From: Winogradskyella endarachnes
GTDB lineage: Bacteria > Bacteroidota > Bacteroidia > Flavobacteriales > Flavobacteriaceae
Length of the DNA stretch: 64,000 bases
NCBI RefSeq assembly: GCF_009741275.1
Contig: NZ_WOWS01000002.1
Location: 744,001 to 808,000 of the forward strand
Direction: 5' to 3'
The position numbers and the translations under genes were made by a program. The notes beneath the pieces are model-generated. The model did no database searches and had not been told where the DNA came from. It worked only from the letters and a program-made list of their open reading frames with translations. Below are positions 1 through 64,000 of this stretch, in pieces. Within the stretch, counting starts at the first letter, position 1. The number at the start of each line of letters is the position of its first letter.

Positions 1-126
1 TGATTAATGCCAAGTATAGTGATGTGGTAATTGATTAAAAGTATGCCTTAAGTATCTTCAAAGTTTTATGTTTTCTCTTCGTGCTTTCCATGGAATACAT
101 TCGTATTTTTATGGAAATTTTATTTT

Positions 127-813
127 ATGACTAAGCTGTCTTTTCAAGCGTTTTTAAAATCACTCAATACACATTCTGTTATAGACGCTGCACTAGACAA
201 AACAGACTACATCGCTTTAGATTTATCAATTAATAATTTCCAATTAAAATCCGTTGATACATCATCTTCTTCAGAATTAGAACAATATATTTTCAATTAT
301 ATAAAAACAAATAAGGCAAAAATTGCTTTTGGTGGTTATCTTGAAAAGCGAAATATTTACCAACGCAGTACGTATTTTAATCAGCAGAATTCAGATTCTG
401 AGCGTAACATTCATTTAGGAATAGATATCTGGATTAAAGCGAATACGCCAATTTATGCACCTTTAGATGGCATTATTCATAGTTTTAATAATAATATTAA
501 TTATGGCGATTATGGACCAACTTTAATTTTAAAACATAAGTTTGAAGAATTTGAGTTTTACACACTGTATGGTCATCTCACAGAAGCCTCATTAATTGAT
601 AAATCTATTGGCCAAAAGGTGAAACAAGGTGAGCAAATGGCAACTTTAGGAACAGCTGAAGTTAATGGTGATTATCCGCCTCATTTGCATTTTCAGATTA
701 TAAAAGATATTGAGGGCTACAAAGGTGATTATCCAGGTGTTTGTAGCTTATTGGATTTAGAATATTACAAAGCTAATTGCCCAAATCCAAATTTACTTTT
801 AAAGTTAAAATAG
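127..813 (+). CDS. M23-family metallopeptidase, no signal peptide
   Basis: LytM/M23 zinc peptidase domain, a family that normally cuts peptidoglycan cross-links. Residues 96-188 hold the fold: HLGID gives His96 and Asp100, YGH gives His150, and HLHF gives His186/His188, so the zinc and catalytic residues are all present. About 95 residues precede the domain without a signal peptide, lipobox or membrane segment, which is unusual for a cell-wall enzyme. From memory, the wording around the active site (HLGIDIW, APLDG, DYGP, YTLYGHL, PPHLHFQ) resembles the middle domain of large class III aminotransferase fusion proteins rather than NlpD/EnvC types. It may therefore act on a small molecule in the cytoplasm; that part is inference. 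It converges with the small membrane gene that follows. Confidence 0.85.
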   Translation: MTKLSFQAFLKSLNTHSVIDAALDKTDYIALDLSINNFQLKSVDTSSSSELEQYIFNYIKTNKAKIAFGGYLEKRNIYQRSTYFNQQNSDSERNIHLGIDIWIKANTPIYAPLDGIIHSFNNNINYGDYGPTLILKHKFEEFEFYTLYGHLTEASLIDKSIGQKVKQGEQMATLGTAEVNGDYPPHLHFQIIKDIEGYKGDYPGVCSLLDLEYYKANCPNPNLLLKLK

Positions 814-820
814 GCTTAGC

Positions 821-1228
821 TTAAAATTTAGTAATCTGTTTCTGGGCAATGATTTTTCCTATTAAAAATCCAGCAATAGCAAATACCGCATCAGAGACTG
901 TAAACCATAACTCTTTTGGGAGCATAAAAATGGTCGCAAAAGTGGCTATGACCATTAAGCTACCAACAATATAAGACGGAATTATACTTTGTTTAGTAAT
1001 CATTGCTGCCGCTATCATACCAACCATAATACCCGCAAAATGAGCAATAACAACAAAAATTTTAGAACCAACAGGAATTTTATCCATGTTGTTTTTTATC
1101 CATTCCATGTCAGAGAGCTGTGCATTGGCAGGCATCGGAAATAAATTGTGGCCAATTACTGCCTCAAATAGGTGAACCGTTAAACTAGCTATAATTAAAC
1201 CTATAATAGTTGCTAATACATTTCTCAT
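821..1228 (-). CDS. Small four-helix membrane protein, function unknown
   Basis: A 135-residue protein with about four hydrophobic helices: residues 5-27, 58-80, 83-105 and 110-130. A short polar loop containing MPANAQLSDMEW lies between the first two. No catalytic motif is recognised. Similar small integral membrane proteins are common in Bacteroidetes and carry no assigned role. It is transcribed convergently with the M23 gene, only 7 bases from it, and sits downstream of corA on the same strand. The start ATG begins the first hydrophobic helix directly, which supports it. Confidence 0.75.
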   Translation of the reverse strand: MRNVLATIIGLIIASLTVHLFEAVIGHNLFPMPANAQLSDMEWIKNNMDKIPVGSKIFVVIAHFAGIMVGMIAAAMITKQSIIPSYIVGSLMVIATFATIFMLPKELWFTVSDAVFAIAGFLIGKIIAQKQITKF

Positions 1229-1290
1229 GGTTACTTTAATTAAAAGGTAAAAGATAATAAATTATTACAAAATGGCTTGCTAGACTATAA

Positions 1291-2370
1291 TTACAACCAT
1301 TTTTTGCGTTTAAAATAATAAAGTAAGCCCAAAAACATTAAGAACATTATACCTATAAGCACAAAATAACCATAACGGTATTTAAGTTCTGGTATGTATT
1401 CAAAATTCATTCCGTAAATACCTGCCAGAAATGTTAGTGGAATAAAAATAGAAGACATAATGGTGAGTACTTTCATCACTTCATTCATTTTATTGCTTAT
1501 GGTTGTCATGTACATATCCATTAAACTCCAAATCATTTCTCGGTATATATCTATGTTTTCAGACACCTGAATTAAATGGTCATATATATCTCTATAGTAC
1601 GTAAGTGTACGTTTGTAAACCAGTGGATGTTCGCCTTTGTCTATGCGATTTATAATTTCTCTAAGTGGAAATATAGCACGTCTAACTTTTAAGATTTCAC
1701 GCTTTAATTGTTGTACTTCTATGCTAATGTTATCTCTTGCATGTCCTTCAAACAAATCGGTTTCTAAATCTTCAATTTTGTTACCTAAGGTTTCAATTAT
1801 ACTAAAGTAGTTATCTACAACAGCGTCAATTAAAGCATATAATAAATAATCGGATTTTAAGCCTCTAATTCTTCCGTTTCCTGTTCGTAAACGTTCGCGA
1901 ATGGCATCAAAAACATCACCTTCAGATTCTTGAAAAGAGAGTACGTAATTTTTACCTAATGCAAAACTTACTTGTTCTATTACAATATTTTCATCAGCAT
2001 CGTAATACAACATTTTTAAAACCAAAAATAGGTAATCGTCGTACTCATCAATTTTAGGTCGTTGGGTTGTATTTACTATATCTTCTAAAACAAGCGGATG
2101 CAAATTATATTGTAAACCAATATGTTCAATTTCTTTAATAGAGCTTAAGCCATCTATATTAATCCAAGTTACAGAATCGGTATCTTTAAACGATTTAGCA
2201 TCTTCAATATTAGTAAGTAGCTTTTCTGAAATAAAGTCTTTGTTGTAATCGAAAGACTCAATTTTTATATTTTTATGTGATTTATCACCAGTGTAAATTA
2301 GGGTTCCAGGAACTTGTCCTGCATGTTTTTTATAATTCTCGGTACGTTTTTTAGGCCTTCTTTTCTTCAT
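1291..2370 (-). CDS. corA: CorA-type magnesium/cobalt transporter
   Basis: Homopentameric inner-membrane channel for Mg2+ (also Co2+/Ni2+). The long soluble N-terminal part (about residues 25-295) includes a predicted long helix rich in charged residues. It ends in two transmembrane helices. The signature GMN lies at residues 320-322 within YGMNF, just after the first helix, and a basic tail (KRKKW) follows the second. Length 359 matches the family. The start is only 2 bases after the stop of the mscS-like gene, so the two ion-channel genes form an operon, mscS first. Confidence 0.95.
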   Translation of the reverse strand: MKKRRPKKRTENYKKHAGQVPGTLIYTGDKSHKNIKIESFDYNKDFISEKLLTNIEDAKSFKDTDSVTWINIDGLSSIKEIEHIGLQYNLHPLVLEDIVNTTQRPKIDEYDDYLFLVLKMLYYDADENIVIEQVSFALGKNYVLSFQESEGDVFDAIRERLRTGNGRIRGLKSDYLLYALIDAVVDNYFSIIETLGNKIEDLETDLFEGHARDNISIEVQQLKREILKVRRAIFPLREIINRIDKGEHPLVYKRTLTYYRDIYDHLIQVSENIDIYREMIWSLMDMYMTTISNKMNEVMKVLTIMSSIFIPLTFLAGIYGMNFEYIPELKYRYGYFVLIGIMFLMFLGLLYYFKRKKWL

Positions 2371-2372
2371 TT

Positions 2373-2906
2373 TTATAAAATACTTGCATCATCTAATGCA
2401 TCCTTTTGCAATAAAGTTACGGCTTTTTGTAGAAGAAGGTTATTTGGGTAAGTAACTAAATCACCATTATCTTCTCGTAGATGAATTTGAAAAGCTCTAA
2501 TGTCTTCAATTATAGCTTCTACAGGGTAATCTTTATCGTGTATTCTAATTTTATCACCAACTCTATAAGGGAATGAAAAGAACATAATAACACCAGAAGT
2601 AACATTACTTAAAATAGACCATACTGCAAACAAACCAACACCAATTACAGCAAAAACAGAAGAAAATACCAGAGACACTTCTTCTGGTTCTACACCAAGA
2701 ATAAACATTTCTATAAGTATAGCAATCAGTACCAAAATCACTGTAATATAACGACCAATTAAACCAGCTCTTGCTTCTGTGGTGCCACTTTTTTTACCAA
2801 TATTTTTTACAGTTATAACTATAATGGTTCTTATAATTATGAATATAATTAATAATATAACTGAAGAGATAATTTGCTCTAAATTGTTGTTAAAGAATTG
2901 CGTCAT
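2373..2906 (-). CDS. MscS-family mechanosensitive channel, short form
   Basis: Small-conductance mechanosensitive channel that releases solutes during hypo-osmotic shock. Two to three N-terminal transmembrane helices (about residues 10-30, 48-68 and 75-105) are followed by the pore-lining TM3 and beta domain: GLFAVWSILSNVTSG, then FPYRVGDKIRI and the YPNN motif that ends the beta domain. At 177 residues it lacks most of the C-terminal alpha/beta cage of E. coli MscS (286 residues), as in other short forms. It is co-transcribed with corA, which suggests shared ion or osmotic homeostasis. Confidence 0.9.
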   Translation of the reverse strand: MTQFFNNNLEQIISSVILLIIFIIIRTIIVITVKNIGKKSGTTEARAGLIGRYITVILVLIAILIEMFILGVEPEEVSLVFSSVFAVIGVGLFAVWSILSNVTSGVIMFFSFPYRVGDKIRIHDKDYPVEAIIEDIRAFQIHLREDNGDLVTYPNNLLLQKAVTLLQKDALDDASIL

Positions 2907-2942
2907 TAAGGTATTTTATTTTTCTAAGATTTTTATAAAGAA

Positions 2943-3881
2943 TTATTGCAATTTTAAATCTGTTCTTAAACTTAAATCTGCATTACTTTTCTTATTCCAA
3001 TAATCAGTTTTAAGAGATTCTAATTTTGTTGCTTTAGTTGTTAATGTTTTTTCTGAAGGACCATGACCAGTAGTGGTGGTTTCTGTCCAACCTAAAATCT
3101 CATACGGAAAAGTAGAATTAAATTCTATTTGTAATGTACGACTTAAATTATGGTAACTCAGTGTATAGCTATTGTCATCTAATTTAGCAGAGGTATTGTA
3201 AGCCTTAAGTTCATCATGGTTTAATCTTGCACTTTCAATAGAAGGAATAACTTTGATATCTCCAACAGGAAGACTTTTTGGGTTAATTCTTAATTTTGTC
3301 CAAAGTTCATTTTCGGTCCAATTTTTTTCTAAAGAAAATGCGTCGTCTGCTTCACCTTGAAAGTAAGAATGAGACATCACTTCAAATTTATCACGATTGT
3401 TTAATTGGGTATACACATGGCCACACCATTCTTGTACAGAAGCCGAAATTTTTAGAGCATGTTGATTATTAGCAACAGGAAAAAAAGTACTTTGCATTAT
3501 AGAATATGGATAAATGCCAGTGTTGAAATTCTTGGTCATATTCAGTTTTAAAACCGGGATATTGTCAGTGCTATAATTGTTGGCTTTAACCTGTTGTTCT
3601 GGCATAAAATCTTCAGTAACAAAGATTAAAACAGAGGTTCCGTCTTTTATTTCGCCATAGCGCGCTTGTTCTAGTTTATAAGATGTAATTTCGGCTTCAC
3701 CATTATACCAGTAATCTTTAAAGGCTTTTGATAGTTCTTGTTTAGGCACTTTAGGTTCTAATTTTGTTTCAGAAAGTACTGCTGTTTCTTGTTTTTTTGA
3801 GGGTGTTTCTTCTTTACAAGCAATAGAACTTAAAATACTGATAGTAAGTAATACAAAGCTCAATTTTAATTTCTTTATCAT
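2943..3881 (-). CDS. Exported lipoprotein of unknown function next to maf
   Basis: The N-terminus (MIKKLKLSF, hydrophobic stretch, SSIACKEE) is a lipoprotein signal peptide with the lipid-modified Cys at about residue 22. The mature 290 residues are soluble, with a beta-rich look and aromatic residues (FKDYWYNGEAEITSY, SYFQGEADD). No enzyme motif is recognised. Relatives sit beside maf in many flavobacterial genomes and are often labelled 'septum formation inhibitor Maf' by proximity; this sequence has none of the Maf motifs, so that name should not be used. It lies 79 bases downstream of maf on the same strand. Confidence 0.8.
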   Translation of the reverse strand: MIKKLKLSFVLLTISILSSIACKEETPSKKQETAVLSETKLEPKVPKQELSKAFKDYWYNGEAEITSYKLEQARYGEIKDGTSVLIFVTEDFMPEQQVKANNYSTDNIPVLKLNMTKNFNTGIYPYSIMQSTFFPVANNQHALKISASVQEWCGHVYTQLNNRDKFEVMSHSYFQGEADDAFSLEKNWTENELWTKLRINPKSLPVGDIKVIPSIESARLNHDELKAYNTSAKLDDNSYTLSYHNLSRTLQIEFNSTFPYEILGWTETTTTGHGPSEKTLTTKATKLESLKTDYWNKKSNADLSLRTDLKLQ

Positions 3882-3960
3882 ATTAAGTGTATTTTAAAGT
3901 TGTTCTAAATAAAAAAATGAAGAACAAGCATCTTAAGTTTTTTATAATAAAGATACGCTT

Positions 3961-4554
3961 CTAAAAACCGTTTGCAATGTTATTTAACGTTTTGTAAAGT
4001 AAATGGGTTGGCAAGCCTACTACATTATTATAGGAGCCTTCAATTTTTGTAATGGCAATAGCTCCAATCCACTCTTGTATACCATAAGCACCAGCTTTGT
4101 CTAGTGGTTTAAAATTATTAATGTAGTACAATATTTCCTCGTCAGAAAGCGACTTAAAAGTTACTTTTGTAACTGTATTTACTACTTGTTGTTGCCCATT
4201 TAACGTTATGCAAATTGAGGTAATAACCTCATGAGTTTTGTTGCTTAAAGATTTAATCATTTTAAAGGCATCATCTTCATCCTTTGGCTTTCCTATAGCT
4301 TTGTCTTCTAACCAAACAATGGTATCACTAGTAATTAAGATGTCTTTATTTTGAAGGTCCGTTGCAAAAGGTTCAGCCTTTAGTTTGGCTAAAAAATCGG
4401 TAATCTCTTCGCGTTTTAAATACTCAGGAAAAATTTCTTCAACAGGTTTTAATTTTATCTCAAAATTGAGATGCATATCTTTTAAAAAGGCATGGCGACG
4501 CGGAGAACCTGATGCTAAAATTATATTAAATTCTTTTAGTTTTTCCTTTAGCAT
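3961..4554 (-). CDS. Maf-family nucleotide pyrophosphatase
   Basis: House-cleaning nucleoside triphosphate pyrophosphatase of the Maf/YhdE family; relatives hydrolyse dTTP, UTP or modified nucleotides to monophosphates. The signature ASGSPRR is at residues 14-20. The metal-binding and catalytic segment TSDTIVWLEDKAIGKP and the later KAGAYGIQ follow in family order. Length (197) is normal. The gene starts 1 base after the prenyltransferase stop and is the last member of a five-gene minus-strand operon. Confidence 0.93.
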   Translation of the reverse strand: MLKEKLKEFNIILASGSPRRHAFLKDMHLNFEIKLKPVEEIFPEYLKREEITDFLAKLKAEPFATDLQNKDILITSDTIVWLEDKAIGKPKDEDDAFKMIKSLSNKTHEVITSICITLNGQQQVVNTVTKVTFKSLSDEEILYYINNFKPLDKAGAYGIQEWIGAIAITKIEGSYNNVVGLPTHLLYKTLNNIANGF

Positions 4555-4555
4555 A

Positions 4556-5482
4556 CTATTTTAAAATAAAATTATAAAGTAAAATTGATAACATACCTGT
4601 AAGCATTACCAATTTGTAAATTAAACTGATATGCTTGTATTCTGCCTTAGTTTCTGAATTAAATAATTTAATGCTTGCGTAAATTAATGGCGCAATAACT
4701 ACAATTAAAAAGTAACCAACTACTGGTAATTGCTTAAATAAATACGTCACCACGTAATATGTAATAGATAAAATAGGGAGTAATGAAATAAAGAATACAA
4801 TTTTATTAGCACGTTTTATACCTAAAAGAACTGGTAACGTTTGTATTTGTACTTTTTGGTCGCCTTCAAAATCTTCGAGGTCCTTAACCATTTCTCTAAC
4901 AAGATTAATTAAAAAAGCAAATATGGCATAATCCTTAATTATATTTAGAAAGGTAGTTTGTACAACTTCGTTATTAAAATTTATAGCTGGAATCAATTCA
5001 AAAATACCAACCAATAAAATATTAAGGGCAACAACCAGAGATACAATGGCATTGCCAACAACAGCGATTTGTTTTAGAGATGTAGAATAAATATAAAGTA
5101 GTGCAGAGGCAATAAAAAAGATGGAAAAAAAACCTGTTCTCCCGATACTATTGGTTAGATAAAACCCTAAGCCAACACCAATAATATTAAGAGCTATAAA
5201 AAGAGAATATGCATCTTTTTCACTGATGTTTTTAGTAACAATTACTTTGTTAGGTTTATTAATAGTATCGGTTTCAATATCGTTAATATCATTAATAACG
5301 TAGCCACCTGCAGCAATAAGAAGTGTAGCTAATACAAGTAGAAAAAAGTTGAAATGTGATAAAGATGTTACAACACCGTGACTATCTTCAAAAGGTATTA
5401 ATAAAGCATATTTAATAATGTATTGCACAAAGGCTATCATTAATAGATTTTTCCAACGTATTAAATTAAGTATGTAAATCAT
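4556..5482 (-). CDS. UbiA-family prenyltransferase, GGGP geranylgeranyltransferase-like
   Basis: Integral membrane prenyltransferase with eight to nine hydrophobic helices. The first Asp-rich Mg2+-diphosphate motif is ND-IND-IETD at residues 64-72. The second is the DLEDFEGD segment in the middle of the protein. Flavobacterial members are usually named geranylgeranylglycerol-phosphate geranylgeranyltransferase because they resemble the archaeal lipid enzyme; the true bacterial substrate is not evident here and a quinone-type acceptor is possible. It lies between the 103-residue membrane protein and maf with very short spacers, so it is co-transcribed with them. Confidence 0.88.
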   Translation of the reverse strand: MIYILNLIRWKNLLMIAFVQYIIKYALLIPFEDSHGVVTSLSHFNFFLLVLATLLIAAGGYVINDINDIETDTINKPNKVIVTKNISEKDAYSLFIALNIIGVGLGFYLTNSIGRTGFFSIFFIASALLYIYSTSLKQIAVVGNAIVSLVVALNILLVGIFELIPAINFNNEVVQTTFLNIIKDYAIFAFLINLVREMVKDLEDFEGDQKVQIQTLPVLLGIKRANKIVFFISLLPILSITYYVVTYLFKQLPVVGYFLIVVIAPLIYASIKLFNSETKAEYKHISLIYKLVMLTGMLSILLYNFILK

Positions 5483-5490
5483 TTGAGGGA

Positions 5491-5802
5491 TTAGTGAGAT
5501 AATATTTTAGTGGTTAAATAATAAACAATTAAAGCAACAATAATAGAAATTATAATACTTAAAATCAGTGTGCGTTTAAAAAGCTTTTGCTTTTGATGCC
5601 TAATTTTATCTTTAATGGTTTGTTTGTCGTCTTTGGTTAAGTCTTTATGAAGAAATTCCATTTTGTAATGTAAATGGGCTTCTAAATCTAGTTTTTCTTT
5701 GTATTTAGAAAAAGGTGTAGCCGATTTTCGGTTAAAAGTTGCTTGGCTGTTTCCGAAGCCTATATATCCAAATCCTGTGCTATGTCTTCTTCTTTTTGGC
5801 AT
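5491..5802 (-). CDS. Small basic protein with one C-terminal membrane helix
   Basis: A 103-residue protein with a basic N-terminus (MPKRRRHSTGFGYIGFG), a charged middle region (about residues 35-75, probably helical) and one hydrophobic helix at residues 80-98. It is therefore a tail-anchored-like inner-membrane protein with its bulk in the cytoplasm. No domain is recognised. Spacers of 7-8 bases on both sides put it inside the DUF2520-HAD-UbiA-Maf operon, and comparable small genes occupy this slot in related bacteria (from memory). Confidence 0.75.
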   Translation of the reverse strand: MPKRRRHSTGFGYIGFGNSQATFNRKSATPFSKYKEKLDLEAHLHYKMEFLHKDLTKDDKQTIKDKIRHQKQKLFKRTLILSIIISIIVALIVYYLTTKILSH

Positions 5803-5809
5803 TTATAAA

Positions 5810-6343
5810 TTAATCGTATTTAGCATTAAAATTACCATTCCATTTACCTTGTACTTTTAAGACTTGTTCAATAACATCTCTTGCAGCACCTTTTCCACCA
5901 TTTTTATGAGAAATGTATTTAGAAATCGCTTTAATTTCTGGAACTGCATCTTGTGGGCAACATGGTAAACCAACCAATTTCATTACTGGAAAATCTGGTA
6001 TGTCGTCTCCCATATATAAAACTTCAGATTTAGAAACCTTATGTTGGTCTAAGTAATCATTAAGTTGTTCAATCTTATTGTGTGCACCTAGAAAAATATC
6101 TTTAATACCTAAACCCGCTAAGCGTTTACGAACACCTTCATTAGAACCACCAGAAATAATACAAAGATTAAAACCAGCATCTATTGCTGTTTTTAGGGCA
6201 AAACCGTCTTTTATATTCATGGTTCTTAGCATTTCACCATCTGTGGTTACGGTAATTGTTCCGTCAGTTAAAACACCATCTACATCAAAAATGAAAGTGG
6301 TTATATCTGCTAAGTATTCTTTATAACTTTTATCGTCGCTCAT
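5810..6343 (-). CDS. KdsC-type HAD phosphatase
   Basis: HAD-superfamily phosphatase of the C0 (capless) KdsC type, which removes phosphate from 3-deoxy-D-manno-octulosonate 8-phosphate during LPS inner-core synthesis. HAD motif I is FDVDGVLTDG, with nucleophile Asp20 and Asp22. Motif II is in CIISGGS, and motif IV is YMGDDIPDFP. At 177 residues it has the typical KdsC length, with no cap domain. The neighbour upstream in the operon is the DUF2520 protein. Substrate is inferred from the family; a related sugar-acid phosphate is possible. Confidence 0.9.
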   Translation of the reverse strand: MSDDKSYKEYLADITTFIFDVDGVLTDGTITVTTDGEMLRTMNIKDGFALKTAIDAGFNLCIISGGSNEGVRKRLAGLGIKDIFLGAHNKIEQLNDYLDQHKVSKSEVLYMGDDIPDFPVMKLVGLPCCPQDAVPEIKAISKYISHKNGGKGAARDVIEQVLKVQGKWNGNFNAKYD

Positions 6344-6359
6344 ATATTATTTTTATCGT

Positions 6360-7151
6360 TTAGTTGGTTTTTGATTTTTTTGGTCTATAATTCGAAACAT
6401 TATGCGTCTTTTTAATAGAGGCTGTTAACATTTTGTAAATCGCTTCATGCTCTTCTTTTTCTATCAATTTCAGTTGTCGCTTAATGGTTCTTTTGTCATT
6501 GCGTTTTGCAGGGCCAGTTTGTGCCTTAAAAGGTGACATTTGCTGAATTTTTTTAGCTGTTTCTTCAATTAAAGGATGTAGAATTTCGAATTCAATATTC
6601 TTTGTTTCACAAATTTCATGACCAAATCTATACAGTTGATTGGTGAAATTATTTACAAATACAGCTGCTAAATGAAGCGTTTGGCGTTGCTCTGTAGTAA
6701 TTTTATGAGGTTTGCAACCCACGGCTCTTGCTAAGTCTCTTAATATTTTAAGATTTTCCTTTTCATAAACTTCAACACAAATTGGCACTTCAGAAAAAAC
6801 AATATCTGCATCTTTTGTAAATGTTTGTAAAGGATAAAAAACACCAATTTGGTTTTTCTTATCAATATCGTGCATGGCTACACTTCCAGAGGTATGCACT
6901 ACCAAACGATTTGTAAAGGGTAAAGCTGAAGAAAATTCTGCAATACAATCATCGCTCACTGCCATAATATAAAGGTCGGCTTCTTTTAATTCTTCTAAAG
7001 AATCTGTTATGTCTACTTCATTTGCATACGACGAAATTGAAGAACGCGTACGGTTATACCATTGTGTAACAGAAACTGTTTCTGAATCTGAAAAGGCTTT
7101 ATATAAATGTGTGGCTACATTGCCAGCACCAAGTAATATTACTGAAATCAT
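6360..7151 (-). CDS. Rossmann-fold DUF2520 protein
   Basis: The N-terminus VILLGAGNVATHLYKAF is a dinucleotide-binding Gly-rich loop, as in F420/NADP oxidoreductase-like proteins. The C-terminal half (about residues 130-255) is the helical DUF2520 domain, with HLAAVFVNNF and the basic end segment. The overall layout resembles the ketopantoate and pyrroline-5-carboxylate reductase superfamily, but the substrate is unknown. It is the first gene of the five-gene operon ending in maf. It is divergent from the truncated haemoglobin gene, with 69 bases between them that contain a clear inverted repeat. Confidence 0.88.
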   Translation of the reverse strand: MISVILLGAGNVATHLYKAFSDSETVSVTQWYNRTRSSISSYANEVDITDSLEELKEADLYIMAVSDDCIAEFSSALPFTNRLVVHTSGSVAMHDIDKKNQIGVFYPLQTFTKDADIVFSEVPICVEVYEKENLKILRDLARAVGCKPHKITTEQRQTLHLAAVFVNNFTNQLYRFGHEICETKNIEFEILHPLIEETAKKIQQMSPFKAQTGPAKRNDKRTIKRQLKLIEKEEHEAIYKMLTASIKKTHNVSNYRPKKSKTN

Positions 7152-7163
7152 GCTGTAAAAATA

Positions 7164-7182
7164 CTAAGATTTCTTATCTTAG
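7164..7182. promoter_or_regulatory. 7-bp inverted repeat in a divergent intergenic region
   Basis: CTAAGAT-TTCTT-ATCTTAG is a perfect 7-bp inverted repeat with a 5-base spacer, lying between two divergent gene starts. It could be an operator serving both. It is too far from any T-tract to be a convincing terminator. Function is inferred from position only. Confidence 0.35.
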
Positions 7183-7207
7183 AATAACAACATAGCGATT
7201 AATAGAA

Positions 7208-7215
7208 TAACTTTG
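7208..7215 (+). promoter_or_regulatory. Candidate -7 element of the haemoglobin gene
   Basis: TAACTTTG fits the Bacteroidetes -7 consensus TAnnTTTG. It ends 5 bases before the ATG, which would give an almost leaderless mRNA. No good TTTG -33 element is seen at 19-21 bases upstream, so this is tentative. Confidence 0.4.
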
Positions 7216-7220
7216 AAACA

Positions 7221-7622
7221 ATGAGCAAAAAAGACCTAAAAACCAGAGAAGATGTTTTTTTATTGGTTTCAGAATTTTATAAAAAAGTTAGAAAAGACGA
7301 CAAATTGGGACCCTTTTTTAACGAAACAATTATAGATTGGCCAGCGCATTTAGAGCATCTCACTTCGTTTTGGGAATCGAGTTTGTTTTTAAAAACAAAA
7401 TTCTATGGTAACCCTTTAGAGGCACACGCCAAAGTAGATAAAGCGTTTAATCATAGTATTACAGAACTACATTTTGGTATTTGGCTTAACTTATGGTTTC
7501 AAACTATAAATGAATTGTACGAAGGCGATTATGCCGAAAATGCTAAACGTAGAGCTCGTAAAATGGGCACTTTTATGTATATGAATATATTTTCAGAAAG
7601 AAATAAAAAGAAGGATATGTAG
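7221..7622 (+). CDS. Group III truncated haemoglobin
   Basis: A 133-residue 2-on-2 globin, probably binding haem and used in O2 or NO/nitrosative chemistry in the cytoplasm. Family features are the N-terminal VSEFYKKVRKDDKLGPFFN, the helix with WPAHLEHLTSFWESSLF, and ALH/HAKVDKAF followed by HFGIWLNLWFQTINE, where the His of the HFGIWL segment is a typical group III position. The length fits. It is followed 53 bases later by mscL on the same strand. Confidence 0.88.
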   Translation: MSKKDLKTREDVFLLVSEFYKKVRKDDKLGPFFNETIIDWPAHLEHLTSFWESSLFLKTKFYGNPLEAHAKVDKAFNHSITELHFGIWLNLWFQTINELYEGDYAENAKRRARKMGTFMYMNIFSERNKKKDM

Positions 7623-7675
7623 TTCTTCTCTGGCAACTTTATTATTTTGTGTTTTTAAAACCAAAATAATCACAG

Positions 7676-8125
7676 ATGAAACTAATTAAAGAATTTAAAG
7701 AATTTGCAGTAAAAGGTAACATGATGGATATGGCTGTAGGTATCATTATAGGAGCAGCCTTTAATAAAGTTATAGATGTATTGGCAAAGCAAGTTCTTTT
7801 ACCGCCTTTGTCTTTATTAACAGATGGTGTAAAATTTAGTGATAAAAAACTTGTTTTGAGAGATGCAGTATTAAATGCTGAGGGAGAAATAACAACTGCA
7901 GAGGTTGCCGTAGCTTATGGTAAACTGTCTGAAGTATTTTTAGATTTTATAATCATTGGGTTTACTGTATTTGTTATTGTAAAATTTATGAACAAACTTG
8001 TAAATCGAGCTCATGACACAAAAGATGAAACTGTGGTAACACCTAAAGATATTCAATTGCTGACAGATTTAAAGGAATTAATGCAAGAGCAAAACAAAAT
8101 TTTAAAGACTGAAACTAACAAGTAA
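7676..8125 (+). CDS. mscL: Large-conductance mechanosensitive channel MscL
   Basis: Homopentameric emergency-release channel of the inner membrane. The N-terminal amphipathic helix (KEFKEFAVKGN) leads into TM1, which carries the conserved MDMAVGIIIGAAFNKVI pore segment. A periplasmic loop (about residues 45-80) leads to TM2 (LDFIIIGFTVFVIVKFMNKL) and a charged C-terminal helix. Length 149 is normal. It is the window's second mechanosensitive channel, after the MscS-type gene. Confidence 0.97.
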   Translation: MKLIKEFKEFAVKGNMMDMAVGIIIGAAFNKVIDVLAKQVLLPPLSLLTDGVKFSDKKLVLRDAVLNAEGEITTAEVAVAYGKLSEVFLDFIIIGFTVFVIVKFMNKLVNRAHDTKDETVVTPKDIQLLTDLKELMQEQNKILKTETNK

Positions 8126-8195
8126 GTCTTTGTTTTAATAGAATTTTAACAACTTTTGAGTCGATTAAAGAAACTTCTAAATCGTTTTAAAAGCA

Positions 8196-8203
8196 TATCT
8201 TTG
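8196..8203 (+). promoter_or_regulatory. Candidate -7 element upstream of the CcsBA gene
   Basis: TATCTTTG matches TAnnTTTG and lies 25 bases before the ATG. The -33 region is not a clear TTTG, so only the -7 half is supported. Confidence 0.4.
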
Positions 8204-8228
8204 CGCGAGCTTAAAAAAGCCAATAGTT

Positions 8229-11200
8229 ATGCAAAAGAAAATCGCTAATTTCCTATTCTCTACAAAACTCACTGCGTTTTTATTTATTGCCTTTGCCGTT
8301 GCCATGGCAGCAGGTACGCTTTTAGATAGAAACATGGATACATCGCCAACACCTTACACTAGAACTTTGATTTATAATGCATGGTGGTTTGAGACCATAA
8401 TGGTGTTTTTTATTATCAATTTTGCAGGTAATATTTTTAGATATCGTTTATATAAAAAGGAAAAATGGGCAACTTTAATTCTGCATTTATCATTTGTTTT
8501 TATTCTGTTAGGTGCATTTATTACGCGATATATTAGTTTTGAAGGCTTGATGCCAATTGTTGAAGGTTCTACTGAAAATGAATTTTTCTCTCAAAAAACA
8601 TATATAGGTGGAAAAATAGTAGGCGATTACAAAATTAATGGACAATTACAACAGCGTAGAATAGAGGAAGAGGTAGATTTTTCACCAAGATTAGATAATG
8701 ATTTTAACAAAACCTTTGAGTATGGTGATACCGAAGTTACTATTAAGCTTGAAGAATTAATAAAAGGTGCAGAAAAAGATATTATACCAAATGAATCAGG
8801 AAAACGCTATCTAAAAATTGTTGAAGCAGGCCAAGGTGCACCACACAATCACTTTTTAGAAGACGGTAAAACGGTAAACTTGCATAATATTTTAGTGTCG
8901 TTGAATAAATACCAAGAAGGCGCTATTAACATAACCGAAACCGAAGAAGGTCTTTTTATAAATTCGCCTTACGAAGGTGAGTATATGACCATGGCAACCA
9001 GAGCCCAAGGTAAATTAATAAAAGACAGTTTACAGCCTTTAATATTAAGATCTAGATATATTATTGGTAACATGCAAATTGTAATGCCAAAACCTATAGT
9101 TAAAGGTGATTTTGGAGTAGTTAAAAAGGCAGACTTTTTAAAAAATGATGAAGATGGTGTTATTTTAAGTGTAACGGCCAATGGTGAAACTAAAAAAGTA
9201 GGACTTCTAGGAGGTCCTGGTAATTACGGAACTCCAGAAGAGTTTGAAGTAGGTGGTTTAGAAATGGCATTACAATATGGTCCTAAAATTTTAAAATTAC
9301 CGTTTGATATAAAATTGAATGATTTTATTGCCGAGAAATATCCAGGTACGGAAAGTGCATATTCATCTTATAAAAGTAAAGTAACTGTTTTTGATGAAAA
9401 AGATGGTGATTTTGATTATGATATTTTTATGAATCACGTTTTAGATTATAAAGGTTATCGATTTTTTCAATCGGGATTTGATTCTAATGAAACTCGAACT
9501 ATTCTTTCTGTAAATCATGATTTCTGGGGAACTTACATTACATATGCTGGTTATATGTTATTGTATTTAGGATTAATGGCAATTCTATTTGCAAAGCACA
9601 CACGCTTTGATGAAATACGTAGTAGATTAAAAAAATTAAGAAACAAGAAAGCCAAAATAATGAGTGCTATTGTGCTTTTGTTCAGTTTATCTGGTTTTGC
9701 ACAAGAACACACTGCCGAAGATGGTCATAATCATGCTACAACACCAGAGAAAGAGCAGATAGATTCTATTTTAAGAGTACACATTACGCCAAAAGAGCAT
9801 GCGGCTAAATTTGCAGAAATGGTAGTGCAAGATTACAGTGGTCGTATGATGCCTATGCATACATATTCTTCAGAAATGTTACGTAAAATAAGTAAAAGTG
9901 ATGTTTATGAAGAGTTTAATGCGGTTCAGATATTTCTATCTATTCAAGAAAGTCCAATGCTTTGGTATAACGTTCCTATTATTTATTTAACACCTAAAAA
10001 AGCAGATTCAATTAGAAAAATTATTGGCATAGATAAAAGTGTTAAGCACTCTAAACTTGTAGACTTTTTTACACCAGAGGGTAGATACAAACTGGCGCCT
10101 TATTTAGAAGAAGCATATAAGGCATCTGTACCAAATGGTTATCAGGCACAAATAAAAGAAATAGATTCTAGAATAAATTTATTGTACAATGCTATTGAAG
10201 GGCGCACAAACAAAATTTTTCCTATTCCAGGTGACGAGAATAATAAATGGATTTCATCTATAGAATTTAGAGAAGGTGGTTATAGAGATAAAATTAAAGA
10301 CACACTTTATGGTAATTTTATAAACAATGGCTTTAGTGCTTACTTAGTAACTTTAAACAATGCTAAGCAAACAGGTAATTATTCTAAAGCCGAAGATTTA
10401 TTAACCGGAATTAAAAAAACACAGCAAAAGTATGGCAGTGAGGTAATGCTGCCAGATGATAAGGTTAAGGCTGAAATTTTATACAATAATTACGATATTT
10501 TTAAGCGTCTATTTAGTTGGTATATGTATGCCAGTACATTATTGTTTGTTTTAATAATAGTTCAGATTTTTAAATATAAGAGCAAATGGATTAATATTGC
10601 TATTAGAACTCTTATAGGTGTAATCATAGCCTTATTTATATTACATTTAGGTGGTTTAATATTACGTTGGTACCTATCTGGACATGCACCATGGAGTGAT
10701 GCATATGAATCTATGATTTATGTAGCATGGTCGGCTATGTTATTTGGACTGTTATTGGGTATTAAGAAAAGTAGTTTAACAATTGCAGCATCTGCTTTTG
10801 TAACCTCTATGATATTAATGATAGCACATTGGAGTTGGATGGATCCAGCAATAGCTAACCTGCAACCTGTTTTACAAGGCTATTGGTTAATGATACATGT
10901 ATCTGTAATTGTAGCAAGTTATGGACCTTTTACCTTAGGTATGGTTTTAGGTATTGTGGCTTTATTATTAATGATTTTAACAACAAAAGATAATAAAGAA
11001 CGCATGTTGGTTAATATAAAAGAGTTAACTATTATTAATGAAATGGCTTTAACTGTTGGTTTAGTAATGTTAACTATAGGTAATTTTCTAGGCGGCATGT
11101 GGGCAAATGAAAGTTGGGGAAGATATTGGGGTTGGGACCCTAAAGAAACTTGGGCTTTAATTAGTATTATGATATATGCTTTTGTAATACATATGCGCCT

Positions 11201-11426
11201 AATTCCCGGCTTAAGAGGTAGATGGCTCTATAGTTTAATGTCTATTTTGGCTTATGCTAGTATTATGATGACCTATTTTGGTGTTAATTTCTATCTATCA
11301 GGATTGCATTCTTATGCAAGTGGAGATCAAATATTAAGTTTTAAATTTATAGCTATAAGTCTTGCTATTATTGCAATACTGGGTTTCTTTTCTTATTTAA
11401 GTTATAAAAAGTACTATAAAAAATAG
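8229..11426 (+). CDS. ccsA: Fused cytochrome c maturation protein CcsB-CcsA (ResB-ResC)
   Basis: System II cytochrome c synthase that exports haem and attaches it to CXXCH apocytochromes on the periplasmic side. The N-terminal ResB/CcsB-like part has helices near residues 10-30, 52-70 and 80-98, a large periplasmic domain to about 430, then another helix. A second exported region (about 490-760) precedes the multi-helix CcsA part. The haem-binding tryptophan-rich WWD motif WGRYWGWDPKETW is at about 963-975, followed by conserved His-bearing segments. An internal signal-like stretch ending SLSGFAQE (about residues 480-495) hints at an old gene junction. The 1065-residue length agrees with fused Bacteroidetes versions. 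A strong terminator follows. Confidence 0.93.
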   Translation: MQKKIANFLFSTKLTAFLFIAFAVAMAAGTLLDRNMDTSPTPYTRTLIYNAWWFETIMVFFIINFAGNIFRYRLYKKEKWATLILHLSFVFILLGAFITRYISFEGLMPIVEGSTENEFFSQKTYIGGKIVGDYKINGQLQQRRIEEEVDFSPRLDNDFNKTFEYGDTEVTIKLEELIKGAEKDIIPNESGKRYLKIVEAGQGAPHNHFLEDGKTVNLHNILVSLNKYQEGAINITETEEGLFINSPYEGEYMTMATRAQGKLIKDSLQPLILRSRYIIGNMQIVMPKPIVKGDFGVVKKADFLKNDEDGVILSVTANGETKKVGLLGGPGNYGTPEEFEVGGLEMALQYGPKILKLPFDIKLNDFIAEKYPGTESAYSSYKSKVTVFDEKDGDFDYDIFMNHVLDYKGYRFFQSGFDSNETRTILSVNHDFWGTYITYAGYMLLYLGLMAILFAKHTRFDEIRSRLKKLRNKKAKIMSAIVLLFSLSGFAQEHTAEDGHNHATTPEKEQIDSILRVHITPKEHAAKFAEMVVQDYSGRMMPMHTYSSEMLRKISKSDVYEEFNAVQIFLSIQESPMLWYNVPIIYLTPKKADSIRKIIGIDKSVKHSKLVDFFTPEGRYKLAPYLEEAYKASVPNGYQAQIKEIDSRINLLYNAIEGRTNKIFPIPGDENNKWISSIEFREGGYRDKIKDTLYGNFINNGFSAYLVTLNNAKQTGNYSKAEDLLTGIKKTQQKYGSEVMLPDDKVKAEILYNNYDIFKRLFSWYMYASTLLFVLIIVQIFKYKSKWINIAIRTLIGVIIALFILHLGGLILRWYLSGHAPWSDAYESMIYVAWSAMLFGLLLGIKKSSLTIAASAFVTSMILMIAHWSWMDPAIANLQPVLQGYWLMIHVSVIVASYGPFTLGMVLGIVALLLMILTTKDNKERMLVNIKELTIINEMALTVGLVMLTIGNFLGGMWANESWGRYWGWDPKETWALISIMIYAFVIHMRLIPGLRGRWLYSLMSILAYASIMMTYFGVNFYLSGLHSYASGDQILSFKFIAISLAIIAILGFFSYLSYKKYYKK

Positions 11427-11452
11427 AGTTAACTTTATTAGCTCTAGTAATT

Positions 11453-11494
11453 AAAATTGGTTGATGATATTTTAGTATTGTCAACCAATTTTTA
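11453..11494 (+). terminator. Intrinsic terminator after ccsA
   Basis: AAAATTGGTTGA pairs with TCAACCAATTTT (12 bp) across a 16-base loop, followed by a T-rich run. It ends the haemoglobin-mscL-ccsA stretch before the trans-sulfuration enzyme gene. Confidence 0.75.
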
Positions 11495-11556
11495 TTTTAT
11501 ATTCAATAAGACTTGTATTCATTTTTAGTAATTTTAGATTTCAAAAAATTAAAATA

Positions 11557-12708
11557 ATGTCAAAGATAAATCTAGGTTTAAATACCATTTGCACTCATGT
11601 AGGAGAAGTTAAAGATGAACAGTTTAAAGGTGCAGTTTCACCAATATACTTAAGTTCTTCATATGAATATTTAGATGTAGACGTAAAACGTTATCCGCGT
11701 TATTTTAATACACCAAATCAAGAATTTTTGGCCCAAAAGATAGCAGCATTAGAACATGCAGAAAGCGCAATGATTTTTGGTTCTGGTATGGCTGCAATTA
11801 GTACCATGTTTTTAGCTTTTTTAAAACAGGGCGACCATTTAGTTGTACAAAACACTCTGTATGGCGGAACCGTTAATTTTATAAAAGAAGAGTTTCCAAA
11901 ATATGGAATAGAATATACATTTACAAATGGTTACAAAGTGGAAGATTTTGAAGCTGCATTACAAAGTAATACCAAATTAATTCATATTGAAACGCCTTCT
12001 AATCCTTTATTAACTGTAACAGATATTAAAGCCATTGCGCAATTAGGTAAAGCTAAAGGAGTCTTAACATCCATAGATAATACATTTGCATCACCTGTTA
12101 ACCAAAAGCCTATGGACCTAGGTGTAGATATGGTAATGCATTCTGCAACAAAATATTTTGGTGGTCATAGTGATATATGTGCTGGTGCAGTTGCAAGTTC
12201 TACTGAGCATATAGAACGTATTTGGAATGTTGGTAAAAATTTAGGAGGAAGCCTAAGCGATATGATGGTTTGGATGTTAGAGCGCAGCATGAAAACATTA
12301 GGTTTACGAGTTAAAGAACAAACTAAAAATGCTTTGAAACTGGCAAAATGGTTAAATAAACATCCAAAAGTCTCAAAAGTGTATTATCCAGGTTTAAAAA
12401 CGCATCCCGAATATAAGTTAGCTAAATCTCAAATGACAGGTTTTGGTGCCATGCTGTCTTTTGAATTAATAGACGGACTAGATTCACAACTTTTTCAACA
12501 AAAACTAAATTTAATTAAATCTTCAATGAGTTTAGCAGGTGTTGAGAGTACTATGATTTCACCTCATTTAACATCTCATGCCTTATTAACACAAGATGAA
12601 CGCGATGCTGTGGGTATTAGTAATCAATTAATTCGTTTTTCTGTAGGCATAGAAAATGTAAAAGATTTAAAGCACGATATAAATCAGGCAATTGAAAAAT
12701 TAAAATAG
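11557..12708 (+). CDS. Trans-sulfuration PLP enzyme (Cys/Met metabolism family)
   Basis: Fold-type I PLP enzyme of the cystathionine gamma-synthase, cystathionine lyase and methionine gamma-lyase family. The PLP-forming Lys199 is in HSATKYFGGHSD. The phosphate-binding SGMAAIS and the ring-stacking TLYGGT segment lie upstream, and IETPSNP and the C-terminal RFSVGIE are conserved family blocks. Length 383 is normal. Substrate specificity cannot be read from the sequence with confidence; a lyase or synthase role in methionine and cysteine metabolism is likely. It has its own intergenic region after the ccsA terminator. Confidence 0.92.
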   Translation: MSKINLGLNTICTHVGEVKDEQFKGAVSPIYLSSSYEYLDVDVKRYPRYFNTPNQEFLAQKIAALEHAESAMIFGSGMAAISTMFLAFLKQGDHLVVQNTLYGGTVNFIKEEFPKYGIEYTFTNGYKVEDFEAALQSNTKLIHIETPSNPLLTVTDIKAIAQLGKAKGVLTSIDNTFASPVNQKPMDLGVDMVMHSATKYFGGHSDICAGAVASSTEHIERIWNVGKNLGGSLSDMMVWMLERSMKTLGLRVKEQTKNALKLAKWLNKHPKVSKVYYPGLKTHPEYKLAKSQMTGFGAMLSFELIDGLDSQLFQQKLNLIKSSMSLAGVESTMISPHLTSHALLTQDERDAVGISNQLIRFSVGIENVKDLKHDINQAIEKLK

Positions 12709-12774
12709 AATAGCAGTTGTCTATAAATTATGGTAAAGTTAGATTGAAATTTGATTTGATATAGATTTCTATAC

Positions 12775-13461
12775 TTATTGTTTTTGCTTTTTTCTAGAAT
12801 TAAACTTTAAATTAAGTTGAACAGATAATCTATCATAACTCTTAGTTTTAAATGAATGTCTTGCATAGCCAAATTCAGCACTCATGTTTTTGTTTAAACT
12901 AACACCTAAACCTCCAAATATTCTATTTTGTTGAAAGTCGAATTGATTAAGGTAAAAGTGAATCTCATCGTAGATAGAAACAAATAAGGTATTATTAATT
13001 GGTATTTTACCTTTAAATCTATAGCGTAATCTATGTTTTAAAAGATTTTCTGTTTCATATTCTAAAAAACGTTGTTCTAACCTAAATCTTTGAGAAAGTT
13101 TAATTTTATTCAATTTATGATTAAAAACAAGTTGTTCTAATATACGGTGTTCCTTAATGTTAGGGGTGTCATTTTCTTCAAAAGAAGAATCAATGTCACC
13201 ATAAGCATAGCCAAGACCAACAGATGTTTTTGGGTTTAGTTGATACTTAACACCAACAATGGCTAAGAGTAAATGAGAGTTTTCGGCTGGTAACTTGTAA
13301 TTCCAACTCGTTAATGAACCAAAAAAGCCAAACTTATCGCTAATTTTGGTAGAGGCTGTAATTTCGTACCAAGAACCAAATTGATATTGTTTTGTGTTTT
13401 GAGCTTTTATCTGACTGAGAGAGAATAAAAAAATAATGATTAAAAATAGGTAGATTTTCAT
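12775..13461 (-). CDS. DUF2490 outer-membrane-type beta protein
   Basis: Signal peptide (MKIYLFLIIIFLFSLSQIKAQ) followed by about 205 residues of alternating beta strands, such as YQFGSWYEITASTKIS, KTSVGLGYAYGD and LSQRFRLEQRF, ending in a strand-like segment and basic tail. This fits the DUF2490 family of small outer-membrane beta-barrels, whose ligand is unknown. The gene begins shortly after the pckA terminator on the same strand, so read-through or a separate promoter would be needed. Confidence 0.85.
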   Translation of the reverse strand: MKIYLFLIIIFLFSLSQIKAQNTKQYQFGSWYEITASTKISDKFGFFGSLTSWNYKLPAENSHLLLAIVGVKYQLNPKTSVGLGYAYGDIDSSFEENDTPNIKEHRILEQLVFNHKLNKIKLSQRFRLEQRFLEYETENLLKHRLRYRFKGKIPINNTLFVSIYDEIHFYLNQFDFQQNRIFGGLGVSLNKNMSAEFGYARHSFKTKSYDRLSVQLNLKFNSRKKQKQ

Positions 13462-13477
13462 AGTGTAAATAATAAAA

Positions 13478-13504
13478 AAAAGAGCCCTAAAAGTGAGCTC
13501 TTTT
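13478..13504 (-). terminator. Intrinsic terminator of pckA
   Basis: Read on the minus strand, AAAAGAGC pairs with GCTCTTTT around a short loop and is followed by eight Ts, just past the pckA stop. It separates pckA from the DUF2490 gene. Confidence 0.8.
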
Positions 13505-13518
13505 CGGTCATGGAGTTA

Positions 13519-15156
13519 TTAAACATGGTCATTTAAATGATGATGCTCATCTATTAATGGGCCACCTTCAAAGATTTCTTCTGAAGCCTCACTAGCAAAT
13601 TTTTCAAAGTTTAAATGAAAAGAATGTGCTAATTGAATGGCTTTACTAATGTAACCTCCTTTTTGTAGCCAAGTATTCATTGGGTCTAAAATTTCGGTAG
13701 GTACATTAGGGCAATATTTAGGCATGTGTAATCCAAATATTGGATGTTGGTGATAATCTACGTTGTCTAAATCTCCATTTAGTATTGCAGCAATCATAGC
13801 TCTTGTATATTTTAATTTAATACGAGAACCAACACCATAAGGACCGCCACTCCAGCCCGTATTAATAAGCCAAACGTTAACACCTGCTTCTTGCATTTTG
13901 TTGCTCAACATTTCGGCATATACTGTTGGGTGTAATGGCATAAAAGGTTCACCAAAACACGCAGAAAAAGATGGAACAGGTTCTGTGATACCTGCTTCTG
14001 TGCCTGCTACTTTAGCAGTGTAACCAGAAATAAAATGATAGGCAGCCTGGCCAGGTGTTAGTTTTGAAACAGGTGGTAATACTCCAAAAGCATCAGCAGT
14101 TAAGAAAAATATGTTTTTTGGATTGTCTGCATAAGATGGTTTTTGAATATTATCTATATGGTAAATAGGGTAGCTTACACGTGTGTTTTGCGTAATGCTA
14201 CTGTCTAAATAGTCAACTTCACCATTGTCTTTAAAGACTACATTTTCTAAAATAGCACCTGGTTTTATAGCTCTAAAAATGTCTGGCTCTTTTTCTTCAG
14301 ACAAGTCAATAACTTTGGCGTAACAACCGCCTTCAAAATTAAAGATGTTGTTGTTGGCTGTCCAACCGTGTTCATCATCACCAATTAACTTACGTGTTGG
14401 GTCGGCAGATAATGTTGTTTTTCCTGTACCAGATAACCCAAAGAAAATTGCGGTATCTCCATCTTTACCAACATTTGCAGAACAATGCATTGGTAGTACA
14501 TCTTTTTCAACTGGAAGAATAAAATTTAATGAAGAAAAAATTCCTTTTTTAATTTCACCAGTATAACCAGATCCACCAATTAAGGCTATTTTTTTTGAGA
14601 AATTAAGGATTGAAAAATTTCCTTGACGTAAACCAACAGCTTTTGGGTCTGGTGCATTATAACCTGGTGCACAGAGTACAAGCCAATCTTCCTTAAAATT
14701 TTCTAATTCTGACTCTTCACATCGTAAAAACATATTATAGGTAAACATGCTAGACCATGGGTATTCTGCAATCGTTCTTACATATGTTTTGTAAGTTGGA
14801 TCAGCACAGACATAAGCATCACTGGCGTAAATTTCTTTATCACTCAAATAATTAGTGAGTTCTGCTTCTAATTTGTTAAAGTTTTCTGTGGAGATAGCTT
14901 TATTTGTTTTTCCCCACCAAACTTTATTTTCGGTGTATTGGTCTTTTACAATAAAGCGATCTTGTGGCGAACGACCGGTAAATTTACCAGTGTTAATTGC
15001 TAATGTTCCATTAGCTGTTTCTTTTCCCATACCTTTTTCAATGGTAATGGCTTGTAGTTTTTCTGGATTTAAATTCCATTTTACAATGGCATTCTTTATT
15101 CCGTACTTAGTTAGGTCTCTTGTTTTGTGGACCAACTTGTTCAATAAAGTTTCCAT
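13519..15156 (-). CDS. pckA: Phosphoenolpyruvate carboxykinase (ATP)
   Basis: Gluconeogenic enzyme: oxaloacetate + ATP gives PEP + ADP + CO2. All key blocks are present: the substrate site TGRSPQDRF at about residues 60-68, the Mn2+/PEP region MHCSANVG, the kinase-1a P-loop GLSGTGKTT at 240-248, kinase-2 LIGDDEHGW, and the adenine-binding NTGWSGGPYG. Length 545 is typical of the ATP-dependent form. It follows an SLC13 carboxylate-type permease by 30 bases on the same strand, a plausible link between C4-dicarboxylate uptake and gluconeogenesis (inference). Confidence 0.97.
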   Translation of the reverse strand: METLLNKLVHKTRDLTKYGIKNAIVKWNLNPEKLQAITIEKGMGKETANGTLAINTGKFTGRSPQDRFIVKDQYTENKVWWGKTNKAISTENFNKLEAELTNYLSDKEIYASDAYVCADPTYKTYVRTIAEYPWSSMFTYNMFLRCEESELENFKEDWLVLCAPGYNAPDPKAVGLRQGNFSILNFSKKIALIGGSGYTGEIKKGIFSSLNFILPVEKDVLPMHCSANVGKDGDTAIFFGLSGTGKTTLSADPTRKLIGDDEHGWTANNNIFNFEGGCYAKVIDLSEEKEPDIFRAIKPGAILENVVFKDNGEVDYLDSSITQNTRVSYPIYHIDNIQKPSYADNPKNIFFLTADAFGVLPPVSKLTPGQAAYHFISGYTAKVAGTEAGITEPVPSFSACFGEPFMPLHPTVYAEMLSNKMQEAGVNVWLINTGWSGGPYGVGSRIKLKYTRAMIAAILNGDLDNVDYHQHPIFGLHMPKYCPNVPTEILDPMNTWLQKGGYISKAIQLAHSFHLNFEKFASEASEEIFEGGPLIDEHHHLNDHV

Positions 15157-15186
15157 GATTAAAATTTTTATAATTCGACTTTCGAT

Positions 15187-17025
15187 TTAAAAAGGCCAAA
15201 TTAATGGCACTAATATTAATGATGTTATTAAGAAAAGCAGTAGCAAAGGAGCACCTACTTTTAAATAGTCCATAAATTTATATCCGCCAGCCGTCATAAC
15301 CATAGCGTTTGTTGTAGTGCCTACAGGTGTTAAAAATGCTGTTGAAGCACTAATTGCAACCACAATCATAAATGGTGCAGGTGATATGTTTAATGTGTTA
15401 GCTGCAATAATTACAATTGGCGCCATTAATACTGCGGTTGCAGAATTATTTATAACTTGGCTAAAGGTTGTGGTCAATAAAAAAACACCTCCAAGTAAAA
15501 CCACAGGATGTAAATTACCTAATGAGCTAACTAATCCGTTGGCAATTAGTTCTGCAGTACCTGTTTTTTGTAATGCAATACCCATTGGTATCATTGCTGC
15601 AATCATTACTACACTTATCCAGCTTATGCCTTTATACGCTTTTACCATTGGAACACAACCAGTAATTAATATAATACCTGCTGAGATTAATGCAGCAATA
15701 GCTCCTGGTACAATTTTAAACACCAACATGGCAATCATTAGTAATAATGAAAATAACGCTATATAAGATTTTGGAGATAATTTAGTTACCGTTTTTGCCA
15801 TACCTTCAGGACTACCACAGATCACTATGTGCTCATAATGTTTCTTTAATTCATCTATAGCACTCCATTGTCCTCTAATTAGAAAAGCATCTCCTGCTTT
15901 TATTGTAAATTCTGAACCTTCTAATGGTTGACCATTTCTAGACGCTGCCATTAGTTGTACATTATATCTTTCAAAAAAATGATTAAAGCTAACCTTTCTA
16001 CCTACCCAAGATGATTGAGGAGTAACCAAAACCTCAGTCATACCAACTTCTTGATTTATTAAATTCTCTCTCAGTTCATCTTTAATTGGATCTAAAGGTA
16101 ACAGGCCTAATCTATATTTTATCATTAGAGCATTAATGGCTTCTGTGTTTCCTTTTACGGTAATTATATCATGATATAGAAATTCAGTGTCACCCGTTGG
16201 TAATTCAATAAATGGACTATTGCCTTTTAAACGGTTAGGATGTCTTCTTTTTATACGAAGGATTGATATATTATGCTTGTTTTCAAAATCCCAATCTCCT
16301 AGTTTTGTATTTAATAGTGGAGAAACAGATCTAACTCTTAATCTATAGTATTCACCATCAACCTGGTAGGCTTTTATCCATTGGTGAAGTGTAGTACTTA
16401 TGTTAACCGGTTTATTATTGGTTTTGTTACTAGGTAGAAGTTTATAGCCAACAAATCTAAAATAGAGTAGTGCTAAAATTAATAATGGTAAGCCAATAAG
16501 ACCAAATTCAAAGAAAGAAAACCCTTCTAAACCACTCTCCATCATTGTGTTGTTAACAATAATGTTTGGTGGTGTACCAGTTAATGTTAATAAACCACCT
16601 GTATTAGAACCAAACGCAACAGGCATTAATAATTTAGAAGGTAAGGTACCAATACTCCATGCTGAAGAAATTGTAACAGGCATTAAAGTAGCAACGGTAC
16701 CTGTATTACTTACTACGCCAGAGAGCAGTCCGGAGCCTAAGGTTGTAATTAGTAGTAGTTTAACTTTGCTTTTGCCAGCTAATTTTATAAATTTTTCACC
16801 TGCCAATGCTGTCCAACCTGTTTGAGATAAGCCTTCTCCAATTATAAATAGAGCAGCAATCATAATTACAGTTGGGTTACTAAAGCCACTAAGAGTTTCA
16901 GTAAGATCTAGAATTCCAAAAATAAATAAACTCAGCATTGAAAGCAAAGCAATAATATCTGGAGTGAATTTTCCCCAAATAAAAAGAGAAATTGTGATAA
17001 CAAGGATGGCAATCATTAAGCTCAT
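15187..17025 (-). CDS. SLC13-family permease with two TrkA-C domains
   Basis: Sodium-anion symporter of the DASS/SLC13 type for dicarboxylates, sulfate or similar anions. Six N-terminal helices contain the family hairpin SNTGTVATLMPV and GSNTGGLLTLTGTPPN. A cytoplasmic insert (about residues 205-400) has two RCK/TrkA-C-like domains, with KLGDWDF and VGRKVSF starting each. The C-terminal helices repeat the motif as INNSATAVLMAP and FLTPVGTTTNAMV. Length 612 fits the TrkA-C-containing subgroup. Placement before pckA suggests a carboxylate substrate, but this is not proven. Confidence 0.92.
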   Translation of the reverse strand: MSLMIAILVITISLFIWGKFTPDIIALLSMLSLFIFGILDLTETLSGFSNPTVIMIAALFIIGEGLSQTGWTALAGEKFIKLAGKSKVKLLLITTLGSGLLSGVVSNTGTVATLMPVTISSAWSIGTLPSKLLMPVAFGSNTGGLLTLTGTPPNIIVNNTMMESGLEGFSFFEFGLIGLPLLILALLYFRFVGYKLLPSNKTNNKPVNISTTLHQWIKAYQVDGEYYRLRVRSVSPLLNTKLGDWDFENKHNISILRIKRRHPNRLKGNSPFIELPTGDTEFLYHDIITVKGNTEAINALMIKYRLGLLPLDPIKDELRENLINQEVGMTEVLVTPQSSWVGRKVSFNHFFERYNVQLMAASRNGQPLEGSEFTIKAGDAFLIRGQWSAIDELKKHYEHIVICGSPEGMAKTVTKLSPKSYIALFSLLLMIAMLVFKIVPGAIAALISAGIILITGCVPMVKAYKGISWISVVMIAAMIPMGIALQKTGTAELIANGLVSSLGNLHPVVLLGGVFLLTTTFSQVINNSATAVLMAPIVIIAANTLNISPAPFMIVVAISASTAFLTPVGTTTNAMVMTAGGYKFMDYLKVGAPLLLLFLITSLILVPLIWPF

Positions 17026-17333
17026 AAAGCGTGGTTGTTTTTAATTATAAGGTAAAGGTAGAGTCAATTGAATCTATTAATTATGACGAAAATCATACTT
17101 TTGAGATTTGTGAATTTTGCAATATTAGTGAGTATTTATTAAGATTTTGTAACTTTACTTATCGCTGATAACGTTTGCGTATTAAAAGGAAAGTTAATAT
17201 CATTCTTCTTTTTAATATTTTTGACATTTAAAGATACATATTAGAACAAATAATAGGTATTGGAAGATGGTTTTTTTAATAAAGAAGTTGAAATTAATGT
17301 TCTAAAATGATTATAAATACAACATAGTTACAA
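17026..17333. other. Divergent intergenic region, no gene seen
   Basis: This AT-rich stretch between the SLC13 gene and bshB1 must hold both promoters. A weak -7 look-alike (TAACTTTA) occurs near 17150 on the plus strand and TACCTTTA occurs on the minus strand near 17060, but neither has a good -33 partner. No ORF, RNA fold or repeat could be supported. Confidence 0.4.
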
Positions 17334-18050
17334 ATGAAATTAGATATATTGGCCATAGGAGCACATCCAGATGATGTAGAATTAAGTTGTGGTGGAACAC
17401 TAGCAAAAGAGGTTGCTAATGGTAAAAAAGTAGGAATTGTAGATTTAACTCGAGGTGAATTAGGAACCAGAGGAACAGCAGAAACTAGAGATGTAGAAGC
17501 TTCAAACGCAGCTAAAATTTTAGGTGTACACGCCAGAACAAATTTACGTTTTGCAGATGGTTTCTTTGTTAATGATAAAACCCATCAATTAGAATTAATT
17601 AAAAGTATCCGATATTATAGACCAGAGATTATTATATGTAATGCTATAGATGATAGACACATTGATCATCCTAAAGGAAGTCAGTTAGTTAGTGATGCAT
17701 GCTTTTTAAGTGGATTAAAAAAAATTGAAACTATTTATAAAAATGAAATTCAAGAACCTTGGCGTCCTAAAGTGGTGTATCATTATATACAATGGAAAGA
17801 TTTAGAACCAGATTTAGTGGTAGATGTAACGGGTTACATGCAAAAAAAGATTGATTCTGTATTAGCTTACAAGACTCAATTTTACAATCCGGATAGCAAA
17901 GAGCCTGAAACTCCAATCTCTAGCAAGAATTTTACAGATAGTGTAGAGTATAGAGCAAGAAATTTGGGAAGATTAGTTGGTGTGGAATATGCTGAGGGTT
18001 ATACAGTTGAGCGTTTAGTTGCTGTAGATTCATTATTTGATGTAAAATAA
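17334..18050 (+). CDS. bshB1: Bacillithiol biosynthesis deacetylase BshB1
   Basis: Zn-dependent N-acetylglucosaminyl-malate deacetylase, the second step of bacillithiol synthesis in the cytoplasm. It belongs to the LmbE/PIG-L fold. The zinc motif AHPDD is at residues 10-14, the later HxxH-type ligand is in DRHIDHPKGSQLV, and the BshB1 hallmark LTRGELGTRGTAETR follows the first strand. Length 238 is normal. It implies that bacillithiol is the low-molecular-weight thiol, as in other Bacteroidetes. It ends 60 bases before tRNA-His, whose promoter lies in the gap. Confidence 0.97.
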   Translation: MKLDILAIGAHPDDVELSCGGTLAKEVANGKKVGIVDLTRGELGTRGTAETRDVEASNAAKILGVHARTNLRFADGFFVNDKTHQLELIKSIRYYRPEIIICNAIDDRHIDHPKGSQLVSDACFLSGLKKIETIYKNEIQEPWRPKVVYHYIQWKDLEPDLVVDVTGYMQKKIDSVLAYKTQFYNPDSKEPETPISSKNFTDSVEYRARNLGRLVGVEYAEGYTVERLVAVDSLFDVK

Positions 18051-18062
18051 TTATAAAAAGGC

Positions 18063-18093
18063 TTTGTAGAAAAATGTAAATATTTTACATTTG
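18063..18093 (+). promoter_or_regulatory. Promoter of tRNA-His, Bacteroidetes consensus
   Basis: TTTG at 18063-18066 and TACATTTG at 18086-18093 are separated by exactly 19 bases, matching TTTG-N19-TAnnTTTG. The -7 element ends 16 bases before the tRNA. Confidence 0.8.
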
Positions 18094-18109
18094 CAATCCA
18101 ATTTAAAAT

Positions 18110-18184
18110 GGTGGTTGTAGCTCAGCTGGTTAGAGCGTCGGTTTGTGGTACCGAAAGTCGCCGGTTCGAACCCGGTCTTCCACC
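18110..18184 (+). tRNA. tRNA-His (GTG)
   Basis: Cloverleaf visible: D-stem GCTC/GAGC, anticodon stem TCGGT/ACCGA with loop TTGTGGT (anticodon GTG), and T-stem GCCGG/CCGGT with loop TTCGAAC. The G at 18110 is the extra G(-1) typical of tRNA-His and faces C73 at 18184. As read, the acceptor stem GTGGTTG/CTTCCAC has two U-U oppositions at pairs 5-68 and 6-67. A full CCA end is not encoded. It is followed by a strong terminator. Confidence 0.93.
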
Positions 18185-18194
18185 CAAAAGCAAT

Positions 18195-18223
18195 AAGCCT
18201 TTCAGTAATGAAAGGCTTTTTTT
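18195..18223 (+). terminator. Intrinsic terminator of tRNA-His
   Basis: AAGCCTTTC pairs with GAAAGGCTT around a 6-base loop, followed by a T-tract. It begins 11 bases after the tRNA. Confidence 0.85.
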
Positions 18224-18238
18224 GTGGGTTAAACTGAG

Positions 18239-18270
18239 AAAAGTCCTTCATAAATAATGAAGGACTTTTT
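18239..18270. terminator. Bidirectional terminator between tRNA-His and the M28 gene
   Basis: AAAAGTCCTTCAT pairs with ATGAAGGACTTTT (13 bp) around AAATA. Lying 23 bases past the M28 stop, it can terminate the minus-strand gene and back up the tRNA terminator. Confidence 0.8.
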
Positions 18271-18292
18271 GATATCTAAATTTTGTACTAAA

Positions 18293-19873
18293 CTACTTAT
18301 TGCTTACTTTATCTACAACAAGTCTTTCTGCTCTGTTCGCAACTTCCCAAGCGGTATAGAATATTAAACGTGATCTTGTTTCTAATAAATCATATTCTAT
18401 TTTGTCTGGTGTATCTGATGGTTGATGATAATCATCATGTGTACCATTAAAATAAAAAATTACAGGTATATTATTCTTGGCAAAATTATAATGATCCGAT
18501 CGGTAGTAAAAACGATTTGGATCATTATCATCATTAAATTTATAGTCTAGTTCTAATTGTGTGTACTTTGTATTTATTTCTTCAGAAATATTATGTAAAT
18601 CCGTACTTAATTTGTCACTACCAATAAGATAAATATAGTTTCTTGTGCCAATGGTACGTTTAGGGTCAGTTCTTCCAATCATATCTATATTTAAATTTGC
18701 TACTGTTTTTTCAAGTGCAAAAATAGGGTCGTTATCGGCATAATGCTTTGATCCAAGAAGTCCTTTTTCTTCACCAGTAACATGCAGAAATAAAATAGTT
18801 CTTTTTGGTCCATGACCAGCTTTTTCTGCGGCTTTAAAGGCTTGTGCTATTTCTAAAATAGCAACTGTACCAGAGCCATCATCGTCTGCCCCATTATAAA
18901 TTTTACCGTCTTTAATGCCTTCGTGATCTAAATGAGCTGAAATTACCAAAATTTCATCTGGTTGTTCAGAACCTTTAATGTAAGCAACCACATTTTCGGA
19001 CATAATGGATTCTGTTTTGTTCTCAACTTCAATATTTAATTCTGTTTTAATTTGCTTTGCAGATGAATCTTCAAGAATAGATGGATAAAGTGCTTTTGCT
19101 AATTCATCATTTATCATAAGCATAAGTATGTTGTCTTCATTACTTTTTAGTTTTAAACGACCTGTAGAACCAGATTGGGCTTGTCTTTTGTAATATGGTG
19201 CGTACCGAGCAAATGATTCATTATCAAAATATAAAATACCTTTTGCACCATTCTTTATGGCCGCCTCTTTTTTACTTGCTAAAGATTGTCTCCCATTTGT
19301 CCATTTTGTTTTTTCTGTTGTACCTGAAGTTATAAAGTTACCTTGTTTATCCTTGGGTTCTCCAGCTTTTGCTAATACTATTTTATTAGTGACATCAATA
19401 GTATTGTAGTCAGAATAATGTTCATCATCAATACCATAACCAACATATATAATTTGGTCAGTTGAAATGGTTATACTTTTTGAAGCATCTAAAACAATTT
19501 GATTTTTAAAATTTTCATATTTCACGCCATTAACGGTTAGTTGGGCTTCTGAGACTTGTTGCTTTTCTAAAGGCACTTCTTGGAAATAATCATCACCTCC
19601 TAAAGGTGTAGAGATGCCCATTTCTTTGTATTTCTCTTTTAAATACTCTACGGCCATTTTCTGACCTTTTTCTCCTGTATTTCTACCTTCAAATTCGTCT
19701 GAAGCATAAGTGTATAACATTGTTTTTAGCTCCTCAGATGTAATAGTTGATGCGTATTCAGTGGGATCTGCGACAACAGCTTTTTCTGGTAGTGTATTGG
19801 TTTTATTTTTTGTTGAACTACCACATCCTAAAATTAGAAGTGCAGTACAGCTAAAAATTAATAGTTTTTTCAT
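18293..19873 (-). CDS. M28 zinc peptidase lipoprotein with PA domain
   Basis: Exported aminopeptidase-type enzyme. A lipoprotein signal peptide (LLILGCGSS, Cys17) anchors it. A protease-associated (PA) domain occupies about residues 110-285, inserted before the catalytic core. All five M28 zinc positions are present: His314 in SAHLDHEG, Asp331 in GADDDGSG, Glu368/Glu369 (base and ligand) in TGEEKG, Asp397 in NIDMIGR, and His483 in DDYHQPSDT. It probably trims peptides at the outer membrane or periplasm. A shorter, apparently degenerate paralogue lies 81 bases upstream on the same strand, a tandem duplication. Confidence 0.93.
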   Translation of the reverse strand: MKKLLIFSCTALLILGCGSSTKNKTNTLPEKAVVADPTEYASTITSEELKTMLYTYASDEFEGRNTGEKGQKMAVEYLKEKYKEMGISTPLGGDDYFQEVPLEKQQVSEAQLTVNGVKYENFKNQIVLDASKSITISTDQIIYVGYGIDDEHYSDYNTIDVTNKIVLAKAGEPKDKQGNFITSGTTEKTKWTNGRQSLASKKEAAIKNGAKGILYFDNESFARYAPYYKRQAQSGSTGRLKLKSNEDNILMLMINDELAKALYPSILEDSSAKQIKTELNIEVENKTESIMSENVVAYIKGSEQPDEILVISAHLDHEGIKDGKIYNGADDDGSGTVAILEIAQAFKAAEKAGHGPKRTILFLHVTGEEKGLLGSKHYADNDPIFALEKTVANLNIDMIGRTDPKRTIGTRNYIYLIGSDKLSTDLHNISEEINTKYTQLELDYKFNDDNDPNRFYYRSDHYNFAKNNIPVIFYFNGTHDDYHQPSDTPDKIEYDLLETRSRLIFYTAWEVANRAERLVVDKVSNK

Positions 19874-19954
19874 TTTTGATAGAATTTAATGTAGAATAAA
19901 TTATAATAATTGCGTGAAAATAGATTTTTGTTTTTTAAAATACTGAGGAGTTAA

Positions 19955-20986
19955 TTATATAATTACGCGTTTTAAAGGTTTGTTTGAATTTGCCAAATAC
20001 CATGCAGTTGCAAATATTAATTTAGTCCGTTTGGCTAGAAGTGAATAGTTGATTTTTTCTGCTGTATCTGTTGGTTTTGTATAATCTTTATGTTCGCCGT
20101 TAAAAAAGAAAATCACAGGTATACCTTTTACTCCAAAGTTATAATGATCAGATCTGTAGTAATAACGATTTGGGTCGTTCTTTTCATTAAATTTATAATC
20201 TAATTCTAAATTTGTGAATGTTGAGTTTGCTTTTTGAACAATAAAATCGAGCTCAGTACTAATTTTGTCAGAACCAATAAGATAAATGTAATTTTCATTA
20301 TTTTTATGTCTGCGGTCAATACGTCCAATCATATCTATATTTAAGCAGGTAACTGTATTTTTTATAGGAAATATAGGGTTGTTTACATAATATCTAGAAC
20401 CATGTAGACCAACTTCTTCCCCTGTAACATGTAAAAACACAACACTACGTTTGGGTCTGTAACCATCTAAAACAGCTTGGCTAAAAGCTTCTGCCATTTC
20501 TAAAACGGCAGCTGTTCCAGAACCATTATCATCTGCGCCGTTAAAAATTTTGCCATTTTTTATGCCTTCGTGATCAGAGTGTGCTGAAATATATATGAAT
20601 TCATTTGGGTACTCAGCTCCTTCAATAAAAGCTATAACATTCTGAGAATTATTGAGGCCCTTAGGTAGGACTTCTTTAGGAACGATTTGATAGTAGTTTG
20701 GATTAGATTTTGGAGGAATAATGTTTAAGTTTATATACTGATTTCTTATAAAATCACAGACTTCATTATGACCAGATTCCCCTGTCATTCTTCCTTTATA
20801 TTTATCATCTGAAATTTCAAAAACATAAGACTGAAGTTGTTCTGTATTAATAGTATTGAGGTACTTTTCTACAATAGTCTTATCATTATATTGAATGCTA
20901 TTTTTAAGAGTGTTTATTTTCTCACTATGTCTTATTGTGGCGCAAGAACCTACTAATAAAAGAATAGAAGTGAAGAGTGCTTTCAT
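19955..20986 (-). CDS. M28 peptidase paralogue lacking PA domain and one zinc ligand
   Basis: Lipoprotein signal (LLLVGSCATI, Cys15). It is clearly a paralogue of the neighbouring M28 enzyme, with shared blocks NGADDNGSG, TGEEVGLHGSRYY, CLNIDMIGR, LELDYKFNEKNDPNR and YYRSDHYNF. Two differences stand out. The PA domain region is missing, so the N-terminal arm (to about residue 105) joins the core directly and the protein is 343 rather than 526 residues. The C-terminal motif DYHxPxDT reads DYTKPTDT, replacing the zinc-ligand His by Thr303. His136, Asp153, Glu190/191 and Asp218 remain. It is therefore probably inactive or altered; His299 nearby could conceivably compensate. Confidence 0.88.
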   Translation of the reverse strand: MKALFTSILLLVGSCATIRHSEKINTLKNSIQYNDKTIVEKYLNTINTEQLQSYVFEISDDKYKGRMTGESGHNEVCDFIRNQYINLNIIPPKSNPNYYQIVPKEVLPKGLNNSQNVIAFIEGAEYPNEFIYISAHSDHEGIKNGKIFNGADDNGSGTAAVLEMAEAFSQAVLDGYRPKRSVVFLHVTGEEVGLHGSRYYVNNPIFPIKNTVTCLNIDMIGRIDRRHKNNENYIYLIGSDKISTELDFIVQKANSTFTNLELDYKFNEKNDPNRYYYRSDHYNFGVKGIPVIFFFNGEHKDYTKPTDTAEKINYSLLAKRTKLIFATAWYLANSNKPLKRVII

Positions 20987-21143
20987 ATGCAGTATATCAA
21001 TAATTTCTATAGGTTAGATATAAAGTGAAATGGGGGGATTTATTTTTAAGATATAGTATAATTTAATCTTAAATAAAATAATTCAAATGATTAAAAATAA
21101 GGTGTTTAAGGACAAGAATATAAAATGTAAAAATAAAATTTAA

Positions 21144-21482
21144 TTAAACTCTAATCTTACTTTCTAATTTTTGTGGTTGAGGTGTTTCACTTTTATTTTG
21201 ATTTTCAGTTTCAGTACTCTCGGTTTGTTCGGTCTCTTGTGTTTCATGTACTATAGTAACATTTTTGTATATGGTAAGCCCTAAAGACATGATTACTAAA
21301 AGAAAAATATACTGAATAGATTTTGTATAATTTTGTGTTTTTTTTGAAATAAAGATTAAGGCTACACCACAAATAAAAGCCGTTATAATAGGGATAATTG
21401 AAAACATATACAATTTAGTAGAAGCTAAAATAGTCGCTATCACTGCTGCTATAAACCCAATGATGATTAATGCTTTTTTCAT
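21144..21482 (-). CDS. Small membrane protein with acidic tail, unknown
   Basis: A 112-residue protein with three hydrophobic helices (about residues 3-20, 25-45 and 58-75) and a low-complexity tail rich in Glu, Thr and Gln (ETEQTESTETENQN). No motif is recognised. It stands alone between the M28 pair and tRNA-Ser, on the minus strand. The start is supported by the MKK-plus-hydrophobic N-terminus. Confidence 0.65.
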   Translation of the reverse strand: MKKALIIIGFIAAVIATILASTKLYMFSIIPIITAFICGVALIFISKKTQNYTKSIQYIFLLVIMSLGLTIYKNVTIVHETQETEQTESTETENQNKSETPQPQKLESKIRV

Positions 21483-21659
21483 TTTTCTTATAATATTATA
21501 TTATAAAACAGTGTAAATATCTCACTCTGAGATAAGCTGTAAATTTAATGATAAATGTATCATTAACTGTGCCTAAAATAAAAATAGTCGTAAAATGTAC
21601 TGAATTATAGTAGGTTATTAAATGAATTTAATTTTTTTAGAAAAAACTCATTAAAAATG

Positions 21660-21690
21660 TTTGTCTAAAACAAAAAGGGTTTTATATTTG
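21660..21690 (+). promoter_or_regulatory. Promoter of tRNA-Ser, Bacteroidetes consensus
   Basis: TTTG at 21660-21663 and TATATTTG at 21683-21690 are separated by 19 bases, exactly as at tRNA-His. The tRNA begins 36 bases after the -7 element. Confidence 0.85.
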
Positions 21691-21726
21691 CAGCCGCATT
21701 CAGGGAATACCTGATTAGGCACTCAA

Positions 21727-21811
21727 GGAGAAATGGCAGAGTGGTCGAATGCGGCAGTCTTGAAAACTGTTGAGGGTCACACCTCCGGGGGTTCGAATCC
21801 CTCTTTCTCCG
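21727..21811 (+). tRNA. tRNA-Ser (TGA)
   Basis: Acceptor GGAGAAA/TTTCTCC is fully paired with discriminator G at 21811. The anticodon loop CTTGAAA carries TGA between CAGT and ACTG stem halves. The long class II variable arm (TTGAGGGTCACACCTCC region) is present, as required for serine. T-loop TTCGAAT. CCA is not encoded. Confidence 0.96.
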
Positions 21812-21817
21812 CAAAAG

Positions 21818-21847
21818 AAAACCCATAACTTCAGTTATGGGTTTTTT
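21818..21847 (+). terminator. Intrinsic terminator of tRNA-Ser
   Basis: AAACCCATAAC pairs with GTTATGGGTTT around a 4-base loop and runs into a T-tract, 6 bases after the tRNA. Confidence 0.88.
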
Positions 21848-21880
21848 GTTTTTTAAATATTTAGAATTTTATCTAGACTA

Positions 21881-22645
21881 TTAGTTAAATTCAATTTTAC
21901 TTTTTTGTAATACAACTTTTGCATTAGTGTAACCTATATTAAATATATTATCAATACTATTCATATTAAAGGTGCCATACTTTACTAATTCTTGCGGATT
22001 AATTAAAAGATCACAATCAGAAAATTTATTTATTGTTTCTCCAGCTAGTTTAATTTTGTAGGCTCTTTCAACAATAGAGTAGGTGTTTTTTAGATCTTTT
22101 ATAGTTACATTTTTTAAAGGACTAACGTTAACACCAATAATTTTATCGCAGATAGGAATTAGAGGTTCTGTAGGGAAATTATTTAAAGTACCTCCATCTA
22201 CGTAGTATTCTCCTTCTATTTCTGTAGGCGTAAAAACTCCAGGAAAAGATGCAGATGCAATTATGGGTTTAATAAGTTCTCCTTCGCTAAATATTTTACA
22301 GGTGCCCTTAACAATGTTAGCAGCGGTAACAAATAGTGGTTTGCTAAGAATATCAAAATTATCTTTTGGAAAAAAAGCTTTTAAATCATCATAAAAATTT
22401 ACTGAATTTAAAAAGCCAGGTTTTTTACGTGCATATCTATATGTACTAAAAATGGTAATCGTTTTAAAGAAATCTAAAATTTCAGACCAAGAGATGCCTG
22501 CAGCATATAAACCGCCAACTATAGCACCTGCACTAGCACCAGATATATGTGTTGGGTAAATACCCTCTTCTTCTAATGCTTTAATTACACCAATGTGTGC
22601 TGCTCCTCGAGCGCCTCCTCCAGAAAGTACTAGGCCAATATTCAT
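21881..22645 (-). CDS. Patatin-like phospholipase (RssA/YlbK type)
   Basis: Ser-Asp dyad acyl hydrolase. The oxyanion loop GGGARGAAHIG is at residues 9-19, the nucleophile elbow GASAG has Ser38, and the catalytic Asp150 is in YVDGG. Length 254 fits the compact bacterial group. No signal peptide is present, so it should act in the cytoplasm on membrane lipids or acyl esters. It is the first of two patatins in the window; the second (55.5 kb) is only distantly similar. Confidence 0.93.
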   Translation of the reverse strand: MNIGLVLSGGGARGAAHIGVIKALEEEGIYPTHISGASAGAIVGGLYAAGISWSEILDFFKTITIFSTYRYARKKPGFLNSVNFYDDLKAFFPKDNFDILSKPLFVTAANIVKGTCKIFSEGELIKPIIASASFPGVFTPTEIEGEYYVDGGTLNNFPTEPLIPICDKIIGVNVSPLKNVTIKDLKNTYSIVERAYKIKLAGETINKFSDCDLLINPQELVKYGTFNMNSIDNIFNIGYTNAKVVLQKSKIEFN

Positions 22646-22711
22646 TTATTTGATTATTTCAATTTATTAATGTTTCTACAAAGAAGAAAAATTAAATGTA
22701 AGAATTATATT

Positions 22712-23395
22712 TTACAACGAATTAGTTATTGCTCCAATAAAAGTAATAATTGTTAAGAGTATTAATACGCCAAAACCTAAAGCGTAAATTTTGATAAGTG
22801 TACTTTTTTTAGTTTGTATAGGACTGAAATATTTTTGAAAAAATGGAATACAAACAGGAAAGCATATTAGCAATATTGTATTTAAAATAGAATTTGAGGT
22901 CGTTGCAGAACTATTGTACCGTTTTGCAGAAATTGCTCTTGCCGAATAATGGCAAATCGCTGGATAAAGAATTAACAAACCTATAAAATTGATAGTTTCT
23001 CTTGTGCCATATAAAAGCCAAGTATAATTATCATAAGAAGTACTTAAAAACGTATATAAGGGCTCATATGTTAAATTGTAAATTAAATAAAACAAGAATA
23101 AACCAAATACTATATTAAACCATTTAATAGGAATACCAAGTTTTGTTGTATCTACAGAAAGCGTGGTGGCTTTTAACCATAATATCCATAATAAAAAAAC
23201 TAGGATAAAAAGCATGTTAATTATTACGAAAAGCACTTGAGATAATTTGTTGTTTGCTTGATATATACTCTGGTGTTCACTTACTATGAGAAATAAAATG
23301 ACATAAAATGTTAAAGCCAAAAGCGGACAAACAATTAAGTAAATGGCTAAAACCTTTGGAGATAATTGTAAAATATAGCTGTAAACTCTTTTCAT
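22712..23395 (-). CDS. Multi-pass membrane protein, unknown function
   Basis: A 227-residue protein with about five to six hydrophobic helices (about residues 14-38, 50-72, 90-108, 130-150, 167-190 and 203-224). A basic segment (RAISAKRYNSS) precedes the last pair. No conserved motif is recognised. It lies between the patatin and a small lipoprotein gene, all on the minus strand with gaps under 70 bases, so the three may be co-transcribed. Confidence 0.7.
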   Translation of the reverse strand: MKRVYSYILQLSPKVLAIYLIVCPLLALTFYVILFLIVSEHQSIYQANNKLSQVLFVIINMLFILVFLLWILWLKATTLSVDTTKLGIPIKWFNIVFGLFLFYLIYNLTYEPLYTFLSTSYDNYTWLLYGTRETINFIGLLILYPAICHYSARAISAKRYNSSATTSNSILNTILLICFPVCIPFFQKYFSPIQTKKSTLIKIYALGFGVLILLTIITFIGAITNSL

Positions 23396-23441
23396 ATAAG
23401 CTTTTAATTAAACAAAATAATAGGAGTAGAATTCATTTTCA

Positions 23442-23981
23442 TTAAAAGGTTGAAATTTCTATACCATTAGCTTTTGCGTAAGGAATAGCAATATCCATTA
23501 AATTGGTGTGTAAATCCCAAAATTTATCTAAATATTTTTTTTCAAACTTTATAATTTCTTGATGAATTTCTGTTTTAGACACTTCACTATCTATGAGCTC
23601 TGCGATTTTTACATATTCAGTTTTATATTGTTCTAACGTAAATTCGTGTAGTTCTAAAGAGGCATTAATCATAGCTTCGGTACTAGCTGTAACTTTTAAA
23701 TCTTTAATGTCTTTAATGCTTTTTTCAATATTAGGAATAACATAAGTTGTTATATGAGGTACTAACATATCTTGCATTTCATAATCTTCGTTTTCTAGTT
23801 TAATATAAAGTGCATTTTGAGATTTAGCATTCATATAATTTTCAAAATCTTGTTCGCCAAATCCTCCTAAAAGATTTGAATTAAGAGCAACCTTTCCAAA
23901 GTATTTTTCAGGACTAACACTAAAACTGCAAGATTGAGCGATTACAATAAGAATTATAATAATTGATAATTTAGTTTTCAT
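23442..23981 (-). CDS. Lipoprotein, helical, unknown function
   Basis: A signal peptide ends in AQSCSFS, so Cys18 should be lipidated. The mature part (about 160 residues) looks largely helical and acidic, with heptad-like stretches (IEKSIKDIKDLKVTAS, LHEFTLEQYKTEYVKIAELID). No family is recognised. Start ATG is placed directly before the basic-hydrophobic signal sequence. Confidence 0.7.
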   Translation of the reverse strand: MKTKLSIIIILIVIAQSCSFSVSPEKYFGKVALNSNLLGGFGEQDFENYMNAKSQNALYIKLENEDYEMQDMLVPHITTYVIPNIEKSIKDIKDLKVTASTEAMINASLELHEFTLEQYKTEYVKIAELIDSEVSKTEIHQEIIKFEKKYLDKFWDLHTNLMDIAIPYAKANGIEISTF

Positions 23982-24328
23982 GATTATAAAATTTGTATGT
24001 TGTATCTGTGTACAAAATTAATTTCAATTTATAATTCTCAATACCCTGAAAACCGTTAAAACCTTCTACTTGTAAATAGTGTTTTGTTATTGATTACATT
24101 TTTTAAAATTAATATTTCATTATTTCTAAATTTTTTTTAATTTGCTTCCTTAGTATGAGGTTTTAATTACCTCTTAAACAGTAATTTACTATTTGTGTAT
24201 GTTGTTTTAGATTTACATATAATAACCGCTGGTTGATATTAAAACCATGTTCTTTTTTTTGACATTTATTTCCCTAAAAATAAAGTTGCTTTTTTCCCTA
24301 GATTTTTCTAATAATTAAAAATGTTAAC
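23982..24328. other. Divergent intergenic region, no gene seen
   Basis: The region is very AT-rich and lies between a minus-strand lipoprotein and the PorE-like gene. It holds a small inverted repeat GAGGT-N7-ACCTC (24157-24173), then AGTAA-T-TTACT (24180-24190) running into ATTTG, a possible promoter area. Two similar T-runs ending in TTCCCTA precede the downstream ATG. No RNA or ORF is supported. Confidence 0.4.
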
Positions 24329-26194
24329 ATGAAAAAAATATTTAGTGTATTGAGCTTGTTTTTATTGATGTCTTTTGCTTTTGGACAACATAAAAAAATT
24401 GAAAAAGCAGATGAATTGTTCAATAGTTATCAGTACATGGATGCTATTGAAGCATATCTCAAAATTATAAAGGAAAATCAAGGCAACAGTGCTGTTTACA
24501 AACATTTAGCAGATAGTTATTACAATGTTTTTAATGTTGATGAAGCCTCTAAGTGGTATAAAAAAACAATAGAAACCAAACAAGATGGAGAGACGTATTA
24601 TCGTTATGCACAAGTATTAAAATCTCAAGGAAATTATGAGTTGGCTAATAGGCAATTAGATATTTTTGCTAAATTAATGCCTAATGACCCTCGGGCAATT
24701 TCTCATTTAGAAAATCCTAATTATATTCCAAAATTGGCAGATGCATCTAAAGCATTTAATGTTGAGTCCACAACAATAAATGACGCCATACAAAGTGACT
24801 TTGGAGCCATATTATCTAATGATAATAATCTTTATTTTGTTAGTTCTAGAACGTCTTCGATAAAAAAAGATAATTGGACAAATCAGCCTTATTTAGATAT
24901 TTATAAATCTGTAAGAAAGGAAGATGGTATCTTATCAAAACCTCAGGGAGTTTCAGAATTAAATACGGATTATCACGATGGTCCTCTAACCATTAGTGCA
25001 GATGGTAAAACTATGTATTTTTCTAGAGATGGTCATAGTGAGGGTACGTATAAAAAATTAAAGAAGAAACGATTAAAAATTGCACAACAAGGTTTATACA
25101 AGGCTACTTTAATTAATGGCAAGTGGGGAAATATTAAAGCACTGCCAATTAATAGTAATGAGTACACGGTGACGCACCCTAGTTTAAGTAAAGACGGAAA
25201 GACGTTGTATTTTGCTTCAAATATGGAAGGTGGTGTAGGAGATACTGATATTTGGAAAATTAGTATTAACGGAGAAACTTATGGTAAGCCCGTAAATTTA
25301 GGTCCAAATGTAAACTCTTCTGGTAAAGAAGGATTTCCATTTATTAGCGATGATGATGTTTTATATTTTTCTTCAATAGGTAGAATGGGAATAGGAGGTT
25401 TAGATATTTTTAAATTCGATTTAAATACTAATGAAGATGCTCAAAATTTAGGAGCCTCAATTAATACAAATAAGGATGATTTTGCTTTTAGCATTAATAA
25501 AAATTTTAACGTTGGTTATTTTACGTCTAACAGGTCAGGTGTAGATAATATTTATATGGCTATACCAATTTGTCAATTTAAAACTATTGCTATAATTAAA
25601 GATATAGCAAGCGGACAAATTGTTTCTGATGCAGTTGTTACTATTTCTGATGCTTTAAATAATAAAATTGCGACTCAAAAAAGTGATAAAAAAGGAGAAA
25701 CGGTTTTTAATGTAAATTGTAACGACTATACATTGCATATTCAAAAATCAGGCTATCAATCAACTACTATTTCTGTTGAAACATCTAATGGTGATGATGT
25801 TACTGCAATTGTAAAACTGAAACCAATCAATGAGTTAATAACAGAAACCGAAGTTAAATTAAACAATATATACTTTCAATTTAATAAAAGTAACATTACA
25901 GAACAAGGTGCTACTGAGTTAAATAAATTAGTAAAAATTATGCAAGATTATAGAGATATGAAAATTTTAGTGCGTTCGCATACAGATTCTAAAGGTCGGG
26001 CTGAATATAATTTAAAGTTATCAGAGCAACGAGCACAAGCAACAGTGCAATACCTAATATCTAAAGGTGTTAGTGAAGAAAGACTATCAGCAAAAGGTAT
26101 GGGAAGTTTAGAACCTAAAATTGATTGTAAATCTAACTGTACAGAAGAACAAGATGCTGAAAATAGACGTTCGGAATTCTTGATTGTAAAATAA
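24329..26194 (+). CDS. PorE-like OmpA-family protein (TPR, PD40 propeller, CRD, OmpA)
   Basis: Secreted envelope protein with four parts. After a signal peptide (to AFGQ, residue 20), TPR-type repeats occupy about residues 22-130. PD40/WD40-like beta-propeller repeats follow to about 415, e.g. GPLTISADGKTMYFSRDG, HPSLSKDGKTLYFASN and GFPFISDDDVLYFSS. A carboxypeptidase-regulatory-like domain spans about 420-500. The C-terminal OmpA peptidoglycan-binding domain is at about 510-621, with SHTDSKG and AENRRSEF. This order is that of PorE, which anchors the type IX secretion system to peptidoglycan. No porP/sprF gene is adjacent, so it may be a paralogue rather than the core component. Confidence 0.9.
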   Translation: MKKIFSVLSLFLLMSFAFGQHKKIEKADELFNSYQYMDAIEAYLKIIKENQGNSAVYKHLADSYYNVFNVDEASKWYKKTIETKQDGETYYRYAQVLKSQGNYELANRQLDIFAKLMPNDPRAISHLENPNYIPKLADASKAFNVESTTINDAIQSDFGAILSNDNNLYFVSSRTSSIKKDNWTNQPYLDIYKSVRKEDGILSKPQGVSELNTDYHDGPLTISADGKTMYFSRDGHSEGTYKKLKKKRLKIAQQGLYKATLINGKWGNIKALPINSNEYTVTHPSLSKDGKTLYFASNMEGGVGDTDIWKISINGETYGKPVNLGPNVNSSGKEGFPFISDDDVLYFSSIGRMGIGGLDIFKFDLNTNEDAQNLGASINTNKDDFAFSINKNFNVGYFTSNRSGVDNIYMAIPICQFKTIAIIKDIASGQIVSDAVVTISDALNNKIATQKSDKKGETVFNVNCNDYTLHIQKSGYQSTTISVETSNGDDVTAIVKLKPINELITETEVKLNNIYFQFNKSNITEQGATELNKLVKIMQDYRDMKILVRSHTDSKGRAEYNLKLSEQRAQATVQYLISKGVSEERLSAKGMGSLEPKIDCKSNCTEEQDAENRRSEFLIVK

Positions 26195-26282
26195 ATTAAA
26201 GCCAATTAATAGAAGCAAGTATTCATTAACAATAGTAGAATTCGTCATTACTTTATTCCGTATTTTTACAAAAAAGAATAAA

Positions 26283-26912
26283 ATGTCTATTATAGAAAAA
26301 CTAAAATGGCGTTACGCTACAAAAAAGTTTAATCCTTCAAAAAAGCTTTCAGAATCACAATTAACAACATTAAAAGAGGCTTTTAATTTAACCGCTTTAT
26401 CTTATGGATTACAAACACTAAAGTTAGTTGTAGTAGAGGATAATAAAGTAAGAGAAAATTTGGTTGGCATGTCTTATGGGCAGCGTCAAGTGGCAGATGC
26501 ATCTCATTTATTAGTACTTTGTATTCAAACGGAGATTAATGAGACGGATGTTAACGAACATTTTAAAACTATTAAAAAAATAAGACAAACACCAGATGCA
26601 ATTTTAGCACCTTTTAAGGAGCAGTTAAATACTTCAATTGCAGAGATGTCTTCTGCTAAAAAGCAAGATTGGGCTACAAGACAAGCTTATATAGCTTTAG
26701 GAAATTTAATGACCGTATGCGCCGTAGAAGGGATAGATAGTTGCCCAATGGAAGGTTTTATACCAAAAGATATTGATAATGCTTTAGGGTTAGATAAGTT
26801 AAAACTTAATTCCGTTTTACTTTTACCAGTTGGCTTTAGAGCAGAAGACGATATGTTTTCAACGTTTAAAAAAGTACGAAAATCCATTTCTAAAACAGTT
26901 ATCGAATTGTAG
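26283..26912 (+). CDS. Nitroreductase-family NAD(P)H oxidoreductase
   Basis: FMN-dependent reductase of the NfsB type. The N-terminal KLKWRYATKKFNPSKKLSESQL contains the FMN-phosphate-contacting R(Y)xTKxF segment. SYGLQTLKLVVVED follows, then the dimer-interface helices and the GIDSCPMEGF motif with the C-terminal LLPVGFRAEDD. Length 209 is normal. Candidate substrates are quinones, nitroaromatics or dihydropteridine, and none can be chosen from sequence. It lies upstream of the DegT gene on the same strand with 61 bases between. Confidence 0.9.
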   Translation: MSIIEKLKWRYATKKFNPSKKLSESQLTTLKEAFNLTALSYGLQTLKLVVVEDNKVRENLVGMSYGQRQVADASHLLVLCIQTEINETDVNEHFKTIKKIRQTPDAILAPFKEQLNTSIAEMSSAKKQDWATRQAYIALGNLMTVCAVEGIDSCPMEGFIPKDIDNALGLDKLKLNSVLLLPVGFRAEDDMFSTFKKVRKSISKTVIEL

Positions 26913-26973
26913 CTGTTTTATTACCTTAAAAATTATAAATAATATATATTTACTTGTAAATAAAAATATAAAT

Positions 26974-28167
26974 ATGCCAGGATTTGAATTGTTCAGTGAT
27001 TTAGAACGTAATGAAGTTAACGATGTTTTAGATAATGGAGTGTTGATGCGCTACGGTTTTGATGGTATGCGTAAGGGCCATTGGAAAGCAAAAGAATTAG
27101 AAGCAGAACTTGCAACTACGTTTGAATCTAACCATGTACAATTAGTATCTAGCGGAACAGCTGCAGTTTCTGTAGCATTAGCATCTGCAGGAATTGGTGC
27201 TGGAGATGAGGTAATAATGCCAACCTTTACATTTGTGGCGAGTTTTGAAGCTATAATGATGTTAGGTGCAATTCCGGTTTTAGTTGATATAGATGATACC
27301 TTAACATTAGATCCAAAGGCTGTAGAAGCTGCTATTACACCAAAAACCAAAGCAGTAATGATAGTGCAAATGTGTGGCTCTATGGGTAATATGGATGCTT
27401 TGAGTAAAATTTGTAATAATCATAATTTAGTTTTCATTGAAGATGCATGCCAAGCAATTGGAGGAACTTACAAAGGAAAACCCTTAGGTAGCATTGCAGA
27501 TTTAGGCTGTTTCTCTTTCGACTTTGTAAAAACCATAACCTGTGGAGAAGGTGGTGCAGTAGTAACTAATAATAAAGCATATTATATTAATGCAGATCAT
27601 TTTAGCGATCATGGACATGATCATGTTGGTAATGATAGAGGAGCAGAAACACATCCTTTTTTAGGTTATAATTTTAGAATATCAGAATTACATGCTGCTG
27701 TTGGCTTAGCGCAAGTGAGACGGTTACCAGAGTTTATAAATATTCAGAAAAGAAACTTTACCATATTAAGAAATGCTATAGCAGATGTGCCAGGTGTAAC
27801 TTTTAGAACTGTACCAGAAGGTGGAGAAGAAAGTTATGCTTTTTTAAATTTCTTTATGCCAAATTTAGAATTGGCTCAAAAAGTTTCAGAAGCATTTAAA
27901 ACCAATGGTGTAGATGCCTGCTGGAACTATTACCACAATAATTGGCATTATATTAGAAAATGGAATCATTTAAAAGACCTAAAGTCATTGTACCCTATTT
28001 CTTCCGAAGTTAAAGAAGGATTAGAATATCTTCAAACAAAATCCTTTGATCAATCAGATTTTTATATTTCTCGAAACATTTCTTGCTTAATTAAATTATC
28101 TTGGACCGAAGAAGAAGTTAGAGCTAGAGGAAGTAAAATGGCTCAACTTATAAAAGCTATCAATTAA
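26974..28167 (+). CDS. DegT/DnrJ/EryC1/StrS-family PLP aminotransferase
   Basis: Fold-type I sugar-aminotransferase family enzyme. SSGTAAVSVAL binds the PLP phosphate, IEDACQAIGG supplies the ring-contacting Asp, and CFSFDFVKTITCGEGG carries the Schiff-base Lys186. Met at 26974 is chosen as start because MPGFELFSDLERNEV begins the conserved family N-terminus. The reading frame is open upstream, but that stretch overlaps the previous gene and is not protein-like. The protein has 397 residues. No other sugar-nucleotide genes are nearby, so the substrate is unknown. The next gene starts 14 bases later. Confidence 0.9.
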   Translation: MPGFELFSDLERNEVNDVLDNGVLMRYGFDGMRKGHWKAKELEAELATTFESNHVQLVSSGTAAVSVALASAGIGAGDEVIMPTFTFVASFEAIMMLGAIPVLVDIDDTLTLDPKAVEAAITPKTKAVMIVQMCGSMGNMDALSKICNNHNLVFIEDACQAIGGTYKGKPLGSIADLGCFSFDFVKTITCGEGGAVVTNNKAYYINADHFSDHGHDHVGNDRGAETHPFLGYNFRISELHAAVGLAQVRRLPEFINIQKRNFTILRNAIADVPGVTFRTVPEGGEESYAFLNFFMPNLELAQKVSEAFKTNGVDACWNYYHNNWHYIRKWNHLKDLKSLYPISSEVKEGLEYLQTKSFDQSDFYISRNISCLIKLSWTEEEVRARGSKMAQLIKAIN

Positions 28168-28181
28168 ATCTCAAATCATTT

Positions 28182-31100
28182 ATGAACAAAAAATTATTAT
28201 GCATTGCAATCGTTTGTCTATTCGCATTCAAATCTTTTGCACAAACCAATGACTATTCAGAATTTTGGAATCATTTGCTAGCCAATGAAAGGGCCGAAGC
28301 CGGAAAAATAATTAGTAAGAATAAAAGTGCAAGTATTGAGTGGCTTATAATAAATGAGTTGTACAGAAATGAAATTGGTAAAATAAAACGAAATGATAAA
28401 TTTCTAAAACCCTTTTTAGCTAAAGCTGATTTTGAAAATTACCTGTTTGCATTTTGGAATAGATCGTTCTTTTTTGATGATTATTTAAGCGAGGGATTCA
28501 ATATCAATACTTATGAAACCTTAGATGCAGTTTCTAAATTAAATATTAAAAATATAGACCTAAAAGATGCTATCTTATATCTTGAAGCTATAAGGCAAAG
28601 GCATCATAATAATTGGGATGATTTTAATAGGTTAAATGCAGAAATAAATGCAATTAAGGAGTGGCAATATTGCGGAAGTTTTGAAAACTTAAACAAAAGT
28701 GGATTAGATAAATTCTACGAGCCAGAAACCACATCTGCTAATGACGTAGATTTTGATGCCAAAAGCAATGGTATTGTAAGATGGTACAATGGTAATAATA
28801 CTAAAGAGGCCTATCAGTTTTATTCTAATCATAACGAGTATGGCTCTAGTGTTAATTATGCTCAAACGTTTATAAATTCTTCAATTGACCAACGTGTTAT
28901 AATTAGAATAGGAAGTGGTTCTGCTTTTAAATTATTTTTAAATGATGTTGAGATTTATAAATATGAAAAAGATGTTTCAACAGATTTAAATGGTTTTGAG
29001 GTTGTTGTTAATTTACCTAAAGGCAATAACCGATTATTAGTAAAATCGGCAGAGAGTAATTCTAACTCTTATTTTATGGTAGCTGTTTTTGATGAAAATA
29101 AAAAACCGTTAAAAAATATTTCAATTTCAAAAAATCCAACGAGTTATAATACATCTTCGTTTTCGGCTTTAAATCCTGTTGAAAAACAAAATGATGTAGA
29201 ACGTTATTTTAAATCTAAAATAGCAGAACAGCCAGATAATTTCCTTTATTCTTATGCTTTGTATAGTACTTATTTAAGAAATTCAAAGTATAACGAAGCT
29301 AGAGATGTTATAATGCCATTTTATAAAGAGTTTCCTAAAAGTTCTATGTTAAGAAGTGCTTTAATGACTACTTATAATTTAGAGAATGACTATACATCGT
29401 CTAATGAAATAAACGAAAATATAGAGCGTGATGATCCAGATTATTACCTTCCTATAGTAAATAAAGTTACAGAATACGATGAGCTATCGAGGTTAACAAT
29501 GGACGAATTTGAAGAGTATATAGAAAAGCTAAAAAAGGCTTTTGACTCTGAGATGATTAAAGGTGCGGCCGATTTTTTATATTTTGCACGCAAAGAAGAT
29601 TTAAATGGCATTAAAAAAACATTAGAACATCTTAATACATTAGCAGAAGACTATGATAATACCAATTTCAAATTACGTTATGCGCCTTTGTTTGATCAGT
29701 TATTTCAGGATCAGAATAGAACCATAAAAGCGTTAGAGGAAATTGCCAAAGAGAAGTTTAGTTTAAGTGCAGAAAATCAACTTATTAATTACTATGATAA
29801 GAAAAACGAAAAAAATAAAGTTTTAAAATTAATAGATAAGCACTACGATGAGTTAGGTAATCAAAATTCGTATTTAAAAAGAATTGTAAACAGGTATGTA
29901 GAATATCAGATGTTTGATAAGGCATTGCCTTATACCGAAAAAATGCTTAAAAATTATCCTTATAGTTTTACAACAATGGAGCTTAGAGGTGATATTTTAA
30001 AGCAAATGGGAAAAACCGAAGAAGCTTTAGTTTATTATGAAAAAGCACTTGCGCATAACAGTGGTGATTCCGGATTAAGAAAAAAAATTAATGATGTTTC
30101 TAAAAAATCTAACCTTATAAACGAGTTGGTTTTAGAGGAAGCTTATGATTATATCACAGAAAACAGAAATAAAATTACCACTAACAATTACGGATTTAAT
30201 ATTTTATTAGATGAAGGTAATATTGAGATTTTTGAAGAAGGTGGTTTTAAGTACAGATATGTATACATTTATGAAGTAACCTCAAACAATGGTATAGAGT
30301 CGTTTAAAGAGTATAATTTAGGTTTAGGTGGTTCTTATAAATTTTTAAAATCAGAGTTGGTAAAACCAGATGGTAGTATTGTGCCTGCAGCAAGAAGTGG
30401 CTCTAATTTAGTGTTTAATGATATTAGCATAGGCGATGTTGTTTATATAGATTACGAAGGTGTTGTAACTACAACAGGACGTTTTTATAAAGATATTTCA
30501 GATAAAATGCAGTTTGATTCTTTTCACCCAATGGTATTTACATCAATGGATATTTTAGTACCAAATTCTAGCCAATTAAATTACAAGTACATGAATGGCA
30601 GTTTAGAGCCAAAAATTACTAAAAAGAAAGATCATGTTTTGTACCAATGGGAATTAAAAAATGCTAAAACGTTAGAGTTTGCAGAGGATTACATGCCAAA
30701 TTCTGTAGATGAATTAGGTTACCTTCATTTTAATACAATAAAAAGTTGGAATGATATTGCGGTTTGGTATTCGGATTTAGTAAGAACAAGAATTGAAATT
30801 AACTCAAAAGTTGAAATTGAGTTTAAAAAGCTTTTTCCAGAAGGGCATGAAGGCTTAAGTGAAAATGAACGTGCAAAAATTATTTACAATTACATTACTT
30901 CTAATTTTAATTACAGTTATGTTAGTTTTAAACAAAGTGGATTTATTCCGCAAAAACCGGCAAAGACTATTAATACAAGTTTAGGGGATTGCAAAGATTT
31001 TTCAACCTTATTTGTAACACTTGCTAAAATGGCGAATCTTAACTCTAATTTGGTTTTAGTTTTAACCTCAGACTACGGAAGAAACAATTTGGTTTTACCT

Positions 31101-31943
31101 AGTACAGATTTTAACCATTGTATTGTAAAGGTAATGATAGATGGTAAACCTCAGTTTTTAGAGTTAACCAGTAAATATTTGCCATATAAAGCTTTGCCAA
31201 CAAGTTTAAGAGGTGCAACTGCATTAGAAATTCCGTTTGATGCAGAGAAAACTAATGAAACTTTTGATTTAATACATTTAGATAATATTAATAGAATTAA
31301 ATCTAAAGTAAATAACCACATCAATATTGATTTATCTAAAGATCATATGAATCTTCAGATTGCAACAGAGGTTATTGGTCATAACACAGCGTATTATAAA
31401 GAAGTGTTTAGTGAGCCTAACCAAGAAGTAATTAAAAAATCTATGACCGAAGATTACTCGTCTAAACTGGTAGATGATTTTACGTTAAATACAATAACTA
31501 ATTACAAGGAAAATAATGATTTGGCTTCAATAACCTATGATGCAGATATTACCTTAAATAAGAAAATGAGTAGTATTGGATCCATAAAAATCTTACAATT
31601 ACCAATTGTAACACATCCTTATGAAAACTCAATTATTCAGTTAGAAGAAAGAAAATACCCTATTAATTACATTCAATATGAAACAGTAGATACTTATTAT
31701 ACAGAATACATAATAGAGATTGAAGATGGGGAAACTTTTGTTGAAATACCCGAAAGTAAACAGTTTTCGTTTAAAGATCATAAGTATTCTATTACTTATA
31801 AAAATGAAAAGCCAAATAAACTAAACGTAGTTATTAAAGCAACTACACCATATGATGATGTAATGCCAGAAGATTATATAGCTTATAAAACATACGTAAA
31901 GGGTATTTTAGATGCTGAATTAGAGTATATAGGATTTAAGTAA
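28182..31943 (+). CDS. Large exported DUF3857/transglutaminase-like protein
   Basis: Signal peptide (to SFAQTND). Residues about 25-640 form a helical region with TPR-like repeats (e.g. LRGDILKQMGKTEEALVYYEKAL). A DUF3857 beta domain (about 660-860) and a transglutaminase-like core (about 870-1010) follow, then a DUF2569/DUF3858-like tail. The core has Cys937 in LGDCKDFSTL and His979 in FNHCIV. The third triad position reads FLELTSKY (Glu994) where Asp is more usual. Such proteins are widespread in Bacteroidetes and of unknown substrate. It forms an apparent operon with the DegT enzyme and is ended by a bidirectional terminator. Confidence 0.88.
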   Translation: MNKKLLCIAIVCLFAFKSFAQTNDYSEFWNHLLANERAEAGKIISKNKSASIEWLIINELYRNEIGKIKRNDKFLKPFLAKADFENYLFAFWNRSFFFDDYLSEGFNINTYETLDAVSKLNIKNIDLKDAILYLEAIRQRHHNNWDDFNRLNAEINAIKEWQYCGSFENLNKSGLDKFYEPETTSANDVDFDAKSNGIVRWYNGNNTKEAYQFYSNHNEYGSSVNYAQTFINSSIDQRVIIRIGSGSAFKLFLNDVEIYKYEKDVSTDLNGFEVVVNLPKGNNRLLVKSAESNSNSYFMVAVFDENKKPLKNISISKNPTSYNTSSFSALNPVEKQNDVERYFKSKIAEQPDNFLYSYALYSTYLRNSKYNEARDVIMPFYKEFPKSSMLRSALMTTYNLENDYTSSNEINENIERDDPDYYLPIVNKVTEYDELSRLTMDEFEEYIEKLKKAFDSEMIKGAADFLYFARKEDLNGIKKTLEHLNTLAEDYDNTNFKLRYAPLFDQLFQDQNRTIKALEEIAKEKFSLSAENQLINYYDKKNEKNKVLKLIDKHYDELGNQNSYLKRIVNRYVEYQMFDKALPYTEKMLKNYPYSFTTMELRGDILKQMGKTEEALVYYEKALAHNSGDSGLRKKINDVSKKSNLINELVLEEAYDYITENRNKITTNNYGFNILLDEGNIEIFEEGGFKYRYVYIYEVTSNNGIESFKEYNLGLGGSYKFLKSELVKPDGSIVPAARSGSNLVFNDISIGDVVYIDYEGVVTTTGRFYKDISDKMQFDSFHPMVFTSMDILVPNSSQLNYKYMNGSLEPKITKKKDHVLYQWELKNAKTLEFAEDYMPNSVDELGYLHFNTIKSWNDIAVWYSDLVRTRIEINSKVEIEFKKLFPEGHEGLSENERAKIIYNYITSNFNYSYVSFKQSGFIPQKPAKTINTSLGDCKDFSTLFVTLAKMANLNSNLVLVLTSDYGRNNLVLPSTDFNHCIVKVMIDGKPQFLELTSKYLPYKALPTSLRGATALEIPFDAEKTNETFDLIHLDNINRIKSKVNNHINIDLSKDHMNLQIATEVIGHNTAYYKEVFSEPNQEVIKKSMTEDYSSKLVDDFTLNTITNYKENNDLASITYDADITLNKKMSSIGSIKILQLPIVTHPYENSIIQLEERKYPINYIQYETVDTYYTEYIIEIEDGETFVEIPESKQFSFKDHKYSITYKNEKPNKLNVVIKATTPYDDVMPEDYIAYKTYVKGILDAELEYIGFK

Positions 31944-31974
31944 AAAGAATTTAAATCTGAATGTAAAAAGGAAT

Positions 31975-31998
31975 AAAGCCACTTTTTAAAGTGGCTTT
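31975..31998. terminator. Bidirectional terminator between convergent genes
   Basis: AAAGCCAC pairs with GTGGCTTT around an 8-base AT loop, with T-rich flanks in both directions. It sits between the transglutaminase gene and ribB, which converge. Confidence 0.75.
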
Positions 31999-32006
31999 CT
32001 TTAAGT

Positions 32007-33155
32007 TTAATAATTAGAATACTCAACGATTTCTAACCCATATCCAATCATTCCTACACGTTTGGTCTGAAGACTGTTTGATAGCAATTTTAGTTTACTA
32101 ATTTTAAGATCGTGTAAAATCTGTGCACCAATACCAAAATCTTTAGTATCCATGCCTAAACTTGGTGCTTTTATTAATTTACCTTCAACTTGGTTTTCCT
32201 TTAAAATTGAAAGACGTGTTAATAAATTCACCGACTCTGGTTGTTGATTAATAAATATTATAGCCCCTTTTCCTTCAGTATTAATAGCACTAAACATATC
32301 ATCTAGTTTTTTATCTGCATTGTTAGTTAAGGTACCTAAAATATCATTATTAACTAAAGTAGAGTTTACCCTTGTTAATATAGATTCATCAGATTTCCAA
32401 TTCCCTTTTGTTAACGCAATATGCACTTGGTCATTGGTAGTTTGTTGATATGCTCTTAATCTAAATTTGCCAAAACGAGTTTCTATATTAAAGTCTTCTT
32501 TCTTTTCAATTAAAGAATCGTATTCCATTCTGTAAGCCACCAAATCTTCAATTGAAACAATTTTTAAGTCGAATTTCTTTGCTACATTTAAAAGCTGTGG
32601 TAAACGTGCCATTGTACCATCTTCGTTCATAATCTCTACAATAACACCAGCAGCCTCAAAACCAGCTAAACGAGCAAAGTCTATTGCAGCTTCGGTATGG
32701 CCTGTTCGTCTTAAAACACCACCTTCTTTGGCAACTAAAGGAAATATGTGTCCTGGTCTAGCAAGTTCAAAAGGTTTGGTGTCTTTTTTAACTAAGGCTT
32801 GTATAGTTTTAGCTCTGTCACTTGCTGAAATTCCTGTACTTACACCATTACCTCTTAAATCAACCGAAACTGTAAAGGCTGTTTCCATTGGGTCGGTATT
32901 GTTTCTTACCATCATGTTAAGTTCTAAGTCTTCACATCTATGTTCAGTAAGTGGCGCACAAATTAAACCACGTCCATGAGTAGCCATAAAGTTTATCATC
33001 TCTGGTGTTGCCTTTTCTGCAGCAGCTAAAAAATCACCTTCGTTTTCACGGTTTTCGTCATCTACAACAATAATTATTTTACCTTGCCTAATGTCTTCAA
33101 TTGCTTCTTCAATTGTATTTAATTTGGTTTTAGTATTTACAGTATTAGTTGTCAT
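32007..33155 (-). CDS. ribB: DHBP synthase with degenerate GTP cyclohydrolase II domain
   Basis: Riboflavin synthesis: residues 1-205 form 3,4-dihydroxy-2-butanone-4-phosphate synthase, with intact VDDENRENEGD, THGRGLICAPL, STGISASDRA, PGHIFPL and the RRTGHTEAA active-site segment. The second half (about 215-382) is recognisable as RibA-like from its end (DFGIGAQILHDL, GYGLEIVE). It lacks the zinc-binding Cys cluster (RCDCG region) and the GTP-binding RIHSEC-type segment, so GTP cyclohydrolase II activity should be absent. A separate cyclohydrolase gene is needed elsewhere. It follows the lptF/G-like gene by 31 bases. Confidence 0.93.
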   Translation of the reverse strand: MTTNTVNTKTKLNTIEEAIEDIRQGKIIIVVDDENRENEGDFLAAAEKATPEMINFMATHGRGLICAPLTEHRCEDLELNMMVRNNTDPMETAFTVSVDLRGNGVSTGISASDRAKTIQALVKKDTKPFELARPGHIFPLVAKEGGVLRRTGHTEAAIDFARLAGFEAAGVIVEIMNEDGTMARLPQLLNVAKKFDLKIVSIEDLVAYRMEYDSLIEKKEDFNIETRFGKFRLRAYQQTTNDQVHIALTKGNWKSDESILTRVNSTLVNNDILGTLTNNADKKLDDMFSAINTEGKGAIIFINQQPESVNLLTRLSILKENQVEGKLIKAPSLGMDTKDFGIGAQILHDLKISKLKLLSNSLQTKRVGMIGYGLEIVEYSNY

Positions 33156-33175
33156 AATGTGTTTGTGTTATAGGA

Positions 33176-33208
33176 CAAAGGTAAGCTTATTTTATGTTTT
33201 GAAAACAA
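33176..33208 (-). promoter_or_regulatory. Candidate ribB promoter
   Basis: On the minus strand TACCTTTG (33183-33176) matches the -7 consensus, with TTG (33208-33206) 22 bases upstream inside the end of the preceding gene. The -33 half is weak. Confidence 0.4.
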
Positions 33209-35175
33209 CTCAAATAAAAGTCTTGGGTAATCTTATTTCTTAAAACAAGATATTTAAGTGGATAAACCGGGAGCGTAATAAGATGTATTAATGGATTAAT
33301 ACGCTTGCCTTCTAAATTTGTGGTTTTATAAAATTTTGAATATACCACAGCATCTACAACAAGGTATATTATAAAAAATATAAAAGCTATGATACTTAGT
33401 GTTATTGAGGTCTCAGCTAATTCTGGTAATTTATTATTTCTAAAAATAAAATATAGAACTAATAGAACAGCGCCAATACCAAAACTAATTAAACTTGTTT
33501 TAGAATAATCCTTGTAATCTTTTAAAAGTACTCTAGCTTTAATAAGTTTGTCTGGCACATCTAAGCCTTCAGACCTTAAACCTTCTAATGGAATTTTTCT
33601 ATCTAAAATACTGTGCAGCGCAATCTCTTTTGGCTTTTTATCTAAATCAAATTCGTCTTGCTTTTTTATAATACTTATTAATTCTTCAATGGAATATTTT
33701 TTATAAAAATTAAAGACTTTAGTATCGCTTTCTGAAAGTTGAATTCTATTCTTTGTAGAAAATAATCGCTTTAAAGGTACAGTGATAGCATCAAATTGAA
33801 AAACACCTTTGTCGTTTGTTGCTCTAGTTGTTAAATAAATACTTAAAGGAAACATTATTGCAGTTGATAACCAAGAACCAATTACAGGGCTATAACTTCC
33901 TTTTTCTGCACTGTTTTTAGCAAAAATACCAAAAAAGTGATACGTTAAGAAAAGCACTATAGCAATTACCATAGGTAAACCTAAACCTCCTTTTCTTATT
34001 AAAGCGCCTAACGGAGCTCCCACAAAAAAGAGTACTACACATGCAAAAGCTAATACAAATTTTTCATGTAATGCAATGACGTGTTTATTTAATCTAATTT
34101 GTTTATCTGTAAACGACTTTTTATTAGAGTCTAATATTTGTCTTGTACTGTTAGCAGAATTTAAAGCTAAGTTTAAGATTTGTATTTTTTGGTTGGTATT
34201 AAAAATTGTTAAAACGTCTTTTCCGGTATATAAAGAATCTGTTTTAGTAGTATCTATATTTAAATTTAATGCATCATAAGAACTTCTATTATAGAGAGTA
34301 TTGGCTAAGGTATTGTAACTATTTTTCTGTTTGGTTTTTAAACTATCTATAGTATAGTTTAGCTGGCTAACATCTAACATGTTGTATCTGTCAGAGTGAT
34401 TTTTTTCATCTAAATCGTCAGCATTGAGCAATTCTAAATCTACATTAATAATATAGCTATCAAAATAACTTCTTATGTGTGGTTTGTTTACATTATTAGA
34501 GCGTTTACTACTTATTATTTCTTCATAATAATTACCGTTAATTAATTCTAATTGCAAAATGTTAGAGTCTGTACTACTTATTAATTCACCTTTTTCGGCA
34601 GCAATAACAATGTAGTTTCCAGATTTTCGTTTGTCACTTTCTTTATGGATTATAACACCTTCTAAAAATTGTCCTCTATCACCAGATTTTTTATCAACTT
34701 TAATATTAATATTACCTATTTCGTTAAATTGACCTTCCGCTATAGCTAAAGCAGGTTTTACTTTGGCAATGTTTCTTCTTAGGTTATAGAAATTGTATTC
34801 TCCCCACGGAATAACATTATTAGAAAAAAAGAAAGTTGCAATACCTAAGCCAATAATAAAAACACTTAAGCTACGCATAGCGCGCTGTAATGAGATACCA
34901 GTAGATTTCATGGCTGCGAACTCATAATTTTCAGCAAAGTTTCCAAAAACCATAATGGACGATAATAAAATGGTTAACGGAACAACTAACGGAATAAGTC
35001 TAGGCATGTAATACAAAATAAATTTTGCAGTTACCGTAACATCTAAATCCTTACCAGCGAGTTCAGCAATATATAGCCAAACACCTTGTAGAATAAAGAT
35101 GAACATGAATATAATAAAGACGCTAAAAAACGTCCTTAAGAATGTGATAAGTATGTACCTATCTAATATTTTCAC
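33187..35175 (-). CDS. LptF/LptG-family permease (YjgP/YjgQ)
   Basis: Inner-membrane component of the lipopolysaccharide transport ABC system. The typical N-terminus MKILDRYILITFLRTFF leads into helix 1, and helices at about 50-75 and 98-120 follow. A periplasmic beta-jellyroll (about 130-360) precedes the second helix set (about 365-450). Unlike E. coli LptF/G (about 360 residues), this 662-residue protein has a long cytoplasmic insert or tail (about 460-560) and two more helices near 570-625, as in other Bacteroidetes versions. It sits directly downstream of the LolA-like gene, linking LPS and lipoprotein export. Confidence 0.9.
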   Translation of the reverse strand: MKILDRYILITFLRTFFSVFIIFMFIFILQGVWLYIAELAGKDLDVTVTAKFILYYMPRLIPLVVPLTILLSSIMVFGNFAENYEFAAMKSTGISLQRAMRSLSVFIIGLGIATFFFSNNVIPWGEYNFYNLRRNIAKVKPALAIAEGQFNEIGNINIKVDKKSGDRGQFLEGVIIHKESDKRKSGNYIVIAAEKGELISSTDSNILQLELINGNYYEEIISSKRSNNVNKPHIRSYFDSYIINVDLELLNADDLDEKNHSDRYNMLDVSQLNYTIDSLKTKQKNSYNTLANTLYNRSSYDALNLNIDTTKTDSLYTGKDVLTIFNTNQKIQILNLALNSANSTRQILDSNKKSFTDKQIRLNKHVIALHEKFVLAFACVVLFFVGAPLGALIRKGGLGLPMVIAIVLFLTYHFFGIFAKNSAEKGSYSPVIGSWLSTAIMFPLSIYLTTRATNDKGVFQFDAITVPLKRLFSTKNRIQLSESDTKVFNFYKKYSIEELISIIKKQDEFDLDKKPKEIALHSILDRKIPLEGLRSEGLDVPDKLIKARVLLKDYKDYSKTSLISFGIGAVLLVLYFIFRNNKLPELAETSITLSIIAFIFFIIYLVVDAVVYSKFYKTTNLEGKRINPLIHLITLPVYPLKYLVLRNKITQDFYLSCFQNIK

Positions 35176-35193
35176 AAAGAAATGATTTTGAAC

Positions 35194-35835
35194 TTAATCT
35201 AATTTATTGATGTAATAATCGCTGTATTTACTTTGGTCAAAAGTAAATAAGGTTTTTGAAATAGGTTGGTCGGTTTTAAAAGAATTAACAGTTAATGTTG
35301 TTTTGGTTCCGTTTTTACCTACTTCAATTAAGTTATAAATGTGCTTTGTAGTGGCATCAATACCTAATAACACGTGTTTTATTTCAGAGTTGGTATCAAT
35401 AGGGCTCAATTTTATATATTGAATTTTTCTTCCTTTTAGAGTTTGAACAATGTCCATTTTAAATATGTAACCATCTTCATAAAACGATAACATTTTACTT
35501 GGCGTTATTGTACTTTCATCTTCTGTGTTATCAGACGATATTGTTACCTCTTCGTCTTCCGGACTAATGGTATACAATGTTTTACCATCGAATATACGTG
35601 TAATTCCTAAAATATTTAATTTGTACTTTTCACCTTGCATTACAACATCTCCTCGTGTTTCTTGGCTAATATTTTCACTTACGTTATTTAGCTCGTATTT
35701 AAAACTTAGGCTAATATTATTATAAGATTTAATTTTTGTACTTACTTCCTTAAGTAACGTTTCTGCTTTGGCATCACTTTGTGCAAATGCCGTAAATCCT
35801 AATGTTAAAAATGCTATTACAAATAATTTTTTCAT
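35194..35835 (-). CDS. LolA-like outer-membrane lipoprotein carrier
   Basis: Periplasmic lipid-binding protein with signal peptide (MKKLFVIAFLTLGFTAFAQ). The mature part has the half-barrel strand pattern of LolA: SFKYELNN, GDVVMQGEKYKLNI, TRIFDGKTLYTISPEDEEVTI and the C-terminal KTTLTVNSFKTDQPISKTLFTFD. It should carry lipoproteins, or another lipid, from the inner to the outer membrane. It lies between ftsK and the lptF/G-like gene with gaps under 25 bases, a conserved flavobacterial arrangement from memory. Confidence 0.88.
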   Translation of the reverse strand: MKKLFVIAFLTLGFTAFAQSDAKAETLLKEVSTKIKSYNNISLSFKYELNNVSENISQETRGDVVMQGEKYKLNILGITRIFDGKTLYTISPEDEEVTISSDNTEDESTITPSKMLSFYEDGYIFKMDIVQTLKGRKIQYIKLSPIDTNSEIKHVLLGIDATTKHIYNLIEVGKNGTKTTLTVNSFKTDQPISKTLFTFDQSKYSDYYINKLD

Positions 35836-35858
35836 CGTATTAAATATAAATAATCTTA

Positions 35859-38309
35859 TTAATTTTTTTCGTTTTCTAATAATTGGTCAAGGGCAACTAA
35901 ATCTGGCACTAAAACTTGTCTCGCTTTACTACCTTCAAAATTACCAACAATACCAGCAGCTTCTAATTGGTCTATAATTCTACCAGCTCTATTGTAACCT
36001 AATTTTAATTTTCTTTGCAATAAAGATGCCGAACCTTGTTGAGCGGTAACAATTAATTCTGCAGCTTCTCTAAATAATTTATCTCTGTCTGAAATATCTA
36101 TATCAAGATTTGTGCCACCTTCCTCACCAACATATTCTGGTAATAGGTGAGCATCCGGATAGGCTTTTTGAGAGCCAATAAATTCGGTAATTTTTTCAAC
36201 CTCTGGTGTATCTACAAAGGCACATTGTATACGGACTAAATCGTTACCTTGGGTGTAAAGCATATCTCCTCTACCAATTAGTTGATCAGCTCCAGGTCCA
36301 TCTAAAATAGTTCTAGAATCTATTTTACTGGTTACTCTAAAGGCTATACGTGCTGGGAAATTGGCTTTAATAATACCAGTTATTACGTTAACAGATGGTC
36401 GCTGCGTTGCTACAATTAAATGTATACCAATAGCACGAGCCAATTGCGCTAAACGTGCAATAGGTGTTTCTACTTCTTTACCGGCTGTCATTATTAAATC
36501 TGCAAATTCATCAACAACCAAAACAATGTATGGTAAAAAAGCATGACCATCGTTTGGGTTTAACTTTCTAGCTTTAAATTTAGCGTTGTATTCTGATATG
36601 TTTCTACAAAATGCATTTTTAAGCATTTCGTAACGGTTATCCATTTCAATACAAAGTGAATTTAAAGTGTTTATTACCTTGGTATTATCGGTAATAATGG
36701 CATCTTCACTATCTGGTAGTTTTGCTAAATAATGTCGTTCAATTTTATTAAAAAGGGTAAGTTCTACCTTTTTTGGGTCTACCAACACAAATTTTACCTC
36801 TGCAGGATGCTTTTTGTATAATAGAGACGTTAGTACAGCATTTAGACCTACCGATTTACCTTGACCAGTTGCACCTGCCATTAGCATGTGAGGCATTTTA
36901 GCTAAATCAACAACAAAGGTTTCATTACTAATAGTTTTACCAAAAGCAATTGGTAATTGCATCTCTGATTTTTGAAATTTTTGCGACGCAATAACTGAAC
37001 GCATTGATACTATTGTTGATTTTTTATTAGGTACTTCAATACCAATAGTACCTTTGCCAGGTATGGGCGCAATAATTCTTATGCCTAAAGCAGAAAGTGA
37101 TAATGCTATATCATCCTCTAGGTTTTTAATTTTTGAAATTCTAATACCAGCTTCTGGTACAATTTCGTATAATGTAACCGTTGGCCCAATGGTTGCTTTA
37201 ATGCTAGAAATACCTATTTTGTAGTTATTTAAGGTTTCTACAATACGGTTTTTGTTTTCCTCTAATTCTTCTTGGTCAATAGAAATCCCTTCGTTATCGT
37301 ATTTCTTTAATAAGTCTATCGTAGGAAATTGATATTTTCCTAATTCTAAAGTTGGGTCAAATTGCCCAAAATCTTCAACTAACTTGTCAGCTAAGTTGTC
37401 GGTTTCAGATTTTTCTTCTTCTACAGCTTCAACTTCAATCTTTAATTCTGGTACGTCAATCGTTTCTTCTATAGGTTTCTCAGTAACTTCCATAGTAAGC
37501 TTTGTTTCAGGCTCAATGGACATTTCTGGTTCTAGTTTTGGTTTAGAATGTTTGCTAATGGTAGGTTCTGATTGTTCTAAAGGAATCTCAAAAGCAGATT
37601 TTATAGCTTCAGCTTCTTCTGTTAAATTATTATCAATATTAACAACTGGTGTTTTTTCGTTGTCTTCAGCTTTTAAATCTTCTTTAATTGAACTTTTGGC
37701 ACTTTTAAAGAGCTTAACAATGCTTTCTCCTGTGACTTTAAATCTTATTGCTAAATACGTAATAAGTCCAAAAACAAGAAGAAGTATAGTGCCAATTTTA
37801 CCAATATAATCTTGAAAATAGGTATTCATTTCAAAACCTATTGTGCCACCAAGCAAATCGTATTTATGTGTAAAAAATCCGAATAGAATTGATAACCAAA
37901 TAACAATGAGTGTTCCCCAAACCCAGTGTTTTCTGAGTTTTACTTTGTTTAAATCTAAAGCGATATACACGCCAGAAAGAAATATTAAGCCAGAAAAAAT
38001 AAATGAAGGTAATCCAAATCCTTTAGTGATAAAAAATTCACTAACCCAAGCACCAAGCTGACTTGCCCAATTTTTATATTCTGTGGAGCGTTCTGGAAAA
38101 CTGTGTAATACACTTTGGTCTTCCTTACCCGTAAAGACAAAAGATAAAAAGGAAATAAAAAGAAGAAGACCAATAATTATTAATAAACTACCAAGCACAA
38201 GTTTGTGCTGACTCGTTAGTTTAAAAGCAGGCTTTTTTACCTTAGGCGTTACTTTTGCCTTAGGTTTTGCTTTGGTTGTGGTTTTCTTTTTAGTTGTTTT
38301 TTTTGCCAT
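35859..38309 (-). CDS. ftsK: DNA translocase FtsK
   Basis: Septal DNA pump that clears chromosome termini and activates XerCD. A Lys/Thr-rich start is followed by four membrane helices (about residues 30-185), a low-complexity Glu/Pro linker (about 200-310), and the motor. The motor's alpha domain precedes Walker A GATGQGKS, Walker B is LVVDEFADLI, and RIAFRVTSKIDSRTIL follows. The C-terminal winged-helix gamma domain (AAELIVTAQQGSASLLQRKLKLGYNRAGRIID) recognises KOPS-type sites. Length 816 is normal. A REP-like hairpin lies immediately upstream. Confidence 0.97.
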   Translation of the reverse strand: MAKKTTKKKTTTKAKPKAKVTPKVKKPAFKLTSQHKLVLGSLLIIIGLLLFISFLSFVFTGKEDQSVLHSFPERSTEYKNWASQLGAWVSEFFITKGFGLPSFIFSGLIFLSGVYIALDLNKVKLRKHWVWGTLIVIWLSILFGFFTHKYDLLGGTIGFEMNTYFQDYIGKIGTILLLVFGLITYLAIRFKVTGESIVKLFKSAKSSIKEDLKAEDNEKTPVVNIDNNLTEEAEAIKSAFEIPLEQSEPTISKHSKPKLEPEMSIEPETKLTMEVTEKPIEETIDVPELKIEVEAVEEEKSETDNLADKLVEDFGQFDPTLELGKYQFPTIDLLKKYDNEGISIDQEELEENKNRIVETLNNYKIGISSIKATIGPTVTLYEIVPEAGIRISKIKNLEDDIALSLSALGIRIIAPIPGKGTIGIEVPNKKSTIVSMRSVIASQKFQKSEMQLPIAFGKTISNETFVVDLAKMPHMLMAGATGQGKSVGLNAVLTSLLYKKHPAEVKFVLVDPKKVELTLFNKIERHYLAKLPDSEDAIITDNTKVINTLNSLCIEMDNRYEMLKNAFCRNISEYNAKFKARKLNPNDGHAFLPYIVLVVDEFADLIMTAGKEVETPIARLAQLARAIGIHLIVATQRPSVNVITGIIKANFPARIAFRVTSKIDSRTILDGPGADQLIGRGDMLYTQGNDLVRIQCAFVDTPEVEKITEFIGSQKAYPDAHLLPEYVGEEGGTNLDIDISDRDKLFREAAELIVTAQQGSASLLQRKLKLGYNRAGRIIDQLEAAGIVGNFEGSKARQVLVPDLVALDQLLENEKN

Positions 38310-38315
38310 ACTTAC

Positions 38316-38334
38316 TTCCTGCGAAAATAGGAAT
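38316..38334. repeat. REP-like hairpin upstream of ftsK
   Basis: TTCCTGC-GAAA-ATAGGAA is an imperfect palindrome of the same family as the copy near 53.3 kb (TTCCTAC-GAAA-GCAGGAA). It sits just before the ftsK start on the minus strand. Confidence 0.55.
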
Positions 38335-38339
38335 CTATT

Positions 38340-39113
38340 TTATTTATATGCTGTTGCTTTTTTAGAAATACCATTAACATAGTTTTCTATTACATTAAGG
38401 TCTTTTGCTAATTCAGCACCATCAAAATCAATTATATCATCTAGTGTTATATTAGAATTATAAAATTCTAAATATTTGCTGGCTAAAGGTAAATAAGACC
38501 AATGCCATTTTTCTAGATTATAACCAGTTCTGCCGTTATCTTTAGTGGTATAAACCTGATAAAATCCGTAATCATTAGCATTTTCATTTAACCAACGGTA
38601 AATAGCTTTTCCTTTTGCTGTGCTAAAATACGAATTAGTTAAATTATTTAGGTCTAAATCTGTTCCCCAATGATGACGAGATGTACTTGGCATAGAACTA
38701 TATTCTAATATTTTCTGTGCTCTATCCAATGGTTTTAGATTGTTATACTTTTTCCATTTGCGTTCCCAAATAGCCTTTTGCTCCTTAAAATTTCGTGTTC
38801 CAGATAAAATTACTAAATCTATTTGGTCTTTTTTTGCGGCTTTGTACATGTCTAAAAAAGCAGCATATACGTCTTTATTGAGATATAACGTTTTTGCAGA
38901 ATGGTCTGTGCTAACTTTAATAAATGTAGAATCTGTTTTATAATTAAATTTTCCTAAGACTAAAGATTTATTAATATTGAGTTTTGATTTTTCTTTAGTT
39001 TGAAGGCTGTCGTTACTACTTGTTGCAACTTCTGCTACAACAACTTTATTTGGTTTTGTGTTACAACTTACCACCAGGCAAAGCATAAAAAATGTAGCAA
39101 GTAATAATTTCAT
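38340..39113 (-). CDS. M15-family D-Ala-D-Ala carboxypeptidase lipoprotein
   Basis: VanY-type zinc carboxypeptidase trimming peptidoglycan stem peptides. Start at 39113 is preferred because MKLLLATFFMLCLVVSCN is a complete lipoprotein signal (Cys at about residue 17); an in-frame ATG 13 codons upstream would add a non-signal leader. Active-site motifs are SRHHWGTDLDL (zinc His and Asp) and EKWHWSY (catalytic Glu and zinc His). The protein is 257 residues. It is adjacent to ftsK on the same strand, consistent with a cell-wall or division context. Confidence 0.9.
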   Translation of the reverse strand: MKLLLATFFMLCLVVSCNTKPNKVVVAEVATSSNDSLQTKEKSKLNINKSLVLGKFNYKTDSTFIKVSTDHSAKTLYLNKDVYAAFLDMYKAAKKDQIDLVILSGTRNFKEQKAIWERKWKKYNNLKPLDRAQKILEYSSMPSTSRHHWGTDLDLNNLTNSYFSTAKGKAIYRWLNENANDYGFYQVYTTKDNGRTGYNLEKWHWSYLPLASKYLEFYNSNITLDDIIDFDGAELAKDLNVIENYVNGISKKATAYK

Positions 39114-39192
39114 TGATGAGTTTAAAAGTATTGATGAATTGCAATGACGCAAAAATACAAATATGAAACGTTAATTCTAGTGCTTTTGGTAT

Positions 39193-39561
39193 TTATAGGA
39201 ACTTAGGTAGATAAATAATTCCGGCAATGATAATAGCTATAATTGAAGCAATAAAAACGGCTCCGGCTGCTACATCTTTTATTAGGCCTATTTTTTTATG
39301 GTATTCTGGGTGAATAAAATCTGCAATATATTCTACAGCAGTATTCATGCCTTCCATGCTCATTACAATACCAATCATAATGAATTGAGCCATCCATTCG
39401 CTTTTAGAAATATCAAAATAGAAGCCAGCACAAGTCATTACAATTGTAATAAATAATTGTACCTTTATACTAGCTTCTGTTCTAATAAGAATGAGCATGC
39501 CTTTAAAAGCAAAGCCTACACTTTTTAGTCTATTAACTAAAAACGTTTCTTTTTTTTGCAT
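39193..39561 (-). CDS. Diacylglycerol/undecaprenol kinase family (DgkA-like)
   Basis: Small trimeric membrane kinase phosphorylating diacylglycerol or undecaprenol. Three helices are present. The active-site helix SMEGMNTAVEYIADFI contains the conserved Glu and NTAxE, and the following HKKIGLIKDVAAGAVFIAS matches the family KDxAAGAV block. Length 122 is normal. In Gram-negative Bacteroidetes the substrate may be undecaprenol, as in Firmicutes DgkA; this cannot be told from sequence. It starts 5 bases after the tpx stop, so the two are co-transcribed. Confidence 0.92.
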   Translation of the reverse strand: MQKKETFLVNRLKSVGFAFKGMLILIRTEASIKVQLFITIVMTCAGFYFDISKSEWMAQFIMIGIVMSMEGMNTAVEYIADFIHPEYHKKIGLIKDVAAGAVFIASIIAIIIAGIIYLPKFL

Positions 39562-39566
39562 TCAAA

Positions 39567-40067
39567 TTATTTAAGTACCTCTAAAGCAGCTTCGTAATTT
39601 GGTTCGTCTGCAATTTCAGCAACTTGCTCTGTATGTAATACTGTACCATCCTTATCTACAACAACAATACATCTAGATAATAATGGTGTTAATGGGCCAG
39701 TTTTAAAAGTTAAACCGTAATCATCACCAAAGCTTCCTGTTTTAAAATCTGAAAGACTTTCTACGTTATCTAAACCTTCTGCGCCACAAAACCGCGCTAA
39801 TGCAAATGGTAAATCTTTAGAAATACATAATACTTTAGTCTCTGGTAATTCGCTAGCTTTTTCGTTAAATGTTCTTACAGATTGAGCACATGTACCTGTA
39901 TCTACACTAGGAAAAATATTTAACACTAATCTATTGCCTTCAAAATCTGACATAGATTTGGTAGATAAGTCTGTTGCAGTTAATTTAAAATCTGGAGATT
40001 TACTACCAACTGATGGTAAACTACCTGTAGTTTCTATAGGATTTCCTCCTAAAGTTATATTAGCCAT
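39567..40067 (-). CDS. tpx: Thiol peroxidase (atypical 2-Cys peroxiredoxin)
   Basis: Cytoplasmic or periplasmic peroxiredoxin reducing H2O2 and alkyl hydroperoxides with thioredoxin. The peroxidatic Cys60 is in SVDTGTCAQSVRTFN and the resolving Cys94 is in FALARFCGAEG, the Tpx pattern. The N-terminus contains the usual GNPIETTGSLPSVG. Length 166 is typical. No signal peptide is visible, so a cytoplasmic location is likely. Confidence 0.97.
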   Translation of the reverse strand: MANITLGGNPIETTGSLPSVGSKSPDFKLTATDLSTKSMSDFEGNRLVLNIFPSVDTGTCAQSVRTFNEKASELPETKVLCISKDLPFALARFCGAEGLDNVESLSDFKTGSFGDDYGLTFKTGPLTPLLSRCIVVVDKDGTVLHTEQVAEIADEPNYEAALEVLK

Positions 40068-40174
40068 ATGTTTTTGATTTTAGAATGTTAAAAATAAGAA
40101 CTTTTAAATGTAATAATATTAAATAAACGATAATATTTCAATAGGTATTTATCTTATGGTTAATATACATTAAC

Positions 40175-40209
40175 AAAAAACCTCAAGCCCTGAAACTTGA
40201 GGTTTTTTT
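40175..40209 (-). terminator. Intrinsic terminator of pheT
   Basis: AAAAAACCTCAAG pairs with CTTGAGGTTTTTT (13 bp) around an 8-base loop, just past the pheT stop on the minus strand. T-runs on both sides make it usable in either direction. Confidence 0.88.
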
Positions 40210-40226
40210 ATAATATATAATATAAT

Positions 40227-42653
40227 TTATCTTAATTCTGCACCAAGCTTGGTCTCAAAGTTAGATTGTAGTTTAGACATTATTTTGTCTATCTGCTTAT
40301 CGTTTAGCGTTTTGTTTTCATCTTGCAGAATAAAACTCACGGCATAACTCTTTTTACCAGCTGGTAAGTTTTTGCCTTCGTATACATCAAAAAGATTCAC
40401 ACTTTTAAGTAATTGTCTTTCGGTTTGTTTAGCAATAGTGTTTATCTCTTCAAAAGTAACTTTGTTGTCTAATAGTAAAGCAAAATCACGTCTAACTTCT
40501 GGGTATTTAGAAATAGCACTATACTTAATTTTGTTGTGTTTAGCCATGTCTATTACATTGTCCCAATTAAAATCAGCAAACAATACATTCTGAGAAATAC
40601 CAAAGTGTTTTAAAACCGATTTTTTAACCAACCCAAAGTCAACCATTTTTTTCTTTCCAACAGATAAGCTCATACCTTCACTAAAGATATCAGATTTTAT
40701 TGGTGCCGACTTTAATTTGGTTAAACCTAGTCTGTGTAAAACCGCTTCAACCGTTCCTTTTACATAAAAGAAATCACTCGGATTTGCTGCGGAATTCCAA
40801 CGTTCTTCAGATTTATTTCCTGTTACAAAAACCGATAAATGTTTATGTTCTTCTCTAGCTTCTGTGTATTGATGGTATGTTTTTCCAAATTCAAATAACT
40901 TTAAATCATCACGTTTTCTATTGATGTTATGAGCAACCGCTTCTAAACCAGAAAACAATAAGGACTGACGCATAACTTCTAAATCGTTACTTAAAGGATT
41001 TAGCATTTTTACGTTATGCGCATCATTTAAATCTTCACTTAACTCTATATATTTTGGCGATGTTAAAGAATTAGACATAATCTCGTAAAAGCCTTGAGAT
41101 GCTAATTGATTACCAATGATATTTTGTAATTTATAATCTTCAAAACGAGAAGAGTTAGAAATCGATGCATTTAACTTAGTGGTTGTAATTATATTATTGT
41201 AGCCATAAACTCTTAATATTTCTTCAATAATATCAGCTTCTCGCTGTACATCGTTTCTGTAAGGAGGTACTGTAAGTCCTAAGCCAGCTTCTGTAACATT
41301 ATTTACTTTAATATCTAATGAGGTAAGTATGCTTTTAATTGTTTCTTTAGGAATTTCTTCACCAATCAACTTTTTAGCATTTTCAAAACTTAATCTAACT
41401 TCAAAATCTTTAATTTTCTTTGGGTAGGCATCAACAATTTCACTTGTAATTTCACCTCCTGCAATTTCAGTAATAAGTAAAGCAGCACGTTTTAAAGCAT
41501 ATTCCGTAAGATTAGGGTCAATACCTCTTTCAAATCTAAAAGAGGCATCTGTATTTAATGCGTGGCGTTTTGCTGTTTTACGAACACTTACCGGATTAAA
41601 ATATGCACTTTCTAAAAAAATACGTGTGGTATGCTCCGTAACACCAGAGTCAATACCACCAAAAACACCAGCTATACACATTGGTTTTTCTGCATCGCAA
41701 ATCATTAAATCATCCTCATGTAATTGGCGCTCAACACCATCTAAAGTGGTGAATTTTGTGCCAGCTTCACAGGTTTTCACTTCAATTTTATTGCCTGCAA
41801 TTTTGTCTGCATCAAAGGCATGTAATGGTTGCCCTAATTCATGCAATACATAATTAGTGGCATCCACAACATTATTAATTGGTGCTAAACCAATAGATTT
41901 TAAACGATGTTGTAACCAAGTGGGCGATGCCTCTACTTTTAATCCAGATAGTGTAATACCACAATAACGAGGTGCTTTTTCAATATCCTTAACATCAACA
42001 TCTATTTTTAAGGACCTAGCGTCTACGTGAAAAGAACTCACTGAAGGTGTAATTAATTCTAAAGAAACATCTTTTTGCAATAAGCCAGCTTTTAAGTCTC
42101 TTGCTACACCATAATGACTCATGGCATCAGCTCGGTTTGGTGTAAGTCCGATTTCAAAAACTTGGTCGTTTTCAACTTTAAATAAGTCAGAAGCTAATGT
42201 ACCAACACTTAGATCAGCATCTAAAACCATAATGCCGTCATGAGATTCACCTAGACCAAGCTCGTCTTCAGCACAAATCATTCCGTGGCTTTCTTCGCCT
42301 CTAATTTTTCCTTTTTTAATTTTCCAGGCTTCACCTTCGGCAGTATAAAGAGTGGTGCCAATAGTAGCCACAGGTACTTTTTGTCCGGCAGCAACATTAG
42401 GTGCGCCACATACAATTTGCACAGGCGCTTCTGTGCCAATATTAACCGTGGTTACTTTTAAACGGTCTGCATTTGGGTGTTGTACACAAGTTAAAACTTC
42501 GCCAACAACGATGCCTTTTAAGCCACCTTTTACAGATTCGTAAGTATCTATACCTTCTATTTCTAAACCTAAGTCGGTTAGTAAATCGCCGGTTTTTTCA
42601 GCGTCCCAATCGGTTTTTATAAACTGTTTAAGCCAGTTGTATGAAATCTTCAT
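40227..42653 (-). CDS. pheT: Phenylalanine--tRNA ligase beta subunit
   Basis: Large subunit of the (alpha-beta)2 synthetase. The N-terminal tRNA-binding (EMAP/OB) domain is at about residues 40-150, with HPNADRLKVTTVNIG and CGAPNVAAGQKVPVA. The B3/4 editing domain follows (about 210-390, with NVVDATNYVLHELGQPLHAFDADKI split over two strands), then B5 (about 405-475). The catalytic-like core and C-terminal ferredoxin-fold anticodon-binding domain (about 715-808, YPEVRRDFALLLD) complete it. Length 808 is normal. pheS is not adjacent in the window, so the two subunits are unlinked here. Confidence 0.97.
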   Translation of the reverse strand: MKISYNWLKQFIKTDWDAEKTGDLLTDLGLEIEGIDTYESVKGGLKGIVVGEVLTCVQHPNADRLKVTTVNIGTEAPVQIVCGAPNVAAGQKVPVATIGTTLYTAEGEAWKIKKGKIRGEESHGMICAEDELGLGESHDGIMVLDADLSVGTLASDLFKVENDQVFEIGLTPNRADAMSHYGVARDLKAGLLQKDVSLELITPSVSSFHVDARSLKIDVDVKDIEKAPRYCGITLSGLKVEASPTWLQHRLKSIGLAPINNVVDATNYVLHELGQPLHAFDADKIAGNKIEVKTCEAGTKFTTLDGVERQLHEDDLMICDAEKPMCIAGVFGGIDSGVTEHTTRIFLESAYFNPVSVRKTAKRHALNTDASFRFERGIDPNLTEYALKRAALLITEIAGGEITSEIVDAYPKKIKDFEVRLSFENAKKLIGEEIPKETIKSILTSLDIKVNNVTEAGLGLTVPPYRNDVQREADIIEEILRVYGYNNIITTTKLNASISNSSRFEDYKLQNIIGNQLASQGFYEIMSNSLTSPKYIELSEDLNDAHNVKMLNPLSNDLEVMRQSLLFSGLEAVAHNINRKRDDLKLFEFGKTYHQYTEAREEHKHLSVFVTGNKSEERWNSAANPSDFFYVKGTVEAVLHRLGLTKLKSAPIKSDIFSEGMSLSVGKKKMVDFGLVKKSVLKHFGISQNVLFADFNWDNVIDMAKHNKIKYSAISKYPEVRRDFALLLDNKVTFEEINTIAKQTERQLLKSVNLFDVYEGKNLPAGKKSYAVSFILQDENKTLNDKQIDKIMSKLQSNFETKLGAELR

Positions 42654-42674
42654 AATATCATTTTAGTCAATTTA

Positions 42675-42682
42675 CAAAGATA
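42675..42682 (-). promoter_or_regulatory. Candidate -7 element of pheT
   Basis: On the minus strand TATCTTTG matches TAnnTTTG, 21 bases before the ATG. The T-rich -33 region is not diagnostic. Confidence 0.45.
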
Positions 42683-42817
42683 AAAATACTTATGGCAAAA
42701 AAAATAAGTTAGCAGGTATATTAAGTTATTTCTTTTAAAATCATAATTTGTGACTTAATAGTAAATTAGTGTCATATGTATAAGGACAGAATTGTATAAT
42801 CTTTAAAATAAATTTAT

Positions 42818-43045
42818 ATGAAATCATTATTAAAAGGCTTAATTGTTTTAAGCATATTGCTATCTTATTCTTGCAGAGAAACCAAGGAAGAGGAAAAAGG
42901 AATAACAGAAGATAAAACTGAGGTGGTAGATGAAACGGTTATCGCTACAGAGGCAGTTGAAGACGATTTAGATGAAGCAGAAGAATATATTAACGAAACT
43001 GAAAAAGAGTTAGAAGACGCTTTAAGTGATTTAGACAACATTTAA
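42818..43045 (+). CDS. Small highly acidic lipoprotein
   Basis: Signal peptide with lipobox (LLSYSCRE, Cys19). The remaining 56 residues are extremely acidic (Glu/Asp-rich, ending EAEEYINETEKELEDALSDL) and probably form one amphipathic helix. No family is recognised. It is followed 14 bases later by a strongly basic exported coiled-coil protein, so the two are very likely co-transcribed. The opposite charges suggest they may bind each other (inference). Confidence 0.75.
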   Translation: MKSLLKGLIVLSILLSYSCRETKEEEKGITEDKTEVVDETVIATEAVEDDLDEAEEYINETEKELEDALSDLDNI

Positions 43046-43059
43046 TAAAGAAGATAATT

Positions 43060-43623
43060 ATGAAAAAAATACTCAACATTTTAATAGTAGTGATTTTTGT
43101 TGCTTTTAGCAGCATTTCAGTGCAGGCGCAAGGAAAACCAGAAAAAATAAAGGAAACAAAAGAAAAGATTGAAAAAAAATCTAAGAAAGCCACTAAGGAC
43201 ATAAAAGATAAAAAAGAAAAGGTAAAAAAGGAGCTGTCTGATAAATCTGAGAAAGCTAAAAAAGAATTGAAAGACAAAAAGGAAAAAATAAATACTAACA
43301 AAGGTGATGTTAAGAAGTCTGCAGTAGCGTTAGAGGCCAGTGCAAAAGGTAAAGCTAAAGTTGCTGAGGCAAAAGAAAAACTTCAAAAGAGGTCTGATTT
43401 TCTTGTGCAAAAGGAAGAAAAATTCAATTCATTTCAAGATAAAATTAGCGCAGCTAAAGTGCGTTTGCAAAAGTTAAAAGATGAGGGGAAATTATCTGCA
43501 GATCAAATAAAAGATAAGGAAGCTAAAATTGTAAAAGCAGAAGAAAGACTTAACAAGTACAAAGCTTCTATAAACGCTGCCAAAGAAAAGGTAAAAAATA
43601 GGACTAGTGTTTTAGAAAATTAA
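43060..43623 (+). CDS. Exported lysine-rich coiled-coil protein
   Basis: Signal peptide (MKKILNILIVVIFVAFSSISVQAQ) followed by about 163 residues made almost entirely of Lys, Glu, Ala, Asp and short repeats such as KEKIEKKSKKATKDIKDKK and KEKVKKELSDKSEKAKKEL. This predicts long continuous helices or a coiled coil with a strong positive charge. Low complexity makes family assignment unsafe; resemblance to histone H1-like or LEA-like proteins is compositional only. It pairs with the acidic lipoprotein gene just upstream and is ended by a strong terminator. Confidence 0.75.
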   Translation: MKKILNILIVVIFVAFSSISVQAQGKPEKIKETKEKIEKKSKKATKDIKDKKEKVKKELSDKSEKAKKELKDKKEKINTNKGDVKKSAVALEASAKGKAKVAEAKEKLQKRSDFLVQKEEKFNSFQDKISAAKVRLQKLKDEGKLSADQIKDKEAKIVKAEERLNKYKASINAAKEKVKNRTSVLEN

Positions 43624-43642
43624 AAGAATTAATACTTATAAC

Positions 43643-43674
43643 AAAAGGTGCTAATTTATTAGCGCCTTTTTTTT
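43643..43674 (+). terminator. Intrinsic terminator after the coiled-coil gene
   Basis: AAAAGGTGCTAA pairs with TTAGCGCCTTTT (12 bp, one T-G) around TTTA, followed by a T-tract. Confidence 0.88.
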
Positions 43675-43724
43675 ATTTGTAAGCAAATTGTTGTTATTTC
43701 GAACTTAATTAAAAGTCTATTTCT

Positions 43725-44966
43725 ATGCGTAACGTTATTGCTTGCCTTATTTTATTAATTCTTTGTGCTTGTAAAGAAGAAACAAAACAACAAACTATAG
43801 AACCACAACTTAAAATTGGAAGTTATAGAGCTATTTTAGAATTGCAAGACAATGAAAAATTACCTTTTAATTTTGAAGTTACATCAGCATCTGAATTAAA
43901 AGTTTTTAATGCTGAAGAAGTTATAGACGTAGACGAAATAACTTATAACAATGATTCTGTTTTTATTAACTTTCCTGTGTTTGAAGGTTATGTTGCTGCT
44001 AAATTAGATGGCGATAATTTAAATGGAAATTTTATAAAGGAAAGTTTAAATAGAGTAGTGCCATTTTCTGCTGAATTTGATAATGCTACGCGCTTTAATG
44101 TTTCAGAAAAACCGTCTCAAAATGTATCAGGTATTTGGGAAACTGTTTTTAGTATAGGAATTGTTGATGATGAATATATTGCTAAAGGTATTTTTAAACA
44201 AGAAGGCAAAAAAGTAACCGGAACTTTTAGAACCACTACAGGTGATTACAGATATCTTGAAGGTGTAATGGATGGCGACCAAATGAAGCTTTCTACTTTT
44301 GATGGCGCACATGCGTTTTTGTTTACAGCGAAGGTTACAGACTCTACAATGGAGGGTTTATTTTATTCTGGTAATCATTGGAAAGAGCCATTTATTGCAA
44401 AACGTAACAAGAATTTTGAATTGCCAAACTCTAACGACTTAACCTTTTTAAAGGACGGTTATGATGCTTTAGATTTTGCGTTTCCGAATACATCAGATGA
44501 GTTGGTGTCTTTAAAAGATGACCGCTTTAAAAATAAAGTTGTGGTTGTTCAGATTATGGGAACTTGGTGCCCAAACTGTTTAGATGAAAGTAAATACTAT
44601 GCAGAGTTTTATAAAAACAATAAAGATAAAGACATAGAGTTTGTGGCATTAGCTTTTGAGTATGCTAAAACCAAAGAAGCGGCATTTAGCAGAATAGACC
44701 GTTTGCAAAGTAAAATAGATATTAATTATCCAATTCTTTTAGCACAATACGGAACTTCAGACAAAGCTAAAGCGCAAGAAAAACTACCAATGCTCAACCA
44801 TGTGTTATCTTATCCAACATCTATCTTTATCGACAAAAAAGGAAAAGTAAGAAAAATACATACAGGTTTTAATGGACCAGCAACGGGTGAAAAGTATGTG
44901 GAGTTTAAAGAAGAGTTTGAAGGGTTTGTTGATGATTTGTTGTTGGAGCAGAGGATTTTTGATTAA
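43725..44966 (+). CDS. TlpA-type thioredoxin-fold lipoprotein
   Basis: Lipoprotein signal (LILLILCACKEE, Cys15). Residues about 25-235 are beta-rich and resemble the N-terminal domains of Bacteroidetes TlpA proteins. The C-terminal thioredoxin-like domain (about 245-405) has the redox motif WCPNC (Cys282 and Cys285) in MGTWCPNCLDES and the cis-Pro segment SYPTSIFIDKKGK. It should reduce or isomerise disulfides of exported proteins, possibly cytochrome c apoproteins; the latter is inference. It has its own intergenic region and ends close to a convergent gene. Confidence 0.9.
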   Translation: MRNVIACLILLILCACKEETKQQTIEPQLKIGSYRAILELQDNEKLPFNFEVTSASELKVFNAEEVIDVDEITYNNDSVFINFPVFEGYVAAKLDGDNLNGNFIKESLNRVVPFSAEFDNATRFNVSEKPSQNVSGIWETVFSIGIVDDEYIAKGIFKQEGKKVTGTFRTTTGDYRYLEGVMDGDQMKLSTFDGAHAFLFTAKVTDSTMEGLFYSGNHWKEPFIAKRNKNFELPNSNDLTFLKDGYDALDFAFPNTSDELVSLKDDRFKNKVVVVQIMGTWCPNCLDESKYYAEFYKNNKDKDIEFVALAFEYAKTKEAAFSRIDRLQSKIDINYPILLAQYGTSDKAKAQEKLPMLNHVLSYPTSIFIDKKGKVRKIHTGFNGPATGEKYVEFKEEFEGFVDDLLLEQRIFD

Positions 44967-45007
44967 TGAGACTTTTTCTAGAAGTTAATTATATTCAGTG
45001 ACGATAA

Positions 45008-45658
45008 TTATTCGTTCTGTTCTAAAGATTCTTTTTTGTTAAATTTAGATGTCTTTCTAAATATTAAAATAACAGAAAGTATTACCGCAAATACTATTGC
45101 CAAAACCCAATATGGAGTAGTATTTTTTTGTTTTTCTATGATATCTAAAACTTCAATATTTGATTCGTTAATTATAAATTTAGCCTTAAAATTATTTTTA
45201 TTGTATAGTTTTGCTCGAGCATTTAAGCCTTTATAGGCTATGGTGAAAAAGTTGTTTTGCTTTTCATTTTCTTGAAAGCAAATTGCTTTTACCTTTATTT
45301 CCCTTGGAGTATCCTTAAGGTTATTTATTCGAAATTTTAAATCTGTTTGGTGACTTCCTAATTTTATTATTCCAGCACCAAAATTTAATTGTTGGTCATT
45401 TGCAAATATTAGGATATTTTCTTTTAAATATTTAATTAATAATTCTTTAAATTTATTCGGTTCAATAGAGCTTAAGTCTAATTCAGGATATTTTTTTAAA
45501 AATGCTTGTTCTATTCCGTATTGTGATAAACTTATCTCTAAAATATTATTATTTTCAGTAAGGAATAGTTTAAAGCTAGATTGTTGCGGATTATGAGCAA
45601 AAGCAACACTTTGAAATAAAAAAAGGAAACCAAATAAAAGACTATTATTAAATTTCAT
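45008..45658 (-). CDS. Exported protein with C-terminal membrane anchor, unknown
   Basis: Signal peptide (ending SVAFAHNPQQ) and a soluble beta-type domain (about residues 22-175) with YGIEQAFLKKYPELD and NFGAGIIKLGSHQTDLKFRI. One transmembrane helix (about 183-203) and a short basic-acidic tail follow. The domain should therefore face the periplasm. The early AHNP after cleavage resembles small exported proteins that bind or handle metals, but no motif proves it. It lies directly downstream of the YHYH protein gene (71 bases), with which it may work. Confidence 0.7.
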   Translation of the reverse strand: MKFNNSLLFGFLFLFQSVAFAHNPQQSSFKLFLTENNNILEISLSQYGIEQAFLKKYPELDLSSIEPNKFKELLIKYLKENILIFANDQQLNFGAGIIKLGSHQTDLKFRINNLKDTPREIKVKAICFQENEKQNNFFTIAYKGLNARAKLYNKNNFKAKFIINESNIEVLDIIEKQKNTTPYWVLAIVFAVILSVILIFRKTSKFNKKESLEQNE

Positions 45659-45729
45659 AAAATATATTTTTATATTAAAAAGTAGTCAATAATAACACTC
45701 ATTAACTACTTTTTAAATTTTTAATGTAT

Positions 45730-46767
45730 TTATTGGACACTAGAAAAGTTTTCACTAGCAACGTTAGCACCATATGTACAAGGTAATATATTTGTATAGC
45801 CAGTATCGCTATTGCTATCTATAATGTTAGTAATATGATAATGATAAATACCGTCAGGAAATTCATCAGTTTCGTGTGTATGTCCATTACAATCATCTAA
45901 ATCATCCGGTGTAGACCCATCATAATCTTCAGTACCATACATTGGGAAACCATCTCTTGCGTAACCTAGTATAGTATTACTAGATTGATCTATATAACTA
46001 CAATTTACATTGGTGATGCCTTGATCTTCTAATAAATCATCAATTACCTGAGGGATTAGGTGGTAATGATATGGCCCATCAGGTTGTGGATGGCCACCAC
46101 AACCATCTAAACCAGGTATAGCAACACCAACTTGACTAGCAGATGATGGTGGTTGTTCTGCAAACGGAAAACCATCAAGAGAAATACCCCAATAATCTAA
46201 AGAATTTGTAGTTGTTTGTATTGTTGTTTTTACCGGATAAGCAGGAATGTAATACGTTATTAAATAGGACTCATCTAACTCAGCATCTAAACAAGAACCA
46301 CTAATTCCTGATCCTGCTTCTATGAAGCCAGATCCTGGTCCGCCAGCAGGTATTTGAATGTTTATTGTTCCGTCATCATTAATAATGTCATAACCATCAG
46401 TTGCGAAATCAGCCCATAAGTCATTATCTAAGGCACGTAATCCAGGATTAGTAATGCCATCAACACCATTATAAACACCTAATCCGCCAACTTCGCCTTC
46501 GTTTTCTGGGCATATTACAGTTACGGTTTCTCTTATGTTTTCATAAACAACTTTGTAGCATTGTGTTACAGTACCATCAGACAGAGTGCAATCTACCAAT
46601 TCAAAGTCACTGGTTCTAGAATATTCAGAAAACAAACTGGTATTTAATACTATAGTGCTTTCTTCAGACGATGAGTCACCGCCATCATTGTCATTTGAAT
46701 CATCATTATTACAGGCAAATAAGCCAATGGAGATAATTGCTAATGTAATGTAAGATCTTTTTATCAT
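45730..46767 (-). CDS. YHYH-domain lipoprotein
   Basis: Lipoprotein signal (IISIGLFACNND, Cys19) followed by an Asp/Ser/Gly-rich spacer. The YHYH domain occupies most of the rest, with its namesake motif twice: GPYHYHLIP and GIYHYHIT. Conserved GCGGHPQPDG, GYARDGFPMYG and DDCNGHTHET segments are present. His and Asp clustering suggests metal binding, but the family's function is not established. Cys residues occur in pairs, consistent with disulfides outside the cell. Confidence 0.9.
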   Translation of the reverse strand: MIKRSYITLAIISIGLFACNNDDSNDNDGGDSSSEESTIVLNTSLFSEYSRTSDFELVDCTLSDGTVTQCYKVVYENIRETVTVICPENEGEVGGLGVYNGVDGITNPGLRALDNDLWADFATDGYDIINDDGTINIQIPAGGPGSGFIEAGSGISGSCLDAELDESYLITYYIPAYPVKTTIQTTTNSLDYWGISLDGFPFAEQPPSSASQVGVAIPGLDGCGGHPQPDGPYHYHLIPQVIDDLLEDQGITNVNCSYIDQSSNTILGYARDGFPMYGTEDYDGSTPDDLDDCNGHTHETDEFPDGIYHYHITNIIDSNSDTGYTNILPCTYGANVASENFSSVQ

Positions 46768-47179
46768 TTTAGTATGTTTTTATATTTAGACTATTTTTTT
46801 AAGATTTTCTTGTGTTCAATTTCAATATTTTTTATTTAAGTGATTTTCTTGGTTAATATTATTTGTACTTTTAATTATGAAGATTCTATTTTAAATGGCA
46901 CTATCGAAGACTAAAAGAACTTGATGTTTTTTAGAAAAAGTAACGATTAAAATTTTAAAAAATTAAATCTTTTGTGAATCATCATTTTACAGAATAATTT
47001 TGATAAGTCAAAAATCACATTCTATTAACTTAACCTAGCAGGATGATTATTTTTAAAACTGTATACATGTTTTTGATTCAATAAAATTTAATCAATTAAA
47101 AACCATGTTAGAGTTGTGCTAAATACTTTTATAAACGCAGATAGATATTTATCTTTGTTTTAACTAATTAATTTAAAAA
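46768..47179. other. 412-base divergent intergenic region
   Basis: AT-rich, between the YHYH gene (minus) and a dehydrogenase gene (plus). The only site I can support is a promoter for the plus-strand gene, listed separately. Several in-frame ATGs open only tiny frames (fewer than 15 codons). No RNA gene, riboswitch or repeat recognised. Confidence 0.4.
47127..47157 (+). promoter_or_regulatory. Candidate promoter of the dehydrogenase gene
   Basis: TTTT (47127-47130), 19 bases, TATCTTTG (47150-47157): one mismatch in the -33 element to TTTG-N19-TAnnTTTG, the same geometry as both tRNA promoters. The ATG follows 22 bases later. Confidence 0.6.
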
Positions 47180-48061
47180 ATGGAAAAACCTAAGATTGGA
47201 TTTATAGGACTTGGCCTCATGGGAGGAAATATGGTTGAAAATCTACAAAAAAGAGGCTACGAATTAACAGTAATGGACCTTAATAAAGACGAAGTTGCAA
47301 AAGTTATTGCTCGTGGTAATGCAACTGAAGCAAGTTCTCCAAAAGAATTGGCTGAAAATAGTGATATCGTAATGTTTTGTCTTACAACATCTGCTGTTGT
47401 AGAAAAAATAGTTTACGGCGAAAACGGCGTGTTGGCTGGTATAAAGGAAGGTTCGGTATTAATAGATTTTGGTACTTCAATTCCGGCCTCTACTATTAAA
47501 ATTGGTAAAGACTTGGCTGAAAAAGGTGTTGGTATGATAGATGCACCTTTAGGACGTACACCTGCACATGCTAAAGATGGATTACTTAATATAATGGCAG
47601 CTGGTGATAAAGCTACATTTAATAAGGTAAAACCAGTATTAGATGAGCAAGGTGAAAATGTATTTTACTTAGGTAAACTTGGTGCTGGACATACAACAAA
47701 GTTAATTAATAACTTTATGGGTATGACTACAGTTGTGGCCATGTCTCAAGCGTTTGCTGCTGCTAAATTAGCAGGTGTAGATGGGCAACAATTATATGAT
47801 ATTATGTCTGCAGGACCATCAAACTCACCGTTTATGAAGTTTACTAAAAACTACGCAGTAGATAATGTTAGTGATTTAGGATTCTCTATTGCTAATGCTA
47901 ATAAAGATTTAGGATACTTTGTACAAATGATTGATGATTTAGGTTCAGTTTCAGATATCGCAAAAGCAACTTCTGGAAACCTTCAAGCTGCATTAGATGC
48001 AGGTATGGGAAGTGGTAATGTTCCTGAAATTTTTGATTATTTTACAAAATTGAAGAAATAA
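47180..48061 (+). CDS. Beta-hydroxyacid dehydrogenase family, NAD(P)-dependent
   Basis: 3-hydroxyisobutyrate/glyoxylate-reductase-type enzyme. The Rossmann loop GFIGLGLMGGNM is at residues 7-18 and the substrate-binding DAPLGRTPAHAKDG is at 121-134. The catalytic Lys174 is in GAGHTTKLINN, and the C-terminal helical domain ends with KDLGYFVQ and the usual tail. Length 293 is normal. Likely substrates are short beta-hydroxyacids or succinic/glyoxylic semialdehyde-type compounds; the exact one is not visible. Confidence 0.93.
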   Translation: MEKPKIGFIGLGLMGGNMVENLQKRGYELTVMDLNKDEVAKVIARGNATEASSPKELAENSDIVMFCLTTSAVVEKIVYGENGVLAGIKEGSVLIDFGTSIPASTIKIGKDLAEKGVGMIDAPLGRTPAHAKDGLLNIMAAGDKATFNKVKPVLDEQGENVFYLGKLGAGHTTKLINNFMGMTTVVAMSQAFAAAKLAGVDGQQLYDIMSAGPSNSPFMKFTKNYAVDNVSDLGFSIANANKDLGYFVQMIDDLGSVSDIAKATSGNLQAALDAGMGSGNVPEIFDYFTKLKK

Positions 48062-48164
48062 ATTGAGGTTGATTTCATTCCAAAGATAAACTTCAAAAGT
48101 ATAGTCCTGGTGTATTAAAACCTAGTTCTAGTATTATGTTGTCTGTTTAATAAGATGATTTATT

Positions 48165-49052
48165 TTATAACGTAGTATTAACTATGTTGTAGTATCTAGA
48201 CCATTGTTTTAACATACCAGGATTTATAGTTATATCAATAAACAGTTCTGGACTAATAACATGTGGTAATCCCCAAACATTTACTTTATTCGTTTTAAAG
48301 TCTCCAGTTTCACTAATTTTAATGTTGTTTTTACGGTTGCTTAATTCCCAACCAGCTTTTTCATAACTACTTCCGCTTAGGTTACTGAAAAAGAATTCTT
48401 TTTCAATTTGGTCTGTAAATTTTAATTGGTCTTTGCTAATAATTACTTTGTATTCAGGGTTTACGGTTTCTTCAAATAATTCTGGTTTTAAGGCAAACGG
48501 AAAATTCAATTCGTAATTATCATTTATCGGTTCATTATTTATTGCTATAAAATTATGAACATATTCATCTGTAATAATGAGTTTTTTGCCTGTGTTTTTT
48601 AGTTTGTAATTTATGGTAAAACCTTCCTCTTGTAATTCTATTTCCTTAGATAAAACATAAGCGTAACCATTTATAGATTCAGATTTACAGTTTATAGTAA
48701 TCTTGTTATTATCCGTTTTTACAGTGAACTCAGCGGGTTTAATTTCAAATTTATGCAGAAAATTATACGTGTCTTCTGTCTTTTTTAATAAGCCAACGCC
48801 AATCTTATGAAACCAACCACCAATTTTAGCATCTTTAAATCCAAGAGCAGTATTTATACCAAATTCATTATAAAAACCTTGACCTAAACTCCTTTTACTT
48901 TTGCTTTTAGGATTTTCTAAAGCTGAAATTACAATGTTTTTAAATTTAAAAGAGGATATTTTTCCTGAATAATCAAAACGAGATGCATTATAGCCTTCGT
49001 GTGGTAAATCTATATGCATTTCAATAGCGTTATTTTTTAAGATATGTGGCAT
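48165..49052 (-). CDS. Galactose-mutarotase-like beta protein, unknown function
   Basis: A 295-residue, signal-less, beta-rich protein. The start MPHILKNNAIEMHIDLPHEGYNASRFDYSGKIS (split here in sense) with a later RSLGQGFYNEFGI and EYVHNFIAINNEPI resembles aldose-epimerase or mutarotase-type beta-sandwich proteins, in which a His and Glu act on sugars. Here a conserved His can be pointed to (VHNF) but the catalytic Glu is uncertain. It stands alone on the minus strand. The family call is from general pattern, not a firm motif. Confidence 0.55.
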   Translation of the reverse strand: MPHILKNNAIEMHIDLPHEGYNASRFDYSGKISSFKFKNIVISALENPKSKSKRSLGQGFYNEFGINTALGFKDAKIGGWFHKIGVGLLKKTEDTYNFLHKFEIKPAEFTVKTDNNKITINCKSESINGYAYVLSKEIELQEEGFTINYKLKNTGKKLIITDEYVHNFIAINNEPINDNYELNFPFALKPELFEETVNPEYKVIISKDQLKFTDQIEKEFFFSNLSGSSYEKAGWELSNRKNNIKISETGDFKTNKVNVWGLPHVISPELFIDITINPGMLKQWSRYYNIVNTTL

Positions 49053-49229
49053 GTTTCAATGTTCTGTCTATAAACAAGCGAAGTTAGGTTTTTAGTTGAA
49101 AATTAGAAACTAAAATTAAGTGCTATATGGGAATTTTAGCTTAGTTGCTAAGATTCTTAAAGTTTTCCCAATTTAGTATTTGCATCAATATCATAATCAT
49201 TTGCGCTAAACAGAAGCTTCTCTTCTATG

Positions 49230-49237
49230 TAATTTTG
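49230..49237 (+). promoter_or_regulatory. Candidate -7 element of the YqaE gene
   Basis: TAATTTTG fits TAnnTTTG, 24 bases before the ATG. The nearest TTTG is 26 bases upstream, longer than the usual 19-21. Confidence 0.35.
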
Positions 49238-49261
49238 TAATGAACCAATAAAATACATAAG

Positions 49262-49417
49262 ATGTCATTATTAACAATTATTCTCAGTATTCTTTTACCA
49301 CCTTTAGCAGTTTTTTTAAAGCATGGAGTAGGTACAGAATTTCTAATAAGTATTCTATTAACATTAATTGGATGGTTACCTGGAGTTATTTATGCATTTT
49401 ATGTTAATAGTAAATAA
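49262..49417 (+). CDS. YqaE/Pmp3-family small membrane protein
   Basis: A 51-residue protein with two hydrophobic helices and the family pattern: LLPPLAVFLKHG in helix 1, then a linker, then LLTLIGWLPGVIYAFYVN in helix 2. This is the Pmp3/YqaE (UPF0057) family of stress-induced plasma-membrane proteolipids, linked to salt and cold tolerance and membrane potential. It ends 8 bases before the next gene and is probably co-transcribed with the NAD(P)-binding and PfpI proteins, which suggests a stress operon (inference). Confidence 0.88.
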   Translation: MSLLTIILSILLPPLAVFLKHGVGTEFLISILLTLIGWLPGVIYAFYVNSK

Positions 49418-49425
49418 ATAGAAAC

Positions 49426-50082
49426 ATGGAAAATATATTAATAGCAGGTGCCAATGGTACTACAGGAAAAAAAATAGTAAATCTTTTAAAAGCGTCGCAA
49501 TACTTTAATCCTATTGCTATGGTTAGAAAAGAAGAACAGTTAGAACAATTTAAAGTTGATGGTGTAGAGACTGTATTAGCAGACCTAACTAAAGATTTAA
49601 CAAAAGCAATTAAAAATATTGATAAAGTGATATTTGCGGCAGGTTCTGGAGGGGAAAATGTAGTTGAAGTCGATCAGGAAGGTGCAAAACGATTAATAGA
49701 TGTTTCAAAAATGGCGGACGTTAAAAAGTTTGTAATGTTAAGCTCTATGGGTGCTGATAATCCAGAAGCTATTGAAGGTATGGTAGATTACATGAAAGCC
49801 AAGCAAAATGCAGACGAACATTTAAGAAATAGTGAATTAAACTATACCATTGTAAGACCAGGAACTTTAAATAATTCTGAAGGACAAGGAAAAATTAAAT
49901 TGAGCGAAAAATTAAACGAACAAGGCGAAATTAGTAGGGCAGATGTAGCCCAAACACTTGTAAGAGTTTTGCATGATGATGCGCCAAACAATACAATTTT
50001 TGAAATTTTACAAGGCGAAACCTTAATAGGTGAAGCTATAAATACAATACAAATGAATGAGTTAAATATGAGTGTAAATTAG
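49426..50082 (+). CDS. NAD(P)-binding atypical SDR protein (NmrA/YwnB-like)
   Basis: Rossmann-fold protein with the atypical SDR glycine motif GANGTTGKK at residues 8-16. VIFAAGSGG and KKFVMLSSMGADNPE follow, then the substrate-region segment YTIVRPGTLNN. The catalytic Tyr-x-x-x-Lys is represented by YMKAKQNAD. Length 218 fits the NAD(P)H-binding sugar-epimerase-like or flavin-reductase-like group. It may sense or reduce NAD(P)H-linked substrates. It lies 8 bases after the YqaE gene. Confidence 0.88.
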   Translation: MENILIAGANGTTGKKIVNLLKASQYFNPIAMVRKEEQLEQFKVDGVETVLADLTKDLTKAIKNIDKVIFAAGSGGENVVEVDQEGAKRLIDVSKMADVKKFVMLSSMGADNPEAIEGMVDYMKAKQNADEHLRNSELNYTIVRPGTLNNSEGQGKIKLSEKLNEQGEISRADVAQTLVRVLHDDAPNNTIFEILQGETLIGEAINTIQMNELNMSVN

Positions 50083-50156
50083 GGTTTGCCTATAGTCTTA
50101 AAAAATTATTACAGAAAGAATAAAAGTTAAACACAAATTAAAACACATATACAGAA

Positions 50157-50717
50157 ATGGAAAATTTAAATAAAAAAACAGTAGCAATTTTAGCAACAAA
50201 CGGATTTGAAGAAAGCGAATTAAGAGAGCCTAAAAAGGCTTTGGAAAACGCAGGTGCAAACGTGGATATTGTATCCTTAGAATCTGGAGAAATTAAAGGT
50301 TGGGCTGATGGAAATTGGAGTAACTCTTATAAAGTAGACAAGACTTTAAATGAAGTAAGTCAAAATGATTATAATGCCTTAATGTTACCAGGAGGACAAA
50401 TAAATCCTGATATTTTGAGGAAAAACAAAGATGCTGTAAATTTTGTGAAATCATTTTTTGAAAATCACAAACCAGTAGCAGCCATTTGCCATGCGCCTTG
50501 GTTGTTAGCGGAAGCTGGTGTAATTAAAGATAGAAAAGTAACCTCTTATGATTCTATTAAAACCGATTTAATTAATGCAGGTGCCAATTGGGTAGATGAA
50601 GAAGTTGTGGTCGATTCTGGGTTAGTAACCAGTCGTTCACCAGAAGATTTACCAGCATTTAATGCGAAATTAGTAGAAGAGGTTTATGAAGGTAAACACG
50701 AGGCGCAAGTTGCCTAA
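50157..50717 (+). CDS. DJ-1/PfpI-family protein (type 1 glutamine amidotransferase fold)
   Basis: The nucleophile elbow AAICHAPWLL holds Cys111 and His112, with the family's acidic partner near the N-terminus (GFEESEL, Glu19/Glu21). GGQINPDILRKN and VTSRSPEDLPAFN are further family blocks. Length 186 is normal. PfpI/YhbO relatives act as stress chaperones, proteases or deglycases; these activities are debated and cannot be chosen here. It shares an apparent transcription unit with the YqaE and NAD(P)-binding genes and ends at a terminator. Confidence 0.92.
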   Translation: MENLNKKTVAILATNGFEESELREPKKALENAGANVDIVSLESGEIKGWADGNWSNSYKVDKTLNEVSQNDYNALMLPGGQINPDILRKNKDAVNFVKSFFENHKPVAAICHAPWLLAEAGVIKDRKVTSYDSIKTDLINAGANWVDEEVVVDSGLVTSRSPEDLPAFNAKLVEEVYEGKHEAQVA

Positions 50718-50744
50718 TATAAAAATAGCTTTGAGAAAGAAAGT

Positions 50745-50775
50745 AAAGGAGATACCTACAGTGTCTCCTTTTTTT
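50745..50775 (+). terminator. Intrinsic terminator after the PfpI gene
   Basis: GGAGATAC pairs with GTGTCTCC (one T-G pair) around CTACA, with A- and T-tracts on the two sides. It ends 4 bases before the recG stop, so it also serves the convergent gene. Confidence 0.8.
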
Positions 50776-50778
50776 GTT

Positions 50779-53316
50779 TCAACTTATGTAGTTCCAAATG
50801 TTTTTAAACTTACTCATTTGGCGGTAAGTAAAAAGAATCATTTTATGGTCTGGTAAAGCTAGGCTTGGGTCGGTTTTAAGTACGTTTTTAGCATAGTAAC
50901 GTGCTTGTTCTAATATATCCTTGTCTTTTACAATATCTGCAATTCTAAGATTTAATACACCACTTTGTTGTGTTCCCATAATGTCACCTGGTCCGCGTAG
51001 TTTTAAATCCACTTCGGCAATTTCAAAACCATCGCTACTGCGTACCATTGTTTCTAATCTTGTTTTACTGTCTTGGCTAAGTTTATGGCTGGTCATTAAA
51101 ATACAATAACTTTGTTCTGCACCTCTACCAACACGTCCGCGTAACTGATGCAATTGCGATAAGCCAAAACGTTCAGCGCTCTCAATTATCATTACAGACG
51201 CATTTGGAACATTTACACCAACTTCAATAACGGTTGTGGCTACCATAATTTGGGTTTCTCCGTTTGCAAAACGTTGCATCTCATAATCCTTGTCTGCAGG
51301 TTTCATTTTTCCGTGTACAATAGATATTTGATAATCTGGCATTGGGAATTCTCTAGAGACACTTTCATAACCATCCATCAAATCTTTATAATCCATTTTT
51401 TCGCTTTCCTGAATTAATGGATAGACAATATAGATTTGTCGGCCTAAAGCAATTTCGTCTTTCATAAACTTGAAAACTTTAAGTCGATTATTGTCATATC
51501 TATGAACCGTTTTTATAGGTTTTCTTCCGGCTGGTAATTCGTCAATAATTGAAATGTCTAGGTCACCATAAACAGACATCGCCAAGGTTCTCGGAATTGG
51601 TGTTGCAGTCATGACAAGAATATGTGGTGGGATAAAAGCTCCTCTAATCTCCTCAGAGGGGAGACTTTTCAAAGTTTCCTGAATTTTATTTAAAACATTA
51701 TCTATACTCCCTATGACTTCTTCGTTCTTAAAACGAATCACTTTAAACCCTAAATCCTTTAAAATTAGCGTTCTGATTTCATTAATTTCAGTTTGTTCTA
51801 AACTATTGTGATAACCTCCATCAACTTCTACAACTAAGTTTTTTTCAAGGTTTACAAAATCTACAATAAATTCATCAATAATATGTTGTCTTCTAAATTT
51901 GGTATCTAGCTTTTTTGCTCTCAAACATTCCCATAAAATACGTTCAGCTTCAGTGCTATTGTTTTTGTTTTCATGCTGAAATTCTTTCATTAAATTATAA
52001 GTCGATGGACGAGCAGTTTTATATTTTTTTAGAACAGCTCTGGCTGCCTCCTTTTGGGAGGATTGAGGAGGGCTTTTTTTCCATAATTTTGACCTTTGTG
52101 CAACTCCAAATCGATGTTGCTCATCAATAATTGCGAGTCCTAAATTCTTAAATTTTACTTTATCTTCAAGAAGCGCGTGTGTGCCAATTAAGAGTTGTAA
52201 ACTCCCGTTTTCTAAATTTTCATGAATAATTTTTCGTTCTGAAGTTTTAGTTGAGCCAGTGAGTAATGAAATACTGATTCCTAATGGTTTACATAGCTCA
52301 CTTAAACCTTGGTAGTGTTGAACTGACAAAATAGCAGTAGGCGCCATGAGGCAGCATTGAAAACCATTGTCAAGTCCCATGAGTATTGACATAAAGGCTA
52401 CAATGGTCTTACCAGAACCTACATCGCCTTGTAAAAGCCGATTCATTTGGGCATTACTACCCAAATCGTTTCTAATTTCTTTTAAAACGCGTTTCTGTGC
52501 ATTGGTTAAATCAAAGGGTAAATGCTCTTTATAGAACGTATTAAAATAGTTGCCAACTTTATCAAAAGTAAAGCCTTTTATTTTAGATTTATGAATAAGA
52601 TTTTTAATAATTAATTGCAGTTGAATGTAAAATAATTCTTCAAACTTTAATCTAAATTTTGCTCTTGCTAAAAGCTTTGGTGTCTTAGGGAAATGAATAT
52701 TAAAAAGGGCTTCTGATTTTGAAATTAATTTTAATTCTTTCAAAATAGAATCTGGTAATGTTTCAGAAAATCGACCTTTAGTTTCCAAAAATAATTGCTG
52801 CATTATTTTGGAAGTTACTTTGTTTGTAATGCCTTTATTCGATAATTTTTCAGTTGAAGGATATATAGCTTGCATGGCAGAACGTAGATTACTTTCGTGA
52901 TCTTTTTTTAATTCTATTTCAGGGTGAGGCATGCTGTATTTTCCACCAAACCAATTCGTTTTTCCAAAAATTACATAGGTCTGTCCAGGTTTAAGACTTT
53001 CTCTAATCCATTTTTGACCACGAAACCAAACCAATTCCATTTGTCCTGTGTCATCTCTAAAGTTAGCAACTAAGCGTTTACCACGTTTTTGTGCCACCTC
53101 TTTAAAACCCATTAATTTTCCTATAATCTGCACTTCGGCACCATTGCGTTGTAACTGATTTATTTTATAATATTGAGTTTTGTCTATATATCTATTTGGG
53201 AATAGGTTGATGAGGTCTTGATACGTGTGTATACCTAACTCCGAACGCAATACATCTGCGCGGTTTGGGCCAACACCTTTGAGGTAATCAATGGGAGTTT
53301 GTAAATTCACACTCAT
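50779..53316 (-). CDS. recG: RecG helicase carrying an in-frame DUF559 domain insert
   Basis: RecG is the branched-DNA helicase that reverses stalled replication forks. The wedge/OB domain occupies about residues 1-200. Walker A is GDVGSGKT (about 297-304), and motif II is DEQHRFG (398-404). Motif III TATPIPRTLA lies at about 568-577. The second helicase domain has STVIEVGVNVPNAS-type, HQLRGRVGR and QQSG segments. Between motifs II and III, residues about 415-561 are foreign: a full DUF559 domain. Without it the protein is about 698 residues, the usual RecG length. The frame is intact through both junctions, so a full-length chimera should be made. Confidence 0.95.
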   Translation of the reverse strand: MSVNLQTPIDYLKGVGPNRADVLRSELGIHTYQDLINLFPNRYIDKTQYYKINQLQRNGAEVQIIGKLMGFKEVAQKRGKRLVANFRDDTGQMELVWFRGQKWIRESLKPGQTYVIFGKTNWFGGKYSMPHPEIELKKDHESNLRSAMQAIYPSTEKLSNKGITNKVTSKIMQQLFLETKGRFSETLPDSILKELKLISKSEALFNIHFPKTPKLLARAKFRLKFEELFYIQLQLIIKNLIHKSKIKGFTFDKVGNYFNTFYKEHLPFDLTNAQKRVLKEIRNDLGSNAQMNRLLQGDVGSGKTIVAFMSILMGLDNGFQCCLMAPTAILSVQHYQGLSELCKPLGISISLLTGSTKTSERKIIHENLENGSLQLLIGTHALLEDKVKFKNLGLAIIDEQHRFGVAQRSKLWKKSPPQSSQKEAARAVLKKYKTARPSTYNLMKEFQHENKNNSTEAERILWECLRAKKLDTKFRRQHIIDEFIVDFVNLEKNLVVEVDGGYHNSLEQTEINEIRTLILKDLGFKVIRFKNEEVIGSIDNVLNKIQETLKSLPSEEIRGAFIPPHILVMTATPIPRTLAMSVYGDLDISIIDELPAGRKPIKTVHRYDNNRLKVFKFMKDEIALGRQIYIVYPLIQESEKMDYKDLMDGYESVSREFPMPDYQISIVHGKMKPADKDYEMQRFANGETQIMVATTVIEVGVNVPNASVMIIESAERFGLSQLHQLRGRVGRGAEQSYCILMTSHKLSQDSKTRLETMVRSSDGFEIAEVDLKLRGPGDIMGTQQSGVLNLRIADIVKDKDILEQARYYAKNVLKTDPSLALPDHKMILFTYRQMSKFKNIWNYIS
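51634..52077 (-). mobile_element. DUF559 insert in recG with inverted terminal repeats
   Basis: About 444 bp (148 codons) inserted in frame. Both ends, read inward, begin AAAAGC, then CTCCTC, then AATC and a TCC run, forming imperfect inverted terminal repeats of about 23 bp. Each is followed by a small hairpin: TCTCCTC-AGA-GGGGAGA (51648-51664) at the left and CCTCC-TTTTG-GGAGG (52047-52061) at the right. The encoded domain (host residues 440-545) has STEAERILW, FRRQHIIDEFIVDF and VVEVDGGYH, with Asp486, Glu497 and Asp499 matching the PD-(D/E)xK-like DUF559 core. The terminal repeats are translated as linkers. No clear target duplication. Mobility is inferred. Confidence 0.75.
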
Positions 53317-53333
53317 AATTGCGAATTTAATTA

Positions 53334-53353
53334 ATTCCTACGAAAGCAGGAAT
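53334..53353. repeat. REP-like hairpin upstream of recG
   Basis: ATTCCTAC-GAAA-GCAGGAAT: an 8-bp palindrome with one mismatch and a GAAA loop, 18 bases before the recG start. It has the same core as the copy upstream of ftsK. Confidence 0.6.
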
Positions 53354-53401
53354 CCCATTGTTTGAAGAATTAAACTTTGTTTTGCTTAGTTGTGCTCTGT
53401 T

Positions 53402-53421
53402 ATACCTGCTAAGGCAGAAAT
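53402..53421. repeat. Degenerate REP-like copy
   Basis: ATACCTGC-TAAG-GCAGAAAT: an intact 4-bp inner stem with mismatches outside it, 50 bases from the better copy. Probably a decayed repeat of the same family. Confidence 0.4.
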
Positions 53422-53538
53422 CTTTTAATCTTAGATATTAATGTGTAAATTCTATAATTTTATGTTATTTCTATGAGCTAACTTTTAGTAATGGTATAAA
53501 ATCTCTATTTTGGTCTTATTCTTGTTTTATATCTATTT

Positions 53539-55515
53539 ATGAAGAATTCTATTATCTATTTATGTGTATTAATTACTAGTTTTTCCTTTGCTCAGCAGAC
53601 GGATTATGTGGATTTTGAAAAGTTAGAGGCAACGATTGGTTTTGAAGTAGATTCATCAAAGGTAATGGGTGCTGGTACATATACCTTTAAAATTTTACAA
53701 TCAGTAGACTCTATTTTTATCGATGCAAGGAATTTTGAATTTAAATCTGTAGAATTGATTAATCAGTCTACAGAAAACTTTAATTTTATTAATAGTAGCG
53801 ATAAATTGTGGTTGAAATATAACTTTCAAAAAGGCGAAACTTATCTGCTTTCTTTTGATTATGAAGCTTATCCTGAAAAAGCTATATATTTTACTAAACA
53901 GAATAATGAAATTCAAATATGGACACAAGGACAGGGTAAGTATACGAGTAATTGGCTGCCAAGTTTTGATGATGTAAATGAAAAAGTTGAGTTTGACTTG
54001 AATATAGTTTTTGATGATGGCTACGAGGTTCTATCAAATGGTAAATATGTTTCAAGTAAAAGGTTAAATCATATCGGTAAAAAGCAATATGAATTTGACA
54101 TGAAAAAACCAATGTCCAGCTACTTAGTGGCACTAGCTATTGGTAAGTATAATAAGAAAACTGAGACTTCTAAATCCGGAATTCCATTAGAATATTACTA
54201 TTATCCAGAAGATTCTTTAAAATTTGAACCAACGTATCGTTACTCCAAACAAATGTTCGATTTTTTAGAAGAAGAAATAGGTGTCCCATATCCATGGCAA
54301 AATTATAAACAAGTTCCTGTTCATGATTTTTTATATTCTGGAATGGAAAACACAAGTCTTACTATATTTTCAGATGCTTTTGTGGTGGATTCTATTGGTT
54401 TTAATGATAGAAATTATGTAAATGTTAATGCGCACGAATTAGCACATCAGTGGTTTGGTGATTTGGTAACGGCAAAATCTGGTAAACACCATTGGTTACA
54501 AGAGGGTTTTGCTACGTATTACGCACTGTTAGCCGAACGCGATATTTTTGGTGATGATTATTTTTATTTTAAACTGTTGCAAAATGTACTCGATTTAAGT
54601 CGGCAAGATTTAACAGGTAATGGCACATCGCTATTAGATGAGAAGGCAAGTAGTTTAACGTTTTATCAACGAGGTGCTTTTGTATTGCATGCGTTAAAAT
54701 ATAAAGTTGGTGATGCTGTGTTTAAAAAAGCCGTAAAAAACTATCTAACAAAATATCAGTTTAGTAATGTTGAAACTAAGGATTTTATTGCTGAAGTCCA
54801 GAAGTTATATGGTAAATCGTTAACTAGCTTTGTTAATTATTGGATTGTCAGTAAAGATTTTCCATACGAACAAGCCTTTGAAATACTTAAGAAGCAGTCT
54901 GTTTTTGTTAATGAATATGCAATAGTAGATTGTGAAGCGCAATCTTCTAAATGTGCAGAGCAGCTAAAGTATTATATCTCAGATGAAGCTAAAGCTAAAA
55001 TTATTTCTCAAGTACCAGATTTGGTAACCGCAGATACTTTTAAAAATGGTCTTAAAGTTAGACAAGCTATTGCACAGCATGTCACTCAAATCCCTAAGAA
55101 TTTAAAAAAAGAATACGAGTCTTTATTAGACGATATGTCTTATATAACTATTGAGAGTGCTTTGTATAATCTTTGGACAAATTTTCCGGCAGATCGTGCT
55201 AAGTATTTAGCTAAAACAAGAGATGTTGTTGGTTTTAATGATAAAAATGTGCGTTTATTATGGATTGCATTAAACTTAAATACACCATTTTACGAAGCCG
55301 ATAATAAATATGAACTCTTCAATGAATTAAAACAGTATACAGGAGAAGCGTATAATGCGGATTTAAGAATGAGCGCATTTAATTATCTTTACATAATGAA
55401 ATCTTGCGATAAAGACTGTATTGCTGAGTTAGAAAAAGCAAAATCGCATCATAATTGGAGAATGGTTAAGTTTGCAAAAGATTTAATTAAAAAAATAGAA
55501 GAAAACAAAAATTAA
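53539..55515 (+). CDS. M1-family metalloaminopeptidase, exported
   Basis: Signal peptide (ending FSFAQQTD), then the M1 N-terminal beta domain. The gluzincin motif HELAHQWFGD is at residues 299-308 (His299, Glu300, His303), followed by the third ligand Glu in WLQEGFATYYA. The substrate-site GMEN segment (YSGMENTS) precedes it at about 270. C-terminal helices complete 658 residues, shorter than E. coli PepN, as is common for exported Bacteroidetes M1 enzymes. It likely digests peptides in the periplasm. Its stop overlaps the next start (TAATG), so translation is coupled to the patatin. Confidence 0.94.
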   Translation: MKNSIIYLCVLITSFSFAQQTDYVDFEKLEATIGFEVDSSKVMGAGTYTFKILQSVDSIFIDARNFEFKSVELINQSTENFNFINSSDKLWLKYNFQKGETYLLSFDYEAYPEKAIYFTKQNNEIQIWTQGQGKYTSNWLPSFDDVNEKVEFDLNIVFDDGYEVLSNGKYVSSKRLNHIGKKQYEFDMKKPMSSYLVALAIGKYNKKTETSKSGIPLEYYYYPEDSLKFEPTYRYSKQMFDFLEEEIGVPYPWQNYKQVPVHDFLYSGMENTSLTIFSDAFVVDSIGFNDRNYVNVNAHELAHQWFGDLVTAKSGKHHWLQEGFATYYALLAERDIFGDDYFYFKLLQNVLDLSRQDLTGNGTSLLDEKASSLTFYQRGAFVLHALKYKVGDAVFKKAVKNYLTKYQFSNVETKDFIAEVQKLYGKSLTSFVNYWIVSKDFPYEQAFEILKKQSVFVNEYAIVDCEAQSSKCAEQLKYYISDEAKAKIISQVPDLVTADTFKNGLKVRQAIAQHVTQIPKNLKKEYESLLDDMSYITIESALYNLWTNFPADRAKYLAKTRDVVGFNDKNVRLLWIALNLNTPFYEADNKYELFNELKQYTGEAYNADLRMSAFNYLYIMKSCDKDCIAELEKAKSHHNWRMVKFAKDLIKKIEENKN

Positions 55516-56399
55516 TGCGGGCTTTAGTCATATCTGGAGGAGGAAGTAAAGGTGCATTTGCAGGTGGTGTAGCGCAATATTTAATGGAGCACAAAAAACA
55601 TAATTACGATATGTTTTTAGGTACTTCTACAGGAAGCTTATTAGTGCCACACTTAGCAGCAGGAGAAATAGGTAAATTGTATGATATTTTTACCAATGTG
55701 CAACAGCACGATATTTTTAGTGTAAGTCCATTTATTCAAAGAAAAAAAGGAGATAGAGAATACGTCTCCATAGATTTTATAAACTCCCTTTGGCAGTTTA
55801 TGAGGCGCAAACGTACTTTTGGTGAAAGTAAGGCGTTAAGAAAACACATAAGAAAACATGTAACTTATAATGAGTATTTGAAAATAAGAAAAGAAAAGCA
55901 CGATGTTGTTGTTACTGTAGCTAATCTTTCTTTAAATAGAGTAGAATATAAGTCTATACAAGAATGTTCTTATGAAGAATTCTGTAATTGGATATGGATT
56001 TCTTGCAACTACATTCCTTTTATGTCTTTAGCCAAAGTAGATGGTTATGAATATGCAGATGGTGGTTTAGGAAGTGTAATACCAATAAGAGAAGCTATTT
56101 TAAGAGGTGCAACAGAAGTTGATGCCATAGTTTTAGAAGCAGAAACTTTAGGGAAGCAAAAAGTACTGGGTAAAAACCCCTTTTCATTAATGATAAATTT
56201 ATTTAGTCATTTGCTTAACCAAGTAGAACGAAATGATATTATGATTGGTAAGTTGGCAGCAAAGAATAGAGGTGTAAAACTAAACTTGTACTATACACCA
56301 ACAAGTTTAACGGAAAACTCCTTAATTTTTAGCAAACGTCTTATGGAAAAATGGTGGCACGAAGGATTTGATTATGCCGAAAAACGCCACGAAAAATAA
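55515..56399 (+). CDS. Patatin-like phospholipase, coupled to the M1 gene
   Basis: Ser-Asp dyad acyl hydrolase. The oxyanion loop SGGGSKGAFAGGV is at residues 7-19, the nucleophile Ser38 is in GTSTG, and the Asp is in EYADGGLGSV. 294 residues with no signal peptide. The ATG shares its A with the upstream stop codon, which fixes the start and implies coupled translation with the M1 aminopeptidase. No clear shared pathway is known; lipid turnover is the general role. Confidence 0.92.
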   Translation: MRALVISGGGSKGAFAGGVAQYLMEHKKHNYDMFLGTSTGSLLVPHLAAGEIGKLYDIFTNVQQHDIFSVSPFIQRKKGDREYVSIDFINSLWQFMRRKRTFGESKALRKHIRKHVTYNEYLKIRKEKHDVVVTVANLSLNRVEYKSIQECSYEEFCNWIWISCNYIPFMSLAKVDGYEYADGGLGSVIPIREAILRGATEVDAIVLEAETLGKQKVLGKNPFSLMINLFSHLLNQVERNDIMIGKLAAKNRGVKLNLYYTPTSLTENSLIFSKRLMEKWWHEGFDYAEKRHEK

Positions 56400-56496
56400 T
56401 TGTTAATAAATACTGATTAGTCTTTGGTTGAGGGACAATAGTAATAACAACATCATCTCACTATATAACCTTATAAGTAGTTTAAAGACAATTAGC

Positions 56497-57018
56497 CTAC
56501 CACATGTCACTAACCTCTTGCTTTATAAAAGCAAGTGCAGCATTACTTGGTGCTGGTTTATCCATTAATTCCGTTAAAACCACTTCACGTAATTTATTAG
56601 CAGAATCTGTACCCTCTTGCATTGTAGATTTTCTAATTAACTGAATGGTTGCATTTTTAGCTGCCTGCGTAATAGACCAACATTGGTCACTTACATATAT
56701 TTGCTGTGATAAATTATGCTCAAATTCTTGTTCTATGGTGGCAATAAGTAAAGTTTCATAATCTTCTTTATTAGAAGATGTTGGGTTAACTCTAGTTAAT
56801 AATTTTGAAGGCGAAATACGCTCTAAAAAAAGTGCCATACGCTCGTAGGCTTGTAAACGCAATGGAAACGTTTCTTTTTGTAAATCTTTTTGTAACAGAA
56901 AATTTCTTCTATTGGTTTCGTTATCTGTATGCATTTTAAAAAAGTAATATGCAATGACACCAACAATTAAAGCTGGTGCAATGTTAAAAAGAAGTTCTAG
57001 TACCTTATCTATATCCAT
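56497..57018 (-). CDS. Membrane-anchored protein of unknown function
   Basis: One N-terminal transmembrane helix (about residues 8-27), then about 145 mostly helical residues with a conserved look: FPLRLQAYERMALFLERISPSKLLTRV, IEQEFEHNLSQQIYVSDQCW and the end FIKQEVSDMW. Relatives of the same size occur across Bacteroidetes from memory, as an uncharacterised family. No catalytic residues stand out. It is monocistronic and divergent from the AsmA-like gene. Confidence 0.75.
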   Translation of the reverse strand: MDIDKVLELLFNIAPALIVGVIAYYFFKMHTDNETNRRNFLLQKDLQKETFPLRLQAYERMALFLERISPSKLLTRVNPTSSNKEDYETLLIATIEQEFEHNLSQQIYVSDQCWSITQAAKNATIQLIRKSTMQEGTDSANKLREVVLTELMDKPAPSNAALAFIKQEVSDMW

Positions 57019-57144
57019 TCTGTTTGTTTTGAGTTAAGATTAAATTTTTATTAGTCAAAAAACAAGTCTTGATTATCCTAAATTCAAACTTTAAGCTGTA
57101 AAGGTAATTTATTTTAAAGATTTTAAAAATTAATAGCACTAACT

Positions 57145-58710
57145 ATGATTCAAAAACATAAAAAAACACTTATCAATTTATCCGTCATAATTTTAGTAGC
57201 TATAGTCGTTACACTTTGGGGTAATTATGCCGTAGAACGCCAGATAAAAAAGGTGCTGCAAGGTTTGCCTAAAACAATACAATTGCAATACACATCAATT
57301 AAAGCTAATATTTGGACTGGAAATGTGGCCATAAAATTACCTCAATTGAGTGTAATTGGTGAAATAACAGATCAACCAATTCTTAATGCAGAATTAAAAA
57401 CAATTGAGATAAAAGATATTGGTTATTATGATTTTTTAATAAATGATCAGATCTCTATAAATTATCTAATTCTGGATCAATTAGTTGTAAACTATAAGTA
57501 TAATCCTAAAGTTAAGCGCAGCTCTTATAATAAAGGAATTTTAGAGAAATTGAAACAGATTATACATGTCGAAAAAGTTGATTTTAACAATGCAGATGTT
57601 TTAGTTTTAAATTCTGAAACAGATTCTACATTATTGAGTCTGCCTAAGTTTAATTTTGAATTAAAAGAGCTTCAAATACAACCCGAAGCTTCAAATATTT
57701 CTAATAAAATAAAATTTAAAGATTTTAAAGTATCAGCTTCTAACGTAAAATGGGCAATGAATACGTTTGATGATTTATTCGCAAACACAATAGAGATAAC
57801 TGATGACTATGCTGTTTTTAATGAATTTCAGATTAAAACAAAATACAATAGACAAGAATATTCTAAAATTTTGAACGTGGAACGCGATCACTTCCAGCTT
57901 AACATAAAACAATTAAAGTTAAATGATTTAGACTATGGATTCAACATAGAAAATAGTTTCTATTTAACATCTAAAGAAATGAATGTAGTTACACCTGAAA
58001 CTGAAATTTACAGAGATAAATTAGTAACAGATGACCTAAAGAAAAAACCATTGTACTCTCAGCTATTAAGGGACTTAGATTTTAATTTAAACATACATTT
58101 AGTGGAAATCACAAACGGAAAAATAGCTTACTTAGAAAAAGTTAATGAAGATAAATCAGCAGGTCGTTTAGATTTTACAAATCTTAATGCAACCATTGTG
58201 AATTTAGGTAATATTAATGGAAGTGAAGAGACGCAAATTAAGGTGAATTCTACATTTATGGACAATTCTAGTTTAGCAGTCCGTTGGGATTTTAAAGTCA
58301 ACGATAATACAGATCAATTTAGTTTTAAAGCAGATTTAGGATTGTTTAATGCCGATCAGTTAGATCAGTTTACTAATGCTAATCTTAATATAGATTTAAA
58401 TGGCCAATTACAACAAACCTATTTTACCATAAGCGGTAATAAGAAAGCTTCTCGTGTAGATTTAAAAATGAAATACAATGATTTTGAGGTTGCTATTTTA
58501 AAAAAGAATGGTAAAGAAAAAAATAGGTTGTTATCTAAACTAGTCAACCTAATTGTATCTAAAAACAGTAATGAAACTAAAAATAATTTTCGTTATGGAC
58601 AAGATTACAAAGTAGAGCGCGATGTTACTAAATCTGTTTTTAATTACATTTGGTTAAATGTAAAACAGGGTTTATTAGCAGCTATGACAGGTAAAGGTGT
58701 TATTAAATAG
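57145..58710 (+). CDS. AsmA-like/DUF748-type envelope protein
   Basis: One N-terminal membrane helix (about residues 10-27), then a long beta-rich periplasmic region in which short strands repeat (e.g. LQYTSIKANIWTGNVAIKLPQLSV, LNLNINLHL-type stretches). The C-terminus is short and amphipathic. This layout resembles AsmA/DUF748 proteins, which are thought to carry lipids across the periplasm. No exact family motif is certain, so the call is tentative. It is on the same strand as, and 40 bases before, the helicase gene. Confidence 0.6.
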   Translation: MIQKHKKTLINLSVIILVAIVVTLWGNYAVERQIKKVLQGLPKTIQLQYTSIKANIWTGNVAIKLPQLSVIGEITDQPILNAELKTIEIKDIGYYDFLINDQISINYLILDQLVVNYKYNPKVKRSSYNKGILEKLKQIIHVEKVDFNNADVLVLNSETDSTLLSLPKFNFELKELQIQPEASNISNKIKFKDFKVSASNVKWAMNTFDDLFANTIEITDDYAVFNEFQIKTKYNRQEYSKILNVERDHFQLNIKQLKLNDLDYGFNIENSFYLTSKEMNVVTPETEIYRDKLVTDDLKKKPLYSQLLRDLDFNLNIHLVEITNGKIAYLEKVNEDKSAGRLDFTNLNATIVNLGNINGSEETQIKVNSTFMDNSSLAVRWDFKVNDNTDQFSFKADLGLFNADQLDQFTNANLNIDLNGQLQQTYFTISGNKKASRVDLKMKYNDFEVAILKKNGKEKNRLLSKLVNLIVSKNSNETKNNFRYGQDYKVERDVTKSVFNYIWLNVKQGLLAAMTGKGVIK

Positions 58711-58750
58711 TATTTAAAATCAATGTTTTAAGACAATGTTTTAATATTTA

Positions 58751-61153
58751 ATGGCTTTCAATTCGGATAACAAAGAGAGTATCCGTAAATTTACAGCTTC
58801 AAAAAATTTTATCTTGGAAAAATATCTCAGTCAACTTAATGACGCACAACTAGAACCTACAATTCAGGTTAATGGACCAATGATTATCATTGCTGGTGCA
58901 GGTTCTGGGAAAACTCGAGTGCTTACGTATCGTATAGCGTACTTAATGAGTAAAGGAGTTGATCCCTTTAATATTTTGGCTTTAACTTTTACCAATAAAG
59001 CTGCAAAAGAGATGAAAGGTAGAATTGCAGATATTGTTGGTGATAGTGAAGCAAAAAATCTATGGATGGGTACATTTCACTCGGTTTTTGCTAAAATTCT
59101 TCGTTTTGAAGGACATCATTTAGGTTTTCCAAGTAATTTTACAATCTACGATACGCAAGATTCACAAAAGTTAATGGGTTCTATTATTAAAGAAATGGGA
59201 CTCGATAAAGATATCTATAAAACAAAGCAAGTTTACAGCAGAATCTCTTCATATAAAAACAACCTAGTTACGGTAAAAGCCTATTTTAAGAATCCAGAAT
59301 TAATGGAAGCAGATGCCATGGCAAGGCGTCCAAGAATGGGAGAAATTTACAAAGAATATGTAGATCGTTGTTTTAAGGCTGGAGCCATGGATTTTGATGA
59401 TTTATTATTAAGAACCAATGAGCTTTTAACACGTTTTCCTAATGTTTTGGCACAGTATCAAGATAGGTTTAGATATATCTTGGTAGATGAGTACCAAGAT
59501 ACAAACCATTCTCAATACTTAATTGTAAGAGCATTGGCAGACCGTTTTCAAAATATATGTGTAGTAGGTGATGATGCACAGAGTATTTATGCGTTTCGTG
59601 GTGCTAATATTAATAACATCTTAAACTTTCAGAAGGATTATGATGGCGTAAAAATGTTTAGACTAGAGCAGAATTACCGTTCTACAAAAAACATTGTGGG
59701 AGCAGCAAATTCTGTAATAGAGCATAATAAAACTAAATTAGACAAAGTAGTTTGGACCGCCAATGACGTTGGAGAAAAAGTGATTGTTCACAGAGCAATG
59801 ACAGATGGAGACGAAGGTCGTTACGTAGCAAGTACTATTTGGGAAACTAAAATGAATCAGCAATTGCACAACAGTGATTTTGCGGTTTTGTATAGAACCA
59901 ATGCGCAATCTAGAGCAATTGAAGATGCCTTGCGTAAACGAGATATTCCGTATAGAATTTATGGAGGTTTATCATTTTACCAGCGTAAAGAGATTAAAGA
60001 TGTTACAGCATATTTGCGTTTAATTCTTAATTCTGCAGATGAGGAAGCATTAAAACGAGTTATTAATTATCCGGCGAGAGGTATTGGTCAAACCACAGTT
60101 GATCGTTTAATTGTTGCGGCAAATGCTACAGGGCAAACCATATATGATGTTATTAAGAATCTTGATTCAGTTAATATTAACATTAATAATGGAACTAAAA
60201 ATAAGCTTCGAGATTTTGTAACACTTATTGAAAGTTACAAAGTAATGAACCAAACAGCAAATGCTTTTGATTTAGCAGAGCATGTAACTAAAACTAGTGG
60301 TTTAGTTAGAGAATTAGGAAAAGATGGAACTCCTGAAGGCGTTGTTAAAATGGATAACGTACAAGAACTTCTTAATGGTATTAAAGATTTTGTTGAAGGA
60401 CAAATAGAATTGGCAGATGCTGGTGATTCTTTAGCAGAATTTTTAGAAGATATTGCGTTGGCAACAGATTTGGATGGAGATAAAGGTGATCCAGATCATG
60501 TAGCTTTGATGACAATTCACTTGGCAAAAGGATTAGAATTTGGACACGTATTTATTGTAGGTATGGAAGAGGATTTATTTCCTAGTGCCATGAGTATGAA
60601 CACAAGAAGTGAATTAGAAGAAGAACGACGTTTATTTTATGTAGCCTTAACAAGAGCAGAAAAACAAGCGTATTTAACATATACCTTATCGCGTTACCGT
60701 TGGGGAAAATTAATAGATGCAGAACCTAGTCGTTTTATCGAAGAAATTGATGACGAATTTATAAATATAACCACACCATTAAAAGAGCGTTTTAACCCAA
60801 TGTTAGACGCTTCTATATTTGGAGATGTAGAGCCAAATCGCGTAAGATTTGCAAAACCTAAAACCCCAAAGATTCAGAAAAAAGAGATGAACAAAAAACC
60901 TGAAAACTTTAAAATAAGTACACCAAAACGACTGAAAAAAATAGATAATTCTAAAACTGATACTACAACATATAACAGTGATTTAACAGTTGGTAGAACT
61001 GTAAATCATCAACGTTTTGGAAGAGGTCAAGTTATTAATATTGAAGGAAAAGGTGCAGATGCAAAAGCTGAAATAAAATTTCAGAATGGTGATACAAAAA
61101 AATTACTGTTGCGCTTTGCAAAGCTTGAAGTGTTAAGAACTAAGCAAGATTAA
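58751..61153 (+). CDS. uvrD: UvrD/PcrA-type DNA helicase
   Basis: Superfamily 1A 3'-5' helicase for nucleotide excision and mismatch repair. Walker A GAGSGKTR is at residues 49-56, motif Ia is ALTFTNKAAKEM, motif II DEYQDTN is at about 245-251, and motif III is GDDAQSIYAFRGA. Motif IV is QNYRSTKNI, motif V is MTIHLAKGLEF and motif VI is VALTRAEKQAYL. The C-terminal Tudor-like tail (VGRTVNHQRFGRGQVINIEG) contacts RNA polymerase in PcrA/UvrD. Length 800 is normal. Its stop shares a TTAA with the stop of the convergent esterase gene. Confidence 0.96.
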   Translation: MAFNSDNKESIRKFTASKNFILEKYLSQLNDAQLEPTIQVNGPMIIIAGAGSGKTRVLTYRIAYLMSKGVDPFNILALTFTNKAAKEMKGRIADIVGDSEAKNLWMGTFHSVFAKILRFEGHHLGFPSNFTIYDTQDSQKLMGSIIKEMGLDKDIYKTKQVYSRISSYKNNLVTVKAYFKNPELMEADAMARRPRMGEIYKEYVDRCFKAGAMDFDDLLLRTNELLTRFPNVLAQYQDRFRYILVDEYQDTNHSQYLIVRALADRFQNICVVGDDAQSIYAFRGANINNILNFQKDYDGVKMFRLEQNYRSTKNIVGAANSVIEHNKTKLDKVVWTANDVGEKVIVHRAMTDGDEGRYVASTIWETKMNQQLHNSDFAVLYRTNAQSRAIEDALRKRDIPYRIYGGLSFYQRKEIKDVTAYLRLILNSADEEALKRVINYPARGIGQTTVDRLIVAANATGQTIYDVIKNLDSVNININNGTKNKLRDFVTLIESYKVMNQTANAFDLAEHVTKTSGLVRELGKDGTPEGVVKMDNVQELLNGIKDFVEGQIELADAGDSLAEFLEDIALATDLDGDKGDPDHVALMTIHLAKGLEFGHVFIVGMEEDLFPSAMSMNTRSELEEERRLFYVALTRAEKQAYLTYTLSRYRWGKLIDAEPSRFIEEIDDEFINITTPLKERFNPMLDASIFGDVEPNRVRFAKPKTPKIQKKEMNKKPENFKISTPKRLKKIDNSKTDTTTYNSDLTVGRTVNHQRFGRGQVINIEGKGADAKAEIKFQNGDTKKLLLRFAKLEVLRTKQD

Positions 61154-62013
61154 AGATAGGTCTGTATAAAGTTTTGAAGCTTAGTCGTTGTATCAATAAG
61201 ATTTAGTCCAACCCAACCATGCCCTTCTTCAGGGTATAAAGTAAATTCATGAGTTACATTAAGTTCTTCTAGTTTATCTCGTAACGCAGTGCCTTGTGTT
61301 GTTGGGATTAATGGATCATTACCACCATAAAACATAATTGTTGGTGGCGCAGATGCAGTTACTCTATGATAAGGACTTATTTCTTCTAGATAAGACGTTG
61401 AGGTGTCTATACCTAAGTTCATTAAAAGTAACTGTAAAATAGGGTCTGTATTTTCTAAATATGCAGGGTCTGTAAAATTGGTAGGGCCAACAACACTACA
61501 AACCATTTCAGTTTGGCTATTAGTATCAAAACCATAACTCCATAATAACGATAAATGCGCACCAGCACTTACACCAACAAAACCAATAGCATTAGAAATA
61601 GTATAATAGTCTTCATTGTTTTCTAAGTAATCTACTACACTTGTAATATCATTTATTTGCATTGGGTAGGCATCATTGTTGGCATCTGCTAAACGGTAAT
61701 TAATATTAACCACGGCATAAGATGGCATTTGTTCTAAAATATAATCTTTAAAATCGTTCATGTCTTCTTTATCGCCAGAAGACCAACCACCACCATGGAC
61801 TAAAATAATGGTTTTGGTAGCTGTAGTTCGGTTAGCAGGTAAGTATAAATCGAATACTTGGTCGCTGTCAGAACCGTATGATACATTAAGTTCGGTGTAA
61901 GATTCTAGTGGGTCTAAAACATCTTGTTCATCATCCGCAGAGTTATTTGATGAACATGAAATAAATATGGATATAGAAACCAAAAAGACTAAAGCTAATT
62001 TAAAATGTTTCAT
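61150..62013 (-). CDS. Alpha/beta-hydrolase lipoprotein (HGGG-type esterase)
   Basis: Lipoprotein signal (SISIFISCSSN, Cys20). The oxyanion motif HGGGW is at residues 73-77, the nucleophile Ser149 is in GVSAG, Asp233 is in GGNDPLIP, and His265 is in EEGHGW: a complete triad. This is the hormone-sensitive-lipase/BD-FAE-like esterase group, so short-chain ester or carbohydrate-ester hydrolysis on the cell surface is likely. It overlaps the helicase stop by 4 bases tail to tail and is divergent from the Sua5-type gene. Confidence 0.92.
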   Translation of the reverse strand: MKHFKLALVFLVSISIFISCSSNNSADDEQDVLDPLESYTELNVSYGSDSDQVFDLYLPANRTTATKTIILVHGGGWSSGDKEDMNDFKDYILEQMPSYAVVNINYRLADANNDAYPMQINDITSVVDYLENNEDYYTISNAIGFVGVSAGAHLSLLWSYGFDTNSQTEMVCSVVGPTNFTDPAYLENTDPILQLLLMNLGIDTSTSYLEEISPYHRVTASAPPTIMFYGGNDPLIPTTQGTALRDKLEELNVTHEFTLYPEEGHGWVGLNLIDTTTKLQNFIQTYL

Positions 62014-62060
62014 AATAAAAAATGTAGTTACTTTGTAAACGCGTCCTAAATATAGTTATT

Positions 62061-62681
62061 ATGGCTGAATTTGTTAAAATATATCCAGAAAACCCCAATC
62101 CAAAAGAAATTCAAAAGGTTGTTAATGTGTTGAAGCGTGGAGGATTAGTTATTTACCCAACAGATACCGTTTATGGTTTAGGCTGTGATATTACTAATAT
62201 TAAAGCATTAGAGCGTATTGCTCAAATAAAAGGTGTTAAACTTGAAAAATCTAACTTTTCATTTGTATGTGAAGATTTAAGTAACCTCAGTGATTATGTA
62301 AAGCAGATTGATACTACTACATTTAAAATTTTAAAACGAGCTTTACCAGGACCATATACATTTATTTTACCAGGCTCTAAAAATTTACCAAATCCATTTA
62401 AAAAAAGAAAAACTGTAGGGATTAGAGTGCCAGATAATTCAATAGCTCTAGCTTTAGTGTCGGCATTAGGAAATCCTATAGTTTCTACATCCATTAGAGA
62501 TGAAGACGATGTTTTAGAATATACCACAGATCCAGAGTTAATATTAGAAAAATGGGATAAATTAGTAGATATAGTTATTGATGGTGGTTATGGCGATAAT
62601 GAGGCATCTACCATTATAGATTTATCTACAGGTGTGCCAGAGGTTGTTAGAGAAGGTAAGGGAAATTTAGAGATTTTTTAG
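62061..62681 (+). CDS. Threonylcarbamoyl-AMP synthase (Sua5/YciO/YrdC family)
   Basis: Makes L-threonylcarbamoyladenylate from Thr, bicarbonate and ATP, the first step of the t6A37 tRNA modification. The N-terminal GGLVIYPTDTVYGLGCD carries the family's substrate-binding signature, then RIAQIKGVKLEKSNFSFVC, LPGPYTFILPG, and VGIRVPDN with the STSIRDEDD segment. At 206 residues it lacks the Sua5 C-terminal domain. It could also be YciO, which shares the fold; context does not decide. Confidence 0.9.
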   Translation: MAEFVKIYPENPNPKEIQKVVNVLKRGGLVIYPTDTVYGLGCDITNIKALERIAQIKGVKLEKSNFSFVCEDLSNLSDYVKQIDTTTFKILKRALPGPYTFILPGSKNLPNPFKKRKTVGIRVPDNSIALALVSALGNPIVSTSIRDEDDVLEYTTDPELILEKWDKLVDIVIDGGYGDNEASTIIDLSTGVPEVVREGKGNLEIF

Positions 62682-62693
62682 AAAATATAAGGC

Positions 62694-63890
62694 TTACTCT
62701 CTAACAGGTTTTTTTACGCTGTAAAATAAAACCAGCGCAATTAAACCAGTAACCAAGAAACCAATAAATAACGGTAAAACTGAAGTTTTAATAAAACTAC
62801 CAATATAATTGGCAATAGGTACAGCCATTATTGTAGAAATAAAGCCATTTAATGCAGAACCAATTCCTGCAATATGTCCCATGGGTTGCATAGCTAAAGC
62901 TCTATAATTACCAAACAAAAATGCAACACTTGCAAATTGAAGCATTAAAAAAACAATTAAAACACCTACAGGAGGATTTACACCAGACCAAAAGAGAACG
63001 ACATAAACTAAAGCTATAGAAACAAAAGTTAATAAGGCAATGTTTACAAGGTTCCACATGCCAAATCGCATTACTATGGCACTATTTAAAAAAGTAGATA
63101 GTCCTATAGTAATCGCTAAACTGGCAAATATGTATGGAAATAAATCACCTAAATTATACTGTACCTGAAAGATTTGTTGAGAGGTACTTAAATACACCAT
63201 AAAAGACCCAGTAATTAAACCAGAAAGTATTGTGTATATAACGGCAGATTTTATTCTGAAAAACGTTAAAGTACCTGTTTTAAATATAGAAAGGTGGTAG
63301 GTTTTTCGGTGTTGCTCTTGCAATGTTTCTGGTTGACGTTTCCAAAACCAAAGCATTATAAGTGCACCAAAAGCAAGGTTAACACTAAAAATAGAATGCC
63401 AACCAAAATGATGGAGTAAAAACTGCCCTAGCATTGGTGCAATTACTGGTACTAAAATAAAGGTCATTGTTACAATAGACAGTATTTTAGCCATATGGTC
63501 ACCACTGTAAGAGTCTCTTACAATAGCAATACTCATGGTTCTTGGTGATGATAAACCAACACCTTGTAAAATACGTCCTAACAACATCATTTCAAAATTC
63601 TTGGTGGTAATACAAATAAGTGATGCTACAACAAATACTCCAAAACCTAAATAAACCATAGGTTTACGGCCAAAACTGTCTGAAAGTGGCCCAAAAATTA
63701 ATTGGCCAAACCCAAGTCCTAAAAAAATTGTAGTAATAAGTTTTTGGTTTTCGGTTTCGTTAACACTGCTTAAATATGTGCCTATTTTTGGAAGTGCAGG
63801 TAAAACAGCATCTATGGATAAGGCTACAATAGACATTAATGCTGCCATTAATACCACAAATTCTAACTGAGACCGTTTTTGATTTTGCAT
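62694..63890 (-). CDS. Bcr/CflA-type multidrug efflux MFS transporter
   Basis: Major facilitator with 12 hydrophobic helices. The MFS loop 2-3 motif appears as GPLSDSFGRKPMVYLG (residues about 66-81), and the drug/H+ antiporter motif in helix 5 as FILVPVIAPMLGQFLL, both typical of the Bcr/CflA group (DHA1). Length 398 is normal. Likely substrates are drugs or dipeptides; none can be assigned. The -7-like TACTTTTG a few bases before the ATG on the minus strand suggests a very short leader. Confidence 0.93.
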   Translation of the reverse strand: MQNQKRSQLEFVVLMAALMSIVALSIDAVLPALPKIGTYLSSVNETENQKLITTIFLGLGFGQLIFGPLSDSFGRKPMVYLGFGVFVVASLICITTKNFEMMLLGRILQGVGLSSPRTMSIAIVRDSYSGDHMAKILSIVTMTFILVPVIAPMLGQFLLHHFGWHSIFSVNLAFGALIMLWFWKRQPETLQEQHRKTYHLSIFKTGTLTFFRIKSAVIYTILSGLITGSFMVYLSTSQQIFQVQYNLGDLFPYIFASLAITIGLSTFLNSAIVMRFGMWNLVNIALLTFVSIALVYVVLFWSGVNPPVGVLIVFLMLQFASVAFLFGNYRALAMQPMGHIAGIGSALNGFISTIMAVPIANYIGSFIKTSVLPLFIGFLVTGLIALVLFYSVKKPVRE

Positions 63891-63892
63891 GG

Positions 63893-63905
63893 CGCAAAAG
63901 TAAGA
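63893..63905 (-). promoter_or_regulatory. Candidate -7 element just upstream of the MFS gene
   Basis: On the minus strand TACTTTTG sits 4 bases before the ATG, fitting TAnnTTTG. It would give an almost leaderless transcript. No convincing -33 element was seen. Confidence 0.35.
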
Positions 63906-64000
63906 ATTAATGTCTATTTTTGATTACTCACAGTATTAATAAAAACTTAAATTAAGTATTAAATAATGCCATATGCTTACTAAAACTTTAATCAAAATAT

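What the first reader, a model, noticed from the sequence alone, without database searches (positions are those of the whole stretch)
51634..52077. DUF559 nuclease-like domain inserted in frame inside RecG
Sequence shows: recG residues about 415-561 break the RecG family pattern between DEQHRFG (motif II) and TATPIPRTLA (motif III) and spell a complete DUF559 domain (STEAERILW, FRRQHIIDEFIVDF, VVEVDGGYH, VIRFKNEEVI). Removing it leaves about 698 residues, the normal RecG length, with motifs II and III rejoined. Family knowledge: DUF559 is related to Vsr/PD-(D/E)xK nucleases. Inference: a mobile domain sits in a loop of a DNA repair helicase and may add a nuclease to branched-DNA processing, or may simply be tolerated.
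Basis: partly seen in the sequence, partly recalled or inferred. Interest (0 to 1): 0.88.

Follow-up and report, generated by a model that had tools for sequence, protein, structure and literature searches.

The report
Mobile nuclease domain inside bacterial housekeeping proteins
A small mobile DNA element encoding a DNA-cutting domain appears to have inserted in frame into the DNA-repair helicase gene recG, and relatives of it sit inside many other ordinary bacterial proteins, so it looks like a selfish element that travels as a protein domain.

Summary
An in-frame 444-bp block (51631-52074, minus strand) interrupts recG between motifs II and III and encodes a DUF559 domain (Pfam 98.9 bits). 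recG is single-copy here, and most congeners lack the block. It is not a RecG invention: the genome's only other DUF559 match lies in frame inside metH, and across Bacteroidota the domain lies inside or fused to at least 21 protein families confirmed by models, including LeuS, IleS and ValS. In 19 of 19 leuS-insert genomes checked, no second leuS was found. Fresh copies are 416-544 bp units with near-perfect 29-40 bp inverted-repeat ends. Copies recur at identical sites, at the homologous site of LeuS/ValS/IleS, and twice in one metH. The fold matches the homing endonuclease I-Bth0305I, and acidic/His residues are invariant. In all nine close recG/metH pairs (host pS below 0.5) insert and host synonymous divergence differ nominally; in eight the insert lies outside every host window. 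Best reading: an unspliced, inverted-repeat-bounded homing-type element translated as a passenger domain. Mobility is well supported; self-driven homing is inferred. Against: recG inserts mostly track hosts (Mantel r 0.84), and one topology test for transfer was not significant.

The parts
50779..53316 (-). recG open reading frame (845 aa chimera, stop included)
52075..53316 (-). RecG N-terminal part (wedge, OB, helicase motifs up to II, ...DEQHRFGVAQRSKLWKK)
   Evidence: sequence
51631..52074 (-). inserted element, 444 bp; net +145 codons relative to empty alleles
   Evidence: against empty alleles
52047..52074 (-). left palindromic end AGCCCTCCTCAATCCTCCCAAAAGGAGG (degenerate inverted repeat of the right end, by eye)
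   Evidence: single occurrence in own genome at up to 3 mismatches
51985..52023 (-). N-terminal motif of insert-type elements, YKTARPSTYNLMK (family, by eye: YxTA[RDN]PxxYxLLK)
51670..51975 (-). DUF559 (Vsr-like endonuclease) domain, aa 448-549
51943..51945 (-). Glu458, invariant in 48 aligned insert-type domains
   Evidence: E45
51859..51861 (-). Asp486, invariant, candidate catalytic residue
   Evidence: D73
51820..51828 (-). Glu497-x-Asp499, both invariant
   Evidence: E84, D86
51808..51810 (-). His503, invariant
   Evidence: H90
51634..51667 (-). right palindromic end AAGTCTCCCCTCTGAGGAGATTAGAGGAGCTTTT
50779..51630 (-). RecG C-terminal part (PPHILVMTATPIPRT... to stop)

Best explanation
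The insert is a copy of a mobile element of about 0.44 kb, seen across Bacteroidota: two hairpin-forming terminal inverted repeats around one coding region for a Vsr/I-Bth0305I-type endonuclease domain that stays open through both ends, so that it can be translated as an extra domain of whatever protein it enters. In recG it sits between motifs II and III and is carried as a passenger; no splicing module was found. Proposed mechanism: the nuclease, made as part of the host protein, cuts the uninterrupted allele of the same gene and is copied in by repair (homing); rare jumps to new or homologous sites seed new host genes; internal deletion leaves palindromic scars. Shown: insertion, family, ends, same-site patchiness, jump-like placements, conserved residues, insert-limited discordance in synonymous divergence. 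Inferred: nuclease activity, cutting of the empty allele, and that the nuclease is the mover.
For: Only two DUF559 matches in the genome, inside recG and metH. In the genus, 35 of 60 matches with E<1e-20 lie in frames of 439 aa or more (my count's table). Twenty representative hosts all match host family models, eight of the ten in two or more stretches. Insert-type domains form one side of a branch, 147 of 206 rows, support 98; an aldehyde dehydrogenase-MaoC protein (L257) and a peptidase-like protein (L166, by eye) fall inside the metH group. One metH (G273) holds two copies, 344 of 417 bases identical, with sharp inverted-repeat borders and different flanks. Own-end matching: score 12 or more in 81 of 203 elements, 74 of 1011 cross pairings, 3 of 1015 shuffles; in Prevotellaceae 20 or more in 15 of 22 own and 0 of 74 same-genome cross pairings. 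Same site: recG, metH, ileS, and just before TTR[PA][DE]TI/TTTPWT in LeuS 27, ValS 5, IleS 1. 24 of 26 empty metH alleles keep DGKQEF, which inserted ones lack. Fold: 3hrl E 9e-8, I-Bth0305I 3r3p E 3e-5; profile 4.7e-7. pS insert vs host: recG G001/G028 0.09/0.30, G057/G003 0.10/0.33, two Tenacibaculum 0.19/0.49, G021/G050 0.10/0.25, G000/G057 0.58/0.32; metH G000/G057 0.18/0.38.
Against: No activity shown. recG insert and host distances correlate (Mantel r 0.835, p 0.001, 41 sequences), so much of the history is vertical. The insert data do not reject the host grouping (AU p 0.31), and the four metH inserts of the genus are together in the best tree, weakly. No long co-conversion tract in flanks. 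recG ends are decayed: mean own score 8.1 against 8.4 cross and 6.9 shuffled. At host pS of 0.5 or more (12 distinct recG pairs, 1 leuS, 4 ileS) one recG pair (insert higher) and one ileS pair (insert lower) have nominal p<0.05, the other 15 do not. No target-site duplication was recognised. Copies within Prevotellaceae genomes are only 45-61% identical, so no recent burst was seen. No element has been caught moving.
Confidence: 0.62

Rival explanations
1. Passive element: the inverted-repeat unit is moved by some other enzyme acting in trans (for example a REP-type or insertion-sequence transposase), and DUF559 is cargo or has another job.
For: Hairpin ends resemble REP/MITE ends; recG loops L132, L136 and L119 keep end remnants without the domain (by eye); Rickettsia palindromic elements insert in frame with a short peptide of unknown function (passages of PMC10969869). 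No search for such a transposase in the genome was made.
Against: Acidic and His residues are invariant in 48 diverged copies; within the genus recG-insert dN/dS is about 0.10 (9 of 91 pairs usable); the end motifs of the own recG and metH copies occur once each in the genome, so no abundant repeat family of that sequence is there to be moved.
Confidence: 0.18
2. Old domain inherited vertically within each gene, with many losses and replacement by ordinary homologous recombination.
For: recG inserts form one group (87); Mantel r 0.835; loops with end remnants suggest losses; AU test not significant.
Against: Three metH inserts are nested among empty alleles, 24 of 26 of which keep a sequence missing from inserted ones; insert pS lies outside all host windows in eight of the nine close recG/metH pairs; inserted and empty recG in close relatives.
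Confidence: 0.14
3. Functional recruitment: the nuclease was added to RecG to process branched DNA.
For: RecG binds branched DNA (established knowledge, recalled); the insert is under purifying selection.
Against: Same insert type in MetH, LeuS, IleS, ValS, HisD, MazG, IcmF and others; absent from 42 of 56 congeners' RecG.
Confidence: 0.05
4. Assembly or frameshift artefact.
For: None found.
Against: Same open insert in 14 genus genomes and other genera.
Confidence: 0.01

Closest known systems
EDxHD homing endonuclease I-Bth0305I (PDB 3r3p)
   Same: Related fold and sequence; a nuclease associated with mobile DNA. A DUF559 gene is assigned to the EDxHD family in a passage of PMC9403480.
   Different: I-Bth0305I has added DNA-binding regions and is described among intron-related enzymes (review passages PMC3943268; entry name 'Mobile intron protein'); here the domain is inside a host protein without a splicing module, between inverted repeats. 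The column of Asp486 is not Asp in 3r3p.
Rickettsia palindromic elements (RPE)
   Same: Palindromic elements inserted in frame in unrelated genes (passages of PMC10969869 and PMC3733652).
   Different: About 150 bp with a conserved peptide in those passages; ours is about 440 bp and encodes a nuclease domain.
WHO elements of yeasts
   Same: Homing into a housekeeping gene without protein splicing (abstract of PMC7282813).
   Different: Intein-zinc-finger proteins that replace the 3' end of FBA1 (abstract and section titles); ours lie inside or at the ends of many bacterial genes and are Vsr-like.
Inteins
   Same: In-frame, same conserved sites, nuclease-bearing (recalled).
   Different: No splicing domain was found in the recG chimera.
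VsrA of Caulobacter (DUF559)
   Same: DUF559 protein; responsible for the SOS response in part of cells lacking a methyltransferase (passage of PMC12907096).
   Different: Free-standing gene with a proposed mismatch-repair role.

Membership tests
DUF559 / Vsr-like nuclease (PF04480) | Profile match above the curated cut-off | tested here: met
   98.9 bits against 20.6
DUF559 / Vsr-like nuclease (PF04480) | Conserved acidic and His positions | tested here: met
   E458, D486, E497, D499, H503 invariant in 48 sequences
DUF559 / Vsr-like nuclease (PF04480) | DNA cleavage | not testable with these tools
   needs biochemistry
Homing endonuclease element | Nuclease related to a proven homing endonuclease | tested here: met
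   3r3p in Foldseek and profile searches
Homing endonuclease element | Fixed site in a conserved gene, occupied in some and empty in other close relatives | tested here: met
Homing endonuclease element | Insert history differs from host history | tested here: inconclusive
   synonymous divergence discordant in close pairs, overall distances correlated, AU p 0.31
Homing endonuclease element | Cleaves the empty allele | not testable with these tools
   needs biochemistry
Intein | Splicing (Hint) domain round the nuclease | tested here: not met
   no such Pfam family in the recG chimera at E 0.001
RPE-like palindromic element | Palindromic ends, in-frame insertion into unrelated genes | tested here: met
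RPE-like palindromic element | Short unit without an enzyme | tested here: not met
   encodes DUF559
Classical inverted-repeat transposon | Terminal inverted repeats | tested here: met
   29-40 bp near-perfect in fresh copies; decayed in recG
Classical inverted-repeat transposon | Target-site duplication | tested here: inconclusive
   none recognised by eye in six copies; no empty alleles at those sites
Classical inverted-repeat transposon | Own DDE/HUH transposase | tested here: not met
   within the element the only domain found is DUF559 (sequences)

The most novel reading that the evidence does not exclude
A class of mobile element not previously recognised: a homing-type nuclease that travels as an unspliced, in-frame protein domain bounded by hairpin inverted repeats, homes at fixed sites in essential genes, and hops between homologous sites of paralogues (LeuS, ValS, IleS), making permanently chimeric but working housekeeping enzymes across a phylum.
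Probability: 0.45. Interest if true: 0.93.

Novelty: new variant of a known kind. Interest (0 to 1): 0.86.

Why it matters
If right, selfish nucleases need neither introns nor inteins to survive in essential genes: they can be tolerated as extra domains. This gives a concrete route for domain insertion in protein evolution, accounts for extra nuclease domains in tRNA synthetases, RecG and MetH of Bacteroidota, and offers a homing system that can be tested in harmless laboratory strains.

Tried and rejected
RecG gain of function: rejected because the same insert type occupies unrelated enzymes. Genome-wide REP family in this genome: end motifs of the recG and metH copies occur once each at up to 3 mismatches. 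Long co-conversion tract at recG of G055: not seen; only the 30 bp on each side hint at another donor. Topological proof of transfer: AU p 0.31 for the insert, so not claimed; for metH the four genus inserts are already together in the best tree with weak support, which removed an earlier idea, drawn, that G021's copy came from another genus. Whole-chimera structure prediction: pLDDT 64, pTM 0.33, not used; so whether the insert forms a separate domain on the helicase was not settled. Recent within-genome bursts: none; same-genome Prevotellaceae copies are 45-61% identical. One search gave 742 bp for the L255 element by taking the last of several right-end copies; one search corrects this to 519 bp to the nearest one. 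Dropped rows: one search leaves out recG frames under 640 aa; one search used the 203 elements left after leaving out short flanks and identical domains; of 23 Prevotellaceae loci, 22 gave an element. Most host names are by eye; 20 proteins were checked by models.

Full report
What is there. The window's recG (50779-53316, minus strand, 845 aa) has all RecG domains plus DUF559 at aa 448-549. Against solved RecG 1gm5 it aligns as two blocks that leave the insert out. recG is single-copy in this genome at E 1e-60. Empty alleles of the genus read LWxK-N-[TEN]-x-PP[HN], which sets the insert at 51631-52074, 444 bp, net 145 codons. Its ends are G/C-rich palindromes in inverted orientation (orientation by eye).

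Not a RecG affair. This genome has two DUF559 matches; the other is in frame inside metH. In the genus sample (60 genomes, 43 with a match) 35 of 60 matches with E<1e-20 lie in frames of at least 439 aa (my count): recG, metH, leuS, ileS, a PLP-dependent enzyme and, by eye, an HsdR-like protein. Reading flanks and checking 20 representatives by models gives, with RecG, 21 families. Internal: RecG, MetH, LeuS, IleS, ValS, IcmF, RdgB, MazG, WecB, DegT, GH31, an ABC ATPase, an aldehyde dehydrogenase-MaoC protein, HsdR and an Eco57I-type methylase. Terminal: HisF, RNase H, HemD, a PLP enzyme, HemF (N-terminal) and HisD (C-terminal). I gave nineteen of the genomes with a leuS insert plus G306: none of the 19 shows a second leuS at E 1e-40 (one draft is 78% complete; the G193 match crosses a stop), and G306's leuS is empty.

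Anatomy of a fresh copy. Six intergenic or intragenic copies from Bacteroidales (mostly Prevotellaceae) are units of 416, 460, 485, 510, 519 and 544 bp with end repeats of 29-40 bp, up to 31 of 31 identical; L255 has further right-end copies beyond the nearest one. In Prevotellaceae genomes each copy matches its own other end rather than those of copies in the same genome: own score 20 or more in 15 of 22, cross 0 of 74, although those copies are only 45-61% identical. Over all 203 usable elements own ends match at score 12 or more in 81, cross pairings in 74 of 1011, shuffles in 3 of 1015. So a majority of elements do not pass that score. In recG the ends have decayed and own matches do not exceed cross matches (8.1 against 8.4), as an old copy would show.

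Movement. In the domain tree (206 rows) most in-frame copies lie on one side of a branch (147 rows, support 98); recG copies are one group (87), and two unrelated genes fall inside the metH group (root drawn at the midpoint, few columns, 102 of 203 branches unresolved). Some in-frame hosts (HemD, the PLP enzyme, HemF, HsdR, Eco57I-type, HisF, RNase H) fall outside that group, so more than one DUF559 lineage does this. G273's metH carries two copies, 344 of 417 bases identical, with sharp ends and different flanks; they group with one metH copy of another genome (support 96). The insertion recurs at the same place: recG 41 sequences, metH, ileS 18, and just before the editing-domain motif in LeuS (27), ValS (5) and one IleS (L234, named by eye), which is a homologous position in paralogues. 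In recG, 77 sequences split into 41 inserted, 31 empty and 5 with longer loops, needing at least 14 changes of the inserted state, 7 of them forced by well-supported branches; of the five, L132, L136 and L119 keep recognisable end remnants by eye, and L136 is sister to an inserted Tamlana nanhaiensis (support 100). In metH, 4 of 42 genus genomes are filled, and 24 of 26 empty alleles read share DGKQEF, which filled ones lack.

Synonymous divergence. With ends trimmed, insert pS differs from host pS at nominal p<0.05 in all nine distinct pairs with host pS below 0.5. recG, lower: G021/G050 0.10 against 0.25; G001/G028 0.09/0.30; G057/G003 0.10/0.33; Tenacibaculum larymnensis/gallaicum 0.19/0.49. 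recG, higher: G000/G057 0.58/0.32; G000/G003 0.58/0.37. metH, lower: G000/G057 0.18/0.38; G057/G048 0.33/0.48; G000/G048 0.34/0.49. The insert is outside the range of all equally long host windows in eight of the nine; in metH G057/G048 9% of windows are as low. Of 17 more distant pairs (12 recG, 1 leuS, 4 ileS) two have nominal p<0.05, one in each direction. Both directions occur, so a slower synonymous rate is not the cause. The pairs share sequences and are not independent. Against this, overall distances correlate (Mantel r 0.835) and the topology test on the insert is not significant (p 0.31). I read it as mainly vertical passage with occasional insert-limited exchange.

Nuclease. The 48-sequence alignment keeps T, E, D, ExD and H; the predicted domain (pLDDT 83) matches 3hrl, I-Bth0305I (3r3p) and, weakly, Vsr (1vsr E 0.11). 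In the alignment to 3r3p the Asp486 column is not an Asp, so identical chemistry is not claimed. Within-genus dN/dS of the recG insert is about 0.10 against 0.04 for the host (9 of 91 pairs usable).

Literature. Ten searches of an open-access library gave no paper that, from the listings and passages seen, describes DUF559 inside housekeeping proteins; most subscription papers are not held. Relevant neighbours: RPE (passages), EDxHD enzymes (passages), Caulobacter VsrA (passage), WHO elements (abstract and section list). The I-Bth0305I primary paper was not held.

Verdict. The insertion and its family of in-frame mobile relatives are solid. That the nuclease drives homing is the best explanation but unproven. 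I class it as a new variant, because RPEs, homing endonucleases and WHO elements each share part of it.

Noticed in passing
L001 (G000:C45) near the NTVNDDD motif of metH: A second variable loop of metH holds short repeat-like peptides (NAELDSASNEG; longer ones in L004 and L266), where G273 has its second DUF559 copy: another insertion-prone spot.
   Followed up: partly
L193: Record named Limnohabitans carries a recG with insert that groups with Flavobacterium difficile: probably a binning contaminant.
   Followed up: no
L204 2638-3894 and L255 4574-5836: Predicted N-termini of neighbouring genes begin with palindrome-like peptides (SSPLLKEGTGVV; SPPKGDLEG); in L255 this is an extra copy of the element's right end at 4591-4621.
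   Followed up: partly
genus of G000: G003 recG host part is identical to that of an uncultured Winogradskyella record (L179), so the genus is probably Winogradskyella.
   Followed up: partly
G055:C29, G048:C1, G132:C2: Short-frame DUF559 matches lie about 1-1.4 kb apart in pairs with near-equal scores; their sequences were not compared.
   Followed up: no
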